This document shows, one piece after another, positions 1-64,000 of a stretch of DNA of 64,000 nucleotides. The position numbers and the translations under genes are program-made. Position 1 is the first letter of the stretch, and every line of letters starts with the position of its first letter. The DNA lies in assembly GCA_021774575.1 (NCBI GenBank), contig JAJFIX010000026.1, forward strand, positions 1 to 64,000, in the 5' to 3' direction. The notes beneath the pieces are model-generated. The model saw nothing but the letters and a program-made list of their open reading frames with translations, had not been told where the DNA came from and searched no databases. The stretch comes from Alphaproteobacteria bacterium (lineage in GTDB: Bacteria; Pseudomonadota; Alphaproteobacteria; UBA6615).

Positions 1-95
1 TCCTTGATTGCCTTGGCTCCACCCGTCTGTCGGGTCTCCGATTTCTGCCTCATCTGCGTTCCCTTCGGTCACTACGATGAGCCAGAAATCCTCTC

Positions 96-632
96 TTATG
101 CAATACCGCTAATCTGTTCCATAGGCGCTGATGGCAAACACTCAATTAGATTTTCATAAATTTCGGGTTCGCCAATCGATTCCTTCGGAATGTCAGGCAG
201 AACAACCTCTTTCGGAGCTCCTTCTTGCAGCTGCTTATATAGCTTCTCCGCCGTCTCCGGCTCATAGACAGAAATCAACGCAAAGTAAGTCCGGATATAT
301 GAAACCCCTTGTGCTTTGTTTTTAGCAAATTTTATTACGCTTATCTGGTAGCCAATTTGGTCACTCGCACCCTGTGGCCATGCCCCGGATTTTGGTTGCG
401 TCGTAATCCCCTTGCGGAACAAGATCAAAAACGACCAAGCGTGCAAATGTATTCCGTCGTAGTCAAGAACGCCGTTACTAATTTTCGTTTTATGCTCGCC
501 CTTAAGTTTTTTCGGTTTGAATTCCTTGGCAAACCGATACACAGCCCTCCGGAATTCATCGATGACCGGCTTAGGTGCCAACAAATAGCATTTGGCAATA
601 TCCTCAATGTACGTAACATGCTCCGGGGTCAT
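96..632 (-). CDS. Hypothetical protein of the accessory island
   Basis: I do not recognise this 178-residue protein. It has no signal peptide or obvious membrane segment and is rich in Lys and Glu. The N-terminal half (about residues 1-75) is basic. It ends in an acidic, proline-containing tail. Its ATG start lies about 60 bases beyond the end of the DGPA-repeat frame, which is on the same strand, so the two could be cotranscribed. It sits in the variable region left of the retron, so an accessory or defence-related role is possible, but the sequence does not show one. Confidence 0.55.
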   Translation of the reverse strand: MTPEHVTYIEDIAKCYLLAPKPVIDEFRRAVYRFAKEFKPKKLKGEHKTKISNGVLDYDGIHLHAWSFLILFRKGITTQPKSGAWPQGASDQIGYQISVIKFAKNKAQGVSYIRTYFALISVYEPETAEKLYKQLQEGAPKEVVLPDIPKESIGEPEIYENLIECLPSAPMEQISGIA

Positions 633-690
633 GCACCTGCTCCAGCTAGTAGTTAGAGCTATGCTAGACCGACTTCAAAGCTAAGCAAGA

Positions 691-1110
691 CTATCCAGGA
701 TTATTCACGGGATTGTGAGCGGCGGGGTCAACCTTGACACCTTTTTCGAAATACTCGACTTTCACTGTCGCTCCGGTAATTTGATCACGCTCGAGTACTG
801 CTGGACCATCCGATACGGGCCTATGGATTTTGTTGAATTGGGCCCACCTCTCCGAAGTCATGATGCCTGTATCTTCATCTCGACTGATTTCGACCGGTCC
901 ATCCAGTCTGTGCGCGCCGTGCTGCGGGTGCGTCCAACTCTCGTGATTTGCGATGCCTGTTGTATGGTTTCGAAGGATGAAGCTCGGTCCATCGGTGCGG
1001 GGCGGGACCCATTCCTCGAAGCATACAATGCCGGTCTCGGCGTCAACTTCTCGGACCGCCGGGCCGTCGGTCCGACACTTCTGGCCATCAATCCAGTATT
1101 CTTCTGACGA
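691..1110 (-). pseudogene. DGPA-repeat protein fragment without its own start
   Basis: This frame is open for 139 codons on the minus strand and ends at a TAG at 691-693. It encodes four copies of a repeat of about 30 residues with the pattern R-x-DGPA, then RD-x2-TG, then an E-x-W/Y step. Visible cores are TDGPAV, TDGPSF, LDGPVE and SDGPAV, each followed by a TG. No good start codon exists: a TAG lies immediately upstream at 1111-1113 and the first ATG is internal. It overlaps the end of the TIR-like frame by 23 bases in another frame. The simplest reading is the C-terminal part of a broken gene. Its function is not known to me. Confidence 0.6.
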
Positions 1111-1333
1111 CTACATGACACCGGCTAATTTTTTGGTTGATGGCTTCTCTTAGCGCTTTCGCCGTCGACGCGTTATGAATTGGGTCGTTACGCGGGACGG
1201 AATAGTCTCGGAAATCCAGTGATGCCTGCCCCACGGACCAACTTTCATTGAAAACCCAACTAGCAAGTGTTTCGTAGTGACCAGAATAAGTCCATGAGTG
1301 GCTAATGAAGACATGGATCTGATGTGTGCTCAT
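1088..1333 (-). pseudogene. TIR-like (Thoeris ThsB / DUF1863-type) N-terminal fragment
   Basis: The 81 residues start with an ATG and read HVFISHSW at about residues 7-14. Next come a DFRDYSVP segment, then DPIHNA, and a CHVVV strand at about 70-75. This is the order in ThsB-type TIR domains (DUF1863), which in Thoeris defence make a cyclic ADP-ribose signal from NAD after phage infection. The frame leaves the family pattern right after CHVVV and stops 5 codons later. Intact family members are about twice as long, so this is a truncation. The DGPA-repeat frame begins at the same point in another frame. No ThsA-like partner is visible in the window. Confidence 0.65.
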
Positions 1334-1645
1334 TGCGGCTTACCCTCTAGGTCAACAGATTACCAAAGAACAATTTCCTGGAAATTGGTTAGCAGCGGAG
1401 TTTCAGAATTGGAACGCCCACGCGGAGCAATTTTAACATGATTAAGATAACGCTACTTGTCATTATTTTTTGAATTTTGTAACTGTCGGCGGTTCCGCCT
1501 CGGAGCACTTAGTCGTGAAAATGCTCCCGAGGCGCGTCGGTGTGGGCTGGAAATTTGGACCCTCCATCAATTAAGGGTGGCACAAGCGTAAAATAAATCG
1601 TTCAAAGTCCTTGACGGCTGCTATGGAGATATTCGATCCTGTCCA
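1334..1645. other. Intergenic stretch upstream of the retron RNA, with one palindrome
   Basis: No coding frame is supported here. The stretch is AT-rich. It contains an inverted repeat with arms at 1496-1507 and 1522-1534 (CGCCTCGG-AGCA against its complement with one bulged base) around a 14-base loop. No T-tract follows on either strand, so it is not a standard terminator. The retron promoter should lie in this stretch, but I cannot point to a convincing -35/-10 pair. Confidence 0.4.
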
Positions 1646-1801
1646 AACCTTTACGCGATTGGACTATCCAATGTCGGGCGCTTCGCCAGACTGATACTAT
1701 TGACGACTTTTATCGGCGCGAGTGAGGCCTTTTTATCACCTCCACTAGCTCGCTCCGGTAATAAAAAGGCCTCACTCGCGCCTTGCTCTTAGGTAAAGGT
1801 T
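1646..1801 (+). ncRNA. Retron msr-msd RNA
   Basis: The segment has every expected part of a retron template RNA. The a1 arm at 1646-1654 (AACCTTTAC) is perfectly complementary to the a2 arm at 1793-1801 (GTAAAGGTT). After a1 comes a G-rich step (candidate branch guanosine G1655 or G1657). Two short stem-loops follow: ATTGGA-CTA-TCCAAT, then GTC-g-GGCG-CTT-CGCC-a-GAC. The msd part holds a long hairpin with 26-base arms at 1715-1740 and 1757-1782, one mismatch and a 16-base loop. The a2 arm ends 7 bases before the effector start. By family knowledge the RT reverse-transcribes the msd to branched or processed msDNA. The order RNA, effector, RT matches retron Eco1 (Ec86). Confidence 0.85.
1715..1782 (+). 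repeat. msd hairpin: 26-bp inverted repeat
   Basis: Left arm 1715-1740 and right arm 1757-1782 are complementary over 26 positions, with a single C/T difference, around a 16-base loop at 1741-1756. This is far longer than a terminator stem. Its place between the msr stem-loops and the a2 arm identifies it as the stem of the reverse-transcribed msDNA. Confidence 0.85.
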
Positions 1802-1808
1802 ACTCGAT

Positions 1809-2771
1809 ATGACGAACCCACACATTGACGCTTTCTTGCAGAGCGTCAATGTGTCGGGCTTGCGAATTGTCGCCCCGACTGATCGAATTTTTTTCTGTGG
1901 CGGTCCATACGAAGCTAATTCTAATACACCGTGTTTTTCAGCTCGAGATTTTATTCTTCGTCGTACCTTGGTTAATGAGGCTAGTCTCTTCAAAAGGTTT
2001 CACTATGAAGAGCAAATGCGGGAGTGGTTGAATGGTGGCCATTTTGCGGATTTGCATAATCTTGAAAAGCACATTGCAGAAATCTCGTCAGTCGTTTTTC
2101 TGATCGCTGAGAGCCCAGGCTCCTACGCTGAACTAGGTTCATTCGCTAGCTCCAAGACAATTGTAGACAAGATGTTTGTCGTTACTAATACCGCGATTGA
2201 CGATGAAAAATCATACATTTCTCTCGGGCCGCTATCGTTTTTACGGAATGTTGATCCTGAGAAAGTACGCACCTACCCATGGGGAAGTGCATTCAAATCT
2301 GGCAATTCACCGACTGTTGATACAGATGACTTGGATGGGATCGCCGACGATATTATCGCCAAACTCCTTGAATTCGAAAAACAGAACGCCTCAGAGCAGA
2401 AGCTAGAGCCGGAATTTGATGGTCATATTAGCCTGTTGATAATTGATCTCATTCGACTTTATGGCGCTTGTATGACTCGCGAAATTACGACGGGGTTGTC
2501 GACCCTAATCGATGTGGGCGGCCAAAGCACCGTTAGGAAGCACCTCTTCCTCTTGGAAAAACTCGGATTAATAAGGCAACACAAGCACGGCGGAACCTAC
2601 TATGTAGCTACATCGCCAATTGATCACATCACATATGATTTCATCGAGGGCACCAGCCGGGATATAGCTGACCGTGTTAGGCTGACAATGGATGTGCGCA
2701 GTTGGTTCAAAGACAATGACAAGCACCGTTTCAATGTAATCCGGAGACACGGGGTGGGCAGCAATGAGTAA
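1809..2771 (+). CDS. Retron type II-A effector: nucleoside deoxyribosyltransferase-like with winged helix
   Basis: The 320-residue protein has an N-terminal NDT/TIR-like Rossmann domain (about 1-190). It carries the family signature ESPGS at 101-105 followed by YAELG; E108 is the expected catalytic glutamate. The C-terminal part (about 205-300) looks like a winged helix-turn-helix. This architecture and length match the retron-Eco1 and Sen2 effectors. For Eco1 the effector is reported to degrade NAD when the RT-msDNA complex no longer restrains it during phage infection. The gene lies between the msr-msd RNA and the RT, and its end overlaps the RT start by 8 bases. The function here is inferred from family and context. 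Confidence 0.85.
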   Translation: MTNPHIDAFLQSVNVSGLRIVAPTDRIFFCGGPYEANSNTPCFSARDFILRRTLVNEASLFKRFHYEEQMREWLNGGHFADLHNLEKHIAEISSVVFLIAESPGSYAELGSFASSKTIVDKMFVVTNTAIDDEKSYISLGPLSFLRNVDPEKVRTYPWGSAFKSGNSPTVDTDDLDGIADDIIAKLLEFEKQNASEQKLEPEFDGHISLLIIDLIRLYGACMTREITTGLSTLIDVGGQSTVRKHLFLLEKLGLIRQHKHGGTYYVATSPIDHITYDFIEGTSRDIADRVRLTMDVRSWFKDNDKHRFNVIRRHGVGSNE

Positions 2772-3714
2772 GCTCATTCTAGAAATTTCCGAAAATTTTG
2801 GTCTTTCAATGCGCGATGTCTCCCAAATTATTCGGTCTGCACCTCATCGATACAAAGTTTTCAAAATAAAAAAGCGTAGCTCTGAGGAGCGACGCACTAT
2901 CGCTCAGCCGGCGCGTGAGGTGAAGGAACTTCAACGATGGTTAGTTCGCACAGTTCTGCAGTCGCTACCAATTCATGATGCAGCGACCGCATATATTGCC
3001 GGCAGAGGCATTCATCTGAATGCACAAAGACACGTAAACAGCCGTTTCCTTCTTAAAATGGACTTCGAAAGTTATTTCCCTTCAATCAAATTGGCAGATG
3101 TTCAGGCACATTTAACGAAATATCTTGGTGAGCGATATGAAGAGGACGATATCCTTGCAATTTGCAATCTCATTTTGTGGAAGCCCAAGACTTCCAGTGA
3201 GCTGGAGTTGTGCATTGGCGGTCCCAGTTCCCCATTGATCTCGAACTCAATTGCTTTGGAATTTGACGAACTTGTTGCCGCTCATTGCGAAGATAAAGGA
3301 GTTGCATACACTCGCTATGCAGATGACCTGGCATTCTCGACAAGTGAGCGCAATATTCTGAGGGGGATTGAAAAATTTATCGAGGACGCCTGTGGGACCG
3401 TTAAATACCCATCGCTTCGGGTTAATAAAGACAAGACCGTTCATGTTTCGAAAAAACATAGACGCTTAGTCACGGGCGTAACCCTTTCGGCGCAGGGAGA
3501 GTGTTCATTGGGGCGGGAAAGAAAACGCTCAATCAGAGCTGGACTTCATCGTGCTCTGAAGAATGAACTCTCCGATGATGATATGTCGCAACTCCGTGGG
3601 TATCTAGCCTTTGCAAATGACATTGAACCGGGTTTTCTTGATTCGATGAAACGAAAATATGGAGATGATTTGATACGCCGTGTGCTCCGATGGCAGCCGG
3701 AATTACCAAACTGA
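2764..3714 (+). CDS. Retron reverse transcriptase
   Basis: The 316-residue RT has the catalytic YADD box at 185-188, the RT2-type KMDFESYFPS at 98-107 and GGPSSP at 152-157. It also has both motifs that separate retron RTs from group II intron RTs: NAxxH (NAQRH, 86-90) and VTG (236-238). There is no maturase or endonuclease domain, as expected for a retron. The enzyme should prime on the 2'-OH of a guanosine in the msr RNA and copy the msd. The ATG overlaps the effector stop region by 8 bases, so the two are translationally coupled. No catalytic residue looks missing, so the system is probably functional. Confidence 0.92.
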   Translation: MSKLILEISENFGLSMRDVSQIIRSAPHRYKVFKIKKRSSEERRTIAQPAREVKELQRWLVRTVLQSLPIHDAATAYIAGRGIHLNAQRHVNSRFLLKMDFESYFPSIKLADVQAHLTKYLGERYEEDDILAICNLILWKPKTSSELELCIGGPSSPLISNSIALEFDELVAAHCEDKGVAYTRYADDLAFSTSERNILRGIEKFIEDACGTVKYPSLRVNKDKTVHVSKKHRRLVTGVTLSAQGECSLGRERKRSIRAGLHRALKNELSDDDMSQLRGYLAFANDIEPGFLDSMKRKYGDDLIRRVLRWQPELPN

Positions 3715-3771
3715 GGTGCCTTAGATTAGTAGACGCTTTGCCAGGTACTGCTGGAACCAAAGGGTATTAGT

Positions 3772-3927
3772 ATGTCAGGTCAAATTCGGTTCACAGACGA
3801 GTTCAAGAAGGACGCGGTGGCGCAAATTGTTGATCGTGGCTATTCGGTCAATGATATTGGTCAACATGATAGAGGTTCCTGCGCCGAATCAATTTGGCAA
3901 ACAGTTTTTCAAAGCAATTTCCAGTAG
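3772..3927 (+). pseudogene. IS3-family OrfA (transposase) N-terminal remnant
   Basis: An ATG at 3772 opens 51 codons that start MSGQIRFTDEFKKDAVAQIV and run through RGYSVNDIG. This is the start of the helix-turn-helix of IS3-family OrfA proteins, normally about 90-100 residues. The similarity is lost after about 32 residues. No OrfB or DDE domain and no inverted terminal repeats are visible. It is a decayed insertion-sequence end at the right side of the retron. Confidence 0.65.
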
Positions 3928-4032
3928 AAACAATTACCCTTCAGCTCCCCCGCTCGCTCCCCTACCTCTATTCGAAGCCGGGGGAAAATCCAGAGAATTC
4001 CATACAATTAGTTGATTTTAAATGGTGAATTC

Positions 4033-4101
4033 TGGTGCAGTCGGGTGGAATTGAACCACCGGTCCCACCCTTACCAAGGGCGTGCTCTAGCTCTGAGCTA
4101 T
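4033..4101 (-). pseudogene. Broken tRNA-Thr(GGT)-like sequence
   Basis: Read on the minus strand this has a tRNA-like D-arm start, an anticodon stem-loop CCCTT-GGT-AAGGG, a good T-arm (GGTGG/CCACC with TTCAATT) and an acceptor 3' strand ending in encoded CCA (4033-4035). The 5' acceptor strand does not pair with the 3' strand, and the D-loop is short. Its 5' end runs straight into the 3' CCA of the tRNA-Arg. I judge it non-functional, the 3' portion of a tRNA-Thr that lost its 5' end. Confidence 0.6.
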
Positions 4102-4103
4102 GT

Positions 4104-4180
4104 TGGTGCGCCCGGCAGGAATTGAACCTGCGGCCCCCGGTTTAGGAAACCGGTGCTCTATCCAGCTGAGCTACGGGCGC
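4104..4180 (-). tRNA. tRNA-Arg(CCT)
   Basis: A full cloverleaf is visible on the minus strand. The acceptor strands GCGCCCG and CGGGCGC pair, and the D-arm GCTC/GAGC is intact. The anticodon arm CCGGT-TTCCTAA-ACCGG carries anticodon CCT, and the T-arm is intact. Discriminator A and an encoded CCA occupy 4104-4107. It sits between the truncated tRNA-Thr and the 5' half of another tRNA-Arg(CCT). Confidence 0.93.
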
Positions 4181-4411
4181 ACAATACGAGCCTATACCAG
4201 AAATTACCTGGGTCACGAAGAAACCTGTGACTGCCGGTGCTTGGGCTGGGGGCGTCCGAGTTTGGCCCGATCGTGTTGCAATAACACAATCGGCTTCTAA
4301 GCAGACTTAAATCCAGTCGTTATCGGTTGACTTTGCACGGTTCGGAAAACGGTTTTTAACCTTGCAGTGGACTGTTAACCAGTTGTTTGAAAACTAAAAA
4401 TTTAATCTAAA

Positions 4412-4458
4412 GCAACAGATTAGGAATCTGGTGCTCTATCCGACTGAGCTACGGGCGC
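4412..4458 (-). pseudogene. 5' half of a second tRNA-Arg(CCT)
   Basis: The minus strand reads GCGCCCGTAGCTC, then a D-arm and a complete anticodon arm CAGAT-TCCTAA-ATCTG with anticodon CCT, and then turns into unrelated AT-rich DNA at the variable loop. The T-arm and acceptor 3' strand are missing. The anticodon stem differs from the intact copy at 4104-4180 but is still base-paired. It is therefore a remnant of a once functional, separate tRNA-Arg gene and not a recent duplicate. Confidence 0.75.
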
Positions 4459-4535
4459 GCACTATTCTGGATAGCAGATTGAGCGTGCGGTAGGCAATCG
4501 GGCGCTGGGGACATCGGACGTCAGTCGATAGAAAT

Positions 4536-5333
4536 TTAATCGAAGGCAAAACTATCCATTGCCAGCACGCCGTAGTCATAGCTCGCGTGGATCAACCGAC
4601 CTGGGCGGTCGGGGGTGCCGGCGCCAAGGGCCAGAAAAAAGGGCATTAAATGTTCCTCTTCGGGGTGGTTGCGTTCGGCGTGGGGGGCGCGGTTTCGATA
4701 GTCGAGCAGATCCGAAATCCGATTTTCTGTAACTGCGGTGGCAATCCAATCGCGGAATTCGACCACCCAATTGGGGGTATCTGCACCTGGATCGAAACCT
4801 GCGGCGCGCAATTCGCCTAGGTTATGATTGATATTGCCGCTTGTCATGATCAGTACGCCTTGGGCTTTTAAGGGGGCCAAGGCCCGGCCCATTTCGTAAA
4901 ATTGCTGTGGCGTGCCGCCGGTCTGCAGGCTGAGCTGACAGGTGGGGATATCGGCCTCGGGGAAAGCCAGGGCCAATGGCACCCAGACGCCGTGATCCAG
5001 GCCGCGCTCGACCGTGGCAATAGGTCCAAGACCGGCATCCGCTAAGAGTGACTTTGCTTGTTCGGCAATATTGGTTGCGCCGGGCGCCGGATACACGATT
5101 TCGTAGAGGGCGTCTGGAAATCCATAAAAATCGTGAATTGTACCAGGATTAGCAGAGACGTCGATGGTTGGGTCGTCCGTCTCCCAATGGGCCGAAATCC
5201 CCAGCACGGCTTTGGGGCGCGGGATGATCTCGGCGAGATCGCGCATAAAGTTGCGGGCCGGAACATCACGCAAAATCAGGTCCGGTGATCCGTGTGAAAT
5301 AAAAAGCGCCGATGGTGTGGTCGATCCGGTCAA
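4536..5333 (-). CDS. DODA/LigB-type extradiol ring-cleavage dioxygenase
   Basis: The protein belongs to the class III extradiol dioxygenase family (DODA, YgiD-like), which uses a single non-haem metal to open dihydroxylated aromatic rings; YgiD of E. coli acts on DOPA. Conserved blocks visible in order are FISHGSP (metal His), SAHWE (metal His), DHGVWVPL (His near the active site) and a GNINHNL stretch, with HASYDYG near the end. I chose the TTG at 5333, just past the stop of the upstream gene. It gives 265 residues, the family's normal size, whereas the ATG at 5408 would overlap the neighbour by 68 bases. The physiological substrate is unknown. Confidence 0.8.
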   Translation of the reverse strand: MTGSTTPSALFISHGSPDLILRDVPARNFMRDLAEIIPRPKAVLGISAHWETDDPTIDVSANPGTIHDFYGFPDALYEIVYPAPGATNIAEQAKSLLADAGLGPIATVERGLDHGVWVPLALAFPEADIPTCQLSLQTGGTPQQFYEMGRALAPLKAQGVLIMTSGNINHNLGELRAAGFDPGADTPNWVVEFRDWIATAVTENRISDLLDYRNRAPHAERNHPEEEHLMPFFLALGAGTPDRPGRLIHASYDYGVLAMDSFAFD

Positions 5334-5340
5334 AGGGGGC

Positions 5341-8013
5341 TCATTCTGTTGGTTGCGCGGTCTTGCCTGCCGGTAACACGTAGCGCTGGTAAAGCCAACC
5401 CAAGCCAAGCAGAGCGAAGCCTAGCCCCAAAAATGACGCGACACGCATGAGGCCGTCAAGCTCGGTCATGTCGATCAAGAAAACCTTCAACACGGTCGCC
5501 AGCATGAACACCAGCGACCCATAGCGCGGGCCCGAGCGATTTTGCCACAATCCGATACCCAGCAACACCAGTGCGGAAATCAACATGACGGCAGAGTATG
5601 TATAAAGCTCTGCACCGGGCAGGCCGGGGCCCGACAGGATGGGGCCTTGGTGGAATCGGCGAACTTCGAGCATTAGATAAACGAACAGAAATACCAGCCC
5701 ACCAATATCAAAGACCTGGCCCCGCCTTTTACGGCCTTGAGTTCGCCAAACATGGGCAAAGAAAAAGGCAAATCCCGCAGGCACGCCATAGGCAAGAAAC
5801 AGCAAATTAAACAGTGGCACGTTGCCAACGGCCACATTTGTCCATAGTGGGTTATCGAATAGCAGCGGCCCCCCGATTGCCTGTCCGGCGGCCAGGCCGA
5901 TCAATATGCGCCAGGCCCAGCTTGGAACCGGTAGCCGGTCGCGATTAATCGCCCATAATAGGGCTGCCATAAAAGCCCAGGCCGCTTGTTGTAGGCTCTG
6001 TTCGGCAAACCCATAACTTGGCTCGTCGATCCGGCCGACCATGGCGATCCTGATCAATAGGCTCACCATAATGACGCCGAAGGCGATACCGCCGGCCTCA
6101 AAGATCGATCGGATCCATTGATCGGCGCCGACCGGACCGATTCTTATTTTCGACCAGGTTCCGATATCGGAAAATAGGCGCCGGGCGAGCAAAAAGGCGA
6201 TGGCGGGCAGCCCGTACCCATAAATAACCCAGGGCATGCCGAGATCGCCGGCAAGCTGATAATCAAGGATATAGATATTGGGGATCAGCCGGATTAACAC
6301 GATCAAGCCAACGCCGGCGGCGATCGGAGCCAGCGCCTTTATCTGGCGCCGTTCGGCGATCCAGGCAAGTACGGGCAACTGAGCCGAAAGGGCAACGGTG
6401 AGCCAGGCCTGGTTGAGGGTCATTGTTAGGGCGAGGCTGATCGCGGTGATTGAGGCTGCCGCAAAGACACCGATGACGAAATCGGCTTGATGGTTGGGCC
6501 GGTTGCGGTCGAGGATATGGGTCGCAATAATGCCGATCAGGGCAAGTAGTACCGAGACCGGTGTCCACATAAAAGCGGTCTCGAAGGCGGTCAATCGCCA
6601 ATAGGCGAGGATCAGAAAAAACACCGGACCCCCGGCCGACAAAATGGCCCAAATGCCGGGATGGCGGCTCCGTCGTAGGGCCCAAAAGCCCGCCAGCCCG
6701 AAAAAGGCGCCAAAGGATAGCGCCCATCCCAAAAATGGCGCAAGGGCCGCCGGGATCGTTTCCCCGGGAATCCATATCGCCTGCATGGGTTGTTCCCACG
6801 CGCCAAGAGTGCCCGCCGCGCCAAATAGCCCAAGGAGAGCCAAACCGTCAAATTTTTCATTTTCGAATTTGCTATAGGCGACAAACCAGATGACCAGCGC
6901 AGCCAACAGGCACATGGGGCCAAGCGTCCAGTCGCCCAGCGTAACCAATCGAACCATAAGAATTGTCGAGGCCAGGGCCGCTGTCCAGGAAATGACGCTC
7001 GCCATGTTGGCGAGCGTTAGCCATTTTGCCGCCTGCCCATTATTGTCGGTGGTCGCGGGGCTTCGCACGGTCTGGAATAAGACGGTGGTGGCAATCAGGA
7101 ACAAGCCCAGCGGCACCGTGCCCTGATCTAGCGCGACAGAGGCTGGCTCGATTATGCGTTCGGCAGATAGCCAAAGAAACGCCCATCCGAGAGAACCGGC
7201 AAGGGCCGACCAGGAGAGCCACCAAGCAGCAACATAGCGCACAAGAAAGACGCTGGCAGCCGTCAACGCAAAGAGGTAGGGGAACAAGGCCCAAGGCTCA
7301 TTCGTCGCGACGGTCGCAACCAGCACCGGCGTGGCAAAGCCACCAACCAGCCCGAGCGCTGCGACAAACGGGCCTTGCAACAGGGCAAGAGCGACCGCGC
7401 CAAAGGCAATGGCGGCAAGCAGAGCAAAGGCGACGGGCATGCTGATCAGGTCATAAAGCGCGTAACCGGCATAGGCCGAGGCGAAAAAAGCAACGACGCT
7501 TGCCGCTGCCAAAGCTTGGGGGACATAGTTTGCTGCTGGCCCAAACCGATTTGCAGTTGCCTCATTGCGTCGAACCCACTCGCCCAAAACGAGCAAAATA
7601 CTCGCCAGTCCGAAACCCGCGCCGATCCGCAATTCGGGTCTAAAAGAGAATGTTTCGACCGCATAAATAACCAAAAATACGGCGCCCAACGCCAGCGCCA
7701 ACCCGCCGGTCCAGACCATCCATTTGGAAGTCAGGTCTCGTTCGAAATTAAATGTTTTTCGTGGTTTAGCTTGCCGTGGCACGGCCCGTCGGACAGGCCG
7801 CTGTATTTTACTGGGTGGACTTTGCGCGACCATCGGCGCGCGAATTTCAGTGGCGGTATCTGGGGCCCGCACCCCATGAACCGTCTGTTCAAGAGCCGCA
7901 ATTTTACGTTTCAACTTGGCAATTTGGACGATTGCCGCGATGCCTAATCCTGCGCCGATCAACACGTAACCGACAATCGATAGGGCCAAAATTACCCAAC
8001 CGGTTTCGAACAT
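5341..8013 (-). CDS. DUF2339 polytopic membrane protein
   Basis: The 890-residue protein starts with one membrane helix and a short coiled segment (about 30-45). A basic proline-rich linker of about 50 residues follows, and then a dense series of more than 20 hydrophobic helices to the C-terminus. This layout matches DUF2339 inner-membrane proteins, whose function is unknown; a cell-envelope role is often assumed. The start is supported by a strong ribosome binding site (GGAGG) 9-10 bases upstream. The dioxygenase gene follows on the same strand and probably shares the transcript. Confidence 0.85.
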   Translation of the reverse strand: MFETGWVILALSIVGYVLIGAGLGIAAIVQIAKLKRKIAALEQTVHGVRAPDTATEIRAPMVAQSPPSKIQRPVRRAVPRQAKPRKTFNFERDLTSKWMVWTGGLALALGAVFLVIYAVETFSFRPELRIGAGFGLASILLVLGEWVRRNEATANRFGPAANYVPQALAAASVVAFFASAYAGYALYDLISMPVAFALLAAIAFGAVALALLQGPFVAALGLVGGFATPVLVATVATNEPWALFPYLFALTAASVFLVRYVAAWWLSWSALAGSLGWAFLWLSAERIIEPASVALDQGTVPLGLFLIATTVLFQTVRSPATTDNNGQAAKWLTLANMASVISWTAALASTILMVRLVTLGDWTLGPMCLLAALVIWFVAYSKFENEKFDGLALLGLFGAAGTLGAWEQPMQAIWIPGETIPAALAPFLGWALSFGAFFGLAGFWALRRSRHPGIWAILSAGGPVFFLILAYWRLTAFETAFMWTPVSVLLALIGIIATHILDRNRPNHQADFVIGVFAAASITAISLALTMTLNQAWLTVALSAQLPVLAWIAERRQIKALAPIAAGVGLIVLIRLIPNIYILDYQLAGDLGMPWVIYGYGLPAIAFLLARRLFSDIGTWSKIRIGPVGADQWIRSIFEAGGIAFGVIMVSLLIRIAMVGRIDEPSYGFAEQSLQQAAWAFMAALLWAINRDRLPVPSWAWRILIGLAAGQAIGGPLLFDNPLWTNVAVGNVPLFNLLFLAYGVPAGFAFFFAHVWRTQGRKRRGQVFDIGGLVFLFVYLMLEVRRFHQGPILSGPGLPGAELYTYSAVMLISALVLLGIGLWQNRSGPRYGSLVFMLATVLKVFLIDMTELDGLMRVASFLGLGFALLGLGWLYQRYVLPAGKTAQPTE

Positions 8014-8101
8014 CGCCTAGCCCTCCTTTACGTTAGCTGTGGCAAGCATTTGCGGTCGGTGGCAAACTGTTCAGGATCCTAAAAATATATGAGATTTACC
8101 C

Positions 8102-8524
8102 TCAGATATCGTCCTTTATTCGTGCGATTTCGACGCCGACTCCGGCACAGTTCTCATAAACATCGAGTTTCTGTATTGAGGCGCGCACCCCCAATATCTC
8201 ATCAAATTCAAGACACGCATCGGCTATTTTTTCGATCAACGTTTCTTGTAAATTAGTATGACTCTGCGTCGATAGCTTGGTGACGGTACGGCGGATCACG
8301 TCATAGTCAAATACGGTTTCCAACTTGTCGCTAATTTCCCCGTCGGCGACACGAACATAAAGCGATAGATTGATGGCAACGCGCTGAGGCCCGTTGAGCT
8401 CGCTTTCGTGCACGCCAATGGGAATATTGAGCATCAAGTCGCGAAAAAAAATGCGCCGTATACGATTGCCGTCGGCAATCAATTTGGCCTCGAGGGCGTC
8501 GATGGGTGGGCGCGGGCCGGTCAT
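8102..8524 (-). CDS. folB: Dihydroneopterin aldolase family protein
   Basis: FolB converts dihydroneopterin to 6-hydroxymethyl-dihydropterin and glycolaldehyde in folate synthesis. The protein has the family's FFRDLMLNIPIGVHESE strand near residues 25-40, a central FDYDVIR segment, the LIEKIAD helix with the usual Glu, and a KLDVYENCAGVGVEI end. I chose the ATG at 8524, which overlaps the stop of the upstream reductase gene as ATGA and gives 140 residues. A longer upstream extension would lie inside the neighbour. The pairing with a FolM-like reductase supports a pterin role. Confidence 0.85.
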   Translation of the reverse strand: MTGPRPPIDALEAKLIADGNRIRRIFFRDLMLNIPIGVHESELNGPQRVAINLSLYVRVADGEISDKLETVFDYDVIRRTVTKLSTQSHTNLQETLIEKIADACLEFDEILGVRASIQKLDVYENCAGVGVEIARIKDDI

Positions 8525-9318
8525 GGGTTCTCTTTCGTCGTAAAAGCGATATCGCGACGGCTGGGTAAAAGATGCTGACCTGCATCGACGACAATTGTTT
8601 GGCCGGTAATCGAGGGCGCCGTGGCGCCATAACATACCGTCGCTGCAATGTCGTCTAGTGTCGTCGACCGACCAAGCGGCAATCGGGTTCGCGCCTTTTC
8701 AAAGGCGGCGTCCTTGAGATCGTCGCTCGGCAAGGTGAGGCCGGGGGCGATCCCAATGACCCTGATCGAGGGGGCCAAGGCCAATGCCATTGTCTGTGTT
8801 AGTCCCTCCAACGCGTATTTGGAAATAGTGTAGGAAAGATAGTCCGGGTCGGGGTTTCCAAGTTTCTGGTCGAGAATATTGATAATGACCGGCAGTCGCG
8901 CCGCCGGGTTTGCTGCGGCTGTATATTTGGCGAAGGCCTGCATCATCAGGGCCGGGGCGCGGGCATTGATCGCAAAATGGCGGTCAAAATTTTCCGCCTC
9001 CAGATCAGCAATACAATCATATTCAAAGAGCGACGCATTATTTACTAGGCAACCGAGAACGCCGCCTTTTTCAACGATCACTTTGACCGCTTCGGGCACC
9101 AACGCGCGCGCCTGGGCCGGGTCTTGAAGGTCGGCCTGTATCACGAATGCTTGGCCTCCCGCCTGCTCGATCAGGGCTGCGGTCTCCTTGGCCGCATCGC
9201 CGGACCGGTGATAATGGACAGCAACGATACGCCCTTCGCGACCAAGCGCTTGGGCAATTGCGCGGCCGATGCGGCCAGCGGCACCTGTTACCAACGCGGC
9301 GGGCAGCGCGTCGGTCAT
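8521..9318 (-). CDS. SDR-family pteridine reductase-like protein (FolM type)
   Basis: This is a 265-residue short-chain dehydrogenase. It has the NADP-binding TGAAGRIG at 11-18, NNAS at 93-96 and the catalytic Y163-x3-K167. The NNASLFE stretch and the LGNPDPDYLSYTISKYALEG region resemble pteridine and dihydromonapterin reductases (FolM, PTR1), which reduce dihydrofolate or pterins. Location next to folB, with an ATGA overlap at both ends (pip upstream, folB downstream), supports that. Substrate specificity cannot be read from the sequence. Confidence 0.78.
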   Translation of the reverse strand: MTDALPAALVTGAAGRIGRAIAQALGREGRIVAVHYHRSGDAAKETAALIEQAGGQAFVIQADLQDPAQARALVPEAVKVIVEKGGVLGCLVNNASLFEYDCIADLEAENFDRHFAINARAPALMMQAFAKYTAAANPAARLPVIINILDQKLGNPDPDYLSYTISKYALEGLTQTMALALAPSIRVIGIAPGLTLPSDDLKDAAFEKARTRLPLGRSTTLDDIAATVCYGATAPSITGQTIVVDAGQHLLPSRRDIAFTTKENP

Positions 9319-10280
9319 GTGTTGGCGATATCGCGAAAGGCGTCCATTGCCGCGACCAGGGCGGCGCGGGTTCCCGGCTCGAACGCCGAATGGCCCGCAT
9401 CATCGATGACTTCATAGCGCGCCTCGGGCCAGACCGTGGCTAAATCGTGGGAAGTGGTAATCGGACAGACAATATCGTAACGCCCCTGGACGATGACACC
9501 GGGTATATTTCGAATATTGGCGATATTGTCGAGCAGGCTATCGGCGTCAAAGAATATATTGTTGATCATATAATGGGCTTCAATGCGTGCCACGCCGAGG
9601 GCTGTCGTGGGTTTGGCAAAGGAGGAAACCAGCGCTTTGTTGGGCAATAAGGTTGAACAGCGACCTTCATAGGTGCTCCAGGCGGTCGCCGCCTTCATAT
9701 GAATTTCCGGGTCGGGATTTGTCAGCCGTTGATGGTAAGCGATCAGCAAGTCGTCGCGCTCGTCTAAAGGTATATGCCCGGCAAAATCGGCCCAGGCCTG
9801 GGGGAAGATCGTCTTAATGCCATAAAGGAACCAGTTGATTTCCGCCTGTCGGCACAAAAAAATGCCCCGCAGCACCAGACTAAGACAGGCAATCGGGTGC
9901 GTTTGGGAATAAGCCAGGGCCAATGTGCTGCCCCAAGACCCACCAAACACATGCCATTTCTCGATGCCGAGATGGGTGCGAAGCTGTTCCAAATCGGCAA
10001 TCAAATGGGGGGTTGTGTTGTCGGTTAAGTCCCCGTGTGGTGTTGATTGCCCGGCGCCGCGCTGATCGTAAAGAATGATCCGATAGTGATCGGGGTCGAA
10101 AAACCGGCGATAGGCGGATACGGTCCCGGCCCCGGGCCCGCCATGCAAAAAGACCACGGGCACCCCGTCGCGCCGACCCGATTGCTCGTAATACATGGAG
10201 TGACGCCCGTCGAGATCAATCCGGCCAATATCATAGGGCCGGATTTGGGGATAGAGTTCGCGCGCAACCTTACTGTCCAT
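9315..10280 (-). CDS. pip: Proline iminopeptidase (S33)
   Basis: Pip is an alpha/beta hydrolase that removes N-terminal proline from peptides. HGGPG at 46-50 forms the oxyanion hole, DQRGAGQS at about 72-79 is a family signature, and GGSWGS at 113-118 carries the nucleophile Ser115. DAGHSAFEPG near the end carries the catalytic His. I chose the ATG at 10280, which gives 321 residues, the normal length. A longer frame reaching 10385 would overlap the start of the divergent nuclease gene. It heads the pip, reductase, folB transcript. Confidence 0.92.
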   Translation of the reverse strand: MDSKVARELYPQIRPYDIGRIDLDGRHSMYYEQSGRRDGVPVVFLHGGPGAGTVSAYRRFFDPDHYRIILYDQRGAGQSTPHGDLTDNTTPHLIADLEQLRTHLGIEKWHVFGGSWGSTLALAYSQTHPIACLSLVLRGIFLCRQAEINWFLYGIKTIFPQAWADFAGHIPLDERDDLLIAYHQRLTNPDPEIHMKAATAWSTYEGRCSTLLPNKALVSSFAKPTTALGVARIEAHYMINNIFFDADSLLDNIANIRNIPGVIVQGRYDIVCPITTSHDLATVWPEARYEVIDDAGHSAFEPGTRAALVAAMDAFRDIANT

Positions 10281-10384
10281 ATTTTGTCGACCCTTGCTGG
10301 TTTTCGCCGCCACTCTAACCGAAACGATGGTTAACAGCACGACCCCTATCTTGGTAAAATTGGTCTGACAGGGTAGGTTGCGCA

Positions 10385-11179
10385 ATGAGATTTTTCCCTT
10401 TGGTACTTATCTTGGTGGTTGTTTGTGGCGTCGGCGCGCGGGCCCAGTCACCGGTAGTAGATATGGAGGTGGGGGAAACGAGCCGTGTCGTCGACGTTAT
10501 CGATGGTGACACGGTTATCTTGGAAAGTGGGACGGAAGTCCGACTGGTCGGCATCCAGGCGCCAAAACTGCCGCTGGGGCGGCGCAATTTTCGCCCCTGG
10601 CCCTTGGCCGATGAAGCAAAAGCAGCCCTTGAAAATCTGGTGCTTGGGCAGGCCGTGACCTTGTATTTTGGCGGCCGCCGAACGGACAGATACGGACGAG
10701 CCTTGGCGCACCTGGTGCGTGAAGATGGCGAATGGGTCCAATCTCAAATGCTGGAACTCGGTCTGGCGCGGGTCTATAGCTTTGCTGATAATCGTTCCCT
10801 AATTACCGATATGCTCCACATTGAGGCGGCCGCGCGCCAAACCGCCCGCGCGATGTGGTCCTTGCCCAATTATCAAGAGCTGGACCAAGCCGATGCGGCG
10901 CGGGGTGAAGGCGGCTATGCGCTGGTCGTCGGCCGCGTCTTGAACGTGGCGGAAGTTCGCGGTCGCGGCTTCCTAAATTTTGGCGAGGATTACCGGACCG
11001 ATTTTACAATCTCAATTGATCCAGCGGATTTAAGGACGTTTTTCGAGAAAGAAGACGTGGTTTTGGAGAGCTTTAGTGGCGCCCGCGTGCGGGTGCGTGG
11101 TTGGGTTGAGGATTTCAACGGACCAATGATCCAGGTCACTCATCCCGAACAAATAGAGGTTTTGACGCCGGCCAATTGA
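10385..11179 (+). CDS. Secreted thermonuclease-like (SNase) protein
   Basis: The 264-residue protein has a signal peptide (about 1-21, ending ARA). An SNase-like OB-fold domain follows at about 30-155 with VIDGDTV (Ca/active-site Asp), VRLVGIQAPK (catalytic Arg) and DRYGRALAH. The C-terminal 90 residues look like a second small beta domain. Family members hydrolyse nucleic acids or have lost activity; the Asp and Arg positions seem present here. It is transcribed alone, divergently from pip. Confidence 0.8.
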   Translation: MRFFPLVLILVVVCGVGARAQSPVVDMEVGETSRVVDVIDGDTVILESGTEVRLVGIQAPKLPLGRRNFRPWPLADEAKAALENLVLGQAVTLYFGGRRTDRYGRALAHLVREDGEWVQSQMLELGLARVYSFADNRSLITDMLHIEAAARQTARAMWSLPNYQELDQADAARGEGGYALVVGRVLNVAEVRGRGFLNFGEDYRTDFTISIDPADLRTFFEKEDVVLESFSGARVRVRGWVEDFNGPMIQVTHPEQIEVLTPAN

Positions 11180-11185
11180 CCTTTG

Positions 11186-12115
11186 CTAGATGTCCATTTC
11201 CGGTTGCCAGATCGCGGTGCCGACACCCGATTCCGTGAACGGCTCCAACAGCAAAGAATTGCGGGCACGGCCATCGAGAATGACGGCGGCTTCAACGCCG
11301 TTTTCGACGGCGGCAATGCATGTTTCGATTTTCGGGATCATGCCGCCGGTTATTGTCCCATCAGCGATCAATTCATGGGCTTGGCCTGCGGCGATATCGG
11401 CGATCAGCTTTCCGTCCTTGTCCAGCACCCCGGAGACATCGGTGAGCATCAATAGCCGGGCGGCCTTCACCGCAACTGCAATGGCGCCCGAAACCGTGTC
11501 GGCGTTGATGTTATAGGTCTCGCCGCCCGGACCAAGGCCAATGGGGGCGATCACCGGAATGATGTCGCTGTCGATCAGATTGTGCAAAATATGGGCGTCG
11601 ATTTCTTCGGGCTCGCCGACAAAACCCAAATCGAGAATTTTTTCGATATTGCTTTCCGGGTCGCGCTTGGTGCGACGAACCCGCTGAGCGCGGATCATAT
11701 TGCCGTCCTTGCCCGAAAGGCCGACCGCCATTGCGCCAGCCCGCGAAATTGCCGCGACAATAGATTTATTTATCGAGCCACAGAGAACCATTTCAACAAT
11801 ATCGACCACCGATTTATCGGTGACCCGTAACCCGTCGATAAACTCGCTTTTGATGCTAAGCCGATCAAGCATGGCGCCAATCTGGGGCCCCCCACCGTGG
11901 ACAACGATTGGATTGATGCCGATTTGCTTCAGCAGCACGATATCGTGGGCAAATGACTGGGCCAAGGCTGCATCGCCCATCGCATGGCCGCCATATTTTA
12001 TGACAAAAGTCTGGCCGGAAAACCGCCGCATATAGGGCAATGCTTCGGCAAGCACGGCGGCTTTATCCTGGGCAGCCAAATTGTCGACAACGGCACGGAT
12101 ATGGTCGTCATTCAT
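11186..12115 (-). CDS. argB: Acetylglutamate kinase
   Basis: ArgB phosphorylates N-acetylglutamate in arginine synthesis. The 309-residue protein has the amino-acid-kinase motifs: IKYGGHAM at about 39-46, [10 protein letters not shown] at 71-80, a GLSGKDGN stretch, [12 protein letters not shown] and the LTDVSGVLD strand, with GGMIPK near the C-terminus. All are intact. It follows engB on the same strand in the common alphaproteobacterial order. The gap to the upstream gene is about 50 bases. Confidence 0.95.
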
Positions 12116-12166
12116 CAGTCATACTCGTGGAATATCTGTTACGGCACGCGTTTATTGAGGGTCACA

Positions 12167-12838
12167 TTACTGCTTTGGTTCGGCCTCGGCCAGTGTCGCG
12201 ATTTCGGCCCGCAGCTCCTCAATGCCAGATCGGGCGCGCGAACTCGTCGCGGCGATTATCGGAAAAGCTGCGCCATGTTTGGCTATTTCGGCGTTTATTT
12301 TGATGCGACGCTCTTCGAGCTCGGCTTTGCCGACCTTGTCAGTCTTGGTCAGCACCAGCTGATAGGTCACTGCGGTCTTGTCGAGCATGGTCATCATTTC
12401 CAGGTCCGGCGGTTTAAGCCCATGACGACCGTCGACCAACAGAAATAGTCTCGTCAGGTTTGTGCGACCGGCCAGGTATTCGCGCATCGTCTTATTCCAG
12501 GCGGCAATATCGGTCTTTGATGCCCTCGCGTAGCCGTATCCCGGCAGGTCGACGAGCACAATTCTTTCCGCCAGTGAAAAAAAGTTAAGCTCTCGCGTCC
12601 GGCCGGGTGTGTGGCTGGTGCGGGCCAAGCTCTTGCGGCCGGTTACGGCGTTTAATAGGCTCGACTTGCCGACGTTAGAGCGGCCAGCAAAGGCGATTTC
12701 CGGCAGTTCCGGCGGGGGCAGGGCATCGCTGCTCGCTGCGCCAAAAAAAAACACACACTCATGGGCGAAAAGTCGCCGCCCGGCTTCAATAGCTGCCGCA
12801 TCTATAGCGACTGACGGCGTATCATCTGGTTCGGTCAT
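12167..12838 (-). CDS. engB: Ribosome biogenesis GTPase YihA/EngB
   Basis: This 223-residue GTPase takes part in 50S subunit assembly. It has G1 GRSNVGKSS at 52-60, G2 around the TPGRT segment, G3 DLPGYG and G4 TKTDK, with the SSRA-like G5 near residue 200. The length is normal for the family. The gene starts 6 bases after the yidC stop and belongs to the rpmH-to-argB transcript. Confidence 0.95.
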   Translation of the reverse strand: MTEPDDTPSVAIDAAAIEAGRRLFAHECVFFFGAASSDALPPPELPEIAFAGRSNVGKSSLLNAVTGRKSLARTSHTPGRTRELNFFSLAERIVLVDLPGYGYARASKTDIAAWNKTMREYLAGRTNLTRLFLLVDGRHGLKPPDLEMMTMLDKTAVTYQLVLTKTDKVGKAELEERRIKINAEIAKHGAAFPIIAATSSRARSGIEELRAEIATLAEAEPKQ

Positions 12839-12844
12839 TGGGGA

Positions 12845-14581
12845 TCAGCTCTTCTTGCCGCCGCCAACGGCAACCCCCATGCGGCGCATGATCACATATT
12901 GCTGGCTCATCGACAAAAGATTGTTCCACGACCAGTAGATCACCAATCCGGCCGGGAACCCGGCGAGGAAAAACGTGAACATGATCGGCATGAACATGAA
13001 AATCTTCGCCTGAACCGGATCCGGGGGCGCGGGATTGAGCTTCTGCTGCAGGAACATGGTGATGCCCATGATAATCGGCCAGACCCCGAGCATCGCGAAA
13101 TCCGGAGGCGAATATGGAATAAGTCCAAATAGATTGGCAATTGTCGTGGGATCGGCTGCGGACAAATCCTTGATCCAGCCATAGAACGGCGCTTGGCGCA
13201 TTTCTATCGATATAAACAGCACTTTATAGAGGGCGAAAAACACCGGAATTTGCAGGGCAATCGGCAGACAGCCGGCAACCGGATTGGCCTTTTCGCGCTT
13301 ATACAAAGCCATCAATTCGGTTTGCATGCGCTGCTTATCTTCGCCGTATTTTTCCCTCAGCTCGGCAATTTTGGGCTGCAACGCCTTCATCTTGCTCATG
13401 GAGACGTAGGACTTGTTGGCCAGGGGGAAGAAGGCGAGCTTGATAATGACCGTGACCAATAAAATGGCGAGGCCGAAATTACCCAATAGCTGGGCAAAAT
13501 AGATGATGACCAGTTGCAGCGGCTTGGTCAGAAAAAAGAACCAGCCGAAATCGATGGCCATGTCGAACCGCTCGATATCCAGGGTTTCCTGGTAATTTTT
13601 GAGCAGATTGATTTCCTTGGCGCCGACAAACAGATGGACCGTGGTCTCAATGGTGGCGCCGGGTGCAACTGTTCGATCCTCGCCGATATAATCGACCTGA
13701 AATCTATCTTGGCTTTCGACATAGAGGAAATTAACGTCAAAGGGGCCAAAATCATGGGTTGGGGCGATGGCCGACAGCCAATATATATCGGTGATGCCGA
13801 GCCAGCCTTGGGTATCTTCGAAAGAAAAACGTCCGTCTTTCTGCAGGTCTTTGTAGTCGTTTTCCTCCAGGGTCTCATTCAGCACGCTGATCGGGCCGAC
13901 ATGGCGGATATAATTTCCCTTTTCGTCGGGGATATGGGTGCGAGAAATACGACCGAAGGGTTGAAGCGTGGCGGTGCTATTGCCTTGGTTGGTCACGCGG
14001 TCGGTTATGGTGAACATGTAATCGTCGTCGACCGAAATAATACGCTCGACGGTTAATCCGCTGGCGCTGGTCTGGGTAAGGACGACCGGTTCACCTGTTT
14101 TCAGCGTTTCTGCGGGCGTCGTCCAGCCACCGGTTTCGGCGTTTAAAAGCCGGCTGTTACTTGCCAAATCAAGCCAGCCAATTTCAGCAAAATACGGATT
14201 TTCCGAATCGCGCGGCGAAAACATCGTAATCGGGTCACTGTCCGGCTCGACGGTTTCGCGATACGAGGTCAAGATCACATTGTCGATCCGACCATCGGTA
14301 AGGTTTATCGAGCCGCTGACGTGATCGCCTTCAATAGCGAGGGGGCGTCGGATATTTTCGACTGATAAATTTTCCGGGCCGGCGCCTGAGATATCGGTTG
14401 GCACGGTGCCATTGGCTGTGGTGGCTGTGATGCCTGGACCATCACCGGTGCCGCCGTCTATTTGGCTTACCGGTGTCGTCGGGGCTTGCTCTGGTGGCGG
14501 AAATAGCATCGGCCAGCCCAATAGGACGAGCAAGGACAGGGCGATCGCCAGAACAATATTCTTTGTAGTTTGGTCATCCAT
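12845..14581 (-). CDS. yidC: Membrane protein insertase YidC
   Basis: YidC inserts and folds inner-membrane proteins, alone or with SecYEG. The 578-residue protein has an N-terminal membrane anchor (about 8-27), a large periplasmic beta domain (about 60-350) and the conserved five-helix core after residue 350. The core contains KSYVSMSKMKALQPKI, the positively charged cytoplasmic loop and NPVAGCLPIALQIPVFFALYK. The short basic tail is typical of Gram-negative YidC. It lies 8 bases after yidD. Confidence 0.96.
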   Translation of the reverse strand: MDDQTTKNIVLAIALSLLVLLGWPMLFPPPEQAPTTPVSQIDGGTGDGPGITATTANGTVPTDISGAGPENLSVENIRRPLAIEGDHVSGSINLTDGRIDNVILTSYRETVEPDSDPITMFSPRDSENPYFAEIGWLDLASNSRLLNAETGGWTTPAETLKTGEPVVLTQTSASGLTVERIISVDDDYMFTITDRVTNQGNSTATLQPFGRISRTHIPDEKGNYIRHVGPISVLNETLEENDYKDLQKDGRFSFEDTQGWLGITDIYWLSAIAPTHDFGPFDVNFLYVESQDRFQVDYIGEDRTVAPGATIETTVHLFVGAKEINLLKNYQETLDIERFDMAIDFGWFFFLTKPLQLVIIYFAQLLGNFGLAILLVTVIIKLAFFPLANKSYVSMSKMKALQPKIAELREKYGEDKQRMQTELMALYKREKANPVAGCLPIALQIPVFFALYKVLFISIEMRQAPFYGWIKDLSAADPTTIANLFGLIPYSPPDFAMLGVWPIIMGITMFLQQKLNPAPPDPVQAKIFMFMPIMFTFFLAGFPAGLVIYWSWNNLLSMSQQYVIMRRMGVAVGGGKKS

Positions 14582-14589
14582 CGTTTGTT

Positions 14590-14877
14590 CTACCGAGCTA
14601 GCGTTTCGAAAGTGGGCTCAGTTCGCTCTTTGGTCGGCGGCACCGGGTCATATCCCGCGCCACCCCAAGGGTGGCAACGTCCGATCCGGCGGAGCGCCAG
14701 CCACACGCCTTTTAGTGGCCCATGGCGTGAAATCGCCTCGACGGCATAACTGGAACAGGTCGGCTGATACCGGCAGTTGGGGCCGAGAAGTGGCGAAATC
14801 AGATATTGATAGACGCGGATTAACGCAATCGACAGCACCGTAAACAGGATGCTGGCAGGGCGTGTAAGCGATTTCAT
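14590..14877 (-). CDS. yidD: Membrane protein insertion efficiency factor YidD
   Basis: The 95-residue protein has the full YidD pattern: an amphipathic N-terminus, [20 protein letters not shown] with its cysteines, [15 protein letters not shown] and [14 protein letters not shown]. YidD helps YidC-dependent insertion. Its start overlaps the rnpA stop by 4 bases (ATGA-type coupling) and yidC follows closely. Confidence 0.95.
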
Positions 14878-15317
14878 GTTAGGTCACCGGTCTTTCCCGT
14901 TTTTTGCCGATCTCTTAGGGCGTTCACTTTTTTCAATGCTAGCCGGAGGTCGGCCAAAAGGTCGTCATAGGACCGGTTTAGGGTCGTGCCGCGCGCAATC
15001 AGTACATAGTCTGTGTCGTGCGCCGCAAGAACCGGTAAAATTTCAGCCGCCACTGCCCGAAGTCGGCGCTTGGCGCGATTTCTAGCCACCGCGTTTCCGA
15101 CTCTGCGACTGGCCGTAAAGCCAATCCTGATACCATTGTTTGGGTGAGTCTCAGCACAGTCAATACCGTCCAAATTCTCTGTGCACGGCTGTTTTAAGGC
15201 CTGCAAGACAAGTCCACGCGACGCCCATTTACGATTTCCAGCGGCAGCCGCAAGAAATTGAGGGCGTTTACGCAGACGGCCAAGACTCCGGGCAAGGCGC
15301 TGACCATGGCTATGCAC
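14874..15317 (-). CDS. rnpA: Ribonuclease P protein component
   Basis: RnpA binds the RNase P RNA and assists tRNA 5' maturation. The protein has the RKRPQF start-type motif at about 17-22, the strand [20 protein letters not shown] containing the RNR signature, and the following [10 protein letters not shown] helix. The GTG at 15317 gives 147 residues with a slightly long N-terminus. I found no better in-frame start. rpmH lies 42 bases upstream on the same strand. Confidence 0.93.
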
Positions 15318-15359
15318 CGCAAAACCCCCTTAGTTTGGGGAAAACGGAAAACTGCCTGG

Positions 15360-15494
15360 TCAGGCGCTCAGACGTTTGCGGCCTTTGGCGCGCCTTTGCG
15401 CAAGGACGCGGCGACCGCCGACGGTCTTCATCCGGGAGCGAAATCCATGGCGCCGTTTGCGGACCAGAACACTTGGTTGAAATGGGCGTTTCAA
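15360..15494 (-). CDS. rpmH: Ribosomal protein L34
   Basis: L34 of the 50S subunit. A TTG at 15494 opens exactly 44 codons that read [20 protein letters not shown] and end GRKRLSA, the usual L34 length and sequence. The TTG is preceded at normal distance by GGAGGG, which decides the start. The frame is open further upstream, to an ATG at 15563, but those residues do not resemble L34. It is the first gene of the block leading to argB. Confidence 0.95.
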
Positions 15495-15527
15495 GACGCG
15501 CCCTCCAGTTAAACTGTGCGAAAAAAT

Positions 15528-15751
15528 GAATAGTGCGGCTGTATAAGTCGAAGCCTGAGCCAAGTCAATGCCTGGTGCATATCATTCGCCATCGGGGGCG
15601 CACCGTCGGTCGAGCAAAATGCTTTTGGCATCGATGACAATCTCCGACACGTTATATCACGCAAGGGTGAATGGTACGTGGTTGAGATAGAGCCTAATTA
15701 TTTGTCATTAAGTGGCGTAATGTAACCAGCGTGAATATTTTGGACGAAAAA
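15528..15751. other. Divergent intergenic region, rpmH / TVP38 gene
   Basis: This 220-base gap lies between the divergent rpmH and TVP38 transcripts and must contain both promoters. I see no RNA gene, repeat or clear operator in it. Confidence 0.4.
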
Positions 15752-16513
15752 ATGGCTGATACCGCGGATACAATTGATCGCACTGTTTCTGACGGATCGG
15801 GTGTCGGTGGCCGCCGCTCGTTATTGGATGGCAGAAGACTGCTATTGATAGCCGCTTTGGTCGGGGTGATAGCCGCCTTTTTTGGTTTTGGGCTGCACAA
15901 ATATTTTACACCGACATTTCTTGACCAAAATCTTAGCCAGATCCGCGACTGGGTCGAAGCGCACCGATTAGTGGCGGTATTGGTATTTGTTCTTGTTTAT
16001 GCATTTGCCGTGGTTGCCTTTCCGCCTTCTGGTACCGCAATGACCCTTTTGGGTGGCTTTGTCTTTGGCGGCTTAGCTGGTGGAACTTACGTCGTGGTCG
16101 GTGCGACATTGGGCGCGACTTTGCTTTTTGTCATTGCCAAAACGACCTTTGGTGACCCGCTAAAGGCGCGCGCTGGCCCATGGTTGAAAAAGCTAGAGGC
16201 TGGGTTTCAGGGAAACGCATTCTCCTACCTCCTGGTTCTGCGGCTTATTCCTCTATTCCCGTTTTGGCTGGTCAATATTGCTCCAGCCTTCCTCGGCGTT
16301 CGATTGCGGAGCTACGTTGCCGCAACCTTTATTGGGATTATGCCGGGAACCTTTGTTTATGCGTCTGTTGGAAGTTCACTGAGCCGATTAGTGGATGCGC
16401 CCAGCCCGCTCAAAGAATTGGTGTCCACCCAATTTTTGTTGCCGGCGATTGGATTGTTCGTTCTCGCGATGTTGCCGATCGTCTATAAGCGATTTTTTGC
16501 CCGCGCAGCCTAG
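15752..16513 (+). CDS. TVP38/TMEM64-family membrane protein
   Basis: The protein has a cytoplasmic N-terminus of about 30 residues and then about six hydrophobic segments. It contains the VTT/SNARE-associated domain core (FPPSGTAMTLLGGFVFG, then RLIPLFPFWLVNIAPAFLGV). This is the DedA/TVP38 superfamily, linked to lipid scrambling or membrane homeostasis. I chose the ATG at 15752; a GTG at 15731 is possible. The next gene, a flavin disulfide reductase, starts 60 bases downstream, a pairing also seen in other proteobacteria. Confidence 0.85.
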   Translation: MADTADTIDRTVSDGSGVGGRRSLLDGRRLLLIAALVGVIAAFFGFGLHKYFTPTFLDQNLSQIRDWVEAHRLVAVLVFVLVYAFAVVAFPPSGTAMTLLGGFVFGGLAGGTYVVVGATLGATLLFVIAKTTFGDPLKARAGPWLKKLEAGFQGNAFSYLLVLRLIPLFPFWLVNIAPAFLGVRLRSYVAATFIGIMPGTFVYASVGSSLSRLVDAPSPLKELVSTQFLLPAIGLFVLAMLPIVYKRFFARAA

Positions 16514-16573
16514 AGCATAGATTTAAAATCCTCGATCTAAGTTTAAACTGAGAATTTTTGCAGGGGAGCCGTC

Positions 16574-17998
16574 TTGGCTACACATGAAGTTGATCTATGT
16601 GTCATTGGTGCTGGTTCCGGCGGGTTGTCGGTGGCATCCGGCGCTGTGCAAATGGGGGCTTCGGTTGCTCTATTTGAGCGCGGCCCAATGGGCGGAGACT
16701 GTCTAAATTATGGCTGTGTGCCGTCGAAGGCCTTGCTCGCGGCTGGCGCGCGTGCGGCAAGTGGACGAGAGGCCGCCCGGTTCGGCGTGACGTTTGGCGA
16801 GCCCGTTGTCGATTTTCCCAAGGTTCATAAACATGTCCATGATGTCATTGGATCGATTGCGCCTCATGACAGTGTCGAGCGGTTCGAGGGGCTCGGGGTA
16901 AAGGTGCTTCAAGAGACCGCGCAATTTACCGGCGCTCGCGAGGTCACGGGATCCGGTGGAACTCGGGTTACGGCGCGTCGGTTCGTCGTCGCCACGGGGT
17001 CGTCGCCGGCGGTTCCGCCGATAGATGGGCTGAACTCGGTTCCGTATTTAACCAATGAAAGCCTATTTGAGCTTAAGGAACTGCCATCCCATTTGCTGAT
17101 CCTCGGCGGGGGGCCGATTGGTATTGAAATGGCCCAGGCCTTTCGCCGATTGGGGTCGGCAGTGACCGTCCTGGAAATGTTCAAAATTCTCCCCCATGAC
17201 GATCCCGAGCTTACCAATGTTATTCGCCAAAGATTGCTGGCCGAAGGTGTGGAAATTATTGAAGGGGTGGCCGTAGGAAAGGCCGAAGGAGAGACGGGGA
17301 ATATCACTGTTCACTGGTCCGGCGATCAGGGTGTCGGGCAGACAAGCGGCAGTCATTTGCTCGTCGCGGCGGGCCGTCGGCCAAATGTTGGCAACCTAGG
17401 GCTTGATGCGGCTGGAATTAAGCATTCACCACGCGGCATTGAGGTGAGCGCAAAATTGCGCACGACGAACCGAAATGTATATGCAATCGGCGATGTCGTG
17501 GGCCAGCAACAGTTTACCCACGCCGCCGGATATCACGCCGGTATTGTTATTCGCAATATTCTCTTTCGCATGGGGGCAAAAGTCGATACCAAGGCGATGC
17601 CTTGGGTTACCTATACCGACCCAGAGCTTGCCCATGTCGGCATGACAGAAAAAGCGGCGAATGAAGCCGGGCGAAGCGTTCGCATTTTAACCTCGACATT
17701 TGCCGAAAATGACCGGGCGCGGGCAGAACTTGCGACCGAAGGTATGATCAAAGCTGTGACCGATCAGCGCGGGCGAATTCTTGGCGCCAGCATCGTCGGC
17801 TATCACGCCGGTGAGCTTATTTTGCCCTGGGTACTGGCTGTTTCTCAGGGGATGAAAATCGGGGCTATGGCTGGCATTGTCGCGCCCTATCCGACGTTTA
17901 GTGAAATTTCCAAACGGGCGGCCGGAAGCTATTTTACCGACAGTCTTTTCTCCGACCGGACGAAATTTATTGTGCGAATACTGATGCGACTCGGTTAA
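16574..17998 (+). CDS. FAD-dependent pyridine nucleotide-disulfide oxidoreductase (mercuric reductase-like)
   Basis: The 474-residue class I flavoprotein has the FAD-binding GAGSGG at about 12-17, the redox-active disulfide in GGDCLNYGCVPSK at about 40-52, a central NAD(P)-binding GGGPIG and the IGDV segment for FAD. It also has a dimerisation domain with the HPT-like end replaced by APYPTFSEISKRAAG. It resembles the mercuric-reductase/dihydrolipoamide-dehydrogenase group. There is no N-terminal heavy-metal domain and no C-terminal cysteine pair, so mercury reduction is not supported. Start is a TTG with GGGGAG upstream. It is probably cotranscribed with the TVP38 gene. Confidence 0.85.
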   Translation: MATHEVDLCVIGAGSGGLSVASGAVQMGASVALFERGPMGGDCLNYGCVPSKALLAAGARAASGREAARFGVTFGEPVVDFPKVHKHVHDVIGSIAPHDSVERFEGLGVKVLQETAQFTGAREVTGSGGTRVTARRFVVATGSSPAVPPIDGLNSVPYLTNESLFELKELPSHLLILGGGPIGIEMAQAFRRLGSAVTVLEMFKILPHDDPELTNVIRQRLLAEGVEIIEGVAVGKAEGETGNITVHWSGDQGVGQTSGSHLLVAAGRRPNVGNLGLDAAGIKHSPRGIEVSAKLRTTNRNVYAIGDVVGQQQFTHAAGYHAGIVIRNILFRMGAKVDTKAMPWVTYTDPELAHVGMTEKAANEAGRSVRILTSTFAENDRARAELATEGMIKAVTDQRGRILGASIVGYHAGELILPWVLAVSQGMKIGAMAGIVAPYPTFSEISKRAAGSYFTDSLFSDRTKFIVRILMRLG

Positions 17999-18048
17999 GC
18001 CAGCGGCGGCCTATTCCGGTTAACGTGAAAACACGTTAGGCTCGAAAA

Positions 18049-19437
18049 ATGGCGGGCGAAAAGAAATTCATTTTACCGAGCTGGGCACGAAGTCTGTCGG
18101 CGCGCGTTTTGTTGCTGACGATCTCTTTTGTCATGCTGGCTGAGGTCCTGATTTATGTACCGAGCCTGGCCAATTTCAGGGTCAACTGGCTGCAAGAAAA
18201 AATTGCGTCTGCTCATTTGGCGGTGCTGACCTTGGAGGCCGCCCCCGAAGGGTTGTTCGGCACGTCACTGAAAGCTGCAATCCTCGGGCGAGTGGATGCC
18301 CAGGCGGTTGTCTTGCGCCGTGACGACCGGCGGCTGATGGTTTTTACCGAGCAGCCGCCAACGGCAGACATTACCGTGCGAATGCAGCAACGCACCAGTC
18401 TGGGGTCCGTCGGCTCTGCATTGGCACTTCTCTGGCAGAGCGGCGACCAAGTGGTGCGATTGATCGGCGCGGATCCTGAGACACCCGAAATTGAGGTTGA
18501 GGTGGTGTTCAGGCAGGCCAAGCTACGCAGCGATATGCTGGTCTATTCGCGCAATGTGTTGCTACTGTCGCTGATCATTTCAGCGATTGCCGGAGGGCTT
18601 TTATATGCCAGTTTGCAGTCGCTGGTGGTGCGGCCGATGCGCCGCATTACGGAGCAAATAACCGAATTTGCCCATAACCCCGAGGATGGAACCGCAGGGG
18701 TTAAAGTTAGCAAACGCGAGGACGAGATCGGTGTTATCCGGCACGTTCTCGTCCAAATGCAAGATGACGTCCGGGCATCACTGAAACAACAAGAGCATCT
18801 TGCCGCTCTCGGCTCGGCGATCAGTAAAATCAATCACGACCTAAGAGGTATTCTGTCGACGGCGGTGCTCATTTCGGATCGGCTCGCCAGTGTCGACGAC
18901 CCCGAGGTTAAGCGTATTTCCCCTCCCCTTTTGCAAGCAATCGACCGGGCCATAATATTGTGCACGCAGACGCTGAATTTCGCCCGGGACGAGGGACCGC
19001 AGCTGACAAGGGCGAGGTTCCGTTTGACCCGCCTAGTCGATGACGTAACCAATGATTTCGCCGTTTTTGAGTCCGGGTTGGCCTCAGTGGTCAATAGTGT
19101 CGGACCCGAATTCACCCTTGAGGCGGATCGCGACCAACTTTATCGGGTGTTGGATAATTTGGCCCGCAACGCATTTGAATCCGGTGCCTTCAACGTCACA
19201 GTTACGGCAAACGAAAATAATGGTAAGGCGGAGATCGATGTGACCGATGACGGTCCAGGAATGTCTCAGCTCGCCATTGCAGGCTTGTTCAAGCCGTTTG
19301 CCAGCTCAACCAAACGAGATGGTACGGGCTTGGGCCTGACCATAGCCCGCGACGTGATGCGAGCGCATGGCGGCGATATCACGCTCATTGAGACGAGCAG
19401 CAAAGGGACAATATTCAAGCTGACCCTACCGGCCTGA
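18049..19437 (+). CDS. Membrane sensor histidine kinase
   Basis: The 462-residue kinase has a membrane helix at about 17-40 and a periplasmic sensor region of about 125 residues. A second helix follows at about 168-188, then a HAMP linker (about 190-245). The dimerisation helix carries the phospho-acceptor His263 in INHDLRG. The ATPase domain has NLARNAFES (N box), DVTDDGPGM (G1), GTGLGLTIA (G2). No response regulator gene is adjacent, so the kinase is an orphan here. The H box INHDLRG differs from the common HELRTPL, as in some alphaproteobacterial kinases. The signal is unknown. Confidence 0.9.
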   Translation: MAGEKKFILPSWARSLSARVLLLTISFVMLAEVLIYVPSLANFRVNWLQEKIASAHLAVLTLEAAPEGLFGTSLKAAILGRVDAQAVVLRRDDRRLMVFTEQPPTADITVRMQQRTSLGSVGSALALLWQSGDQVVRLIGADPETPEIEVEVVFRQAKLRSDMLVYSRNVLLLSLIISAIAGGLLYASLQSLVVRPMRRITEQITEFAHNPEDGTAGVKVSKREDEIGVIRHVLVQMQDDVRASLKQQEHLAALGSAISKINHDLRGILSTAVLISDRLASVDDPEVKRISPPLLQAIDRAIILCTQTLNFARDEGPQLTRARFRLTRLVDDVTNDFAVFESGLASVVNSVGPEFTLEADRDQLYRVLDNLARNAFESGAFNVTVTANENNGKAEIDVTDDGPGMSQLAIAGLFKPFASSTKRDGTGLGLTIARDVMRAHGGDITLIETSSKGTIFKLTLPA

Positions 19438-19446
19438 CGTTCGCAT

Positions 19447-19947
19447 TCATGACCGTTGTTTGCACAGCCCGAGTTTGGTGACTTCATGACCTCGGGAGAC
19501 GAATAGATCGACAAGTTTTGGGCGATCATCGATGGAAGCTGAGCTGACTTCGGGACCGTCACTGGGGCTATCGTCAGGCAAATGTATGCGCTGCGCCTGA
19601 CAATTATGCGCGGCGGCGAGGGTGTCGATTTGATCGATCATTGCCTCAACAACGGGGCGGCGGCGGATCAAGTCGGCGACGACGATATTATCGATAAATA
19701 ACGTGCGTCCAAGCGCCAAGTCCTCGGCAATGTCGAAAGTAAACAATCCATGCAGATAGCCGCTTTCGCTCTCAACAGCGATGATGCCGCGGTCGGGGCC
19801 GTCACTCGGGCCAGATTGTTCTGACCGGCCCGCCGCAAAATGCTGCCACCGTTCGAGAGTCAAATTCGGCTCCGATGCCTGGAGCAACGGATAGGCCTGC
19901 ATAACCCGGTCGGCAGGTAATGATTTTGCGGTGAAATGAGAGCCCAT
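19447..19947 (-). CDS. GNAT-fold acetyltransferase-like protein
   Basis: The 166-residue protein has the general run of a GNAT domain. A RGIIAVESESGYLHGLFTF strand pair is followed by TLFIDNIVVADLIRRRPVVEAMIDQI, a strand and helix in the place of the acetyl-CoA-binding motif A. The usual R/Q-x2-G-x-G/A loop is degenerate (DLIRRRPV), so activity is uncertain. It is convergent with the histidine kinase and divergent from fnr. An Fnr-type palindrome at 20015-20028 lies between its start and fnr. Confidence 0.6.
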   Translation of the reverse strand: MGSHFTAKSLPADRVMQAYPLLQASEPNLTLERWQHFAAGRSEQSGPSDGPDRGIIAVESESGYLHGLFTFDIAEDLALGRTLFIDNIVVADLIRRRPVVEAMIDQIDTLAAAHNCQAQRIHLPDDSPSDGPEVSSASIDDRPKLVDLFVSRGHEVTKLGLCKQRS

Positions 19948-20014
19948 GCTGTGATTTGTCTCGCGCCGTCGCTGAAGTGATCTTGGAAACTAGCGTGGTC
20001 AAACTGGCTTGGCG

Positions 20015-20028
20015 TTGACATGGGTCAA
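20015..20028. promoter_or_regulatory. Fnr/FixK-type palindrome
   Basis: TTGACATGGGTCAA is a perfect inverted repeat, TTGAC-N4-GTCAA, that fits the consensus of Fnr/FixK boxes. It lies about 110 bases upstream of the fnr start and about 68 bases upstream of the divergent GNAT gene. It could autoregulate fnr, the other gene, or both. I see no clear core promoter to fix its position. Confidence 0.65.
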
Positions 20029-20138
20029 TCCTTCTTCTTTGCTATTATTGACGAAAAAGGGGTCATCAGGCATGATGCAGCCATTGGAAAACCCGTGTTC
20101 CCTGCGGGTTCCAGGGGTTGGGAGTTGCATGAGAACCG

Positions 20139-20939
20139 ATGGCGAAACAGCAATCAAAATTGCCGGAATTTGCACCGCTTGCACGCGACGAAATCAGCCC
20201 GGCTCTGGCCAATTCACCCTGCGCGGCCTGTACGGTGCGCCAGCAATCGGTATGCGCCTCCCTCGATGACAACGAGCTCGAACGGCTGGCGGCAATATCT
20301 CGGGCGATGTATGTGGCGGCCGGCTCAACAATATTTAACGAGGGCGATCCGGCCGACTATCTGTTCAACGTTACCGATGGGGTGATCAAGCTATATAAAC
20401 TTCTGGCCGATGGGCGTGAACAGGTAACGGGCTTCTTGTTTCCCGGCGATTTCATCGGTTTGGCGCTAAAAGACAGCTATAGCTACTCAGCCGAAGCGAT
20501 TTCGGCGGTGCGCTTATGCAAGATGAAGCGCTCGCAATTTCGCGATGTTTTGGCTGTGACGCCACGCTTGGAACATCGGTTGCTCAGTGTGGCATCGAAT
20601 GAATTGGCCCAGGCCCAGGATCAAATGCTGCTTCTTGGCCGCAAAACAGCGCGCGAAAAGATTGTCTCATTTTTTCTGCAACTTGCGGAACGACGAGATA
20701 AGAGCCGGCAGGCACAAATTAATGCTGGCGCCGAACTTGAGAGCAGCAAATTCGATGAGGATGTGGTCGAATTGCCCATGGGACGCGCCGATATTGCCGA
20801 TTATTTGGGATTAACCACCGAAACGGTCAGCCGCACTTTGACCCAGCTGAAAACCGACGGCTCGATCCAGCTCTTGGACAATCATCAGGTGCGATTGGGT
20901 GGGCGCGAAAGTTTGCGTGAGATTGCGCAAGGGCTGTAG
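20139..20939 (+). CDS. fnr: Fnr-type Crp-family regulator with [4Fe-4S] cysteines
   Basis: The 266-residue regulator has the N-terminal cysteines C28, C31 and C39 (pattern C-x2-C-x7-C) and a fourth at C127. Together these bind the oxygen-sensitive [4Fe-4S] cluster of alphaproteobacterial Fnr proteins. A cyclic-nucleotide-binding-like barrel (about 45-150) and a long dimerisation helix follow. The C-terminal helix-turn-helix includes ADIADYLGLTTETVSRTLTQL, cut here by one residue at each end in family alignments; its E-x2-SR recognition residues match Fnr. It should control genes for low-oxygen growth. An Fnr-type box upstream suggests autoregulation. Confidence 0.9.
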   Translation: MAKQQSKLPEFAPLARDEISPALANSPCAACTVRQQSVCASLDDNELERLAAISRAMYVAAGSTIFNEGDPADYLFNVTDGVIKLYKLLADGREQVTGFLFPGDFIGLALKDSYSYSAEAISAVRLCKMKRSQFRDVLAVTPRLEHRLLSVASNELAQAQDQMLLLGRKTAREKIVSFFLQLAERRDKSRQAQINAGAELESSKFDEDVVELPMGRADIADYLGLTTETVSRTLTQLKTDGSIQLLDNHQVRLGGRESLREIAQGL

Positions 20940-20969
20940 CCAGGTGCCTTCTCGGATGTTTTTTGTGAG

Positions 20970-21968
20970 ATGAATGGAACCGGTGCTCGCAATTTGATCA
21001 CGGACGTGCCTGGCATTTGCGTTGGCAATGCCGAGGACGAAGTGGTTCGCTCCGGCGTTACTGTTGTCTTGCCCGACCGGCCAACGGTCGCGGCGGTGTA
21101 TAGTCGCGGCGGTGGACCCGGAACCCGCGAAACCGACGCGTTGAGGCCGGGAAACGCGGTTACGAAAATTCATGCCATTGTGCTTTCCGGCGGATCGGCC
21201 TTTGGCCTCGATGCGGCGTCGGGGGTGATGGCTTGGCTCGCCGGCAAAGGGCGGGGGTTTCCCATCGCCGACCAGGTCGTGCCGATCGTTCCGGCGGCTA
21301 TTTTATTCGATCTGGCGAATGGTGGCGACAAGAGCTGGGCCGCCGATACCGGCGCGCCGACACCCTATCGGGGGCTTGGGATCGACGCGGTTTCGACCGC
21401 CGGTGAGGCCTTTTCCCTGGGTAACGTCGGGGCCGGATACGGCGCCAAGGCGGGGGCGCTCAAAGGCGGACTTGGCAGCGCGTCGACGATAATTGAAGGC
21501 GGTGTCACTGTTGGCGCCCTGGCGGCGGTAAATGCGTTTGGATCAGCCGTGATGCCTGGCGTACGGACATTTTGGTCGTGGCCCTTTGAGCGTGCAGGCG
21601 AACTGGGTAACCAGAAACCACCGGACTATGATGATCCAGCCGACCTTGACTATGATTTTGACCTAAGCGCGGGCGAAAATACGACCCTGGCCGTGGTCGC
21701 GACCGATGCGGCGCTGACCCGCGAACAGGCACAAAGGGTTGCGATTATGGCCCAGGATGGCCTCGCCCGGGCGCTTCGCCCCGTGCACACGCCGTTTGAC
21801 GGTGACACCGTATTCGTTTTGGCGACGGGTCGGAATTCGGCCCCTGTCGGGCTCGATCAAATGGCGCGGATTGGCACGGCGGCAGCCGATTGTTTGGCTC
21901 GCTCGGTGGCGCGGGGCGTTTATGAGGCGCGAAGCGCGTGGGGCATTCCCGGATACGAAACCCTTTAA
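20970..21968 (+). CDS. P1-family (DmpA/NylC-like) N-terminal nucleophile peptidase
   Basis: This is a 332-residue member of the DmpA/NylC family (S58/P1), self-cleaving aminopeptidases or amidases that act on N-terminal D- or beta-amino acids or 6-aminohexanoate oligomers. Visible signatures are LITDVPGI near the N-terminus, LSGGSAFGLDAASGV, VGAGYGAKAG, and the ENTTLAVVATD stretch at about 230-241. The last corresponds to the autoprocessing site with a Thr nucleophile. It lies 31 bases after fnr. A peptide ABC importer follows on the same strand, so the peptidase may act on imported oligopeptides. Confidence 0.85.
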   Translation: MNGTGARNLITDVPGICVGNAEDEVVRSGVTVVLPDRPTVAAVYSRGGGPGTRETDALRPGNAVTKIHAIVLSGGSAFGLDAASGVMAWLAGKGRGFPIADQVVPIVPAAILFDLANGGDKSWAADTGAPTPYRGLGIDAVSTAGEAFSLGNVGAGYGAKAGALKGGLGSASTIIEGGVTVGALAAVNAFGSAVMPGVRTFWSWPFERAGELGNQKPPDYDDPADLDYDFDLSAGENTTLAVVATDAALTREQAQRVAIMAQDGLARALRPVHTPFDGDTVFVLATGRNSAPVGLDQMARIGTAAADCLARSVARGVYEARSAWGIPGYETL

Positions 21969-22049
21969 ATTTTCTGCAAAAGAGGGTAGCAAGGACCTTC
22001 TTCGCACCTGCAGCAAAATTTACTCGCAACTGCGAGAGGAGCCTCGAAG

Positions 22050-23537
22050 ATGAAGATGCCCGTAAATGTTTGCCTGATCCTATCTTTTTTGATGTTTGGC
22101 CTGGTGTCCGGCGTGGTGGCACCGTCTGCGGTCGCCCAAGTCCGAGATGACGTCGTTCTTGGAATGGCGCTGGAACCGCCTCATCTGGATCCGACCACGG
22201 GGAATGCGGCGGCCATTGATGAGGTAGTGTATGCAAATATTTTCCAGGGATTGACCCGGATCGACAGAACCGGTGCGGTGCAGCCGCAATTGGCGACCAG
22301 TTGGGTCATTTCCGACGATGGGCTGGACTATACCTTCACCCTAAAATCTGGCGTGACCTTTCACGATGGGGCGTCATTCGATTCCAGGGATGTCGTCTTT
22401 TCGTTGGAGCGGGCCCGCGGCGAGGCATCGACCAATGGCCAAAAGGGACTTTTTGCAGCCATCGAGACGGTTGTCGCTCTCGATCCCGAAACTGTGCGCG
22501 TGACATTGAGCCGTCCGCAAGGCTCGTTCCTGTTTAATATGGGGTGGGGCGATGCGGTGATTGTGTCGTCGCAGAGCGCCGAGACCAACAAGACAAACCC
22601 AATTGGCACCGGCCCGTTTAAATTTGTGAGTTGGACGCCCGGTGATCGGGTTGACCTTGCGGCCCGCGACCCGGAGGCACCGATCCAACGGGCGACTTTC
22701 CGTTTCATTGCTGAGCCGGCAGCTCAGCAGGCAGCCATTCTCGCCGGCGATATTGATGGATTCGCCAATTTTAGTGCGCCGGAAAGCGTTATCTTGTTCG
22801 AGCGGGATGGGCGTTTTGACGTGGTCATCGGATCGACCGAAGGCGAGACGATTTTATCGACCAATAATTTATCGCCACCCTTTGACGATATTCGTGTTCG
22901 CCAGGCGGTTGCCCACGCCATTGACCGAGTAGAATTGATTGAGGCTGCGCAGTTTGGGTTAGGCACACCTATTGGCAGCCATTTCGCTCCGCATCACCCG
23001 GCCTATATCGATTTGACCGGCACATATGCGCTTGATCTCGACCGCGCTCGGGCGCTGCTGGCCGAAGCTGGGCTTACCGATGGTTTTAGCGCAACTTTGA
23101 AGTTACCGCCCCCGGCCTATGCCAGGCGGGGCGGCGAAATAATCGCCGCACAGCTGGCCCGTATCGGCATTGAGCTAGAACTCATTCCGGTGGAGTGGGC
23201 GACCTGGTTGGTGCAGGTGTTCAGGGGTAAGGATTACGACCTCACCATTGTCGCCCATACCGAGCCGTTAGATATCGGGATCTACAATAACGAAGGCTAT
23301 TATTTCCAGTATCGCTCAGAGGCGCTGGCCGCTGTTTTGGCCGATTTAGATCGAACGGCGATAGCCGACCAGCGATTTGCATTGATGGGCGAAGCCCAGC
23401 GCATTGTCGCCGAGGACGCGGTCAACGGCTATCTGTTCCAGCTGCCAAAAATTGGCATCTGGCGTACCGGCTTGACGGGTCTATGGGAAAATTCACCCAT
23501 TCAGGCGAACGATTTGACCGAGGTTCGCTGGCAATAG
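22050..23537 (+). CDS. Oligopeptide-type ABC transporter substrate-binding protein
   Basis: The 495-residue protein has a signal peptide (about 1-29, ending VAQ) and a family 5 solute-binding (DppA/OppA) domain. Features include EPPHLDPTTGNAAAIDEVVY, DGLDYTFTLKSGVTFHDG, the GTGPFKF motif and VRQAVAHAIDR. It delivers peptides or similar solutes to the permease encoded directly downstream. The ATG is preceded by GAGGAGCC. The family also includes opine, nickel and glutathione binders, so the ligand is open. Confidence 0.9.
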   Translation: MKMPVNVCLILSFLMFGLVSGVVAPSAVAQVRDDVVLGMALEPPHLDPTTGNAAAIDEVVYANIFQGLTRIDRTGAVQPQLATSWVISDDGLDYTFTLKSGVTFHDGASFDSRDVVFSLERARGEASTNGQKGLFAAIETVVALDPETVRVTLSRPQGSFLFNMGWGDAVIVSSQSAETNKTNPIGTGPFKFVSWTPGDRVDLAARDPEAPIQRATFRFIAEPAAQQAAILAGDIDGFANFSAPESVILFERDGRFDVVIGSTEGETILSTNNLSPPFDDIRVRQAVAHAIDRVELIEAAQFGLGTPIGSHFAPHHPAYIDLTGTYALDLDRARALLAEAGLTDGFSATLKLPPPAYARRGGEIIAAQLARIGIELELIPVEWATWLVQVFRGKDYDLTIVAHTEPLDIGIYNNEGYYFQYRSEALAAVLADLDRTAIADQRFALMGEAQRIVAEDAVNGYLFQLPKIGIWRTGLTGLWENSPIQANDLTEVRWQ

Positions 23538-23563
23538 TTTTGGCGAGGGCGCAGAGTTAGCCC

Positions 23564-24511
23564 ATGCTCTCTTATTTTGCCCGGCGGATATTGGTCTTTG
23601 CCGCGACGTTGCTCGCTGCGGCCTTGGCAATTTTTGTCGTTCTGGAGGTGCTGCCCGGTGACCCGGCTTTGGTCATTCTTGGCCTTGGGGCCGATGATGC
23701 GGTGTTGACGGCGTTGCGGGCCGATCTCGGCCTCGATAGACCGGCCTATATTCGATTTTTCCATTGGCTCGGTGATCTCCTCCGTCTGGAAACCGGGGTA
23801 AGCCATACCTACGATGTGCCGGTCGGCGGCCTGATTGCCAGCGGGCTTGGTGTCACTGGGCCATTGGCGTTGTTTGCAATTGGTATTGCACTGGTGCTCG
23901 GTGTGCCGCTTGGTTTGATTGCTGCGACTAGGCGAAACCGGCCCGGCGATTATGGCGTGATGATCTTTGCCCAAGTCGGCATGGCAGTGCCTAATTTCTG
24001 GTTTGCCATTTTACTTGTCTTATTGTTTGCGATCACCTTGGGCTGGCTGCCTGCCGGCGGATTTGACGGCTGGCAGCAGGGCTTTTTGCCTGGGTTGCAA
24101 AGCCTTTTTTTGCCTGCCCTCTCCCTTGGTTTGCCCGAGGCGGCCATTCTGGCTCGGGTAACTCGCTCGGCAGTTCTGGAGACCCTGGGCGCTGATTTTG
24201 TACGCACCGCCCGCGCCAAAGGCGCGTCGGAGAGCCGAATTCTTTTGCGCCATGTTTTGCATGCTGCGAGCATCCCGGTTTTGACCATCATGGGGTTGCA
24301 AATCGCCCTCCTGCTGGCGGGATCAATTGTCGTTGAGCGAATATTTTTTCTACCGGGTTTGGGGAAATTGCTTTTTCAAGCGGCCAGTCAGCGCGATTTG
24401 GTGACCGTGCGCGATACGGTGATGCTGGTCGTAGCAGCTGTGATTGCAATTAATTTTCTCGTTGATGCGCTGGCCGCGCTTATTGATCCACGGCCCAAGG
24501 TGTCGGCATGA
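23564..24511 (+). CDS. ABC transporter permease (DppB type)
   Basis: The 315-residue inner-membrane permease has six predicted helices, a large periplasmic loop after the first, and the cytoplasmic EAA loop ETLGADFVRTARAKGASE at about 207-224, which contacts the ATPase. The GSIVVERIFFLPGLGKL stretch is typical of DppB. It follows the binding-protein gene by 26 bases and overlaps the DppC-type gene by 4 bases. Confidence 0.92.
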   Translation: MLSYFARRILVFAATLLAAALAIFVVLEVLPGDPALVILGLGADDAVLTALRADLGLDRPAYIRFFHWLGDLLRLETGVSHTYDVPVGGLIASGLGVTGPLALFAIGIALVLGVPLGLIAATRRNRPGDYGVMIFAQVGMAVPNFWFAILLVLLFAITLGWLPAGGFDGWQQGFLPGLQSLFLPALSLGLPEAAILARVTRSAVLETLGADFVRTARAKGASESRILLRHVLHAASIPVLTIMGLQIALLLAGSIVVERIFFLPGLGKLLFQAASQRDLVTVRDTVMLVVAAVIAINFLVDALAALIDPRPKVSA

Positions 24512-25308
24512 CCGTCAGTCGGAATTTTATCATCGGCCTGGGATTGACCGCGACGCTCGTCACTATTGCCGTACTTTCATTAATTTGGACGCCTTATGAT
24601 CCGGAAGTGATTGGTGGGAGTTTGCGCGCCGGTCCCAGCTGGTCGCATTGGCTGGGAACCGATTGGGCGGGAAGAGACGTCGCATCCCGCTTGATGACCG
24701 GCGCGCGAACGTCAATCGGCGTTGGGGTAGTCGCCGTTGCCATCGGGATGATTGCCGGTGTTGGGCTGGGGGTTATCGCTGCCGCCCATCGCAACTGGGT
24801 CGACGATGTTGGCATGCGCGCCGCCGATGTTGTTTTTGCTTTTCCCGCGATTATTTCTGCATTGCTGATCACAACGATTTTCGGACCGGGGGCGATAAAT
24901 GCGATCATCGCCATTGGCATTTTTAATATTCCGGTATTTGCCCGAGTCAGTCGCAACGCCGCGTTGACAGTTTGGGCCCACGACTATGTTCTGGCGGGCT
25001 TGGCGATGGGTAAAGGCAGATTGCGCCTGACCGTCGATCATATTTTACCCAACATCGCGCCGCCGCTGATCGTCCAGGCAACAATCCAGTTCGGCCTAGC
25101 GATTTTGGCTGAAGCTGCGTTGAGTTTTCTTGGTGTCGGGGTTCAGCCGCCCGCGCCGAGCTGGGGGCAAATGCTATTTGATAGCCAGACGATGATGGCG
25201 ATTGCGCCTTGGTTGGCCATTTTCCCCGGTCTTGCCATTGCCTTTGCGGTGCTGGGGTTCAACCTGTTGGGCGATGGGTTGCGCGATATGCTGGACCCCC
25301 GGCTTTAA
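24508..25308 (+). CDS. ABC transporter permease (DppC type)
   Basis: The 266-residue permease has one N-terminal helix, then the family motif HWLGTDWAGRDVASRLMTGAR at about 48-68, here shown within 21 residues of the DppC signature G-TD-GRD. The EAA loop DYVLAGLAMGKG follows, and FGLAILAEAALSFLGVGVQPP near the end. It completes the membrane part of the importer. No DppD or DppF ATPase gene follows: the next gene, 11 bases away, is on the opposite strand. Confidence 0.92.
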   Translation: MTVSRNFIIGLGLTATLVTIAVLSLIWTPYDPEVIGGSLRAGPSWSHWLGTDWAGRDVASRLMTGARTSIGVGVVAVAIGMIAGVGLGVIAAAHRNWVDDVGMRAADVVFAFPAIISALLITTIFGPGAINAIIAIGIFNIPVFARVSRNAALTVWAHDYVLAGLAMGKGRLRLTVDHILPNIAPPLIVQATIQFGLAILAEAALSFLGVGVQPPAPSWGQMLFDSQTMMAIAPWLAIFPGLAIAFAVLGFNLLGDGLRDMLDPRL

Positions 25309-25319
25309 CCAAGCTGGTT

Positions 25320-25823
25320 TTAGTCACCACCTTCGGTCGAGACAATTGGCTTGGCAAATTGGAGTTCCAAGTCCCAGGGGAAAAAGATCCAGGTATCCTG
25401 GCTGACTTCGGTGATAAAGGTGTCGACCATCGGCCGCCCGGCGGGCTTTGCATAGACGGTGGCGAAATGGGCGTTCGGCAGCATTTCACGTACCAGTTTG
25501 GCGGTTCGCCCAGTATCGACCAGATCATCGACAATCAGCATATTTTCGCCGGTTCCCGCACCGGTCGCCGCCTTGAGCACCTCCAGCTGTCCCTGGCTCT
25601 TTTCGTCGTAAGAGGCGACGCAAACCGTGTCGACGAGACGAACTTCCAATTCTCGCGCGACAATGGCGGCGGGTACAAGACCGCCTCTGGTGATTGCAAT
25701 AATGCCCTCCCAAGGGCCTTTTTCGGCCAGCCGCCAAGCGAGCGCTCTGGCATCGCGGTGTAGCTGGTCCCAGGAAACCGGAAAATCCTTGTTATACGGT
25801 GAAGCTGTGGACATTGGCGGCAA
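25320..25823 (-). CDS. gpt: Xanthine-guanine phosphoribosyltransferase
   Basis: Gpt salvages guanine and xanthine to nucleotides using PRPP. The protein has the PRTase signature [17 protein letters not shown], the [16 protein letters not shown] strand and helix of the Gpt subgroup, and a C-terminal [11 protein letters not shown], the usual Gpt tail. Length is 167 residues from the first ATG; a start three codons later is equally possible. It is convergent with the ABC permease genes and follows the Rieske gene on the same strand. Confidence 0.9.
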
Positions 25824-25844
25824 CCCTCCTGATTTTGGACTGAT

Positions 25845-26246
25845 TTAGGATGCGGGCGATCGTGCCGCAAGGCAAACTTTACCATCGACGAGCTCAACCG
25901 GGACAGGGGTCAGCTGGTCGCCTTCGCAAGGCCCAGTAATGCACATGCCGTCGCGTATTTCGAATGTCGCGCCATGGGTGGCGCATCGCAGATATTTTCC
26001 GGAAAAATCGATGAATTCGTCCGGCTTCCAATCCAAGGGCGTGCCGAGATGCGGGCAACTATTTGAATAGCCGAAAATCTCGTCACCCTGGCGCGCAATG
26101 ACGATCGTATAGACACCTTCTATACCTTTGACCGGAAAACTGCGCGCCTGTCCGTCCTCTATTTCGTCGAGGCGACAGAACGGCCCGGTTGTCACCTCTT
26201 CTTCACTCGCGCCTGTTGCGGTGGAATCTTGCGTTGCTTCATTCAT
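25845..26246 (-). CDS. Rieske [2Fe-2S] domain protein
   Basis: The 133-residue small ferredoxin-like protein carries the two cluster motifs SCPHLG and RCATHG (C-x-H and C-x2-H), with the usual GTPLDW and FEIRDG stretches around them. This is the Rieske ferredoxin type that passes electrons to oxygenases or acts alone. I chose the ATG at 26246 because the upstream extension does not resemble the family. It sits in the strand tsaD-gpsA-YciI-EVE-Rieske, a widespread alphaproteobacterial arrangement whose logic is unknown. Confidence 0.85.
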   Translation of the reverse strand: MNEATQDSTATGASEEEVTTGPFCRLDEIEDGQARSFPVKGIEGVYTIVIARQGDEIFGYSNSCPHLGTPLDWKPDEFIDFSGKYLRCATHGATFEIRDGMCITGPCEGDQLTPVPVELVDGKVCLAARSPAS

Positions 26247-26263
26247 TGATGTTAGCCGTCCGT

Positions 26264-26677
26264 TTAGGGTTTGATGCCGCCAAGCTTGCAAATGAATTTC
26301 CATTCCGCAGCGGCGACGGGGCAGACCGACAGCCGGGACTGACGGATCAACCACATGTTTTCCAGCTCGGGGCAGGCCTTCATATCTGCTAGGCTGACCG
26401 GCTTGGGGAACGGGTCCAGGGATTTTAAGTCAACCATGCCGAAACGGCTGGTTTCGTCGGTATCGTCGGGATAATGTTCTTTCACCACCTCAACCAAGCC
26501 GACGATCCGTTTTTCGCTCACCGAATGATAGAAAAAGCCCTTATCGCCGAGCTTCATTGCCTTCATGTTGTTGTTGGCCTGGTGGCTGCGCACACCGTCC
26601 CATTCGGCAACGCCGTCCTTGACGTGGTCGTTCCAGGACCAAGCCCCGGGTTCCGATTTGAACAACCAATAAGCCAT
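26264..26677 (-). CDS. EVE-domain protein
   Basis: The 137-residue protein is a single EVE domain (PUA-like fold). It starts MAYWLFKSEPGAWSW and has VRSHQANNNMKAMKLGDKGFFYHS and a FPKPVSL step, as in THYN1-type proteins. EVE domains bind modified bases in nucleic acids. The ATG directly abuts the stop of the YciI-like gene. Housekeeping neighbours point to a core function rather than a defence role. Confidence 0.88.
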   Translation of the reverse strand: MAYWLFKSEPGAWSWNDHVKDGVAEWDGVRSHQANNNMKAMKLGDKGFFYHSVSEKRIVGLVEVVKEHYPDDTDETSRFGMVDLKSLDPFPKPVSLADMKACPELENMWLIRQSRLSVCPVAAAEWKFICKLGGIKP

Positions 26678-26977
26678 CTATTCCGTCATGCTATCGGGGT
26701 TCCATACGGCCTTGCGCAAGGGGCGCAGATCGGTCGATTGGAACAGGCTTTTTGCGGCATAGGGGTCGCCATCGGCAAATGACTGCGCCGCCGCCATATC
26801 GTCCATCTCCAGCAAGAATTTGCTGCCGACAACCGCGTCACCGGCGTCATTGGTCATCGCGCCGGCAAATATGATTGCCGGGCCCATGGACTTTAAGTAG
26901 TCGAGATGGGCCGGTCGGGTCTCGGCACGAATGGCGCCGGAATTAGGTTTATCCATGCAAATCAACGAAATCAGCAT
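26678..26977 (-). CDS. YciI-like protein
   Basis: The 99-residue protein has the YciI fold pattern: a first strand LISLICMDKP, then HLDYLKSMG with the conserved His, and FADGDPYAAKSLF with the conserved Asp. Its role is unknown in most bacteria; members are small dimeric, ferredoxin-like proteins. It starts 3 bases after gpsA and its stop abuts the EVE gene. Confidence 0.88.
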   Translation of the reverse strand: MLISLICMDKPNSGAIRAETRPAHLDYLKSMGPAIIFAGAMTNDAGDAVVGSKFLLEMDDMAAAQSFADGDPYAAKSLFQSTDLRPLRKAVWNPDSMTE

Positions 26978-26980
26978 TCT

Positions 26981-28000
26981 CTATCTTCCTCGTTCTTTTG
27001 TTTTTGCGACCCCTTGCTCGCGGCGCAACGGGCGTGCGAGCAGGGCTTCGATTGTCTTTCCAATATCCGCCTGCCCGTGCAAGATCCCGGTTATGGCGGA
27101 TGCGATGGGCATCTCTAAGCCAAAAACCTCAGCCCGCGCAAGGACTCCGGGTCCGGTATGAACGCCTTCGGAGACCGAATGTACCTTTTGTATGTCGTCG
27201 ATACTGATCGAACCGTCGCCCATTGCCTTGCCCAGCGCGTAATTGCGCGACTGGGGACTGGTGCAGGTCAGGGTTAGATCTCCGACCCCGGACAAGCCAA
27301 GCAATGTTGTCTCTTGCGCCCCCAGGGCTGCGCCCAAGCGGGCGATTTCAGCAAGACCGCGGCTAATAAGGGCGGCCCGCGCATTGAGCCCAAGCCCGCG
27401 CCCGTCGACAATGCCGCAGGCCAGGGCGATGACGTTTTTCAGGGCACCCCCAATTTGCGTTCCGATCAAATCGTGCGACCCATAGGGACGAAATGTCGTG
27501 GTGCCGAGGCAATGCATTAACGTTTCGCCCAAATCCGCATCGGAACAGGCCAAGGTTACGGCGGTCGGCAATCCTTTTGCCACCTCGTCGGCAAATGTTG
27601 GTCCCGATAGCACCGACGGCAGGGCATTGGGCAGGGTGGCGGCGATCACCTCGCTCATCAGCAAGCCGGTGGCTTTCTCGATGCCTTTGGCGCAAAGGAC
27701 GACCGGGGTCTGGGGTGCAAGATAAGGCGCCATAGCTGTGCTCACGGATCTTGTCGCCTGGGCCGGAACCACTAGTAGAATGGCTTCGGCGGCTTCAATT
27801 TGGGAAAGCTCTGCTGTGACCTCGATCTTGTCGGCAATTGTCAGGCCGGGCAAATAGCGGCTGTTTTCGCGGGTCGCCTGCATGGATTTGACATGGGTGG
27901 CATCGCGCCCCCAGAGCAAGACCTCATTTCCGGCTGCTGCGGCGACATTGGCCAGCGCTGTTCCCCAAGCCCCGGCACCGATCACTCCGACCCGGGTCAT
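26981..28000 (-). CDS. gpsA: Glycerol-3-phosphate dehydrogenase [NAD(P)+]
   Basis: GpsA reduces dihydroxyacetone phosphate to glycerol 3-phosphate for phospholipid synthesis. It has an N-terminal GAGAWGTALA NAD(P) site, a VVPAQ strand, the KGIE segment, SGPTFADEVA and GLSGVGDLTLTC, all typical of GpsA. The ATG at 28000 overlaps the tsaD stop as ATGA and gives 339 residues. The ATG at 28009 is three codons longer. Confidence 0.95.
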   Translation of the reverse strand: MTRVGVIGAGAWGTALANVAAAAGNEVLLWGRDATHVKSMQATRENSRYLPGLTIADKIEVTAELSQIEAAEAILLVVPAQATRSVSTAMAPYLAPQTPVVLCAKGIEKATGLLMSEVIAATLPNALPSVLSGPTFADEVAKGLPTAVTLACSDADLGETLMHCLGTTTFRPYGSHDLIGTQIGGALKNVIALACGIVDGRGLGLNARAALISRGLAEIARLGAALGAQETTLLGLSGVGDLTLTCTSPQSRNYALGKAMGDGSISIDDIQKVHSVSEGVHTGPGVLARAEVFGLEMPIASAITGILHGQADIGKTIEALLARPLRREQGVAKTKERGR

Positions 28001-29031
28001 GCCGCCCACTCCGTCAGCGGCCAGCGGGGGCGCGGTTCGAAATCGAGGCTGTTGGTTCGCCCGAGACTGAGTTGTTCGAGACCCGCCCAGGCAACCATGG
28101 CGCCGTTATCGGTACATAGGCCGATTGGCGGCGCGATGAGGCGACCGATTTCCGGACGTGCGGTCAAGATTTCCAGACGGTCGCGCAAATAACGATTTGC
28201 CGCGACACCGCCGGCGATCAATAGAGGCATTGGCGGGTGACCAGCTGGCGCCAGCATATCGATGGCATGGCCGAGCCGATCGACCATGACATCGCCGACA
28301 GCGGCCTGAAACCCTGCGGAAATATCGGCCCTTGTCGATTCATCGATCTGGTTTTCGAGAGTATTTACAACCAGATTGCGGACGGCGGTTTTCAGGCCGG
28401 AGAAGGAAAAATCACACCCCGGTCTGTGGTGCATGGGGCGGGGTAATTTGAACCGAGTGGGATCGCCTGTCAGCGCGGCCTGTTCGATGGCGGGCCCGCC
28501 CGGCTGAGGTAGGTCGAGCAGCTTTGCCACTTTGTCAAAAGCCTCGCCTGCCGCATCGTCGATTGTCGCGCCAAGACGCTGATACCGACCAACGCCATGG
28601 GCAATCATTATCTGACAGTGACCACCGGAGGCGAGCAGCAGTAAGTAGGGAAAGTCGATTGGTTCGATGAGGCGTGGGGTCAAAGCATGGGCTTCGAGAT
28701 GATTAACCGCGACAAAGGGCAAATTGTGAACGGCGGCGATGGCCTTGGCCGTCATCACGCCGACCATGACCCCACCGATTAATCCCGGGCCGCCGGTTGC
28801 GGCAATGGCATCGAGATCGCCAAAACTGCAGTTGGCAACGTCCAGCGCCTGTTTCACCAGCCCGTCAAGGTGATCGAGATGGGCGCGCGCGGCAATTTCG
28901 GGAACGACACCGCCATAGGGCCGGTGCTCCTCAAACTGGCTCAACACCAGGTTCGCGGCAATCGCGCGCGTATCGTCGACGATCGCAACAGCGGTCTCGT
29001 CGCAGCTCGTTTCTATGCCCAATATTTTCAT
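27997..29031 (-). CDS. tsaD: tRNA N6-adenosine threonylcarbamoyltransferase
   Basis: TsaD transfers the threonylcarbamoyl group to A37 of ANN-decoding tRNAs. The 344-residue protein begins ILGIETSCDETAVAIVDD and has the metal-binding H-x3-H in AHLDH (about residues 110-115 region has NHLEAHAL). LASGGHCQI and the ASKH-type phosphate loops follow. It is divergent from hemC with 96 bases between the start codons. Confidence 0.95.
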   Translation of the reverse strand: MKILGIETSCDETAVAIVDDTRAIAANLVLSQFEEHRPYGGVVPEIAARAHLDHLDGLVKQALDVANCSFGDLDAIAATGGPGLIGGVMVGVMTAKAIAAVHNLPFVAVNHLEAHALTPRLIEPIDFPYLLLLASGGHCQIMIAHGVGRYQRLGATIDDAAGEAFDKVAKLLDLPQPGGPAIEQAALTGDPTRFKLPRPMHHRPGCDFSFSGLKTAVRNLVVNTLENQIDESTRADISAGFQAAVGDVMVDRLGHAIDMLAPAGHPPMPLLIAGGVAANRYLRDRLEILTARPEIGRLIAPPIGLCTDNGAMVAWAGLEQLSLGRTNSLDFEPRPRWPLTEWAA

Positions 29032-29127
29032 GCTATGGCATATAGCCTATTATTTGTGATTTTGGTAAGGCTGGGTGTTTGGATATCCTAGGTTTCTTTG
29101 GATGGTAAAAAGGCTTATGACGGCCTC

Positions 29128-30096
29128 ATGCAGGCAGATAAAAATCCTCTACATCACATAGACGGCGCATTGCGCTTAGGCACCAGGGGCAGCCCACTGG
29201 CAATTGTTCAGGCACGGATGGTGGCTGCGGCGTTGGCAGCGCTCAACCCGGAGCGTCCCAAGCCGGAAATAATTACGCTGCTGACGACTGGTGATAATAT
29301 TCAGGATCGACCGCTGCGCGACATTGGCGGCAAAGGACTGTTTACCAAGGAGCTCGATATTGCCTTGTTGGAAGGGCGCATCGACATAGCCGTGCACTCG
29401 ATGAAAGATGTTGAGACATTGCTGCCCGACGGGCTTGTCGTCGATTGTCTGATGCCGCGCGAAGATCCACGCGACGCCTTGATCGTTGGGCCGAAACAAG
29501 ATGGTAGCGACGGGCTGGCGGGCTTGGCGCCGGGGTCAGCTCTCGGCACGTCTTCCTTACGCCGGGCCGCGCAAATTTCGGCGATCCGACCCGATATTAA
29601 GATTGTCCCGTTTCGGGGTAATGTCGATACCCGCCTGAGAAAACTGGCCGAAGGCGAGGCGGATGCGACCTTGCTTGCCGTGGCTGGTTTGAACCGGCTT
29701 GGGCGGGCCGAAGTCATTGACGCAATTCTTTCGCCCGAAGATCTATTGCCGGCAGCGAGCCAGGGGGCGGTTGGCATAGCACGGCGGACTGACGATGATT
29801 TGGTGGCAAAAATATTGACCCCGCTGCACGATATCGAGACCGGCCGTTGCGTTGCTGGCGAACGCGCCATGCTAGCGACCCTTGATGGATCATGCCAAAC
29901 CCCCATTGGCGCCCTGGCGATGTGGCAAGATGGACGCCTAAACCTAAATGGTTTGCTGGCATCGCAAGATGGTAAGGCCGTATTCCGTGCTACCGGTAGC
30001 GGCGATGACCCGGAGAAGGTCGGCCGTTCCGTCGGCGAGGATTTGCGCGCTCAAGCCGGTGACGAATTTATGGCCTTGATCACAGCTGATGGCTGA
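29128..30096 (+). CDS. hemC: Porphobilinogen deaminase (hydroxymethylbilane synthase)
   Basis: HemC joins four porphobilinogen units into hydroxymethylbilane in tetrapyrrole synthesis. Signatures are LRLGTRGSPLAIVQA, GGKGLFTKELD, AVHSMKD, the SSLRRAAQ step, FRGNVDTRL and the cofactor-binding GRCVAGERAM with its Cys. I chose the ATG at 29128; an upstream TTG is 10 codons away. hemD begins 8 bases before its end. Confidence 0.95.
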   Translation: MQADKNPLHHIDGALRLGTRGSPLAIVQARMVAAALAALNPERPKPEIITLLTTGDNIQDRPLRDIGGKGLFTKELDIALLEGRIDIAVHSMKDVETLLPDGLVVDCLMPREDPRDALIVGPKQDGSDGLAGLAPGSALGTSSLRRAAQISAIRPDIKIVPFRGNVDTRLRKLAEGEADATLLAVAGLNRLGRAEVIDAILSPEDLLPAASQGAVGIARRTDDDLVAKILTPLHDIETGRCVAGERAMLATLDGSCQTPIGALAMWQDGRLNLNGLLASQDGKAVFRATGSGDDPEKVGRSVGEDLRAQAGDEFMALITADG

Positions 30097-30850
30097 GCGA
30101 GGCCCGCTGGTACTGGTAACGAGACCGGCGTTCAACGCGGAACTGACCGAAAAACGGCTTACGGCGAGAGGGTATCGTGTCCTCAGAGACCCGGTACTCG
30201 ATATTGTCTTTAACGGTAATTTTTCCGCGGTCGACACCAGACAAATACAAGCAATATTGGTCACCAGCGCCAACGGTGTGCGGGCTCTCTCTGCAGCGAT
30301 TGGGGCAACCGAGGGCGAGAAACAAGAAGAATTTTTGGCATTGCCAGTACTTGCCGTCGGTCATGCCAGCGGTGAGGCGGCACGATCTGCAGGATTTGTG
30401 AATGTCACTCATGCGGGAGGCGATGCTGCCAATTTAGCGGCGCTGGTGGAGGCGCGATTGTCGCCCCGCGACGGGGCTTTGTTCCATATTGCCGGGCGGA
30501 ATATTGCCGGTGACCTTAGCGGCCGACTAACACAGGCGGGTTTTGATATTCGACGCGAGGTTCTCTATTCCGCTGCCCCGTCTACCAAATTGGCGCCTAA
30601 AATAATTGCAGCATTGAAGCAAGGTGAGATTGATGGGGCGCTGTTTTATTCGCCGCGTAGCGCCCGCATCTTTGGCGAGTTGGCGACGGCGTCGGGGGTT
30701 GGTCCGACCCTGGCACAGGTGAGCGGCGTTTGCCTCAGTCGTGCCGTCGCCGAAATTGTTTCACCCTTGGGTTTTGCTGCAATTCATATTGCCGATAAAC
30801 CCGATGAGCCTAGTTTGCTCGCTGCACTGGATTTAGCGCTGGGCCCATAG
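30089..30850 (+). CDS. hemD: Uroporphyrinogen-III synthase
   Basis: HemD cyclises hydroxymethylbilane to uroporphyrinogen III. The 253-residue protein has the family's N-terminal VLVTRPAFNAELT with the strand-helix start, a VTSANGVRAL motif, GDAANLAALVEA and FYSPRSARIF near residue 190. The sequence family is weakly conserved, but location overlapping hemC by 8 bases makes the call firm. Confidence 0.93.
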   Translation: MAERGPLVLVTRPAFNAELTEKRLTARGYRVLRDPVLDIVFNGNFSAVDTRQIQAILVTSANGVRALSAAIGATEGEKQEEFLALPVLAVGHASGEAARSAGFVNVTHAGGDAANLAALVEARLSPRDGALFHIAGRNIAGDLSGRLTQAGFDIRREVLYSAAPSTKLAPKIIAALKQGEIDGALFYSPRSARIFGELATASGVGPTLAQVSGVCLSRAVAEIVSPLGFAAIHIADKPDEPSLLAALDLALGP

Positions 30851-31128
30851 TCAATGCGAATGGCCATATATACCGTCAATAAAATGCACCAAATTTACTT
30901 TCGATCAGTGCGGTGATCTATTGTTGTGTATCTATTTGTGAGTTATTGTTTTGGGCTCGGAATGTGCCTTATCGGGAGGGGTTCCATCAAAATCAAGTTG
31001 GATTTCCGCGTTCAAGGTTTGAGCGTGGCCGAAAAATAGGGTACGAGCTAAAGCTTATGACGACATAGCGCTGGCTCATGGGGAGCCGGTTCAAGAGACC
31101 CGGATCGCGAAAAACGAGGCACGATACG
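30851..31128. other. Intergenic region between hemD and the mitofilin-like gene
   Basis: About 280 bases without a supported gene. The last 100 bases contain two in-frame upstream ATGs of the next gene, but the ATG at 31129 gives the better start. No hairpin terminator or RNA gene is visible. Confidence 0.4.
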
Positions 31129-32961
31129 ATGAGTACTGACCAAGCAGAGATACCAGTCGCCGATTTGATTGCCCTTTTTGGAGGAATTCCGGCGCTTGCT
31201 AGAAAACTCGGCATTCCCGCCAGTACGGTTCAGACCTGGGCCCTTCGAAACATTGTTCCGGCCGATCAGGTAGAGCACATCCGCGGTGTAGCCGCCGAGC
31301 ACGGAATAGAGTTGACGGTCGAGCCGACCGAGAAAGCACCGGTGACTGACGTTCCGGTGGCGGCCTCTCCGATCGCTGACCAGCCTGCTTCAGCTCCCCA
31401 ATCCCCGCCCGCACCGACAGCCGATGGTCCGCCCCCATGGCACAAAAAATCTGACCGGCCCGCCGTTGATCCCTACCAACCGCCGTCCTGGCACGCGAAA
31501 TCTGCGGGACGACCAGGGCCAGCCAATCCATATCAGGCCCCGACCTGGCACAAAGGCGCGCCTCTTGGCGGCGCCAACCGACCGAAGCACCAGGTTGAAG
31601 TTCCCCGGGCACAAGCGGCCGCGCCACCGGTCGCCTCGCCTAAATCAGCTAAACAGGTGCAGGCTACCGATTCGGCTCCGGCGCCGGAGCCGGTACCAAG
31701 CATGTCCCTCATTGCTCGAATTCGAGCCTCACTGAATAATACTTCGGCTGGCGCGCGACCGATCACAATGATCTACATTTTTTTCGGTTTGCTGGTATCG
31801 GCTTCACTTTTCTGGACGGTAACGCTGAACGTTTATGAGGGCTCGTCCGACGAGGCAGTGATCGCCGCAAGCCTAACGCCGCCTGCCCGTCGGCGGAGGA
31901 CGCCAGCGGCGGCGCCTGCGCCGGTTGAGCCAGCGCCAGTTGAAGTAGCCCAGGCGGATACACCGGCGGCCACACAGGAAAATGCAACCATTTCGGCTGC
32001 CGAAACCGGTGCTCAGACAATTACCGAGGCCCCTGAAGTGCCACAAGAACCCGATGCCGTCCCCGCCGGCCAAACTGAGGCGGAGCCGGTCGCGGTAGAT
32101 GAGGCGGAGCCGGCTGTTGCAGATGAGGCGCCGGAGGAAACCGATCCGGTCACGCAGGGCGCGACGGCGACGGCATCCGCTACCGTGTCCGCGTCCGCCG
32201 GCACTGTTGTTGGTACTGTGGTGGAGGCGCCGCCATCGCCTGCGGCAATAACCGCGGTGCAATTTGCCGCGCTGAGTGAAAACTTGGCCTCATTGCAGGC
32301 GCTTCAAACGGAGTATGGAGGCGCATTGGCCGAGGTCGGTCCGCGCCTAGATGCTCTTGAAGCGAGCTTGGGCGATGAAATGGCGACGTTGAGCCGGGCG
32401 TTAGGGGTTTCCTTGACCAGTGCGCGGGTGCGTGATGCGCTGGCTGCCGGAGCGGATTATTCCAGCGAAATGGCCCGACTGACAGCTTTGGTCGCCGACG
32501 ATGAAAATGTATCGGGATTGATCGAGGCATTGCAACTTGGATCGACCGGAGAATTGGCGTCGAACGCCCAGATTTTGGCTGCGTTGCAGGCGCTCAGCCC
32601 GCAGATCGCCGAAACTGCTAGGCTGAACTCCGCATCCGGATTTTTTGGCCGGTTGTGGGCGCGGCTCGGTGCGCTGATTTCTGTGCGACGCGCTGGCGAG
32701 GGTGGCATTGAAGCCGGTGTCGGCGATAATGACGGGGCGGGCGCATTGATCCGTCAGGCCCTGGTTCAGCTTGCTGGCGGCAATATTGAGGCCATGTTGA
32801 CTTTTGCCGACCGCGCAGTTGATGGCATTGACGCTGGAGACTTGCCGGCGGCCTATGCAGATTGGCGTACACAGGCGGGACACCGCGCCGACGCTGATCG
32901 GGCGGCGATCGAACTCGAAGGCTTTGGCCTCGATAGGTTGGCTCAATTGGCAAACCGTTAA
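31129..32961 (+). CDS. Mitofilin-domain (Mic60-like) membrane protein with N-terminal helix-turn-helix
   Basis: The 610-residue protein is in the hemCD-hemY position of alphaproteobacterial Mic60 homologues, which shape the inner membrane and contact the outer membrane. The first 60 residues look like a small Cro/carph-isopro-type helix-turn-helix (LARKLGIPASTVQTWALRNI). A proline-rich linker follows with three near-copies of PYQ-x-PxWHxK (about 100-165). One membrane helix lies at about 217-238, then an Ala/Pro/Glu-rich linker. A helical mitofilin-like C-terminal part follows (about 380-610), with ALIRQALVQLAGGNIEAMLTF-type helices shown within the family core. The ATG at 31129 was chosen over an upstream ATG 17 codons away. 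Confidence 0.8.
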   Translation: MSTDQAEIPVADLIALFGGIPALARKLGIPASTVQTWALRNIVPADQVEHIRGVAAEHGIELTVEPTEKAPVTDVPVAASPIADQPASAPQSPPAPTADGPPPWHKKSDRPAVDPYQPPSWHAKSAGRPGPANPYQAPTWHKGAPLGGANRPKHQVEVPRAQAAAPPVASPKSAKQVQATDSAPAPEPVPSMSLIARIRASLNNTSAGARPITMIYIFFGLLVSASLFWTVTLNVYEGSSDEAVIAASLTPPARRRRTPAAAPAPVEPAPVEVAQADTPAATQENATISAAETGAQTITEAPEVPQEPDAVPAGQTEAEPVAVDEAEPAVADEAPEETDPVTQGATATASATVSASAGTVVGTVVEAPPSPAAITAVQFAALSENLASLQALQTEYGGALAEVGPRLDALEASLGDEMATLSRALGVSLTSARVRDALAAGADYSSEMARLTALVADDENVSGLIEALQLGSTGELASNAQILAALQALSPQIAETARLNSASGFFGRLWARLGALISVRRAGEGGIEAGVGDNDGAGALIRQALVQLAGGNIEAMLTFADRAVDGIDAGDLPAAYADWRTQAGHRADADRAAIELEGFGLDRLAQLANR

Positions 32962-33001
32962 GCGGGTCGGAGATACAAGGCCCCCGGAGATACAAGGTCA
33001 A

Positions 33002-34399
33002 ATGCGTCGATCGTTTTTACTTTTTGTCAAAGCAGGACTGCTGGTCGCTGCAGCGGTTTGGATTGCCGCTAATCCCGGTCGGGTAAACATTGTCTGGGGT
33101 GACTGGGTTGTGGAAACCAGCGCCGGCATAGCCGTGATCATGGCCCTGGTTCTGGCTGGTTTGATTGCTCTGGTTTTTGCCATTCGACCCGCCATTCGCT
33201 GGTTTTTGGGTCGTGATCGGGAGCGGCGCGCTGTCCGGCGCCGCGCCGCGGCCTACACCGCACTTACCGGCGGAATGGTTGCCATTGCAGCTGGTGATGC
33301 CAGGCGCGCGGCACGCGAAATTGCCAAACTCGACAAGGCAATCGACGATAAAACCTATGTACACCTGCTGTCCGGTCAGGCGGCGCAATTGCGCGGTGAT
33401 GAACCGGCGGTGGTGGCAGCCTTTGGCGAACTTGTCGAAGAGGATGGTGCAAAATTTCTGGGGCAACGGGGGCTTATTACGACAGCGTTGCGCTCTGGCT
33501 TGTCCGAGAATCTTGAGGTGGCGCTGGAACTCAGCCTCGATGCTTTTCGCCAGCATCCGCGATCCCCTTGGATACTCAATACCCTGGGAGATATTTATTG
33601 CCGGATGGGCAATTGGGCGGCCGCCCAGGCGCTGCTAGAGGGGGCACTGAAAAGAGGGTTACTGCCGGCAGGCGATGCCGCTCGGCAATTGGCAGCAATC
33701 CTGGAAGTTCGGGCCGACGCGGCAGAAGGGCGTGGCGAAATTGGTCAGGCACGCAGTCTTGCCAAGCGGGCGCATAATTTGGACCCGCAATTAACGCCGG
33801 CCACAATCCGTTTGGCGCGGCTGGAGCTTGCCGCAAAGCATCGGCGCCGGGCCCGCCATTTGATCGAAAAGGTTTGGTCAGAAAATAGCGGCGTACATCG
33901 CGCGATAGCTGATATCTATGTTGAGGCTGCTGGCGCGACCGACCCGATCGCGCGCTTTCGTGCTCTTGAAGGGCTGCACGCGCTCAATCCGGATAGTCGC
34001 GAAAGTGCTCTAATTTTGGCGGAATCGGCTATTGACGCGGGTCTCTCTGGCAATGCCCGGGCGCAGCTAGAGGTGCTGGAAAAGGAACGTTCTTCGGCGC
34101 GCCTGGTTCAATTGATGGCGCGCCTAGCGGTGGCCGAAAGCGACGGGGACGAGGATACAACTTTCTGGCTCGACCGAATTGCAGCCGCCGCACCGGACCC
34201 CGGCTGGATCTGCGGCCAGTGCGGTGCCACAAGCACTCATTGGCAGGCTGGGTGCCGGGCATGCCATAGTACTGGCCGAATTCACTGGTCAGATCAAAGG
34301 GACCATGGCGCCGCCGAATATGACCTCCTTGATACTTCAAATAAAGATCGGGTCGTTCTTGGCGACCGCGCTATTGCGCCAGCGGCAAATTCCTCCTAA
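33002..34399 (+). CDS. hemY: HemY-type TPR membrane protein
   Basis: This is the alphaproteobacterial HemY N-domain protein (TPR type), not the protoporphyrinogen oxidase of the same name. The 465 residues have two membrane helices (about 7-25 and 40-62) and a basic loop RERRAVRRRAA. A long TPR-like helical region (about 90-400) follows. A C-terminal zinc-ribbon with CGQC and CRAC pairs precedes the last 50 residues. The role in tetrapyrrole synthesis or its coupling to the membrane is not settled. It starts 40 bases after the mitofilin-like gene. Confidence 0.85.
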   Translation: MRRSFLLFVKAGLLVAAAVWIAANPGRVNIVWGDWVVETSAGIAVIMALVLAGLIALVFAIRPAIRWFLGRDRERRAVRRRAAAYTALTGGMVAIAAGDARRAAREIAKLDKAIDDKTYVHLLSGQAAQLRGDEPAVVAAFGELVEEDGAKFLGQRGLITTALRSGLSENLEVALELSLDAFRQHPRSPWILNTLGDIYCRMGNWAAAQALLEGALKRGLLPAGDAARQLAAILEVRADAAEGRGEIGQARSLAKRAHNLDPQLTPATIRLARLELAAKHRRRARHLIEKVWSENSGVHRAIADIYVEAAGATDPIARFRALEGLHALNPDSRESALILAESAIDAGLSGNARAQLEVLEKERSSARLVQLMARLAVAESDGDEDTTFWLDRIAAAAPDPGWICGQCGATSTHWQAGCRACHSTGRIHWSDQRDHGAAEYDLLDTSNKDRVVLGDRAIAPAANSS

Positions 34400-34436
34400 T
34401 GTCCCGGCCGTTATCAGGTTTGTTTATCGATTTCTG

Positions 34437-34512
34437 GCCGCCTTAGCTCAGCTGGTAGAGCATCGCATTCGTAATGCGGGGGTCGCAAGTTCGAGTCTTG
34501 CAGGCGGCACCA
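34437..34512 (+). tRNA. tRNA-Thr(CGT)
   Basis: A complete cloverleaf. Acceptor GCCGCCT/AGGCGGC, D-arm GCTC/GAGC, and anticodon arm TCGCA-TTCGTAA-TGCGG with anticodon CGT are all present. T-arm GCAAG-TTCGAGT-CTTGC, discriminator A and an encoded CCA at 34510-34512 complete it. A foreign-looking HNH gene follows, so the gene may have served as an insertion point. Confidence 0.95.
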
Positions 34513-34626
34513 ATTATTTCGAGCAGGTACTAATTTTCTAAATGTTCCAGTATCTTAGGTGACTTTAATAGATATATTGTCGCGGGATATTGCCCAGACA
34601 AACCTTACTGAGGGTAGCGACCGTAT

Positions 34627-35337
34627 CTAATTCGACTGATCCTCCAGAATAACCGCGCCATGAAAATCGATCATCATTATGGCGAGGAACGAACGGCGAA
34701 AAGCTACGGTATAGTAGCCAAGTGCTGAGCAGTTAGGGTCGATTCGTATGATATAAGAGAACTGGTCGCCGATATTATTGCGGTTGCGCGTCAACTCGTG
34801 CACCCGCCCATCAATGGCGCCAGATGGAATTTGCATGGCATTTGCATTCGAAAAATAGGTCACGCAAATTCGCCCGTTAGTTGGAACGATCGCGCCTGTT
34901 TCTCTGTAATGGAACGCTTTGGCCCATCGTCTGAGAACCGATATAAATGCTCTATCCGTTGCGTTTCCAAGGCCGACGGAGCCATGCCCATCTTTGACCC
35001 TACCATATCCCTGGGCCATTTCCCCGAACACATTCTGGTTGTTGTTTGCAACGCCTGCCATATATCGGCCAATCTCATCAGGTTTCGCGGGGGCCTCGGG
35101 ATTTGAGTCGACGCGGGAAAGCAGCGCAATGACCCGCTCTTCGCCCTTCGTTGATTCGTTACAGACTTTGCATGTGGGAAATTCAAAACAATCTGGAAAT
35201 TGTCTGTTATCAAAACAAGCACGTGACGGCAGGTGATCTATCTCCTCAGATGGCGTTCCCTCGCCGCAAAAACAGCAGACTGTCCTGACTGTATTGAGCT
35301 GAAGAAATTTAGTTTTTCTGTTCACTCTTAATTCCAA
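34627..35337 (-). CDS. HNH-type zinc protein, possible endonuclease
   Basis: The 236-residue protein has an N-terminal zinc/HNH-like module: CCFCG at about 21-25, EEIDHLPSRACF at about 31-42 with the central His, and CKVCN at about 56-60. The C-x2-C, DH, C-x2-C arrangement is that of HNH nucleases of the beta-beta-alpha-metal fold. The rest (about 80-236) matches nothing I recognise. The gene stands alone, is poorer in GC than its neighbours and lies next to tRNA-Thr, which suggests acquisition. Nuclease activity is an inference from the motif. Confidence 0.6.
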   Translation of the reverse strand: MELRVNRKTKFLQLNTVRTVCCFCGEGTPSEEIDHLPSRACFDNRQFPDCFEFPTCKVCNESTKGEERVIALLSRVDSNPEAPAKPDEIGRYMAGVANNNQNVFGEMAQGYGRVKDGHGSVGLGNATDRAFISVLRRWAKAFHYRETGAIVPTNGRICVTYFSNANAMQIPSGAIDGRVHELTRNRNNIGDQFSYIIRIDPNCSALGYYTVAFRRSFLAIMMIDFHGAVILEDQSN

Positions 35338-35476
35338 TAGCGTCTCCGGAGGTGCCTTGCATTTCGATAGCCCGTGCAGCAGGGCGCGAGTTGAAGTTTC
35401 CCTAGCTTGCTAAACACCTGTTTTTTCATGACATTCGACAGGTATTTCCTCCATGCCATTCACCCAATTTCCAAAA

Positions 35477-36055
35477 TCAGAAGCGGATAAATGCATTCCT
35501 TGGCGGCGAGTCATTCGCCTCGTATTTATGAACTTCGCAATTTTCCATCATGTGTCCGGTCATTGCTCGAAACACGTTTCCGTGGCCGACGATGGCGACC
35601 GGCCGGTCGGTGATCTTTGTTAGGCTGGTTGCGAATGCCGTGAGGCGATCAAAAAAGACCTCATTGGGCTCTTCGGCAATTCCGTCGCCATTCGCCGCGC
35701 CCTGATGCCACCAGATGTCATCTAGATGAGCGAAGGAGAGGTCGGGAAAATCGCGCTGTAGCTCGCTCGGCGGTCGCCCAACGTCACAGCTATGCAGCAA
35801 CCATTCGCGGTGAGCAGCACTAACCTTTATCGGAGTGGTGTCGGCGAAAATGGTGAGTGCGGTCTGAACAGCCCTGGTCAAGGGCGAGGTAATGACATGC
35901 CGGATACCCAGCTCGGCAACTTTCCGGCGAGCATTTTTTGCCTGCTCGCGGCCACGATCAGTCAACGGCGCATCGAAGATCATCGGGTCTTTTTTGCCCG
36001 CCTGGTGGACAACGTTAAATTCGGACTGGCCGTGACGAATGAAATAGATGGGCAT
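35477..36055 (-). CDS. Histidine phosphatase family protein
   Basis: The 192-residue protein starts IYFIRHGQSEFN, the phosphoglycerate-mutase-like RHG motif with the catalytic His, and has LTDRGREQA, SPLTRAVQT with the conserved Arg, and VGHGNVFRAM with the second catalytic His. The fold includes phosphatases of sugar phosphates and other small molecules. The substrate cannot be inferred. It is a single gene on its strand. Confidence 0.9.
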   Translation of the reverse strand: MPIYFIRHGQSEFNVVHQAGKKDPMIFDAPLTDRGREQAKNARRKVAELGIRHVITSPLTRAVQTALTIFADTTPIKVSAAHREWLLHSCDVGRPPSELQRDFPDLSFAHLDDIWWHQGAANGDGIAEEPNEVFFDRLTAFATSLTKITDRPVAIVGHGNVFRAMTGHMMENCEVHKYEANDSPPRNAFIRF

Positions 36056-36164
36056 AGTTATCCTTTTGCTGGCTGTGAACCCGATTGTTGACAGGGCCGA
36101 AATAAACGCTACACATCCGCTGGCCTATATAAATTCCATCTTTGATCAGATTGCCGCCAGTACA

Positions 36165-36194
36165 AGCTGAGACATGGCCAGCTGAGACATGGCA
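36165..36194. repeat. Two tandem copies of a 15-base repeat
   Basis: AGCTGAGACATGGCC at 36165-36179 is followed directly by AGCTGAGACATGGCA. It lies in the 200-base gap between the phosphatase and the SulP gene and is probably a local slippage duplication. Confidence 0.6.
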
Positions 36195-36256
36195 AGCGAC
36201 CGGGCCAACACGAAAAATAGAGAAATTTTTTCTGCCCGGAAAACGTTTTCGGACAC

Positions 36257-37903
36257 TTGATCGCAATATTCATAGAAACGGACCAACTCTTGGTAACCAA
36301 ATCTAGCCTTTCCGCACTTGTCGATCGCTTTTCCCTATCCGATCGAACCGAATCCGACCGGCTAAAATTTACACCGGGGCGGATAAAAACCGAAATACTT
36401 TCGGGTCTCACGGTCGCCTTGGCACTGGTTCCCGAAGCGATTGCCTTTGCTTTTGTTGCTGGGGTTCACCCGCTCGTTGGTCTCTATGCCGCCTTCATCG
36501 TCGGACTTATCACGGCGATCGCCGGCGGCCGACCGGGCATGATATCGGGAGCGACCGGCGCCCTTGCCGTGGTCATGGTCTCCTTGGTTGCCATCCATGG
36601 TGTAGAATATCTTTTTGCCACTGTCGTGTTGATGGGAATTTTGCAAATACTGGCGGGCATATTTCACCTGGGCAAATTTATCCGCCTGGTCCCCCACCCG
36701 GTAATGATGGGGTTCGTCAATGGCCTAGCGGTGGTCATTTTTTTGGCCCAGCTCACCCAATTCCAAATACCCGGCCCCGACGGCGTTGCCGTCTGGATGA
36801 CCGGGGCGCCGTTAGCCAGCATGCTCGGCCTCGTCGGCTTGACCATGGCGATCATTTGGCTTGCCCCGAAAATCACCACCGCCGTTCCCGCACCTCTGGC
36901 CGGCATCGCCATCGTCGCCGCCATCGTCATAATATTCGGTATTGATCTGCCCCGGGTCGGTGACCTGGCCTCAATCGAGGGCGGCTTGCCGCTATTTCAA
37001 ATCCCAATGGTGCCATTAAATATGGAGACGTTAGGTATCATTTTCCCCCACGCCTTGATACTTGCGGCAATCGGCTTGATTGAAAGCCTGCTGACCCTCA
37101 ACCTGGTTGGCGAGATCACGGGCAAGCGCGGTGGCGCCTCCCAAGAATGCATTGCCCAGGGTGTCTCCAATACAGTAACTGGCTTTTTTGGCGGCATGGG
37201 CGGGTGTGCCATGATCGGTCAGTCGATGATCAATGTGAAATCCGGCGGGCGCACCCGGCTTTCGGGGATTTCCGCTGCTCTTTTTCTGTTGGTCTTTATT
37301 CTTTACGCCTCCAGTTTAATTGAACAAATCCCCCTTGCCGCCCTGGTCGGCGTCATGTTTATGGTCGTCATCGGCACCTTTGCCTGGCAGAGCCTAACCA
37401 TCATGCGGCGCATTCCCAAAACCGATGCGATGGTGATTATTTTGGTCACGGTGGTAACGGTCGCGAGCGACCTTGCCGTTGCGGTCATTGTCGGGGTGAT
37501 TGTGTCGGCCCTGGCCTATGCCTGGAATAATGCGACCCGTATTCACGCGACGACCCAAACAACCCCCGAAGGTGACAAAGTTTATCAAATTGAAGGGCCG
37601 TTATTTTTTGGCTCAACCTCCGGATTTGCCGAAATATTCGACCCCTATAATGACCCCGACCTGGTTATTGTCGATTTCATGAACAGCCGGGTGGTCGACC
37701 AATCTGCCTTGCAAGCAATTGAGGTCATAGCGTCCAAATATGAGACCCTCGGAAAAACTCTGCAGCTTCGGCATTTATCCCCCGACTGTCATCGACTATT
37801 GCAAAAGGCGGGCCAGTTGGTGATCGATTCCGACGATGACCCCGATTATGGTCTTGCGGTAAACTACGCGGTCAAAACCGGTATATTGGGCGGCGGGCAC
37901 TAG
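36257..37903 (+). CDS. SulP-family anion transporter with STAS domain
   Basis: The 548-residue protein has the SulP membrane core. After a short N-terminus come [20 protein letters not shown], the [28 protein letters not shown] region and [20 protein letters not shown]-terminal STAS domain (about 435-540) includes the VVDQSAL loop. Members carry sulfate, bicarbonate or other anions with Na+ or H+. The start is uncertain: TTG at 36257 or TTG at 36290. A small membrane protein gene follows 2 bases later, probably cotranscribed. Confidence 0.88.
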
Positions 37904-37905
37904 GC

Positions 37906-38247
37906 ATGAAATTTGGCGATATCGACCTCACCAGCGCCACCGTCTATCGCGAAACTGATGACGGTTATGTCGTCCTGACCGGTCGGCGGCCACCAGACGC
38001 CCATTTGGTTGACGCCGTTGGGTTGGGCAAGATCAAGTTTTTGCGGCGCCTTGGAATGGCAGCAATCCTGGCGGTTACGGGTGGTCTTTTGGTTCGCCTG
38101 AACGGCGCCGTCTCGGAAACGGCGACGGCAATTATTATGCTCGGTGCGGCGGCTCTTCTTGCAATTGTCTGGAAATTGCAGGCCTATGTTTTAAGCGCCT
38201 ACCCAAAGCTGGAAACCACGCCATTACCAGCAAAGCGCAATTCCTGA
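37906..38247 (+). CDS. Small two-helix membrane protein
   Basis: This 113-residue protein is not recognised. It has a soluble N-terminal part (about 1-48) and two hydrophobic segments at about 50-66 and 73-93, then a short polar tail. Its ATG follows the SulP stop by 2 bases, so it may be a partner or accessory of that transporter. Confidence 0.65.
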   Translation: MKFGDIDLTSATVYRETDDGYVVLTGRRPPDAHLVDAVGLGKIKFLRRLGMAAILAVTGGLLVRLNGAVSETATAIIMLGAAALLAIVWKLQAYVLSAYPKLETTPLPAKRNS

Positions 38248-38364
38248 CGGGCCCTTGGACCTTGCCACGAATCGCCCTGTGACCTACCCCCAGGCTGAGC
38301 ATTATTGAGCCGTGTTATGCGCCTACATATCGGCGGCACCACAAAAAGCGGGAGATTTAAGTAG

Positions 38365-39528
38365 ATGAAAAAAGGACTGACGATAATCATCGCACTGGCG
38401 GTCATCGCGGCAGCGGGCTGGTTCCTGCTGGTTGATCGCACCGAGGAGGCCGCCCCACCCGCGGCGACCGCCACAGAGACGACCACAGAGACGACCACAG
38501 AGACAGCAGCGGCGGCACCAGCCGAGCCAGCAGGCGAAACCATCACCCTCACCATTGCCTCGGGGCACCCGCCAGGTGTTGTTTATGCCGGGCTGATGAA
38601 AGATTTTTTCCAGCCCGAATTGCAAAAACGGGTCGCCGAACGAACCAATCACACCATCGAATTCGTCGAAGGATATTCGGGCTCTATCGTCAAAGTTAAC
38701 GAAACGATGCAGGGTGTCGAAAATGGGATTGTCGATATTGGCGGTTTTTGTTTTTGTTTCGAGCCGTCGCGCCTGCCCTTGCATGCGTTTCAGATCATGC
38801 TGCCTTTCGGCACCATGGACCCAACAACCAGCTTAGCCATCGCCCAAGACGTCTATAACGCGGTCCCCTTCATGAACGACGTCTTCGAGAGCGATTATAA
38901 TCAAAAGCTTTTGGCCCGCATTGCCGACGGCGGTTACAATTTGGGTACCACCTTCGACTGGAATAGCGTCGAGGATCTGCAGGGCATCCAGATTGCCGGG
39001 GCAGGGTTAAACCTGAAATGGCTCGAATTTGCCGGCGTGACACCGGTACAAGGCTCATTGCCCGAGGCTTATCAAGGCATGGCCAATAATCTTTACGAAG
39101 GCTGGATCATGTTTCCCAGCGCCTGGGTCGGGTTAAAGCTCTACGAGCAGGGTCCATTTTACACGACGATTGGGTTCGGATCGATCACCTGGCACGGACT
39201 GACGATCAATCAGGATAAATGGAACAGCCTCCCCGCCGACGTTCAAGAAATTATGCTCGAAGTCGCCGCCGACTTCGAGCAATTGACCGGCTCCAACAAT
39301 AAGGAACGCTATGCGACCGATATGGAAACATTGCGCGGCCTTATTACGGTTAAGGAACTGGGCCCCGATGTTCGCTTAGAATGGGCTCAATCGCTGGCCG
39401 GATGGCCGGCTGAAAAAGCCGCCGAACTCGATGCAATGGGCCTGCCAGCGAGCGAGGTCCTCGCCACAGCCTTGAATTCGGCGATAGAACGTGGCTACGA
39501 ATGGCCAATTGTTTATGAGCTGAATTAG
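38365..39528 (+). CDS. TRAP transporter substrate-binding protein (DctP type), system 1
   Basis: The 387-residue solute-binding protein has an N-terminal hydrophobic segment (about 4-25) and then an Ala/Thr/Glu-rich linker, encoded partly by a repeated 12-base unit. The periplasmic domain starts near LTIASGHPPG. VEGYSG and DIGGFCFCF are shared with the system 2 protein at 53197-54297. The segment may be an uncleaved anchor rather than a signal peptide, which would tether the protein. By family, TRAP binding proteins carry organic acids. Permease genes follow on the same strand after a hairpin and an 11-base repeat array. Confidence 0.88.
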   Translation: MKKGLTIIIALAVIAAAGWFLLVDRTEEAAPPAATATETTTETTTETAAAAPAEPAGETITLTIASGHPPGVVYAGLMKDFFQPELQKRVAERTNHTIEFVEGYSGSIVKVNETMQGVENGIVDIGGFCFCFEPSRLPLHAFQIMLPFGTMDPTTSLAIAQDVYNAVPFMNDVFESDYNQKLLARIADGGYNLGTTFDWNSVEDLQGIQIAGAGLNLKWLEFAGVTPVQGSLPEAYQGMANNLYEGWIMFPSAWVGLKLYEQGPFYTTIGFGSITWHGLTINQDKWNSLPADVQEIMLEVAADFEQLTGSNNKERYATDMETLRGLITVKELGPDVRLEWAQSLAGWPAEKAAELDAMGLPASEVLATALNSAIERGYEWPIVYELN

Positions 39529-39533
39529 AACGG

Positions 39534-39573
39534 CCGGGCCGGAACGCCTCGCTTTGGCGGTGCTCCGGCCCGG
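39534..39573 (+). terminator. GC-rich hairpin after the TRAP binding-protein gene
   Basis: Arms CCGGGCCGGA at 39534-39543 and TCCGGCCCGG at 39564-39573 are perfectly complementary, with an inner CGCC/GGCG stem. No T-tract follows, so it is probably a partial terminator or an RNA-stabilising structure that lets the binding protein be made in excess over the permeases. Confidence 0.6.
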
Positions 39574-39627
39574 TAGGTTGGTGGTAAGTTAGTAGTAGGC
39601 TAGTGGTAGGTTGGAGGTAGGTTGGAG
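39573..39627 (+). repeat. Five tandem copies of an 11-base unit carrying SD-like GGAGG
   Basis: Units are GTAGGTTGGTG, GTAAGTTAGTA, GTAGGCTAGTG, GTAGGTTGGAG and GTAGGTTGGAG. The last two contain GGAG(G), which lies 9 bases before the ATG of the DctQ-type gene at 39638. The array therefore overlaps the ribosome binding site. Confidence 0.85.
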
Positions 39628-39637
39628 GCTCGGGCAT

Positions 39638-40183
39638 ATGTCTTTTTTGGTCAAGCTCAGCGACCAAATGGCCAAGTTTTTGATGGTCTTGGCGGCGAGT
39701 TGGGCGTTTGTTTTATCATTTATCATACTGGCTGACATTATTGGCCGAAGCCTATTCAATTTCCCTCTCAATGGGGTTAAGGAAATTGTCGCAAATTCGA
39801 TCGTGATGATCGTCTTCCTGCAGGCAGGTTATGCCATTCGCAGCCGTTCGATGCTGCGGGCTGAATTTTTGATCGACAAATTCCCACAATATATCAAACG
39901 CATTTCCCTACTCTTGAGCTATTTCCTAGGCCTCGCATTTTTTGTCATTGTGTTCACAAGCGGTTGGGACTTGGCGATCGAATCTTGGGTTGAGGGACAT
40001 TATGAAGGCGAAGGCGCCCTGCATGTCCCGTCCTGGCCGACACGCTTTACAATTCTCATTGGCAGCGGGTTATCGACGCTTAGCTATATCGTGCTGATGG
40101 TCCTGGACGTATTCGCGCCTGCAAAAATTTCCGGCGCAGATGGTGCGGGCGACGACGCGGAGGCCAGCCCGTCTCATGTTTGA
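39638..40183 (+). CDS. TRAP transporter small permease (DctQ type), system 1
   Basis: The 181-residue protein has four hydrophobic helices (about 13-35, 52-70, 83-107 and 128-150) with the conserved polar residues of DctQ (FNFPLNGVKEIVANSIVMIV in the second). The ATG at 39638 is preceded by GGAGG inside an 11-base repeat. Its 3' end overlaps the DctM-type gene by 8 bases. Confidence 0.88.
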   Translation: MSFLVKLSDQMAKFLMVLAASWAFVLSFIILADIIGRSLFNFPLNGVKEIVANSIVMIVFLQAGYAIRSRSMLRAEFLIDKFPQYIKRISLLLSYFLGLAFFVIVFTSGWDLAIESWVEGHYEGEGALHVPSWPTRFTILIGSGLSTLSYIVLMVLDVFAPAKISGADGAGDDAEASPSHV

Positions 40184-41528
40184 CGTAAATATCGCCCTGC
40201 TATTGGTTGTTAGTTTATTGGTCATGGTGGCGCTCGGCGTTCATATCGCCGTCGCGCTAGGTATGGCGAGCATTCTTGGTCTCTATATTGTCAAAGACGG
40301 CAATATTGCAGTCGTCCAGGCCACAGTCGGCAGCGCCACCTACCATGCGCTGCGCGATTATATCTTTGCCGTCATTCCACTCTTTATGCTGATGGGTGAA
40401 TTTATTGGTAAGTCGGGCGCCGTTACCGATGTTTATCGAGGCATTAACCGCGCATTGCGCGGCATACCCGGACGCTTGGCAATCGCCACGGTACTGGGTA
40501 ATTCGATCTTTTCGTTTGTTACCGGCGTCAGCATCGCATCGGCCGCCGCGTTTAGCCGTATCGCCTACCCGGAAATGAAACGGTACGGTTACGACAAAGG
40601 CTTTGCCCTCGGCGCCGTGGCGGGAAGCTCATGCTTGGGAATGCTCATACCGCCCAGTGTCTTGATGATTGTTTGGGGCATTCTGACCGAACGGTCTATC
40701 GGCAAAATATTTTTTGCCGGTATCCTTCCCGGATTTTTGCTGGTTTGCATGTTTATCCTCTATGTTTTGGCGACATCAATTTTCCGGCCGCATCTGACCG
40801 GTGATGGGGTATCCAAACCTGAAACTGATCACGAATTGGCCCTCGAACGAACCAACGACGTAAGTTTAGCCGCCTTTCTCAGCAGCGCATTTGGCATTGC
40901 TATGGTCGTATTGTCGGTCCTCGGCGGAATTTGGATGGGTATTTTCTCCCCCACCGAGGCGGCGGGTGTTGGTGCCCTGGTTGGACTGGCACTAGGCGTC
41001 ATTAAGGGCATGCGGTTTCGCGATATTATCAACTCGATCCTTTCGGTTGGGCGTACATCGGCCCCTATTCTTCTGCTTCTTGTCTCCGCCGCGCTCTATT
41101 CCCGCACCCTGGCAATGACCGGCGTCACCAGCGCCATTCAAGGCATGGTCGCCGACACCGGGTTTGGCCCATACATGGTGCTAACCATCATGGTTCTCAT
41201 CTGGTTCATGCTGGGCATGGTTATCGATTCGATATCGATCATGCTGCTGACGCTGACCATATTCGAGCCGATCGCCGTCAATCTTGGGTTTGATCCGATT
41301 GCGTTTGCCATTATCGGTATCCTGGCAATCGAGGCCGGATTGCTAACGCCACCCTTTGGGCTGCTCGTATATACCGTGCAATCGGCAATCCAAGACGAAA
41401 AAGACGACATCACCGTCACCCGGATCTTTGCCAGTTCAATGCCCTATTGGCTGATAATTCTCTTGGCCATGATTGTAATTGCACTTGTCCCAGAGATCGC
41501 AACAACCTTGCCGAATTTAATGTTTTAA
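40176..41528 (+). CDS. TRAP transporter large permease (DctM type), system 1
   Basis: The 450-residue protein has about 12 hydrophobic helices and DctM signatures: GVSIASAAAFSRIAYPEMKR, a GSSCLGMLIPPSVLMI loop, and the second repeat with GLLTPPFGLLVYTVQSA. It forms the Na+-coupled channel of the TRAP transporter with the DctQ-type protein. It is close in sequence to the system 2 DctM at 55829-57307. Confidence 0.92.
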   Translation: MFDVNIALLLVVSLLVMVALGVHIAVALGMASILGLYIVKDGNIAVVQATVGSATYHALRDYIFAVIPLFMLMGEFIGKSGAVTDVYRGINRALRGIPGRLAIATVLGNSIFSFVTGVSIASAAAFSRIAYPEMKRYGYDKGFALGAVAGSSCLGMLIPPSVLMIVWGILTERSIGKIFFAGILPGFLLVCMFILYVLATSIFRPHLTGDGVSKPETDHELALERTNDVSLAAFLSSAFGIAMVVLSVLGGIWMGIFSPTEAAGVGALVGLALGVIKGMRFRDIINSILSVGRTSAPILLLLVSAALYSRTLAMTGVTSAIQGMVADTGFGPYMVLTIMVLIWFMLGMVIDSISIMLLTLTIFEPIAVNLGFDPIAFAIIGILAIEAGLLTPPFGLLVYTVQSAIQDEKDDITVTRIFASSMPYWLIILLAMIVIALVPEIATTLPNLMF

Positions 41529-41564
41529 AACAGAAGGCATTTCCCTAACGATGCAAAATTTAAA

Positions 41565-42503
41565 ATGAGCGGCACCTCCCATTCGACACGCATCGGCATC
41601 GACCTTGGCGGCACCAAGATCGAGCTTCGCGCCTATTCCGGCAAGGACGAATATACCCAGAGAGTGGCAACGCCCAAGGGTGATTACACCGGGACGATTG
41701 AGGCTATTAGAAATTTGGTCGAGACGGCGCACACCCATATTGGCGCTGCCGCGCAACCGGTGGGCATCGGTATCCCCGGCGCCGTCGACCGCAAGACGGG
41801 CACGATTAAAAACGCCAATTCAACCTGGCTCATTGATCGACACCTCATGCGCGACCTTGAAACGGCCCTTAAGGTACCGGTTCGTCTGGCCAATGATGCC
41901 AATTGTTTTGCCTTATCTGAAGCGATCGACGGGGCCGGCGCAGAGGGACGGACAGTTTTCGGTGTCATTCTCGGGACCGGTGTGGGCGCCGGGTTGGTTG
42001 TCGATCAAACCATTATAGAGGGCGCCAACCGCGTGGCCGGGGAATGGGGACACATTCCACTGCCACCTTCCGTCCTTGCTGGATCGGACCCACGTCCTTG
42101 TTATTGCGGTCGCGAGAATTGCGTCGAACTCTTCCTGTCGGGCCCGGCCTTGGTTCGCGAGTATCGAGCGTCGGGAGGCACGGCCGATAGAGTTGAAGCC
42201 ATCCTGGCGGCGGCGGCCAATGGTGAACAGGTAGCAACCGAAATCCTCGAACTATTCTACGAACGCCTCGCAGCGACCCTGGCGGTCATCGTCAATATCG
42301 TCGATCCGGATATTTTTGTTTTCGGCGGCGGCTTGTCGAATATTGAAAGAATTCCCCAGGAAATGTCGGCGCGGGTGCCACGCTATGTATTTGCCGCGAG
42401 CCAAGCCGCCAGACAAGATGGGATCGTGACACGATTTACCCGCAATCATTGGGGCGATTCGGGTGGGGCCCGGGGTGCCGCCTGGTTATGGGGCGGATCC
42501 TAA
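41565..42503 (+). CDS. ROK-family sugar kinase
   Basis: The 312-residue ROK protein begins RIGIDLGGTKIEL (ATP-binding), has DANCFALSE, GTGVGAGLV, the catalytic-loop NDAN context and the zinc motif CYCGRENCVE. The FGGGLSN loop near the end binds ATP. No helix-turn-helix precedes it, so it is a kinase rather than a repressor. The NAGK/fructokinase subgroup is most similar, but the sugar is not determined. It follows the first TRAP operon by 37 bases. Confidence 0.88.
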   Translation: MSGTSHSTRIGIDLGGTKIELRAYSGKDEYTQRVATPKGDYTGTIEAIRNLVETAHTHIGAAAQPVGIGIPGAVDRKTGTIKNANSTWLIDRHLMRDLETALKVPVRLANDANCFALSEAIDGAGAEGRTVFGVILGTGVGAGLVVDQTIIEGANRVAGEWGHIPLPPSVLAGSDPRPCYCGRENCVELFLSGPALVREYRASGGTADRVEAILAAAANGEQVATEILELFYERLAATLAVIVNIVDPDIFVFGGGLSNIERIPQEMSARVPRYVFAASQAARQDGIVTRFTRNHWGDSGGARGAAWLWGGS

Positions 42504-42556
42504 CAAACTGGAAATCTCCGTACCGCGCCCCACATAGGGGCGATGATGGTGCTCAA

Positions 42557-43741
42557 ATGACAGACCCGGCTTATGACCTGATCGTCGTCGGCGCAAGTTT
42601 TGCCGGGCTGTGTTGTGCCCGGGCAGCGGCCATGCGGGGGCTGAAAGTCGCCGTAATCGATGCCAAGCACGAGCCTGGGGCGCGGGTTCGCACCACCGGA
42701 ATTCTCGTCAAAGAAGCGGTCGACGAACTTGACGTGCCAGCCCGTCTCACCCGGAAGATTTCGGCGGTTCGTCTTTACGCGCCCAATTTTCGCCATGTCG
42801 ACCTCCATGCCCCTGGCTATTATTTTCTGGCCACCCACACCTCGGCTCTGATGCGTTGGCTTGCTGTCGAAGCCGGACGGGCCGGTGCGGTGCTGATGTT
42901 TGGGACGCGCTTTACCGGTGCCGGGCTCGAAGATGATTGCATCAAAATATCGGGGACGGGGCTGACCAGTCGATATCTGGTCGGCGCCGATGGTGCAAAA
43001 TCGGCCGTTTCCACCGCCTTTAATCTTGGACGCAACAAAGCGGTTCTGGTCGGGCTAGAGCGCGAATACGCTGAATGCGATCGGGTGGACCCCGATTATC
43101 TCCACTGTTTCATCGATACAAAACTTGCGCCGGGTTATCTCGGCTGGGTGGTTCCGGGAACTGGCATGACACAGGCCGGTCTCGCCGTCGCTCCGGGACA
43201 CGAGCCGGACTTGCAGGCCTTTGTCGACCGCATCGATCCACTATTTGGATTAACCGGTGGCGAAGTTCGCGAACGCCGCTCCGGGGTTATTCCATGCGGG
43301 GGTTTGGTTCGTCCTTTTTCGACACGACGGGTTTTACTGACCGGCGATGCGGCGGGACTGGTCTCACCCTTGACCGCCGGCGGCATTCGCCTCGCCTTCC
43401 AGTTCGGTCGACGCACCGGGCAAGTCATTGCCGATTACTTGGAAGCAGGAGGCCCGGATCCCGGCGACCTAATGGCCCGAGAATACCCACGATTTACCTT
43501 GAAAAATTGGCTGCGCCGGGCCTGGTCGATTGCCCCGCCGAACGGTGTATTAAACGCATCACTTTTTACCCCGCCGATGTTGGTTCTGGCAAAATGGATA
43601 TATTTCCAAAAACGTAGCCTTGGCACGCCTGCGCCGGATGTAGCGACACAAATTCTTGCCAACACGGTGCCACCCGAAACCGCCGACCCTGCGCCAGATA
43701 ATATCGTGCCGCTAAAGCGGCCCGAACACCCCCCAAAATGA
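42557..43741 (+). CDS. FAD-dependent oxidoreductase of the geranylgeranyl-reductase type
   Basis: The 394-residue flavoprotein has the FAD-binding GASFAGLCCARAAAMRG at about 11-27, a GDAAGLVSPLTAGGIRLAFQ stretch typical of geranylgeranyl reductase-related enzymes, and a ADGAKSAVS loop. The C-terminal tail carries a hydrophobic patch that may bind membranes. The reaction may be reduction of an isoprenoid chain or another double bond; the substrate is open. I chose the ATG at 42557. A terminator lies just after it. Confidence 0.82.
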   Translation: MTDPAYDLIVVGASFAGLCCARAAAMRGLKVAVIDAKHEPGARVRTTGILVKEAVDELDVPARLTRKISAVRLYAPNFRHVDLHAPGYYFLATHTSALMRWLAVEAGRAGAVLMFGTRFTGAGLEDDCIKISGTGLTSRYLVGADGAKSAVSTAFNLGRNKAVLVGLEREYAECDRVDPDYLHCFIDTKLAPGYLGWVVPGTGMTQAGLAVAPGHEPDLQAFVDRIDPLFGLTGGEVRERRSGVIPCGGLVRPFSTRRVLLTGDAAGLVSPLTAGGIRLAFQFGRRTGQVIADYLEAGGPDPGDLMAREYPRFTLKNWLRRAWSIAPPNGVLNASLFTPPMLVLAKWIYFQKRSLGTPAPDVATQILANTVPPETADPAPDNIVPLKRPEHPPK

Positions 43742-43753
43742 GGACAAAAAAAA

Positions 43754-43771
43754 CCCCGCTCGAGAGCGGGG
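43754..43771 (+). terminator. Rho-independent terminator
   Basis: Arms CCCCGCTC at 43754-43761 and GAGCGGGG at 43764-43771 close an 18-base hairpin. An A-tract precedes it and CTTTG follows, so it can work in the + direction after the FAD oxidoreductase gene. Confidence 0.8.
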
Positions 43772-44018
43772 CTTTGAGAATATGGCTGTCCGGGGGGGGG
43801 AAGGGACGGCCAATTCCTCGGAGGCGAGGTCTAGATAACATTCGCCATCGAGTCGCATATCGAAAAATGCGGATATGGCACATTTTTGCGCAAATTTCCC
43901 CCAGCTTGTTTGGTATCGCCTATGCTCCTAACTAAATTTTATCCTTCATTAACGATACTATCGGTTCAGCCCTTGGCGTCCGTATTTGCACGAAACCCAA
44001 AGTAAAAGAGGTCAGCAC

Positions 44019-45608
44019 ATGTCTGAGAGCCTGGGACAAGTCATTGCCGTATCCGGCAACCGTGCGACTTTGCAGATATCAAATTCTTCCTCAAGCGAAG
44101 ATGCTGGGGCTTTGCCGAGAGAAATACGGATCGGCAATATGGTCCGGATCAAAACACCAGAAACAAGTCTATTTGCCCTGATCGACGAGGTAACCAGGGA
44201 TATCTCGGCCGAGGGTATTCAGTCTGATTTCGGCCGTGCCGAGGTCGATTTTATTGGTGAATTATGGGACTCCGAGCCGGAGAATTTTCGGCGCGGTGTG
44301 ACTTTCTTTCCCCGGCTCGGTGATCGGGTTTTCGCTGCCCGACCAAATGACTTCGACATCGTATACGCCGCCCCGGCGGGCTCGCATTTTACCATCGGAA
44401 CTCTGCACCAGCACGAAGGGGTTGGTGCGCAGGTAATGACCGACCAGTTACTTGGAACGCATTTTGCCGTTCTAGGAACCACGGGATCGGGAAAAAGTTG
44501 CACCACCGCGATGATTTTGCGGGCCGTGCTCGACAATCACCCGCATGGGCACATCATTTTACTCGACCCCCATAACGAATATCACTACGCATTTGGCGAC
44601 CGCGCAGAACTTGTCACAACAGAAAATTTACACCTCCCCTACTGGATGCTCGACTTCCAAGAGCTGATAAAGGTCTTTGTTTCAGGAGAAGGCGGTGACT
44701 GGGATGAGCAGGTCAATGTGCTGCGCGACGGAGTGCTTGCGGCAAAGACAGCTCATTCCTCCGAAAAAAAGATTGATACCCACATCACCGTCGATACGCC
44801 TGTGCCGTTTCGTTTGGGCGAATTGAAACGCCAAATTGAAAAAAGCATGGGCCGCCTGGAAAAAGCTGAAACCTCTCGGCCATATCTAAAAATCCTCTAT
44901 CGGCTTGAGGCGCTGACCAACGACAAGCGGTTTGGTTTTATGTTTTCATCGATGCTGGTCGAGGATGTCATGCCCGATCTCCTGGCGCGACTATTGCGCA
45001 TTCCAGTCGATGGCAAACCGATAACTATCGTCGACCTTTCAGCTATGCCTTCGGAAATCATCGATGTGGTGGTCTCGGTAATCAGTCGCATGGTATTGGA
45101 TTTCAGTATTTGGGGGGCGCGGGATCAGTCGATGCCGGTGCTGCTGGTTTGCGAAGAAGCCCATCGCTATGCGCCGGAAAAAGATGAAGCATTTTTTGGC
45201 CCGACCAAAAACGTGCTTTCGCGAATTGCCAAGGAAGGACGCAAATATGGTGTCTCCCTAGGTTTAATCAGTCAGCGGCCATCGGAGTTGTCGGTTAGCA
45301 TCCTTTCACAATGCAATACGATTTTCGCCCTCCGCATGGGCAATGATCACGATCTCAATTTCGTTGCGAATGTGCTGCCCGACGCAGCCGCCGGATTAGT
45401 CAAGACACTGCCCGGCCTGCACTCTCAAGAGGCCGTGATTGCCGGTGCCGGTGTAACCGCACCGATGCGGGTAAAATTTGCCGACCTCGCTCCCGAGGAA
45501 CGGCCCCGGACCCACGCCATGCCATTTTCCCAAGCCTGGCAAGACGATAGCTTCCAACGCGACTATATCGATACTGTCGTCGCCCGCTGGCGCAATCAGA
45601 TACGCTGA
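44019..45608 (+). CDS. HerA-like ATPase (DUF87)
   Basis: The 529-residue ATPase has a small N-terminal beta domain (about 1-95, HAS-barrel-like), then a RecA/FtsK-HerA core. It has a Walker A GTTGSGKSCTT at about 155-165, a Walker B near LLVCEEAHR, and the arginine-finger region GRKYGVSLGLISQRPSE. HerA proteins work with the NurA nuclease in DNA end resection, but no NurA gene is next to this one. The role here may be DNA translocation or something else. Start is the ATG at 44019 with AAAGAGG upstream. Confidence 0.82.
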   Translation: MSESLGQVIAVSGNRATLQISNSSSSEDAGALPREIRIGNMVRIKTPETSLFALIDEVTRDISAEGIQSDFGRAEVDFIGELWDSEPENFRRGVTFFPRLGDRVFAARPNDFDIVYAAPAGSHFTIGTLHQHEGVGAQVMTDQLLGTHFAVLGTTGSGKSCTTAMILRAVLDNHPHGHIILLDPHNEYHYAFGDRAELVTTENLHLPYWMLDFQELIKVFVSGEGGDWDEQVNVLRDGVLAAKTAHSSEKKIDTHITVDTPVPFRLGELKRQIEKSMGRLEKAETSRPYLKILYRLEALTNDKRFGFMFSSMLVEDVMPDLLARLLRIPVDGKPITIVDLSAMPSEIIDVVVSVISRMVLDFSIWGARDQSMPVLLVCEEAHRYAPEKDEAFFGPTKNVLSRIAKEGRKYGVSLGLISQRPSELSVSILSQCNTIFALRMGNDHDLNFVANVLPDAAAGLVKTLPGLHSQEAVIAGAGVTAPMRVKFADLAPEERPRTHAMPFSQAWQDDSFQRDYIDTVVARWRNQIR

Positions 45609-45727
45609 GCGATTTTGCGTCCTTTATCTGAACAATTGCTTAACGCCGCATTCAAAGCCAGTTCAGGCCTGATCGGTCATATTTTCTCCATTATCGACAG
45701 TAGCTCTCACAGCTCATGGAGGAAATC

Positions 45728-47533
45728 ATGTTTGATACACCAAAGAAAACCCGCGCAACCACCCTGACCATGGGTGTCTGTCTGGCGGCTCTCGGTGTCG
45801 TCGTTTCCGCCATTGGGCTTGGCGCCACAACGTCCCAAGCACAAAATTTTGGCGGCAACAACGGTGTCCGGTCCGGTGGAACATTCCAGTTTCTATTGGG
45901 AAACGGCAATATTGCGTTCGGCCGCCGCGACAATGCCCGTCCAGGACAAGGGCAAACCGAATTTGGGCGAAATGGTTTTGGCCGAAATCGCCATGGCTTT
46001 CAGCCCAACTATTTTGGCGAAACCGGCATTGCCACCGCAGCTCAACGAAATCGCCAACAGTGGCACACGGTAACGCTAAACCGCAGATATCAAAATCCAG
46101 TTGTGGTCATGGGACCGCTCTCCGACGATGACGACGACCCAGCAACGGTCATTGTCCGCCAAGTCGGTCCACGCAGTTTTCAGTTTAAAATAAACGAATG
46201 GAGATATCTCGACGGTAGACACACACGAACTACAGTTGGCTACATGGTTGTTGAGGCCGGTCAACACCGATTGCCCAGCGGCGGTATTCTGATCGCCGGA
46301 ACCACCGACGGCGCCACTGATGACTGGGGCCGGGTGCCCTTTGGCGCCAGGTTTGAGACCAGGCCTGTCGTATTTTCAACGGTGATATCCGGGCGCGGCG
46401 GACGGGGCGGTGCAGCCGCCGTGACGCCGCTGGTAACGCGCACCAAGAGCGTCAATCGTCGCGGGTTCGATTTGCGTCTGCAAAAAGAAGAAGCCGCCCC
46501 CCAAACCGTACGGCGGGCCAGAGACGTCGCCTGGATCGCAATCGAGCCGGGTATCGGCGGGCGACGGGGACCGACCTATGTCGCCGGCGCCAGCGGGGTC
46601 AATGTGAGCGATGATACCTATCGGATCACAGTATCCCCAAACCAGCAGCGCTTATTGGCTCAGCCGGTATTCATTGCCGCAATGCAGAGCTTCAACGGGA
46701 CCGATCCTGCGGCGTTGCGCTATACGCCGCGTCGCCGCGCCATCGCTATCACGTTGGAAGAAGAACAGTCCGAGGACAGAGAAACCAACCACAGGTCGGA
46801 AAATGTCGGCTACGCGATATTTGCCCCCGGACTGCTTGAATCCGCATCTCCATCAGGCAATCGCCCTGGTGCAGGACCCGTCCCAAATCCGCGCCCAAGG
46901 CCCGCTCCGGTCTCGTCTGTAAACGGACTTTCCGGCGAAATCTTTCCCATCGGCGGGCATGTACGCAATGTCGGTCAGGCTGTCTCTGTGATGCAAAATC
47001 GTCCGGCTTCGGCCTCCTTCCTCGCCACTTCTATTGACTATAATGAGGGTGGACGACGCCCGGTGGCCGAATATTTGGGCAGCGATGCCGCAAGTCTCTC
47101 AGGCAATGGCCGGATGCAGGTTGAGGAAATGGCGTTCCGCTTTACCGGTTATATCCTGCTTGAAAGCGGCACCCATGACTTCATGGTCACCTCCGATGAC
47201 GGCTTCCGCCTGATCATCGGCGGACGTCAGGTTACGGCGCATCTTGGTCGCCGCGCCTCAGCCGAAAGTCGTGGATCGATCACCATCCGTCAGCCGGGAC
47301 TGTACCCTATTGAGATCGTCCATTTCGACAACCACAATGGCGCGGTCCTGCAATTTAAGTCCTCGCTGGATGGCGGTGGGATTGTTGCGACCGACAGGTT
47401 GTTCACCAGCCCGCCAAACGGCGCCGTATCTCGGGGCTCCCACTATGACGTGCCCGCCTTCCTACTCGCCGGGCGCGATCATGGCAGCGGCGGGGGCGGC
47501 GGTAGAAATGGTAGAGGTGGCCGGCAGCGCTAG
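45728..47533 (+). CDS. Secreted protein with H-type-lectin-like repeats and a C-terminal PA14-like domain
   Basis: The ATG at 45728 follows GGAGGAAATC, a strong ribosome binding site. A signal peptide (about 1-38, ending SQA) is followed by two related beta-rich modules (about 100-235 and 260-370). Each has a V-x-L-x-R-x-Y-x-x-P-x-V/F core like H-type lectins. A proline-rich linker comes next, then a C-terminal domain (about 420-570) with GYILLESGTHDFMVTSDDGF and YPIEIVHFDNHNGAVLQF. That is the PA14 or GLEYA-type carbohydrate-binding fold. The tail is Gly/Arg-rich. It is probably an exported or surface adhesin-like protein. Confidence 0.72.
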   Translation: MFDTPKKTRATTLTMGVCLAALGVVVSAIGLGATTSQAQNFGGNNGVRSGGTFQFLLGNGNIAFGRRDNARPGQGQTEFGRNGFGRNRHGFQPNYFGETGIATAAQRNRQQWHTVTLNRRYQNPVVVMGPLSDDDDDPATVIVRQVGPRSFQFKINEWRYLDGRHTRTTVGYMVVEAGQHRLPSGGILIAGTTDGATDDWGRVPFGARFETRPVVFSTVISGRGGRGGAAAVTPLVTRTKSVNRRGFDLRLQKEEAAPQTVRRARDVAWIAIEPGIGGRRGPTYVAGASGVNVSDDTYRITVSPNQQRLLAQPVFIAAMQSFNGTDPAALRYTPRRRAIAITLEEEQSEDRETNHRSENVGYAIFAPGLLESASPSGNRPGAGPVPNPRPRPAPVSSVNGLSGEIFPIGGHVRNVGQAVSVMQNRPASASFLATSIDYNEGGRRPVAEYLGSDAASLSGNGRMQVEEMAFRFTGYILLESGTHDFMVTSDDGFRLIIGGRQVTAHLGRRASAESRGSITIRQPGLYPIEIVHFDNHNGAVLQFKSSLDGGGIVATDRLFTSPPNGAVSRGSHYDVPAFLLAGRDHGSGGGGGRNGRGGRQR

Positions 47534-47563
47534 CTGATTGAACGAGCTACCTAAACTAAATTT

Positions 47564-47597
47564 CGTGCCGGTCATTATTTGGCCGGCACGATTTTTA
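47564..47597 (+). terminator. Rho-independent terminator
   Basis: Arms CGTGCCGG at 47564-47571 and CCGGCACG at 47583-47590 form a stem with an 11-base loop, followed by ATTTTTAT. It ends the secreted protein transcript; the opposite-strand Trm112 gene ends 30 bases further on. Confidence 0.8.
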
Positions 47598-47619
47598 TAA
47601 CGCGAGACTATCAGCCGCT

Positions 47620-47826
47620 CTATGCTTTCTTTTTTTCGTTGTCGCGTAGTTCGCGAGCTTCTTCGGTTAGCATGATCGGTATGCCGTCGCGAATGGGGTA
47701 GGCCAACCCTGCCCGGTCGCTAATCAGTTCTGCATTCTTTTGATCGTAGCGCAGCGGCCCTTTGGTTAACGGGCAGACCAATATCTCCAGCAGTTTGGGA
47801 TCGATTGCCGAATGTGCCTGGTTCAA
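47620..47826 (-). CDS. Trm112-family protein
   Basis: The 68-residue protein has the Trm112 pattern: [16 protein letters not shown] with its Cys, [21 protein letters not shown], then a charged tail. These zinc-ribbon-like proteins activate methyltransferases in eukaryotes; bacterial roles are less clear. The first part of the canonical zinc site looks incomplete, with one Cys. It is the last gene of the strand that begins with the YbaK-type gene. Confidence 0.9.
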
Positions 47827-47853
47827 AATTCATCTCCTAAAACGGGCCATTCC

Positions 47854-48582
47854 CTAATGGCGAATATTTGTATTTTTACCATCATCGGTTAGCGCAGCTT
47901 CGATTAATCCGATCAGCAATTTAGCCCGCAGTCCGAGCCCCCGGCATTCCAGCAGGGCCTGTTGGTCGGCCTGATCAAAGCGACATGCCATCGATAAAGA
48001 TGTTACCAGAATATCATCGGGTGTCTCTTCAACCTGATGCCAATCGGCGCTGACCTCCTGGAGATCAAAATAAGATTTAACCCCGCCAATCAGCCGAGCA
48101 CGGTCAACCCAGTCGTCACTTGCTTGGCCTTTGGGTAGTGTTGTGGGTGATACACCCGTTTGCCCGACCCTTAGATCATCCCGATAATCGGAATAGTCAG
48201 GCCGAACACGCCGATATCCATCTTTCAGCGCCAGCTCTTCAATAATCGAAAATCGGATGAGTCCCAGCAAGGAAAGCGTGATACGGCCGTCCTCGGTTTC
48301 CTCGAAGGCGGTAATCCGGCCGAGGCAGCCGATTTGAAAAACCGGATCATCATCGGCGACACTGCCTCCCGACCCCGCCGAATTCATGTCAACACGTGGC
48401 TGGACCAAAGCGAGCAATCTGCCCCCGGCCAACGCAGACGTCACCATATTCAAGTAACGCGGCTCAAAAACATTTAACGGCACCTGCCCACCAGGCAACA
48501 TTAAAGCGCCGATCAATGGAAATACCGGAATTTTCGTCGGCAAGTTCTCAAATTTTAGATCAAACAAATTTAGATCTTTCAT
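47854..48582 (-). CDS. LON peptidase N-terminal-domain protein
   Basis: The 242-residue protein carries a LON substrate-binding domain only. IPVFPLIGALMLPGGQVPLNVFEPRYLNMV is the start of the domain (here 30 residues, its first half IPVFPL-x7-PGG), and later IGCLGRITAFEETEDGRI. There is no ATPase or protease part. It lies between the thioredoxin-TPR gene and Trm112 in an arrangement common in alphaproteobacteria. Confidence 0.88.
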   Translation of the reverse strand: MKDLNLFDLKFENLPTKIPVFPLIGALMLPGGQVPLNVFEPRYLNMVTSALAGGRLLALVQPRVDMNSAGSGGSVADDDPVFQIGCLGRITAFEETEDGRITLSLLGLIRFSIIEELALKDGYRRVRPDYSDYRDDLRVGQTGVSPTTLPKGQASDDWVDRARLIGGVKSYFDLQEVSADWHQVEETPDDILVTSLSMACRFDQADQQALLECRGLGLRAKLLIGLIEAALTDDGKNTNIRH

Positions 48583-48603
48583 AACTTTTCAGTTCACGAT
48601 CAT

Positions 48604-49530
48604 CTAAGAAAAAAGAATCGCAGATAGACGCCGCCGCGCCTCGGCCACGCGCTCGTCGGCAAAACCGAGGGTCTCGAAGATTTTAAGCAATTCGAGACGC
48701 GCCGCCTCTTCGTTCCATTTTATGTTCTTCGCGATGATTTCCAGCAACTCATTCATCGCCGCCTCGGCGTTGCCACCTGCATAATGGGCCAGGGCCATAT
48801 CGTAGCGCGCCTGGTGGTCATCCGGGTTTGCTGCGATCGCCGCCTCCAATTCGCCAAACCGCTCTGCCGCTTCAGCACCTTTTTCGGTTAATTCGAGTTC
48901 GGTTAGAACGGCCGCGATTTCCGGTTTTGCACGAGTCTCATCGTCCAGCTTTTCCAGCATTTCTTTTGCCTTATCCGCTTCACCCAACGCGATCAGACAT
49001 TGTGCGGCCCCGGCGATTGCGGTGACGTTTCTCGGTTCATGGGACATGATCTGGCCGTAAAGAGCACCGGCGGAATTATGGTCTCCGGCGTCCATTGCCT
49101 CGGCCGCAGCCGCCAAGGCTTCTTCCACCGGTGAGGTCACTGCACTCCCGTGTTTTTCGATGAGCTGATCGACCCATTTTTGCAGCTGGCTTTCCGGCAA
49201 CGCACCTTGGAATGCATCGACAGGTTGACCGTCCTTGAAGGCAAAGACCGCCGGAATTGATTGGATTTGCATTTGCTGAGCAATCGCCTGATTGGCATCA
49301 ACGTCGATTTTAACCATCGCCACAGCGCCTCCGGCTTTCATAACTGCCTGCTCCAGAGATGGTCCGAGTGTCTTACAGGGGCCGCACCATTCGGCCCAGA
49401 AATCGACAATTACCGGCCGCTCTTTCGACGCCTCTATGACGTCGGTGATAAAATTGGCCGTGTCGCTATCCTTGATGAGTGCCGCTTGGGCACCGTCTGC
49501 GCCATTTGCGTCACCGATGATCGTTTCCAT
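48604..49530 (-). CDS. Thioredoxin-TPR co-chaperone (YbbN/CnoX-like)
   Basis: The 308-residue protein has an N-terminal thioredoxin domain (about 15-125) with the active-site WCGPC at about 47-51 and the cis-Pro in SIPAVFAF. About five TPR-like helices follow (about 130-305). This matches YbbN/CnoX, which binds oxidised or unfolded proteins. It is followed by the LON-domain gene and then Trm112. Confidence 0.88.
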   Translation of the reverse strand: METIIGDANGADGAQAALIKDSDTANFITDVIEASKERPVIVDFWAEWCGPCKTLGPSLEQAVMKAGGAVAMVKIDVDANQAIAQQMQIQSIPAVFAFKDGQPVDAFQGALPESQLQKWVDQLIEKHGSAVTSPVEEALAAAAEAMDAGDHNSAGALYGQIMSHEPRNVTAIAGAAQCLIALGEADKAKEMLEKLDDETRAKPEIAAVLTELELTEKGAEAAERFGELEAAIAANPDDHQARYDMALAHYAGGNAEAAMNELLEIIAKNIKWNEEAARLELLKIFETLGFADERVAEARRRLSAILFS

Positions 49531-49578
49531 ATCTGCCCGTATCCCGTTCGAATTGATTATTCAGGCGCCGGACGCCCC

Positions 49579-50151
49579 CTAATTGCCTATCTGGTAGCAT
49601 TCTTTATTGAAATCCACCATCACCGGATGATGATCGCAAGCACCCAAAAATCGCAATAAATCGTCACGCTTGATCGCGACTGTCGCTTCATTGTGCATTG
49701 GATGCGCATTAATTGTGTCGTGAGCAAGCAAGCTGCTATCGAGCACAAAAACGACCTCCCCGGCCATATCGTTCATCACGGCAAACGGGGTCACCGAGCC
49801 TGGCGTAACCCCAAGGCTTTGATGCAACAGGTCGGCGCTGCCAAAACTGAGATTGCCGCTCGTCTCCAATGTTCGTCGCAAATTTTTCAAGTCGATCACT
49901 CGGTCCTCGGCGACAGTCACCAGCCACTGGCGACGCTTCTTGTCACGCAGGAACAGATTCTTGATGTGACCCCCGGGCAGCGCCCCTCGCAGCGATTGGG
50001 ACTGGGCAACCGTATGCAAGGCCATATGACGATGGGTCGCGACTGCGATCCCAAGTTCCGCCAATCGACCATGAAGTGGCCGCTCCAGCTCGTCTGTATC
50101 CGGGTTGGGCTTGTTCTCACTACCGGCTGGATCCGTCATATTGTCCTTCAT
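49579..50151 (-). CDS. YbaK/ProX-type aminoacyl-tRNA deacylase-like protein
   Basis: The protein has the YbaK/ProXp fold: RHMALHTVAQSQSLRGALPGGHIKNLFLRD, in which the KNLFL motif carries the conserved Lys of the editing site (the quoted block is the start of the domain, split after HTVAQSQSLRGAL). FGSADLLHQSLGVTPGSVTPFAVMND follows. Members clear Ala or Cys from mischarged tRNA-Pro. Start is ATG 50151 or ATG 50139. Confidence 0.85.
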   Translation of the reverse strand: MKDNMTDPAGSENKPNPDTDELERPLHGRLAELGIAVATHRHMALHTVAQSQSLRGALPGGHIKNLFLRDKKRRQWLVTVAEDRVIDLKNLRRTLETSGNLSFGSADLLHQSLGVTPGSVTPFAVMNDMAGEVVFVLDSSLLAHDTINAHPMHNEATVAIKRDDLLRFLGACDHHPVMVDFNKECYQIGN

Positions 50152-50337
50152 TGACCAGCCCGGTGGACCGTTTCACACCCGTTAAAACATGCTGCGATAT
50201 ATACAGGATCAACCTAGCGCACTGCAAATTCGCCACATCGCGGACCATCTAATGGCCAAAAATGACACCGAATTGCGCAAAATCAAACAGGAAGCTTGCA
50301 TTCATCTTCTGGTTCGTTATATGTGCTGAGCGCGAAT

Positions 50338-50412
50338 GCGGGAGTAGCTCAGTGGTAGAGCATCACGTTGCCAACGTGAGGGCCGGGAGTTCGAATCTCC
50401 TCTCCCGCTCCA
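50338..50412 (+). tRNA. tRNA-Gly(GCC)
   Basis: The cloverleaf has acceptor GCGGGAG/CTCCCGC, D-arm GCTC/GAGC, anticodon arm TCACG-TTGCCAA-CGTGA with anticodon GCC, and T-arm GGGAG-TTCGAAT-CTCCT (T-stem with one mismatch-like G-T). Discriminator T and an encoded CCA at 50410-50412 complete it. Confidence 0.93.
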
Positions 50413-50912
50413 TTCGCGCCCAGTCCGAAATTTAACAGCCGAACGACCGTCACCCACATATGAGCGGCGCCGATAGCTGCGTTTAGTCGACATCGGATCG
50501 ATCGGTTGGGTCACGTGCAATTAGCCACGAAATGCCTGTGGGTAACTTATGTATAAATAGCGGATAACTTGTGGACCATCTTACAATTCAATTGATTTTA
50601 ATTCATATTTTGCCCCATTTTTGCCAATATTGAAGCCGAATGATCCTGTTTTTTGCACTTTTAAGGCGAGGTTCTCAGGAAAACTCCCTATTCTCTATAA
50701 TTCATTACGGACCTCATGATTGGCGCTAAGAGCTATGTAACATATTGCTTTATATGCAATTTATCTAAGTTATGGATCATTTTGAAGGAGTCACGCTCAG
50801 TCGAAAAACTGCATTAGCCGCAACTTATCCACAGGCACGTGTTTTACACTGTGCAAAACTTCCAATTTCTGGTAAAAGTTATCCACAAACTGGCAGCTTT
50901 GGGGGGAAATCC
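50413..50912. other. Intergenic region, 500 bases, tRNA-Gly to peptidoglycan-binding protein
   Basis: No gene is supported. The first 120 bases hold no recognisable element. The rest contains the DnaA-box cluster and AT-rich DNA. A frame from 50772 is open into the following gene but lacks a plausible signal peptide, so the start at 50913 is preferred. Confidence 0.5.
50537..50887. other. DnaA-box cluster with adjacent AT-rich DNA: candidate replication origin
   Basis: Two perfect TTATCCACA boxes lie at 50825-50833 and 50879-50887, and a TTTTGCACA box in reverse at 50850-50858 fits TTWTNCACA. Near-matches sit at 50537-50545 (reverse, one mismatch), 50651-50659 and 50842-50850. An AT-rich stretch at 50581-50640 could be an unwinding element. 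The cluster fills the gap between tRNA-Gly and a secreted-protein gene. It could instead be a DnaA-regulated promoter of that gene. Confidence 0.55.
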
Positions 50913-52205
50913 ATGCGAGCCCAGCACATAATTTCTGTCGTCGTGGCCGTTTTGGCCACCGGCGGCATCAGCGCGTTTTCGGCCTCGCTCAACAATAGCG
51001 TCGCTCAGTCGTTCGTCAGCAACGGCAATATTGGCGATACCGGCCTCACTGCCGTGCAGCGGCAACGTGTTGGTAATGTGGGTCCAACCAGCTTCCAGTC
51101 GGTCGCTGTCGTCGAACGATTGCTTGCGGCAAACGGTTTCTCACCGGGACCGGTCGATGGGGTGCTCGACAATGCCACTCGCAATGCAATTCGCACCTTT
51201 CAGCGGCAGAATTCACTGGCCGAAACCGGGCAAATTGACCTTCAGCTCTCAACGGCCTTGACGGCCCATATACTCGATTTCGTCCCCGGTAGCACGATGC
51301 AGCTCACCGTGGCACCAGGCGCAAACGCTGCCGTCGCTGAGAAGGTGCTGCGGGCCAATCGGGCCTTGGTCCAGCGCATATTGGCGCGTAGCGGTATCGA
51401 GCCGGGACGTATTGACGGAACGTCAAACCCGATTACCACCCAAGCAATTCGGACCTTTCAAAGTCGGTTTGGCCTCCCGGTCGACGGCTCCGTGACCCCG
51501 CAATTGGTTGCGGCATTGACGGAGTTTGACCGCACTTCAAATTTACAGGTTTTACGCGGCGCCAACGGCAATAATACCGGCATGCAAAACCGCCCCGGCT
51601 TTGCTGCGGATGCTGCCGACGCCATTAATTTTGCCGAGGGTAGTTGGAATGTGCGCGCCATCGCCAACGGACGCCTTATACCGCTTGAAGGCACCACCGG
51701 CGCGGTTCGGATCGAAGGATTTTTGGTCAATAGCTTGCTGGCCCGCAATCAACCTATTTTCAGGTCCAGTAATTTGGTCACCGGGGATCAAGCCGATATT
51801 TCTCTTGGCTTCGATCAAATTGCTATTAATTGGGGCGGTTTCCTCAATATAGACACTACCGGGTCCTATGAATTTGGCCTCCAGGTTCTGATGCAATCCG
51901 GGCAGAACAGTGCTGCGTGCAATTTTTCGCTAATGCTCAAGGAAAACAATCAGCTTGTTTCAGTGCTCAATCTGCGCACGGCGCAATCAACCTCAGCGCC
52001 CGAGAAGGTATCTTTGTTTCTTGAGCGGGGTTTGCATCGCATTGATCTATGGGCCCAATGTGATGACGCGGGCGCCAGCGATAATTTTGCCCTAAACCTG
52101 CTGATGCGTAGTCCCGATAGCGCGTTGCTGCAACCTATTCGCAGCTCCAAAATCTTTGCCTCGGGCGACGACAGTATTTTTGTTGAGCAGGGCGGCTTAA
52201 ACTAG
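50913..52205 (+). CDS. Secreted peptidoglycan-binding protein with a C-terminal PA14-like domain
   Basis: From the ATG at 50913 (GGGGGG upstream) the 430-residue protein has a signal peptide (about 1-31, ending VAQ). Two PG_binding_1 modules follow: one with LLAANGFSPGPVDGVLDNAT near 75 and one with LARSGIEPGRIDGTSNPITT near 165, each ending in an RTFQ step. The last 200 residues form a beta-rich domain with a PA14-like run (SYEFGLQVLMQSGQ, and RGLHRIDLWAQ). The protein is probably periplasmic or surface-attached to murein. Confidence 0.8.
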   Translation: MRAQHIISVVVAVLATGGISAFSASLNNSVAQSFVSNGNIGDTGLTAVQRQRVGNVGPTSFQSVAVVERLLAANGFSPGPVDGVLDNATRNAIRTFQRQNSLAETGQIDLQLSTALTAHILDFVPGSTMQLTVAPGANAAVAEKVLRANRALVQRILARSGIEPGRIDGTSNPITTQAIRTFQSRFGLPVDGSVTPQLVAALTEFDRTSNLQVLRGANGNNTGMQNRPGFAADAADAINFAEGSWNVRAIANGRLIPLEGTTGAVRIEGFLVNSLLARNQPIFRSSNLVTGDQADISLGFDQIAINWGGFLNIDTTGSYEFGLQVLMQSGQNSAACNFSLMLKENNQLVSVLNLRTAQSTSAPEKVSLFLERGLHRIDLWAQCDDAGASDNFALNLLMRSPDSALLQPIRSSKIFASGDDSIFVEQGGLN

Positions 52206-53110
52206 ATTTTTCGGTACCATTCGGCCAGGCCCCGACCGATATCGTCGGGAGAATCTTCCTGCGGATGATGCAGGCCGCGGACACCGATTTCGGTCTGGTT
52301 CGGCCATGATCGTATGCGCTCTAAATCGATGTCAAAAATTATTTGTCCTGGTTCAACATTGATAAAGAGTTTTGGCACGTCGCTATTGCTCATCCATTGG
52401 TGATTGGCTTCGGCAATAGCCGCAACATTTTCCGGCTTGCCTTCAATTGGTATTTGCCTAACCCAGGATAAAGTTGCGCGCCGCGCTTCTCCGGCTTGGT
52501 TATAGGGTCGGCGCATTTCGGCCATGGTTTCTTCGTCAATATCGCGCATAACCCCGCCGACAAAGACTTTCTCAACGAAAAAATTTTCTTCCAAGACCAG
52601 TTTTTCGCCGTCGGGGCCCCGTAGCTTTTTCAGCAAGTCGCCGACCGGACCATATATGTCATAACTGGGATGATCAATAACGACGGTCTCACAATGGGCC
52701 AATCCCTTAATCGCGCCACCCTTGACCGTACCGTCATGGCGCCGCGCCCAATCAATACCCAATGTGCCACCCCAGTCATGCATGACAAAGGTGGCGTTTT
52801 GCGCCACACCGAGCGCCGTCAATGCGCCATCCAAATAGCGCTGATGCTCGTCAATTGCGTAGGAATGAGGGCCTGAATCGGGCAGTTTATCACTGTCCCC
52901 CTGGCCAATATTGTCGATGGCGATCAGCCGCCCCAAACCCTCCATATGCGGCATGATATTGCGCCACATATAAGAAGAGGTCGCGTTGCCGTGCAAAAAT
53001 ACGATCGGGTCGCCATCACCGTGTTCGGCATAGGCCATACGCCGCCCATCGACTTCAATATATTTTTTCTCATATGGCATTTTCGCGGATATTTTCGCAG
53101 TGATCGTCAT
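52202..53110 (-). CDS. Haloalkane dehalogenase 1
   Basis: The alpha/beta hydrolase has the haloalkane dehalogenase plan. HGNATSSYMW at 40-49 has the Asn and the halide-stabilising Trp region. HDWGG follows with the nucleophile D112, then ENFFVEKV with the acidic residue, and HHPQEDSP with the base His. These residues hydrolyse a carbon-halogen bond. I chose the ATG at 53110 because the longer ATG (53140) overlaps the T-tract of the terminator for the gene upstream. The protein differs strongly from the second dehalogenase at 57326. The substrate is unknown. Confidence 0.85.
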   Translation of the reverse strand: MTITAKISAKMPYEKKYIEVDGRRMAYAEHGDGDPIVFLHGNATSSYMWRNIMPHMEGLGRLIAIDNIGQGDSDKLPDSGPHSYAIDEHQRYLDGALTALGVAQNATFVMHDWGGTLGIDWARRHDGTVKGGAIKGLAHCETVVIDHPSYDIYGPVGDLLKKLRGPDGEKLVLEENFFVEKVFVGGVMRDIDEETMAEMRRPYNQAGEARRATLSWVRQIPIEGKPENVAAIAEANHQWMSNSDVPKLFINVEPGQIIFDIDLERIRSWPNQTEIGVRGLHHPQEDSPDDIGRGLAEWYRKI

Positions 53111-53144
53111 GTCGGCACTTTCGGCAAAATTTGGGTGCAAAAAA

Positions 53145-53171
53145 GGCCGGTCGGGGAAACCCCGACCGGCC
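53145..53171 (-). terminator. Rho-independent terminator of the second TRAP binding-protein gene
   Basis: Arms GGCCGGTCGGGG and CCCCGACCGGCC, 12 bases each, perfectly paired around AAA, followed on the minus strand by TTTTTT at 53139-53144. It separates the binding-protein gene from the dehalogenase, though read-through is possible. Confidence 0.92.
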
Positions 53172-53196
53172 CAATCTTAAACGCTACTTGTCTTAA

Positions 53197-54297
53197 TTAG
53201 CAGCCGAGAGGTCCGCCATAGTTGGCCGGGAACTCATGGCCAGCATCGTTGAACAGCTCGATGTAACGGCACATGACATCGGCATAATCAACCGCGCCCG
53301 GTACTGCACTATTCAGGAATGCGGCGCGCTCGGCCGGCCATCCCTCAAGGGCATTGGCCCAATCGATCTGCGCTGCACGGGTCATTTCGGTAACCGGAAT
53401 GACACCACGTAGGGCTTCCAGGCCAGAGGCCTCGGAATCGACGTTCCACTGAGCGGTTACTTGCTCATACTCACCGGCAACTTCATCAATGATGGCAACA
53501 ACATCGCCCGGCAATGCGGCACGTGTGTCGAGGTTCATGGTCAGAGCAATTTGCGACATGGCGCCGAAATTGGTGACTTTGAAGTTCGGGGCAGGCTCAT
53601 AGAACTTAAAGCCGAAATAGGTGCCCGGGAAGATGATGATACCTTCGCCAACGCCTGTGTCGAGCTGCTCAAAAGCGGTCGGCAATGTGGTGTTCACACC
53701 AATCGTGCCTTCCGGCAGCCAAGGCAGGTTCGGACCAGCGGCAAGAATTTTCTTACCAACCAGTTCGGAGGTCCCGTCCCATTCGAAGTTCGTCCCGAGG
53801 CCATAGTTATCAAAACCGGAAATACCAATCAGCGTCTGATTAAATTGACCTTCAAGATCTTCAGTAATCTGAGGAAATTCTGCGATCAGATTGCCGAGAA
53901 CTGCGGCAGAAACCCGCGGATCAGGCGAGGTGAACGGCAGGAAATAGGTGACGTTCATCGCCGCTGTCTTGTCTTCTTCAAAACAGACACAGAAGCCGCC
54001 GATATCGACAACGCCGTCCTGCACGCCTTCAAGAGTCTCGAAGACACCGACGATCGTGCCGGAATAGCCCTCAACGAATTCGATCGTGTGATCGGTCCGA
54101 GCAGCAACCCGCTCCGCAACCTGGGGCACAAAGAAATCGCGCATCATTTTCACGTAACCGACCGGACCAGGGTTATGACCCGAGCCGATGCGGAGCGTAA
54201 AATTCTCAGCACTGGCAGGCGCAATCGCGGTCATCGCGGTCACGGCACCAAGGCCCAGAGCCGCTGCAAGGCCCAAAGTATTAATTCTGCTTGTCAT
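53197..54297 (-). CDS. TRAP transporter substrate-binding protein (DctP type), system 2
   Basis: The 366-residue protein has a signal peptide (about 1-29, ending ASA) and a periplasmic domain that begins LRIGSGHNPGPVGY. FVEGYSG and DIGGFCVCFEE are close to the system 1 protein at 38365, so they probably bind related ligands. Unlike that protein it has a normal cleavable signal and no linker. It is transcribed away from its permease genes, which lie 0.8 kb off on the opposite strand. Confidence 0.9.
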   Translation of the reverse strand: MTSRINTLGLAAALGLGAVTAMTAIAPASAENFTLRIGSGHNPGPVGYVKMMRDFFVPQVAERVAARTDHTIEFVEGYSGTIVGVFETLEGVQDGVVDIGGFCVCFEEDKTAAMNVTYFLPFTSPDPRVSAAVLGNLIAEFPQITEDLEGQFNQTLIGISGFDNYGLGTNFEWDGTSELVGKKILAAGPNLPWLPEGTIGVNTTLPTAFEQLDTGVGEGIIIFPGTYFGFKFYEPAPNFKVTNFGAMSQIALTMNLDTRAALPGDVVAIIDEVAGEYEQVTAQWNVDSEASGLEALRGVIPVTEMTRAAQIDWANALEGWPAERAAFLNSAVPGAVDYADVMCRYIELFNDAGHEFPANYGGPLGC

Positions 54298-54535
54298 GGA
54301 TAATCCTCCCGATATATGTCGCGGCAGTTAGCGCCGCAGTCTTCTTAGTTGGGTGAAGAGCCTCTTCTATAAGTCCAACGGATCGGCAATTCAAGTCGAT
54401 TAGCACGTCTAGGGACCTGCCGACGGACCTTCGGCATGCGCCGAGAATTCCGCCGAGAGGCAAGTTTCGAGCCTAGTGGGAGAATGTGGCAGCATTATGG
54501 GGTGGTCACGCCATTGTGAGAGAATGGGCCCGCAA
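54298..54535. other. Intergenic region upstream of the second TRAP binding-protein gene
   Basis: About 240 bases with no supported gene, containing the promoter for the minus-strand TRAP binding protein. No hairpin or operator is clear to me. Confidence 0.4.
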
Positions 54536-54832
54536 TCAGCCTGGAGATCCATCGACTATAACGATTTCGACCTCGCCGACACCGCCAATGCGGTGCTCTC
54601 GGGCGGCCTGATATTCAGCCGATTGATAGGCCGCAACGGCCGACTCAAAATCGGGAAATTCAATAACAACGAAACGATGATATTTGTCCGTTCCTTCCAT
54701 AACCTGATAACGCCCACCTCGCGCCAAAACTCGTGCGTTATAGGGTTTGAGAATTTCAGGTATTGCCTGCGTATATTTTTTGTAAGTTTCTGGGTCGTTA
54801 ACCTTTGACCGCGCGGTCCAATAAGCCGCCAT
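54536..54832 (-). CDS. DUF1330 protein
   Basis: The 98-residue protein has the DUF1330 ferredoxin-like fold: YWTARSKVNDPETYKKYTQA, then RGGRYQVMEG and RFVVIEFPDFESAVAAYQS. Function unknown. It lies between the second TRAP binding-protein gene and the permease genes, transcribed on the minus strand. Confidence 0.92.
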   Translation of the reverse strand: MAAYWTARSKVNDPETYKKYTQAIPEILKPYNARVLARGGRYQVMEGTDKYHRFVVIEFPDFESAVAAYQSAEYQAAREHRIGGVGEVEIVIVDGSPG

Positions 54833-55094
54833 AATTCAATCTCCCTATTTGGTTCGTCGACCGTTGCGCTACATTCATGCTTGCTCACCGCGCTAGAATG
54901 CCAAGATAAACCCGGCTCGAATCAACGAATACGTACACCGAATCGGCCAACGGGCCGCAATTAATGTTCCATTTGAATAAAAAATCCGTATAAGTGCACC
55001 CTGGATTACATTCGACCATAATTTTTCGGCATTTTTTTGTCGGGGAGAATTTTGCCGGATGACGCTGGCGAGAATCTTTTAGGATAATCATTCT
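54833..55094. other. Divergent intergenic region, DUF1330 / DctQ
   Basis: This AT-rich gap of 262 bases between two divergent genes must contain both promoters. I find no convincing operator palindrome or RNA gene. Confidence 0.4.
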
Positions 55095-55760
55095 ATGATA
55101 AGCTGGTTAACAGACCCGGTAGCATATTGGGAAAGTGATAGAATTTCGTTTATCATCATTTGGCTCAGCTTTTTTGCCTTAATTGCGATTATTGTTGCAA
55201 ACATCAAAACGCCGGGAAAAATCCTGCAAAATATTGATACTGCAATTGATAAATTAGCAATATTCCTGAATATTCTCGCCGCTGCCTGGATCATGATGAT
55301 GGCATGGGTTGTCCTGATCGATGTCATCGCCCTCGGAATCAGAAAACCGATTGAAGGCGGCACCGAAATGGTCGCCAACTCGGTCATCGTCATATTATTT
55401 GCCCAAATACCATTGGCAATCCGCCACGGCGGCATGATCCGTACGACCATCATTTACGACAATGCTCCGAAAAGAATGAAAGCGATTATCGATGGGTTCG
55501 CATACATATTGGGAATGATTTTCTTTGCCGCTATTGCGAATGGCGGCTGGGACAATATGGTCCTCGGATTTGCGCGACATGAATTCCAGATTATTGGCAA
55601 GGGCACTTTCCCGCTTTGGCCGTTCCGATATGTTCCGGTTTGGTTCAGCGTGCTCGCCGTAGTCATATATGGCTTCCTGTTTATCAACCTCTTTGTGAAG
55701 TCAGCTGAAGAACGGGCCCATGACGAAGCCGAAGGGGCGCCAAGCTCTCCAGCCCACTAA
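55095..55760 (+). CDS. TRAP transporter small permease (DctQ type), system 2
   Basis: The 221-residue protein has five hydrophobic segments, one more than typical DctQ because of an extra N-terminal helix (about 13-33). The DctQ core carries the pattern R-K-P-I-E-G-G-T-E-M-V-A-N-S in its second helix, a direct match to the system 1 protein. It is followed 68 bases later by the large permease gene. Confidence 0.88.
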   Translation: MISWLTDPVAYWESDRISFIIIWLSFFALIAIIVANIKTPGKILQNIDTAIDKLAIFLNILAAAWIMMMAWVVLIDVIALGIRKPIEGGTEMVANSVIVILFAQIPLAIRHGGMIRTTIIYDNAPKRMKAIIDGFAYILGMIFFAAIANGGWDNMVLGFARHEFQIIGKGTFPLWPFRYVPVWFSVLAVVIYGFLFINLFVKSAEERAHDEAEGAPSSPAH

Positions 55761-55828
55761 TTAGAATATTCTGTTGAACGGACGTCAGAGTTTGATCGGC
55801 CGCCTGTAGGTATCGAAAGGACAAAAAA

Positions 55829-57307
55829 ATGGATCTCCAGCTCCTCATGATGGTGACGTTGATCGGTATGATCATCGCGATCCTGATGGGTATCCATATT
55901 GGCCTATCGTTGGGCATGACGGCGTTTTTGGGCACATGGGTTGCCTTCAGCGGCGGCTTTCGGCCAGGCGTCGATTTGACCGATACATTTTTCGGCGGGT
56001 TTATGAGCGCCGGTATGATCGATTTTTTTGAAGTCAAGACGAAAGGGCTGCTACAGGCCCTATCGATGGTTGGGAACACTGCTTTCGAGCAACTGCGCAG
56101 AGAGATTTTTGCCGCCATTCCGCTCTTCGTGTTGATGGGCGATTTTGTCGCCAAATCGGGAACAGCGCGCGATCTCTATAATCTGGTCAACCGGGTCCTC
56201 TTTTTCTTGCCGGGACGCCTGGCGGCGGCAACGGTCATCGGCAATGCGGTGTTTTCGGCTGTTACCGGCGTTTCAATCGCGTCGGCCGCCGCGTTTAGCC
56301 GCATCGCCTATCCGCAAATGATGCATTATAACTATAAGCGTTCATTCGCCCTCGGCTCAGTCGCTGGCAGCGCCTGCCTCGGTATGCTCATTCCTCCATC
56401 GATCTTGATGATCATCTGGGGCATTACCATTGAAGAATCCGTCGGCAAGCTCTTTCTCGCAGGCGTTCTGCCGGGCATTATTTTGGCCGGTCTATTCGTC
56501 ATGTATTCAGTCGTGGTGGCCATTCATAACCCGAAAGCGGCACCAAGGGTCACCAGCAACCTATCGGGCGAATTCAGCATATCAGAACTCACCAGCGGGC
56601 TTGGCATCCTTATCCTTATTCTCAGCATTATCGGCGGTATCGGCATGGGCCTGTTTACCAGTTTCCAGGCCGCCGGAATTGGTGCTTTGGGCGCCCTGCT
56701 GCTCGGTGTAATCAAGGGTATGCGCTGGCGTGGCATAGCCGACGCGGTCGTTGACGCGGCAAAAACTGCTGCTCCGCTACTCATTTTGCTGATGACCGCT
56801 GCCATGTACTCGAAATTCCTGACTTTAAGCAACGTCATCCCGTTAATCGACGACGCGTTGCACAGTACCGGCTTAGAGGGCGGCGGCATTATCCTGATGA
56901 TGGTCATCATCTGGCTGCTTATGGGAACTCTTTTGGACAGTGTTTCTATTATCCTGCTGACTCTGCCCCTGTTTTGGCCAATCGCCGAGGAACTTGGCAC
57001 CGACCCCTTCGCCTTTGCCGTCTTCGGCATTCTCGCCATTGAGGCAGGCTTGCTGACGCCGCCATTCGGGCTCTTGGTTTACACAGTGAAAGGGGCTGTC
57101 CCGGATAAAACAGTCCAGCTCGGTGAAATTTTTAAGGGCTCAATTCCATACTGGTTACTGATGCTCGTCGCCATGGCCTTGGTCTGGTATTTTCCTATTC
57201 TTGCCACGGCGCTACACAAGAAAACGCCGACACGCACCCAGGCCGACCCGCCGCCCATTATCGAAGTTCAGTCGGCGGCCCCAAGCTGGCAGCTGCTCCC
57301 GATCTAA
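55829..57307 (+). CDS. TRAP transporter large permease (DctM type), system 2
   Basis: The 492-residue protein is a second DctM. It shares GVSIASAAAFSRIAYPQM, GSACLGMLIPPSILMI and LLTPPFGLLVYTVKGA with the system 1 protein. A 40-residue loop near 50-90 and a longer C-terminal tail distinguish it. The ATG is preceded by AAAGGA. A dehalogenase gene follows 18 bases downstream, which ties the transporter to that enzyme. Confidence 0.92.
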   Translation: MDLQLLMMVTLIGMIIAILMGIHIGLSLGMTAFLGTWVAFSGGFRPGVDLTDTFFGGFMSAGMIDFFEVKTKGLLQALSMVGNTAFEQLRREIFAAIPLFVLMGDFVAKSGTARDLYNLVNRVLFFLPGRLAAATVIGNAVFSAVTGVSIASAAAFSRIAYPQMMHYNYKRSFALGSVAGSACLGMLIPPSILMIIWGITIEESVGKLFLAGVLPGIILAGLFVMYSVVVAIHNPKAAPRVTSNLSGEFSISELTSGLGILILILSIIGGIGMGLFTSFQAAGIGALGALLLGVIKGMRWRGIADAVVDAAKTAAPLLILLMTAAMYSKFLTLSNVIPLIDDALHSTGLEGGGIILMMVIIWLLMGTLLDSVSIILLTLPLFWPIAEELGTDPFAFAVFGILAIEAGLLTPPFGLLVYTVKGAVPDKTVQLGEIFKGSIPYWLLMLVAMALVWYFPILATALHKKTPTRTQADPPPIIEVQSAAPSWQLLPI

Positions 57308-57325
57308 CTATTTTCGCAAAGGACG

Positions 57326-58225
57326 ATGCCCCGCATGGCGAAATACGACGTTTCGGCAACCAACCCCTATAGGCCCAAGAAAGTAGCCGTACTCGATACT
57401 GAGATGGCCTATCTTGAGGCGGGGTCGGGCGATCCCATTATATTTCTCCACGGCAATCCGACCCGCGCCTATTTGTGGCGAAACATCATTCCCCACCTAG
57501 AAGGGCTGGGTCGATGCCTTGCACCCGATCTCGTCGGCTTAGGCGATTCCGGGAAAATGCCCAGCGGAACTTACCGCTACCCAGAACATATTAAATATCT
57601 CGACGCTTGGTTCGACGCCGTGAATGTCGGCAAGAACGCCATTATGGTGGTTCATGACTGGGGTGCGGCCCTCGGTTTTAACCGGGTCGCCACCCACCCG
57701 GAAGATTTTGCCGGACTAGCCTATATGGAGGCAATGGTGCGGCCCCGCAAATGGGCCGATTTACCCGAAGACCGGATCCCGCAATTTAAGGCCTTCAGAA
57801 CGGTCGAGGGCGCAGCCAAGGTGATGGAAGGCAATCTTTTTGTCGAAAACCTATTGTTCGATCAGGGCGTCATCCGGGATCTGAGCGACGAAGAAAAAGA
57901 CATCTACCGGGCGCCCTTTAAGGATAATGTCGAATCCCGGCGCCCGACCCTCGTCTTTCCTTGCGAAATACCGTTTGACGGTGAGCCGGCGGATAATCAC
58001 AAGATCGTCCAACGCTATTCCGACTTTCTTGCAGCCAGCGACATGCCAAAGCTGTTTCTAAACACCACAGAGGGACACGCGCTGGTCGGTGGCCCCCGTG
58101 ATTTTTGCCGGACCTGGAAAAATCAAACCGAAATCACCGTAGAAGGTCGCCATTACGCCCAGGAGGACAGCCCCCGGGAAATTGGCGAAGCCATCGCGGC
58201 ATTTGTTTCCCGCGTCCGGGGCTAA
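57326..58225 (+). CDS. Haloalkane dehalogenase 2
   Basis: The 299-residue enzyme has HGNPTRAYLW at 42-51, HDWGAALG with the nucleophile D111, a GNLFVENLL stretch with the acidic residue and GRHYAQEDSP with the base His. These are family II haloalkane dehalogenase marks, and FVEN fits that subgroup. It is closely linked to the TRAP genes (18 bases). ATG 57335 is an alternative start. It is clearly different from the dehalogenase at 52202-53110. Confidence 0.88.
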   Translation: MPRMAKYDVSATNPYRPKKVAVLDTEMAYLEAGSGDPIIFLHGNPTRAYLWRNIIPHLEGLGRCLAPDLVGLGDSGKMPSGTYRYPEHIKYLDAWFDAVNVGKNAIMVVHDWGAALGFNRVATHPEDFAGLAYMEAMVRPRKWADLPEDRIPQFKAFRTVEGAAKVMEGNLFVENLLFDQGVIRDLSDEEKDIYRAPFKDNVESRRPTLVFPCEIPFDGEPADNHKIVQRYSDFLAASDMPKLFLNTTEGHALVGGPRDFCRTWKNQTEITVEGRHYAQEDSPREIGEAIAAFVSRVRG

Positions 58226-58282
58226 TATAGTCCTCTCCTCTCCAGCCTCGTTTGGAGAAAACCCAATTTTGGAGAATTCCCA

Positions 58283-59158
58283 GTGAAATTTCCCATGGAG
58301 CGCGTCCCCTATTCGGCCATAATTGACCGGCCGCCGCTGCCGCTACCCGGTGGCGCGCGCATGGCCGTATGGATCTGCGTCAATGTCGAGGATTGGGAAA
58401 TCCGCCGTGCCCAGCCGCGCACCGTCCTGCCCCCACCCCAGGGGATCCCCCTTGAACCCGACATCCCGAACTGGGCCTGGCACGAATATGGCAATCGGGT
58501 TGGTTTCTGGCGCATTGCCGAGGCTCTGAAATCGCGCGGCATTATCCCGACCATGCCGGTCAATGGACGAGTTCTCGAAACACGAACCCGCATTGCCCAA
58601 TATGCCCTGGACGAAGGCTGGGAGTTTATGGGCCATGGCTATGTCCAGGGACCAATGCACCGGGTCGAAGACCAGCGCGCCGCCATCCGCCGCACCGTCG
58701 AGGCAATCAAGACCTTTACCGGCAAGGCGCCCGTCGGCTGGGAAAGTCCGGGCCTGACGGAAACCTTTGATACAATCGATCTGTTGGCTGAGGAGGGGCT
58801 GAAATATGTCGCCGACTGGGTCATGGATGACCAGCCATTTGATATCGACACCTCTGCCGGCCCCATTCTATCGGTGCCTTATTCGGTGGAAACAAACGAC
58901 ATCACGATGATGGCGATCCAGCATCACAGCTCCGACGAAATGTTTAAGCGGACCAAAGATCAATTCGACCGATTGCGTATGGAAGGCGAGACCATTTCCC
59001 GCGTCATGTGTCTGTCCACCCACCCCTATATTTCCGGCGCAGCTCATCGGATCGGCTATCTCGAACAAATTCTCGATTATATTCAAAGCCATGACGACGT
59101 ATTGATCTGGACCGGCGAGCAAGTTATGGACTGGTACCGGGAAACGGCGGCATCATGA
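58283..59158 (+). CDS. Polysaccharide-deacetylase-family protein (PuuE-like)
   Basis: The 291-residue protein has the NodB-type homology domain in the PuuE (allantoinase-like) arrangement: VNVEDWE, then PDIPNWAWHEYGNRVGFW, the metal-binding GHGYVQGPMHR, and WESPGLTET. Cyclic amides, as in allantoin or similar compounds, are hydrolysed by close relatives, so it may open an amide ring in the pathway. The GTG at 58283 has GGAGAA upstream. The next gene overlaps by 4 bases. Confidence 0.82.
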   Translation: MKFPMERVPYSAIIDRPPLPLPGGARMAVWICVNVEDWEIRRAQPRTVLPPPQGIPLEPDIPNWAWHEYGNRVGFWRIAEALKSRGIIPTMPVNGRVLETRTRIAQYALDEGWEFMGHGYVQGPMHRVEDQRAAIRRTVEAIKTFTGKAPVGWESPGLTETFDTIDLLAEEGLKYVADWVMDDQPFDIDTSAGPILSVPYSVETNDITMMAIQHHSSDEMFKRTKDQFDRLRMEGETISRVMCLSTHPYISGAAHRIGYLEQILDYIQSHDDVLIWTGEQVMDWYRETAAS

Positions 59159-59601
59159 GCCTTGCAACCCTTGACCATGTGCTGATCCGAGCCCGCGACC
59201 TCGACGAGACGAGGGACTTTTTTGTCAACGTCTTGGGCTTTACGGTCGGCAAACGTCCGCCGTTTAAATTTGACGGGTATTGGCTTTACCTCGGCGATAA
59301 ACCGGTGGTGCATTTAGCCAAGGCAACCGTCGACACTGAATTGAGCGACTATTTTGGTGAAGACAATCAAACTGGAGACGGCGAAGGCAATAGTGCCGTT
59401 GACCATGTCGCCTTCCATGGGACGGGCATTGACGAATTTGCCAACCGGATCGAAGCACATGAAATTGCCTGCGTTCGCCGCAATGTGCCGCTGACCGACC
59501 TCCATCAATTTTTTCTTCACGATCCAAACGGCGTGAAAGTCGAAATAAATTTTGACGCAAAAGAGCTGTCGGAAGCGGACCGGGAAAAATACGAAAATTG
59601 A
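59155..59601 (+). CDS. VOC-family protein
   Basis: The 148-residue protein has the vicinal oxygen chelate pattern: LDHVLIRARDLDETRDFFVNVLGF, HVAFHGTGIDEFANRI and FLHDPNGVKVEINFD with the metal Glu. Members include dioxygenases and glyoxalases. Overlap ATGA with the deacetylase gene suggests a joint transcript. The reaction is open. Confidence 0.88.
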   Translation: MSLATLDHVLIRARDLDETRDFFVNVLGFTVGKRPPFKFDGYWLYLGDKPVVHLAKATVDTELSDYFGEDNQTGDGEGNSAVDHVAFHGTGIDEFANRIEAHEIACVRRNVPLTDLHQFFLHDPNGVKVEINFDAKELSEADREKYEN

Positions 59602-59688
59602 ATAGGCGATGGGATTGCGGCAAAGCCACCTGACATATATTGATCTCATTTGATGCTATCCCAAATTCTAGAACCAATTGAGGAAACG

Positions 59689-60663
59689 ATGCCCGCAACC
59701 GAACTGCCCGTTTTGGACCTTGGAGCCTATCGCGCCGGCGAGCCAGGTGCGCTTGAAGCCCTGGCCAAAGAACTCGCCTTTGTGCAGGAAAATATTGGGT
59801 TTTATGTTGTCGTCAATCATGGCGCCGACCAAGCCATCATTGACCACACCCACAAAGAGCTGGAGCGTTTTTTCGCCATTTCCGAGGACGAGAAAATGGC
59901 GCTCAAAATCGACGCCAGTTCGGTCGGTTATGTGCCTCCCAAGTCAACCGTCTACGTGACTTCGGTGGTCAACGAGAACACCAAGCTCGACCTCAACGAG
60001 ACGCTAATCACCGCCCTTGAGCGCCCTGCGGACCACCCACATATGAAGGCCGGAACGCGCTTCACTGGCCCGAATAAATGGCCGAGCAACCTGCCGGGTT
60101 TTCGGGAATCGATTGTCAATTACCAGCAGGAAATGGTCGCGCTGGGTCGGTTGATGCTGCCGATCTATGCAACCGCCCTTGACCTGCCCGCCGATTATTT
60201 CGACTCCATGTTTACCGACCCGATTATGTGGAGCCGCAACGCCCACTATCCTGCGGTCGAGCCCGAGGAAAACCAATTCGGCATTTCCCCCCATTCGGAC
60301 CATAGTTTCATCACCCTGCTCCCCATCCCCGGCGTGCCTGGCCTGGAAATCTTGACCCAGGACGGGGATTGGGTTGAGGCCCAACCGATCGACGGAGGCA
60401 TAATCGTCAACACAGGCGAATTCATGAACCGCTGGACCAATGGCCGGTTCATCGCCACACCGCACCGGGTCGTGCCGCCGCCAACCGACCGCTATTCCAT
60501 CGCCACGTTTTTCAATCCGAATTACGACACAGTGGCCGAGGTTTTGGAAACCTGCAGCAGCCCGGAAAATCCGCCTCGCTATGAACCAATGCAGCTTATC
60601 GACTATGTACAATGGTATATTGATCTTAATTACAAACGCGACGCCGGGGGCCATCAGGCTTAA
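59689..60663 (+). CDS. 2-oxoglutarate/Fe(II) oxygenase (isopenicillin N synthase-like)
   Basis: The 324-residue protein has the DSBH fold with an N-terminal DIOX_N part that starts LPVLDLGAYRAG. It has the iron ligands H-x-D in SPHSDHSFI and the distal His in TPHRV, followed by the R-x-S (DRYSIATF) that binds 2-oxoglutarate. It probably hydroxylates or desaturates an intermediate. GAGGA precedes the ATG at 59689, which I prefer to the ATG at 59653. It follows the VOC gene by 87 bases. Confidence 0.88.
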   Translation: MPATELPVLDLGAYRAGEPGALEALAKELAFVQENIGFYVVVNHGADQAIIDHTHKELERFFAISEDEKMALKIDASSVGYVPPKSTVYVTSVVNENTKLDLNETLITALERPADHPHMKAGTRFTGPNKWPSNLPGFRESIVNYQQEMVALGRLMLPIYATALDLPADYFDSMFTDPIMWSRNAHYPAVEPEENQFGISPHSDHSFITLLPIPGVPGLEILTQDGDWVEAQPIDGGIIVNTGEFMNRWTNGRFIATPHRVVPPPTDRYSIATFFNPNYDTVAEVLETCSSPENPPRYEPMQLIDYVQWYIDLNYKRDAGGHQA

Positions 60664-60686
60664 AGGCCGCGATAAGGGAGACTAAA

Positions 60687-61655
60687 ATGCCAAGGCGTTT
60701 TGATGAAAAAATGTTCGATATGAGCCATCTCGAAGCAATGGCCGAGAAATGCAACAATTGGGGCCGCTGGGGCCCCGACGACGAGATCGGCACGCTCAAT
60801 TTTATCGGCCCCGATGAGGTCCGCAACGCCGCCTCTCTGGTCAAAAAAGGCAAAACGATTTCCCTCGGTCTAAATTTTGACCGCAATGGTCCGCAAAAAG
60901 GGACCTGGGGCAATCGCTATAATCCCATTCATACCATGATCGCCACCGGCACCGACGCGGTGGCCGGCCGTCAGGCCGACATGAAAATTCAATACGCCGA
61001 TGACACGGTGGCGATGCCCCTGCAATGCGGCACCCAATGGGATGCGCTCGGCCATATTTTCTATAAAGATAAAATGTGGAACGGCTATGACGCGACCCTG
61101 GTCGACGTCAACGGCGCGGAAAAAAACGGCATCGAAAAAGTAAAAGACAAGATGTTTGGCCGCGGCGTATTGCTCGATGTCGCTCGCCACTTGGGTGTCG
61201 ATTTCATCGAAGATGGAATGGCGATCACCAATGACGACCTCGATGCCACAGCCAAAGCCCAAGGGATCGAAATTAAGCGCGGTGATTTTGTCATCGTACG
61301 CACCGGTCAGATGCAGCAACGGCTGGCCGATGGTGAATGGGGCGGTTATGCCGGCGGCGATGCGCCGGGCCTTGCCTTTGAAACCGCGGAATGGATTTAT
61401 ACGAAAGAAATTGCCGCGATCTGCATGGACACCTGGGGCTGCGAAGTCCGCCCGAACGAAACCAACGATGCCCAGCAACCCTGGCACTGGGTTGTGATAC
61501 CCAAAATCGGCATCACGATGGGTGAGATTTTCAATTTAACAGAACTCGCCGACGATTGCGCCGAGGACGGCGTCTATGAGTTTCTATTCTGCGCGCCGCC
61601 ATTGCCGATTACCAAGGCCGTCGGCTCACCGATCAATCCCATGGCGATAAAATAG
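60687..61655 (+). CDS. Cyclase-family hydrolase
   Basis: The 322-residue protein is in the metal-dependent cyclase/kynurenine formamidase-like family. WGRWGPDDEIGTLNFI is the usual start, and CGTQWDALGHIFY carries the conserved D-x-L-x-H pattern. The AGGDAPGLAFETAEWI stretch and a CMDTWGCEVRPNE end follow. Members hydrolyse formamides or open cyclic compounds. AGGGAG precedes the ATG, and the next gene starts 12 bases on. Confidence 0.88.
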   Translation: MPRRFDEKMFDMSHLEAMAEKCNNWGRWGPDDEIGTLNFIGPDEVRNAASLVKKGKTISLGLNFDRNGPQKGTWGNRYNPIHTMIATGTDAVAGRQADMKIQYADDTVAMPLQCGTQWDALGHIFYKDKMWNGYDATLVDVNGAEKNGIEKVKDKMFGRGVLLDVARHLGVDFIEDGMAITNDDLDATAKAQGIEIKRGDFVIVRTGQMQQRLADGEWGGYAGGDAPGLAFETAEWIYTKEIAAICMDTWGCEVRPNETNDAQQPWHWVVIPKIGITMGEIFNLTELADDCAEDGVYEFLFCAPPLPITKAVGSPINPMAIK

Positions 61656-61667
61656 GCGTTATCAAAA

Positions 61668-62966
61668 ATGGCCAAGCACCTGAAAGAACGAAAACCCGTC
61701 GAAGAAACCAAGGCGGCGGATAAGGCCGTCCGGGCAACCGTCGAGGATATTTTAGAAAAAGTCGAGGCGGGCGGCGATAAGGCTGTGCGCGAATTTTCCG
61801 AAAAATTTGACAAATGGTCACCGGAAAATTTCCGCCTCACCAATGAGGAGGTCGAGGCCCTCGTCGCCTCCTTACCCGACGAGGTGATCAGGGACATTAA
61901 GTTTGCCCAAACCCAGGTGCGAAATTTCGCCACGGCACAGAAAGCCAGCATGCAGGATGTCGCGGTCGAGAGCCTGCCCGGTATCACCTTGGGTCACAAG
62001 CACATCCCGGTAAACAGCGTCGGCTGTTATGTGCCTGGCGGCCGTTATCCAATGGTCGCCTCAGCCCATATGTCGATCGTCACTGCGCGGGTCGCCGGGG
62101 TTAAGCGGGTTATCGCATGTACCCCGCCAACCGACGGCAAACCCCATGCCGAAACCGTCGCCGCCATGGCGCTCGCGGGCGCCGACGATATTTATATGCT
62201 CGGCGGCGTCCAGGCCGTTGCGGCGATGGCCATCGGCACAGAAACGATAGAGCCGGTCGATATGCTGGTCGGCCCGGGCAACGCCTATGTCGCCGAGGCC
62301 AAGCGGCAGCTCTATGGAAGGGTCGGCATCGACTTATTTGCCGGGCCGACGGAAATTCTGGTTATTGCCGACGAAACCTCCGACGCCGAAATCATTGTCA
62401 CCGATCTGCTCGGGCAAGCCGAGCACGGCCCGACCTCGCCCGCCGTACTCATCACAACATCGGAAAGCCTCGCCGGTGAAATCCCCGCCGAGATAGAGCG
62501 GCAGCTCGCCCAACTGCCAACTGCCGAGGTTGCCGGTGCGGCCTGGGCCGACTTTGGCGAGATAATCCTGGTCGACGACATCAACGAAGCGGTTCGCGAG
62601 GCCGACCGCCTGGCTTTTGAACATGTTGAAGTCCTGACCCAAAACCCGCGCTATTTCCTTGAACATATGACCAATTACGGGGCGCTCTTTTTAGGGCCCG
62701 AGACCAATGTTTCTTACGGCGATAAGGTGATTGGCACCAACCACACCCTGCCGACAAAGGGTGCCGCGAACTATACCGGCGGCTTGTGGGTCGGAAAATT
62801 TATAAAGACCGTCACCTGGCAGGAGGTGACCCCTGACGCCAGCGCCAAGATCGGCGAATATTGCTCACGCCTCTGCGCCATCGAGAAATTCTGGGGCCAC
62901 AAGGAACAAGCCGATCTGCGATTGCGTCGCTATGGCGGCAAAAATGTCGGTCTTGGAGCAAAGTAG
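61668..62966 (+). CDS. Histidinol-dehydrogenase-family enzyme, catabolic (HpsN-like)
   Basis: The 432-residue NAD-dependent enzyme keeps the HisD catalytic parts. [12 protein letters not shown], the [17 protein letters not shown] loop, FAGPTEI and LLGQAEHGP carry the Gln and His metal ligands. AFEHVEV has the Glu-His general-base pair, and the last stretch [20 protein letters not shown]. The position is 12 bases after a catabolic hydrolase gene and not among histidine genes. The pattern GPTSPAVLI differs from biosynthetic HisD, resembling HpsN (sulfopropanediol dehydrogenase). It probably oxidises a hydroxyl twice to a carboxyl. Substrate unknown. Confidence 0.85.
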
Positions 62967-63170
62967 CCAACAGAGAACGCCCCCGGCTCCATCAAATAGC
63001 CATAATCGCGCGCAATGTTAATTTCGTTGAAACAAATGTTGCCTAGAATTCGGCTGACCCTCGGATGATTTATCTGAGCGTGGTCGAACTTTTTTGAACC
63101 AAAGTGAGTTAGTTAAATTGTCGTCAAGACAAGCTCAGGACAGAGTTAAGCACGCGCCCGGGGCGATGGC

Positions 63171-63935
63171 ATGATTAGGGTTTCCCCGCACTCGACGGTT
63201 GCAACGTCCCTGCCAACCGAAATAACCCTCGTTAGCTGGAACATGCAAAAGGCCGGATCACCGCATCATTCAGCGGATATGGCCGGTCTGATTAGTGCCC
63301 ACGATCCCGATCTTATGTTTGTCCAGGAAGCCTCTGATACCACCATCGAAGCCGGTCATCTTGGCGGTCATTTTGCACCGAGTTGGTCCTATCCCTGGCC
63401 CGGCGGTCCGGCAACCGGGGTCGCCACCATGTCCAAATCACCCCCGGCCGCAGTCACAGCCGCCCGCGCACCCTGGCGAGAACTCATTGTCGCCACGCCG
63501 AAAGTATCGCTGCTCTCGCATTATGCGCTGGCCAATGGCGAAATTTTGCTGGCCATTAATGTGCACCTGATGAATTTCGAAACCTGGAGCCCGTTCATGC
63601 TACGCGCACAGCTGGATGCGCTGGGCCAAGCAATGGCCCGACATAAGGGCCCGATCATTCTGGCCGGTGACTTCAATACCTGGAACGCCAGGCGCCTGGC
63701 CACTGTCGAGGCTCTAACCGCCCGTTTCGGCCTCTGCGAGGTTGAAGAATTCCCCCCCGGTCGCGCCACCGGCGATCCGGGCAATAAGCCCCTGCGCCGA
63801 TTGCTCGGTATCGATGCGCAGCTGCCCCTAGATCGTGTCTATATTCGCGGTTTTCGCACCCTGGCAGCCGAGGTTCCCCATACCCGTTCATCGGACCACC
63901 GGCCGATCGTCGTCACCATCGGGCTCGTGCAGTAA
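63171..63935 (+). CDS. Endonuclease/exonuclease/phosphatase-family protein
   Basis: The 254-residue protein has the EEP fold: SWNMQKAG (start strand), FVQEAS with the metal Glu, LAGDFNTWN with the conserved Asp and Asn, and SSDHRPI with the catalytic Asp-His. No DNA-binding or signal part is seen. The family includes phosphodiesterases and nucleases, so the substrate is open. It follows a 200-base gap and is separate from the catabolic operon. Confidence 0.88.
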   Translation: MIRVSPHSTVATSLPTEITLVSWNMQKAGSPHHSADMAGLISAHDPDLMFVQEASDTTIEAGHLGGHFAPSWSYPWPGGPATGVATMSKSPPAAVTAARAPWRELIVATPKVSLLSHYALANGEILLAINVHLMNFETWSPFMLRAQLDALGQAMARHKGPIILAGDFNTWNARRLATVEALTARFGLCEVEEFPPGRATGDPGNKPLRRLLGIDAQLPLDRVYIRGFRTLAAEVPHTRSSDHRPIVVTIGLVQ

Positions 63936-64000
63936 CCAACCGTCACTCACCGCTGTTTTTTCGGCAGATTGCTGCCGAATTTAATTCACATTTAGCTCTC

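Follow-up and report, generated by a model that had tools for sequence, protein, structure and literature searches.

The border of the genomic island at positions 4033-4458 of the window (the whole stretch of DNA that was analysed, 64,000 nt from an Alphaproteobacteria bacterium of the GTDB lineage UBA6615) is very likely the left attachment junction (attL) of an integrative element that uses a tRNA-Arg(CCT) gene as its attachment site and replaces the gene that it destroys; we put the probability of this reading at about 0.85. Three tRNA pieces are present in this interval. Judged from the sequences, they appear to record the replacement of one tRNA-Arg(CCT) gene by another, an arrangement that recurs in other genomes and that could be followed to both of its ends in relatives. 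The features of the border, named according to this reading, are as follows:

8102..8635, minus strand: a gene that we take to be folB-like, in the chromosomal flank; neighbour of tRNA-Arg(CCT) in relatives (blastp synteny)
5408-4536, minus strand: LigB-family gene, upstream of the 5' half in minus-strand order
4415..4458, minus strand: tRNA-Arg(CCT) 5' half, nt 1-44 of the resident gene, with the break just 3' of the anticodon loop; chromosomal side of attL (nhmmer, BLAST, folB-side position)
4181..4414, minus strand: left end of the element, separating the broken resident gene from the carried one (no tRNA similarity; layout as in the left ends of relatives)
4337..4356, minus strand: putative integrase arm-site pair, AAAACCGT at 4356-4349 and CGAACCGT at 4344-4337, spacing 12 bp
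4354-4337, minus strand: 18-mer AACCGTTTTCCGAACCGT, overlapping the putative arm-site pair
4104..4180, minus strand: complete tRNA-Arg(CCT), carried by the element (ARAGORN; Rfam 72 bits, model 1-71 of 71)
4033..4100, minus strand: tRNA-Thr(GGT) remnant, nt 8-75, without the 5' acceptor strand (Rfam 39.2 bits, model 8-63)
3772..3924, plus strand: short ORF, presumably resembling the start of an IS3-type transposase OrfA (reading frame only)
2764..3714, plus strand: retron reverse transcriptase, island cargo (PF00078, E 2e-15; PADLOC RT_II-A, E 2.7e-117)
1809..2771, plus strand: retron type II-A partner protein, NDT-like (PADLOC NDT_II-A, E 3.3e-60)
1088..1333, minus strand: ThsB-type TIR-like fragment, 81 aa (PF08937, E 3.5e-4, at the cut-off)

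The earlier note on this DNA had described an intact tRNA-Arg(CCT) lying between a tRNA-Thr without its 5' end and a tRNA-Arg without its 3' half, and all three were found as described. The intact gene was called by ARAGORN and covers the full Rfam model; the Thr piece can be aligned gap-free with the host gene from nt 8 to nt 75; the Arg half matches positions 1-44 of the model (nhmmer, E 8e-11), and a BLAST search of the whole genome gave 98% identity over 47 nt at 4416-4462 (E 9e-17). The CCA of the intact gene had been said to join the Thr piece directly. The join is nearly direct, with three bases (ACA) preceding nt 8 of the Thr piece. The 234 bp separating the 5' half from the complete gene are without tRNA similarity. 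The view that the two tRNA-Arg pieces are not one duplicated gene was borne out, since their anticodon stems are unlike (CCAGA in the 5' half, CCGGT/ACCGG in the complete gene) and they are therefore not copies of one gene. The complete gene pairs fully with itself (5/5 in the anticodon stem, 7/7 in the acceptor stem), and the resident 5' half combined with the carried 3' half forms merely 3 of 5 anticodon-stem pairs.

On the island side of the border the G+C content is 46-49% (positions 1-4000), compared to 53-58% across 4001-12000. The retron that had been noticed next to the border was recognized by PADLOC, and its adjacent reverse transcriptase and NDT-like partner genes make it a type II-A retron; no Rfam match to a retron RNA reached the gathering score in the window. 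No phage structural genes were seen within the 4 kb of island that the window contains. Base 1 of the window is the end of contig C19, and therefore the far end of the island and its integrase lie off the contig. ARAGORN also called a tRNA-Gly(TCC) at 21225-21305 without Rfam support; this call is probably spurious, as an ordinary tRNA-Gly(TCC) is present on contig C17.

A search of the source genome with Rfam gave 44 tRNA matches, which were typed by ARAGORN on fetched stretches. The remaining tRNA-Arg genes carry the anticodons CCG, TCT, and ACG, so that the gene at 4104-4180 is the sole CCT gene found; a second one could in principle be missing, given that the genome is 96.9% complete. The list of tRNA-Arg(CCT) and tRNA-Thr(GGT) genes elsewhere in the genome, which the earlier note had proposed as a check, contains no further CCT gene and an intact tRNA-Thr(GGT) on contig C43. 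Comparison with relatives by blastp showed that tRNA-Arg(CCT) adjoins a folB - SDR - peptidase - nuclease neighbourhood in 7 of the 17 loci examined. The counterpart of this neighbourhood in the window lies at 8102-11179, and it is the 5' half that lies on this side. The 5' half at 4415-4458 thus places the attachment site inside a host tRNA gene at the syntenic locus, and its stem type, CCAGA, is that of the genes of G007 and G013, which are intact at this locus. The complete gene of the window is nearest to those of G003, G010, and G005 from the same family (91-94%); this, together with its unlike, self-paired stem, indicates that it came from elsewhere. The element in the window therefore carries a complete tRNA of the same isotype as the gene it broke, and with the same anticodon, CCT. 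The CCT tRNA may be non-essential, because tRNA-Arg(TCT) can read AGG by wobble.

A whole-genome search did not find the 3' half of the resident gene. When the integrase loci of the genome were checked for it, the pieces found there were of tRNA-Met-type (CAT) and tRNA-Lys(CTT). None of the genome's own fetched integrases is clearly related to the integrase family of locus L235 described below, and the AAA-ATPase that follows the tRNA in G007, sought in the source genome as a marker of the other flank, was represented merely by a 45% paralogue. Two relatives showed further arrangements. In G007 (L115:9421-10602) one small ORF at the same locus is flanked by two intact tRNA-Arg(CCT) genes at a distance of 1.1 kb, an arrangement that the split-and-replace plan does not explain. 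G008 has two tRNA-Arg(CCT) 3' halves with similar upstream flanks (L131:5014-5059 and L132:4008-4054), one of which adjoins the same AAA-ATPase that G007 has after its intact tRNA; a complete CCT gene was not seen among the G008 matches.

The left end of the window element shares the 18-mer AACCGTTTTCCGAACCGT with the left end of an element in G230. A scan of 84,980 genomes found 32 loci with this 18-mer, 23 of which have tRNA-Arg pieces at a distance of 600 bp or less and 9 of which have none. Chance origin of the matches was rejected, as about 7 were expected in 257 billion bases by our own arithmetic vs 32 found, and tRNA-Arg pieces accompany 23 of the 32; the 9 loci without a piece look like chance background. 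The shared plan consists of a 5' half that ends at the anticodon loop, a pair of CGAACCGT sites, and a complete tRNA-Arg with the anticodon CCT or TCT. Both the 5' half and the complete gene are visible in 19 of the 23 loci; the other four show two 5' halves (L219), a half in which the locus begins (L222), a complete gene only (L218), or a 3' half only (L221). The hosts, as labelled, are nearly all Alphaproteobacteria, Rhodobacteraceae foremost, and include Aquicoccus, Rhodovulum, Sulfitobacter, Primorskyibacter, Sedimentitalea, and Allgaiera. The host of L211 is labelled Thioalkalivibrio, which is not an alphaproteobacterium, and L226 is labelled Alphaproteobacteria and is without a tRNA piece. 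L233 is apparently the same contig as G230:C162 and hence not independent. The 18-mer had no match in viral contigs.

A total of 26 left ends including that of the window were tested, and both pieces were available in 24 (L219 and L222 were dropped because one piece was missing or cut). The anticodons of the broken and the carried gene are identical in 22/24 loci, and in the remaining two the resident loop is decayed. The start-to-start distance of the two genes is exactly 136 nt in 11/24 loci and 278 nt in the window, where the left end is longer than in the Rhodobacteraceae set and the match of the arm pair is looser. A loose arm-site pair arose in 52 of 2000 shuffles of the window segment, so that the pair alone is modest evidence; the weight falls on the exact match of the 18-mer and on the layout. 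Four of the six delimited elements (L234, L235, L236, and L246) have two CGAACCGT-type sites at the left end and three at the right end, and in the window the left pair alone is visible, in a weaker form. We regard these sites as putative integrase arm sites, whose layout of two at the left and three at the right is what would be expected of such sites. They are absent from the element of G368 and from the second element of L237 (G419); not every element that splits and replaces a tRNA gene carries them.

Right ends were sought in 17 genomes reached via the 18-mer loci. In all, eight resident genes (G368, G414, G412, G423, G417, G419, and G138 A and B) were traced to both ends; they were split by six elements of 6-15 kb and by a nested pair. 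Among the 18-mer loci, L234, L235, L236, L237, and L246 yielded a 3' half, and L245 a degenerate one. The half-to-half lengths are 5,971 bp in L234, 14,355 bp in L235, 6,288 bp in L236, 15,268 bp in the second element of L237, 13,723 bp in L246, and 9,474 bp in G368 (L180). The 3' half of the broken gene of G368 lies 9.4 kb off, the two junctions have only ATTCCTAAT in common, and a tyrosine-recombinase gene of 408 aa lies directly within the right end. The two G138 cases are nested in one contig stretch and have one carried gene in common: an outer element of about 55 kb splits one resident, an inner element of about 38 kb splits the second, and one complete gene remains. Integrase genes adjoin both left junctions of G138. 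L235, L236, and L246 each encode, directly within the right end, an integrase of about 410 aa with Arm-DNA-bind_3 and Phage_integrase domains, of which L234 has a fragment. The integrases of G138 show about 33% identity to the L235 type. No relative of the L235 integrase was found in viral contigs, nor in phages at E 1e-20; a search against plasmids gave one relative (31%, Bradyrhizobium).

When the resident halves were rejoined, the anticodon stem paired at 5/5 positions in five residents, at 4/5 in two, and at 2/5 in one (L234/G414, which is decayed). The rejoined acceptor stem paired at 7/7 in seven residents by script, and at 7/7 by eye in the eighth (L236/G423, which has lost its CCA). 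The carried genes of the traced cases pair with themselves at 5/5 in the anticodon stem and 7/7 in the acceptor stem, and combination of a resident 5' half with a carried 3' half gave 2-4 of 5 anticodon-stem pairs, always worse. Full self-pairing and worse mixed pairing mark the carried gene as a complete gene in its own right and not as a hybrid. The cores shared by the junctions, as read by eye, are 8-15 bp long and centred on the anticodon loop. With so short a core in common, the tRNA is rebuilt at neither junction: this holds for 8/8 of the relatives' residents with both ends, and the window attL is not rebuilt either.

These results bear on the possibility that the window island is of the conventional kind, in which the 3' part of the tRNA gene in attP restored the target at one junction and a later deletion or second insertion broke it. 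We consider this unlikely, even though restored-type islands do occur in the source genome: at C31:175491-195544 (L263, L255) such an island lies between a complete tRNA-Met-type (CAT) gene and a 3' copy that matches it exactly over 49 nt about 20 kb off, with an integrase adjoining. In the 8 delimited cases, neither junction was rebuilt and the complete gene differs in sequence and has paired stems of its own; moreover, 20 or more independent loci are broken at the same spot, the anticodon loop. Restoration of the target from an attP fragment is not seen in the window, where the mixed stem pairs at 3/5. As the whole story, the conventional restored island is ruled out in relatives by the stem-pairing test. 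The source genome may contain another split tRNA gene at C43:89359-89398 (L254:3360-3399), where a tRNA-Lys(CTT) 5' half ends at the anticodon loop; integrase matches follow after 0.8 and 5 kb, and complete tRNA-Lys(CTT) genes after 45 and 49 kb.

The tRNA-Thr piece is identical to nt 8-75 of the host tRNA-Thr(GGT) at 60 of 68 positions. Two of its changes compensate each other in the T stem, which suggests that it stems from a working foreign gene and not from the decayed host gene, and its start at nt 8 does not match the usual displaced tRNA end. We lean slightly towards the view that it is a second tRNA carried by the element, now decayed, that has lost its first 7 nt. An Rfam scan of 18 other loci found no tRNA fragment directly 3' of the carried tRNA-Arg in any of them. 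The island of L229 (Primorskyibacter flagellatus) carries an intact tRNA-Thr(GGT) about 0.7 kb from the carried tRNA-Arg, and Sinorhizobium meliloti islands are reported, in the text available of PMC11476347, to carry tRNA-Thr(GGU) genes. These two occurrences, and the succession of Arg and Thr with 3 nt between them, would also suit a phage or element tRNA array, of which the Arg and the broken Thr are cargo and whose nearness to the broken resident gene is a by-product of integration. Such an array would account for the Thr piece and leave the identical anticodons of carried and broken genes in 22/24 loci unexplained, and a tolerant pattern for the Arg-Thr junction gave no match in viral contigs and no phage; we hold this explanation to be quite improbable. 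Least probable of all is a duplication of tandem Arg paralogues of which the outer one became a pseudogene, for although G007 has its two intact copies 1.1 kb apart and G034 an intact and a mutated copy 0.8 kb apart, decay would not always end at the anticodon loop, set the two gene starts 136 nt apart in 11/24 loci, or put the missing 3' half 6-15 kb off with matching stems, and simple tandem duplication is ruled out by the unlike anticodon stems and the displaced 3' halves in relatives.

The replacement of a split tRNA-Arg by a carried one seems to have occurred more than once at some loci. When 386 genomes of the class were surveyed for a 5'-half pattern, 326 had matches; among the survey matches listed, at least 22 genomes have two or more matches, and 17 of them were re-searched. 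Two copies 136-196 bp apart were found in 5/17 (G151, G201, G230, G368, and G372). The upstream copy is broken at the anticodon loop in all five, the second copy is also broken in G201, and the resident anticodon loop itself is mutated in G372. G348 has two halves followed by one complete gene, spanning 36 kb. In Allgaiera indica (L237, L219) the tRNA of one element was split by a second element, which has its own complete tRNA near its right end, and an extra broken half is also present in Primorskyibacter (L238), Sulfitobacter (L212), and L236. Of the repeated recombination that the earlier note had proposed, the part that holds is therefore the recurrence in relatives, where two or three broken 5' halves stand in tandem at one locus and are read as successive replacement. 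Integration at tRNA genes, which it had also proposed, is strongly supported, and nothing at the locus shows the excision that was suggested with it. Close relatives with the same three pieces and no island would have spoken against the proposal, and the three pieces are found in 0/60 relatives. G011, from the same family, has the two Arg pieces, namely a half that ends at the anticodon loop and, at 136 nt, a complete tRNA-Arg(CCT) of another sequence, with other island-like genes beyond them. Split-and-replace is thus a better reading of the border than generic traces of integration and excision. Separately, tRNA-Arg(TCT) 3' halves that start at or near the anticodon loop were observed in G010, G016, and G008 (L134:8668-8716, L135:2675-2720, and L133:8061-8111, respectively), that of G008 coming after the end of an integrase gene.

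The cargo of the related elements varies. Restriction-modification genes lie beside the carried tRNA in L235, L236, and L211, L235 also has a primase-like protein, and G011 has, by a weak match, a PD-T7-3-like protein there (E 1e-4). The second element of L237 encodes a portal protein (PHROGs, E 4e-98), the only one among 10 proteins searched, which indicates that some members are prophage-like. In Epibacterium ulvae (L223:7439-7523) a C4 antisense RNA (Rfam RF01695) was observed a few kb past the carried tRNA.

Tycheposons of Prochlorococcus, which are mentioned in PMC10872708, resemble the tRNA-Arg elements in that they form islands at tRNA genes and have a tyrosine recombinase and cargo. 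They are not known to replace a destroyed tRNA with a complete carried gene. A close parallel is the tRNA-dependent lysogeny of mycobacteriophages such as Fionnbharth, in which the core is short, the tRNA is not rebuilt, and a tRNA of the same isotype is carried (Guerrero-Bustamante and Hatfull, 2024; PMC10865867). Relatives of the window element that were followed to both ends share with these phages an attB in a tRNA gene and a short core (about 10 bp in the phages) that does not rebuild the tRNA; several of them also share an arm-binding tyrosine integrase (here by its domains) and flanking arm-type sites, which are putative here. The mycobacteriophage system concerns Actinobacteria phages and tRNA-Lys(TTT) among others and is backed by experiments in the account available, whereas the present elements belong to Alphaproteobacteria, use tRNA-Arg(CCT) or tRNA-Arg(TCT), and are known from sequence alone. 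Unlike the mycobacteriophages, most of the delimited elements had no phage structural gene among the proteins searched, several have restriction-modification genes and the window has a retron, the carried tRNA adjoins the junction, often at 136 nt, and the 5' halves form ladders. The accessible Discussion of PMC10865867 asks how prevalent such lysogeny is beyond actinobacteriophages and names the Lactobacillus prophage Lj965.

Within the Alphaproteobacteria, tRNA-Leu(UAG) of S. meliloti was replaced via a prophage, a phenomenon that the available text calls still poorly described (PMC11476347). There too, a host tRNA is inactivated by integration and replaced by an element-carried isoacceptor resembling those of other alphaproteobacteria; the tRNA is a different one, the sequences are phage-related, and the same text describes no family with conserved ends (PMC11476347). 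The phiLM21-like prophages are stated, in the portion available of PMC12429752, not to show the tRNA replacement feature. Conventional tRNA islands resemble the present elements as tyrosine-integrase islands at tRNA genes with the anticodon region as a common crossover site, but in the available description they are defined by target restoration from an attP tRNA fragment (Islander, PMC4383910), which is absent here. No account of a tRNA-Arg family with these features was found in the literature searched, which took in few subscription papers. While the principle is not new, what does appear to be new is its occurrence in these hosts and at this tRNA, in elements with a constant left end, ladders, and defence cargo.

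We propose that a tyrosine integrase recombines the short core of the element with the anticodon loop of the resident tRNA-Arg gene, and that the junction in the window would have been made in this way. The two halves of the resident gene, 5' and 3', would end up at opposite ends of the element, and the complete tRNA with the same anticodon just inside the left end would become the tRNA of the cell; the carried gene is presumably expressed and needed. The next element would hit the newly installed gene, which would produce a ladder of broken 5' halves. For the window island, the resident tRNA-Arg(CCT) 3' half is expected past the contig end, beginning with TTCCTAATCTGG. A wider and more tentative proposal, to which we give somewhat less than even odds, is that a widespread family of alphaproteobacterial islands spreads by capturing the tRNA-Arg slot: the resident gene (CCT or TCT) is destroyed and the element's own is installed, imprecise loss would cost the cell this tRNA, and the resulting toxin-free addiction would hold defence cargo (retrons, restriction-modification) in place. 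Repeated horizontal replacement of a chromosomal tRNA would be a further consequence.

If our reading is correct, tRNA-dependent integration would be common among islands of the Alphaproteobacteria, including named, culturable Rhodobacteraceae, and not peculiar to mycobacteriophages, which would give a concrete answer to the question raised in PMC10865867 on its spread outside actinobacteriophages. It would also account for orphan tRNA 5' halves that are miscalled by annotation tools. The full elements, with their ends, core, putative arm sites, integrase, and carried tRNA, make the model testable experimentally. A chromosomal tRNA gene would be replaceable again and again through horizontal transfer, and this would suggest a toxin-free route to an island that is hard to lose.
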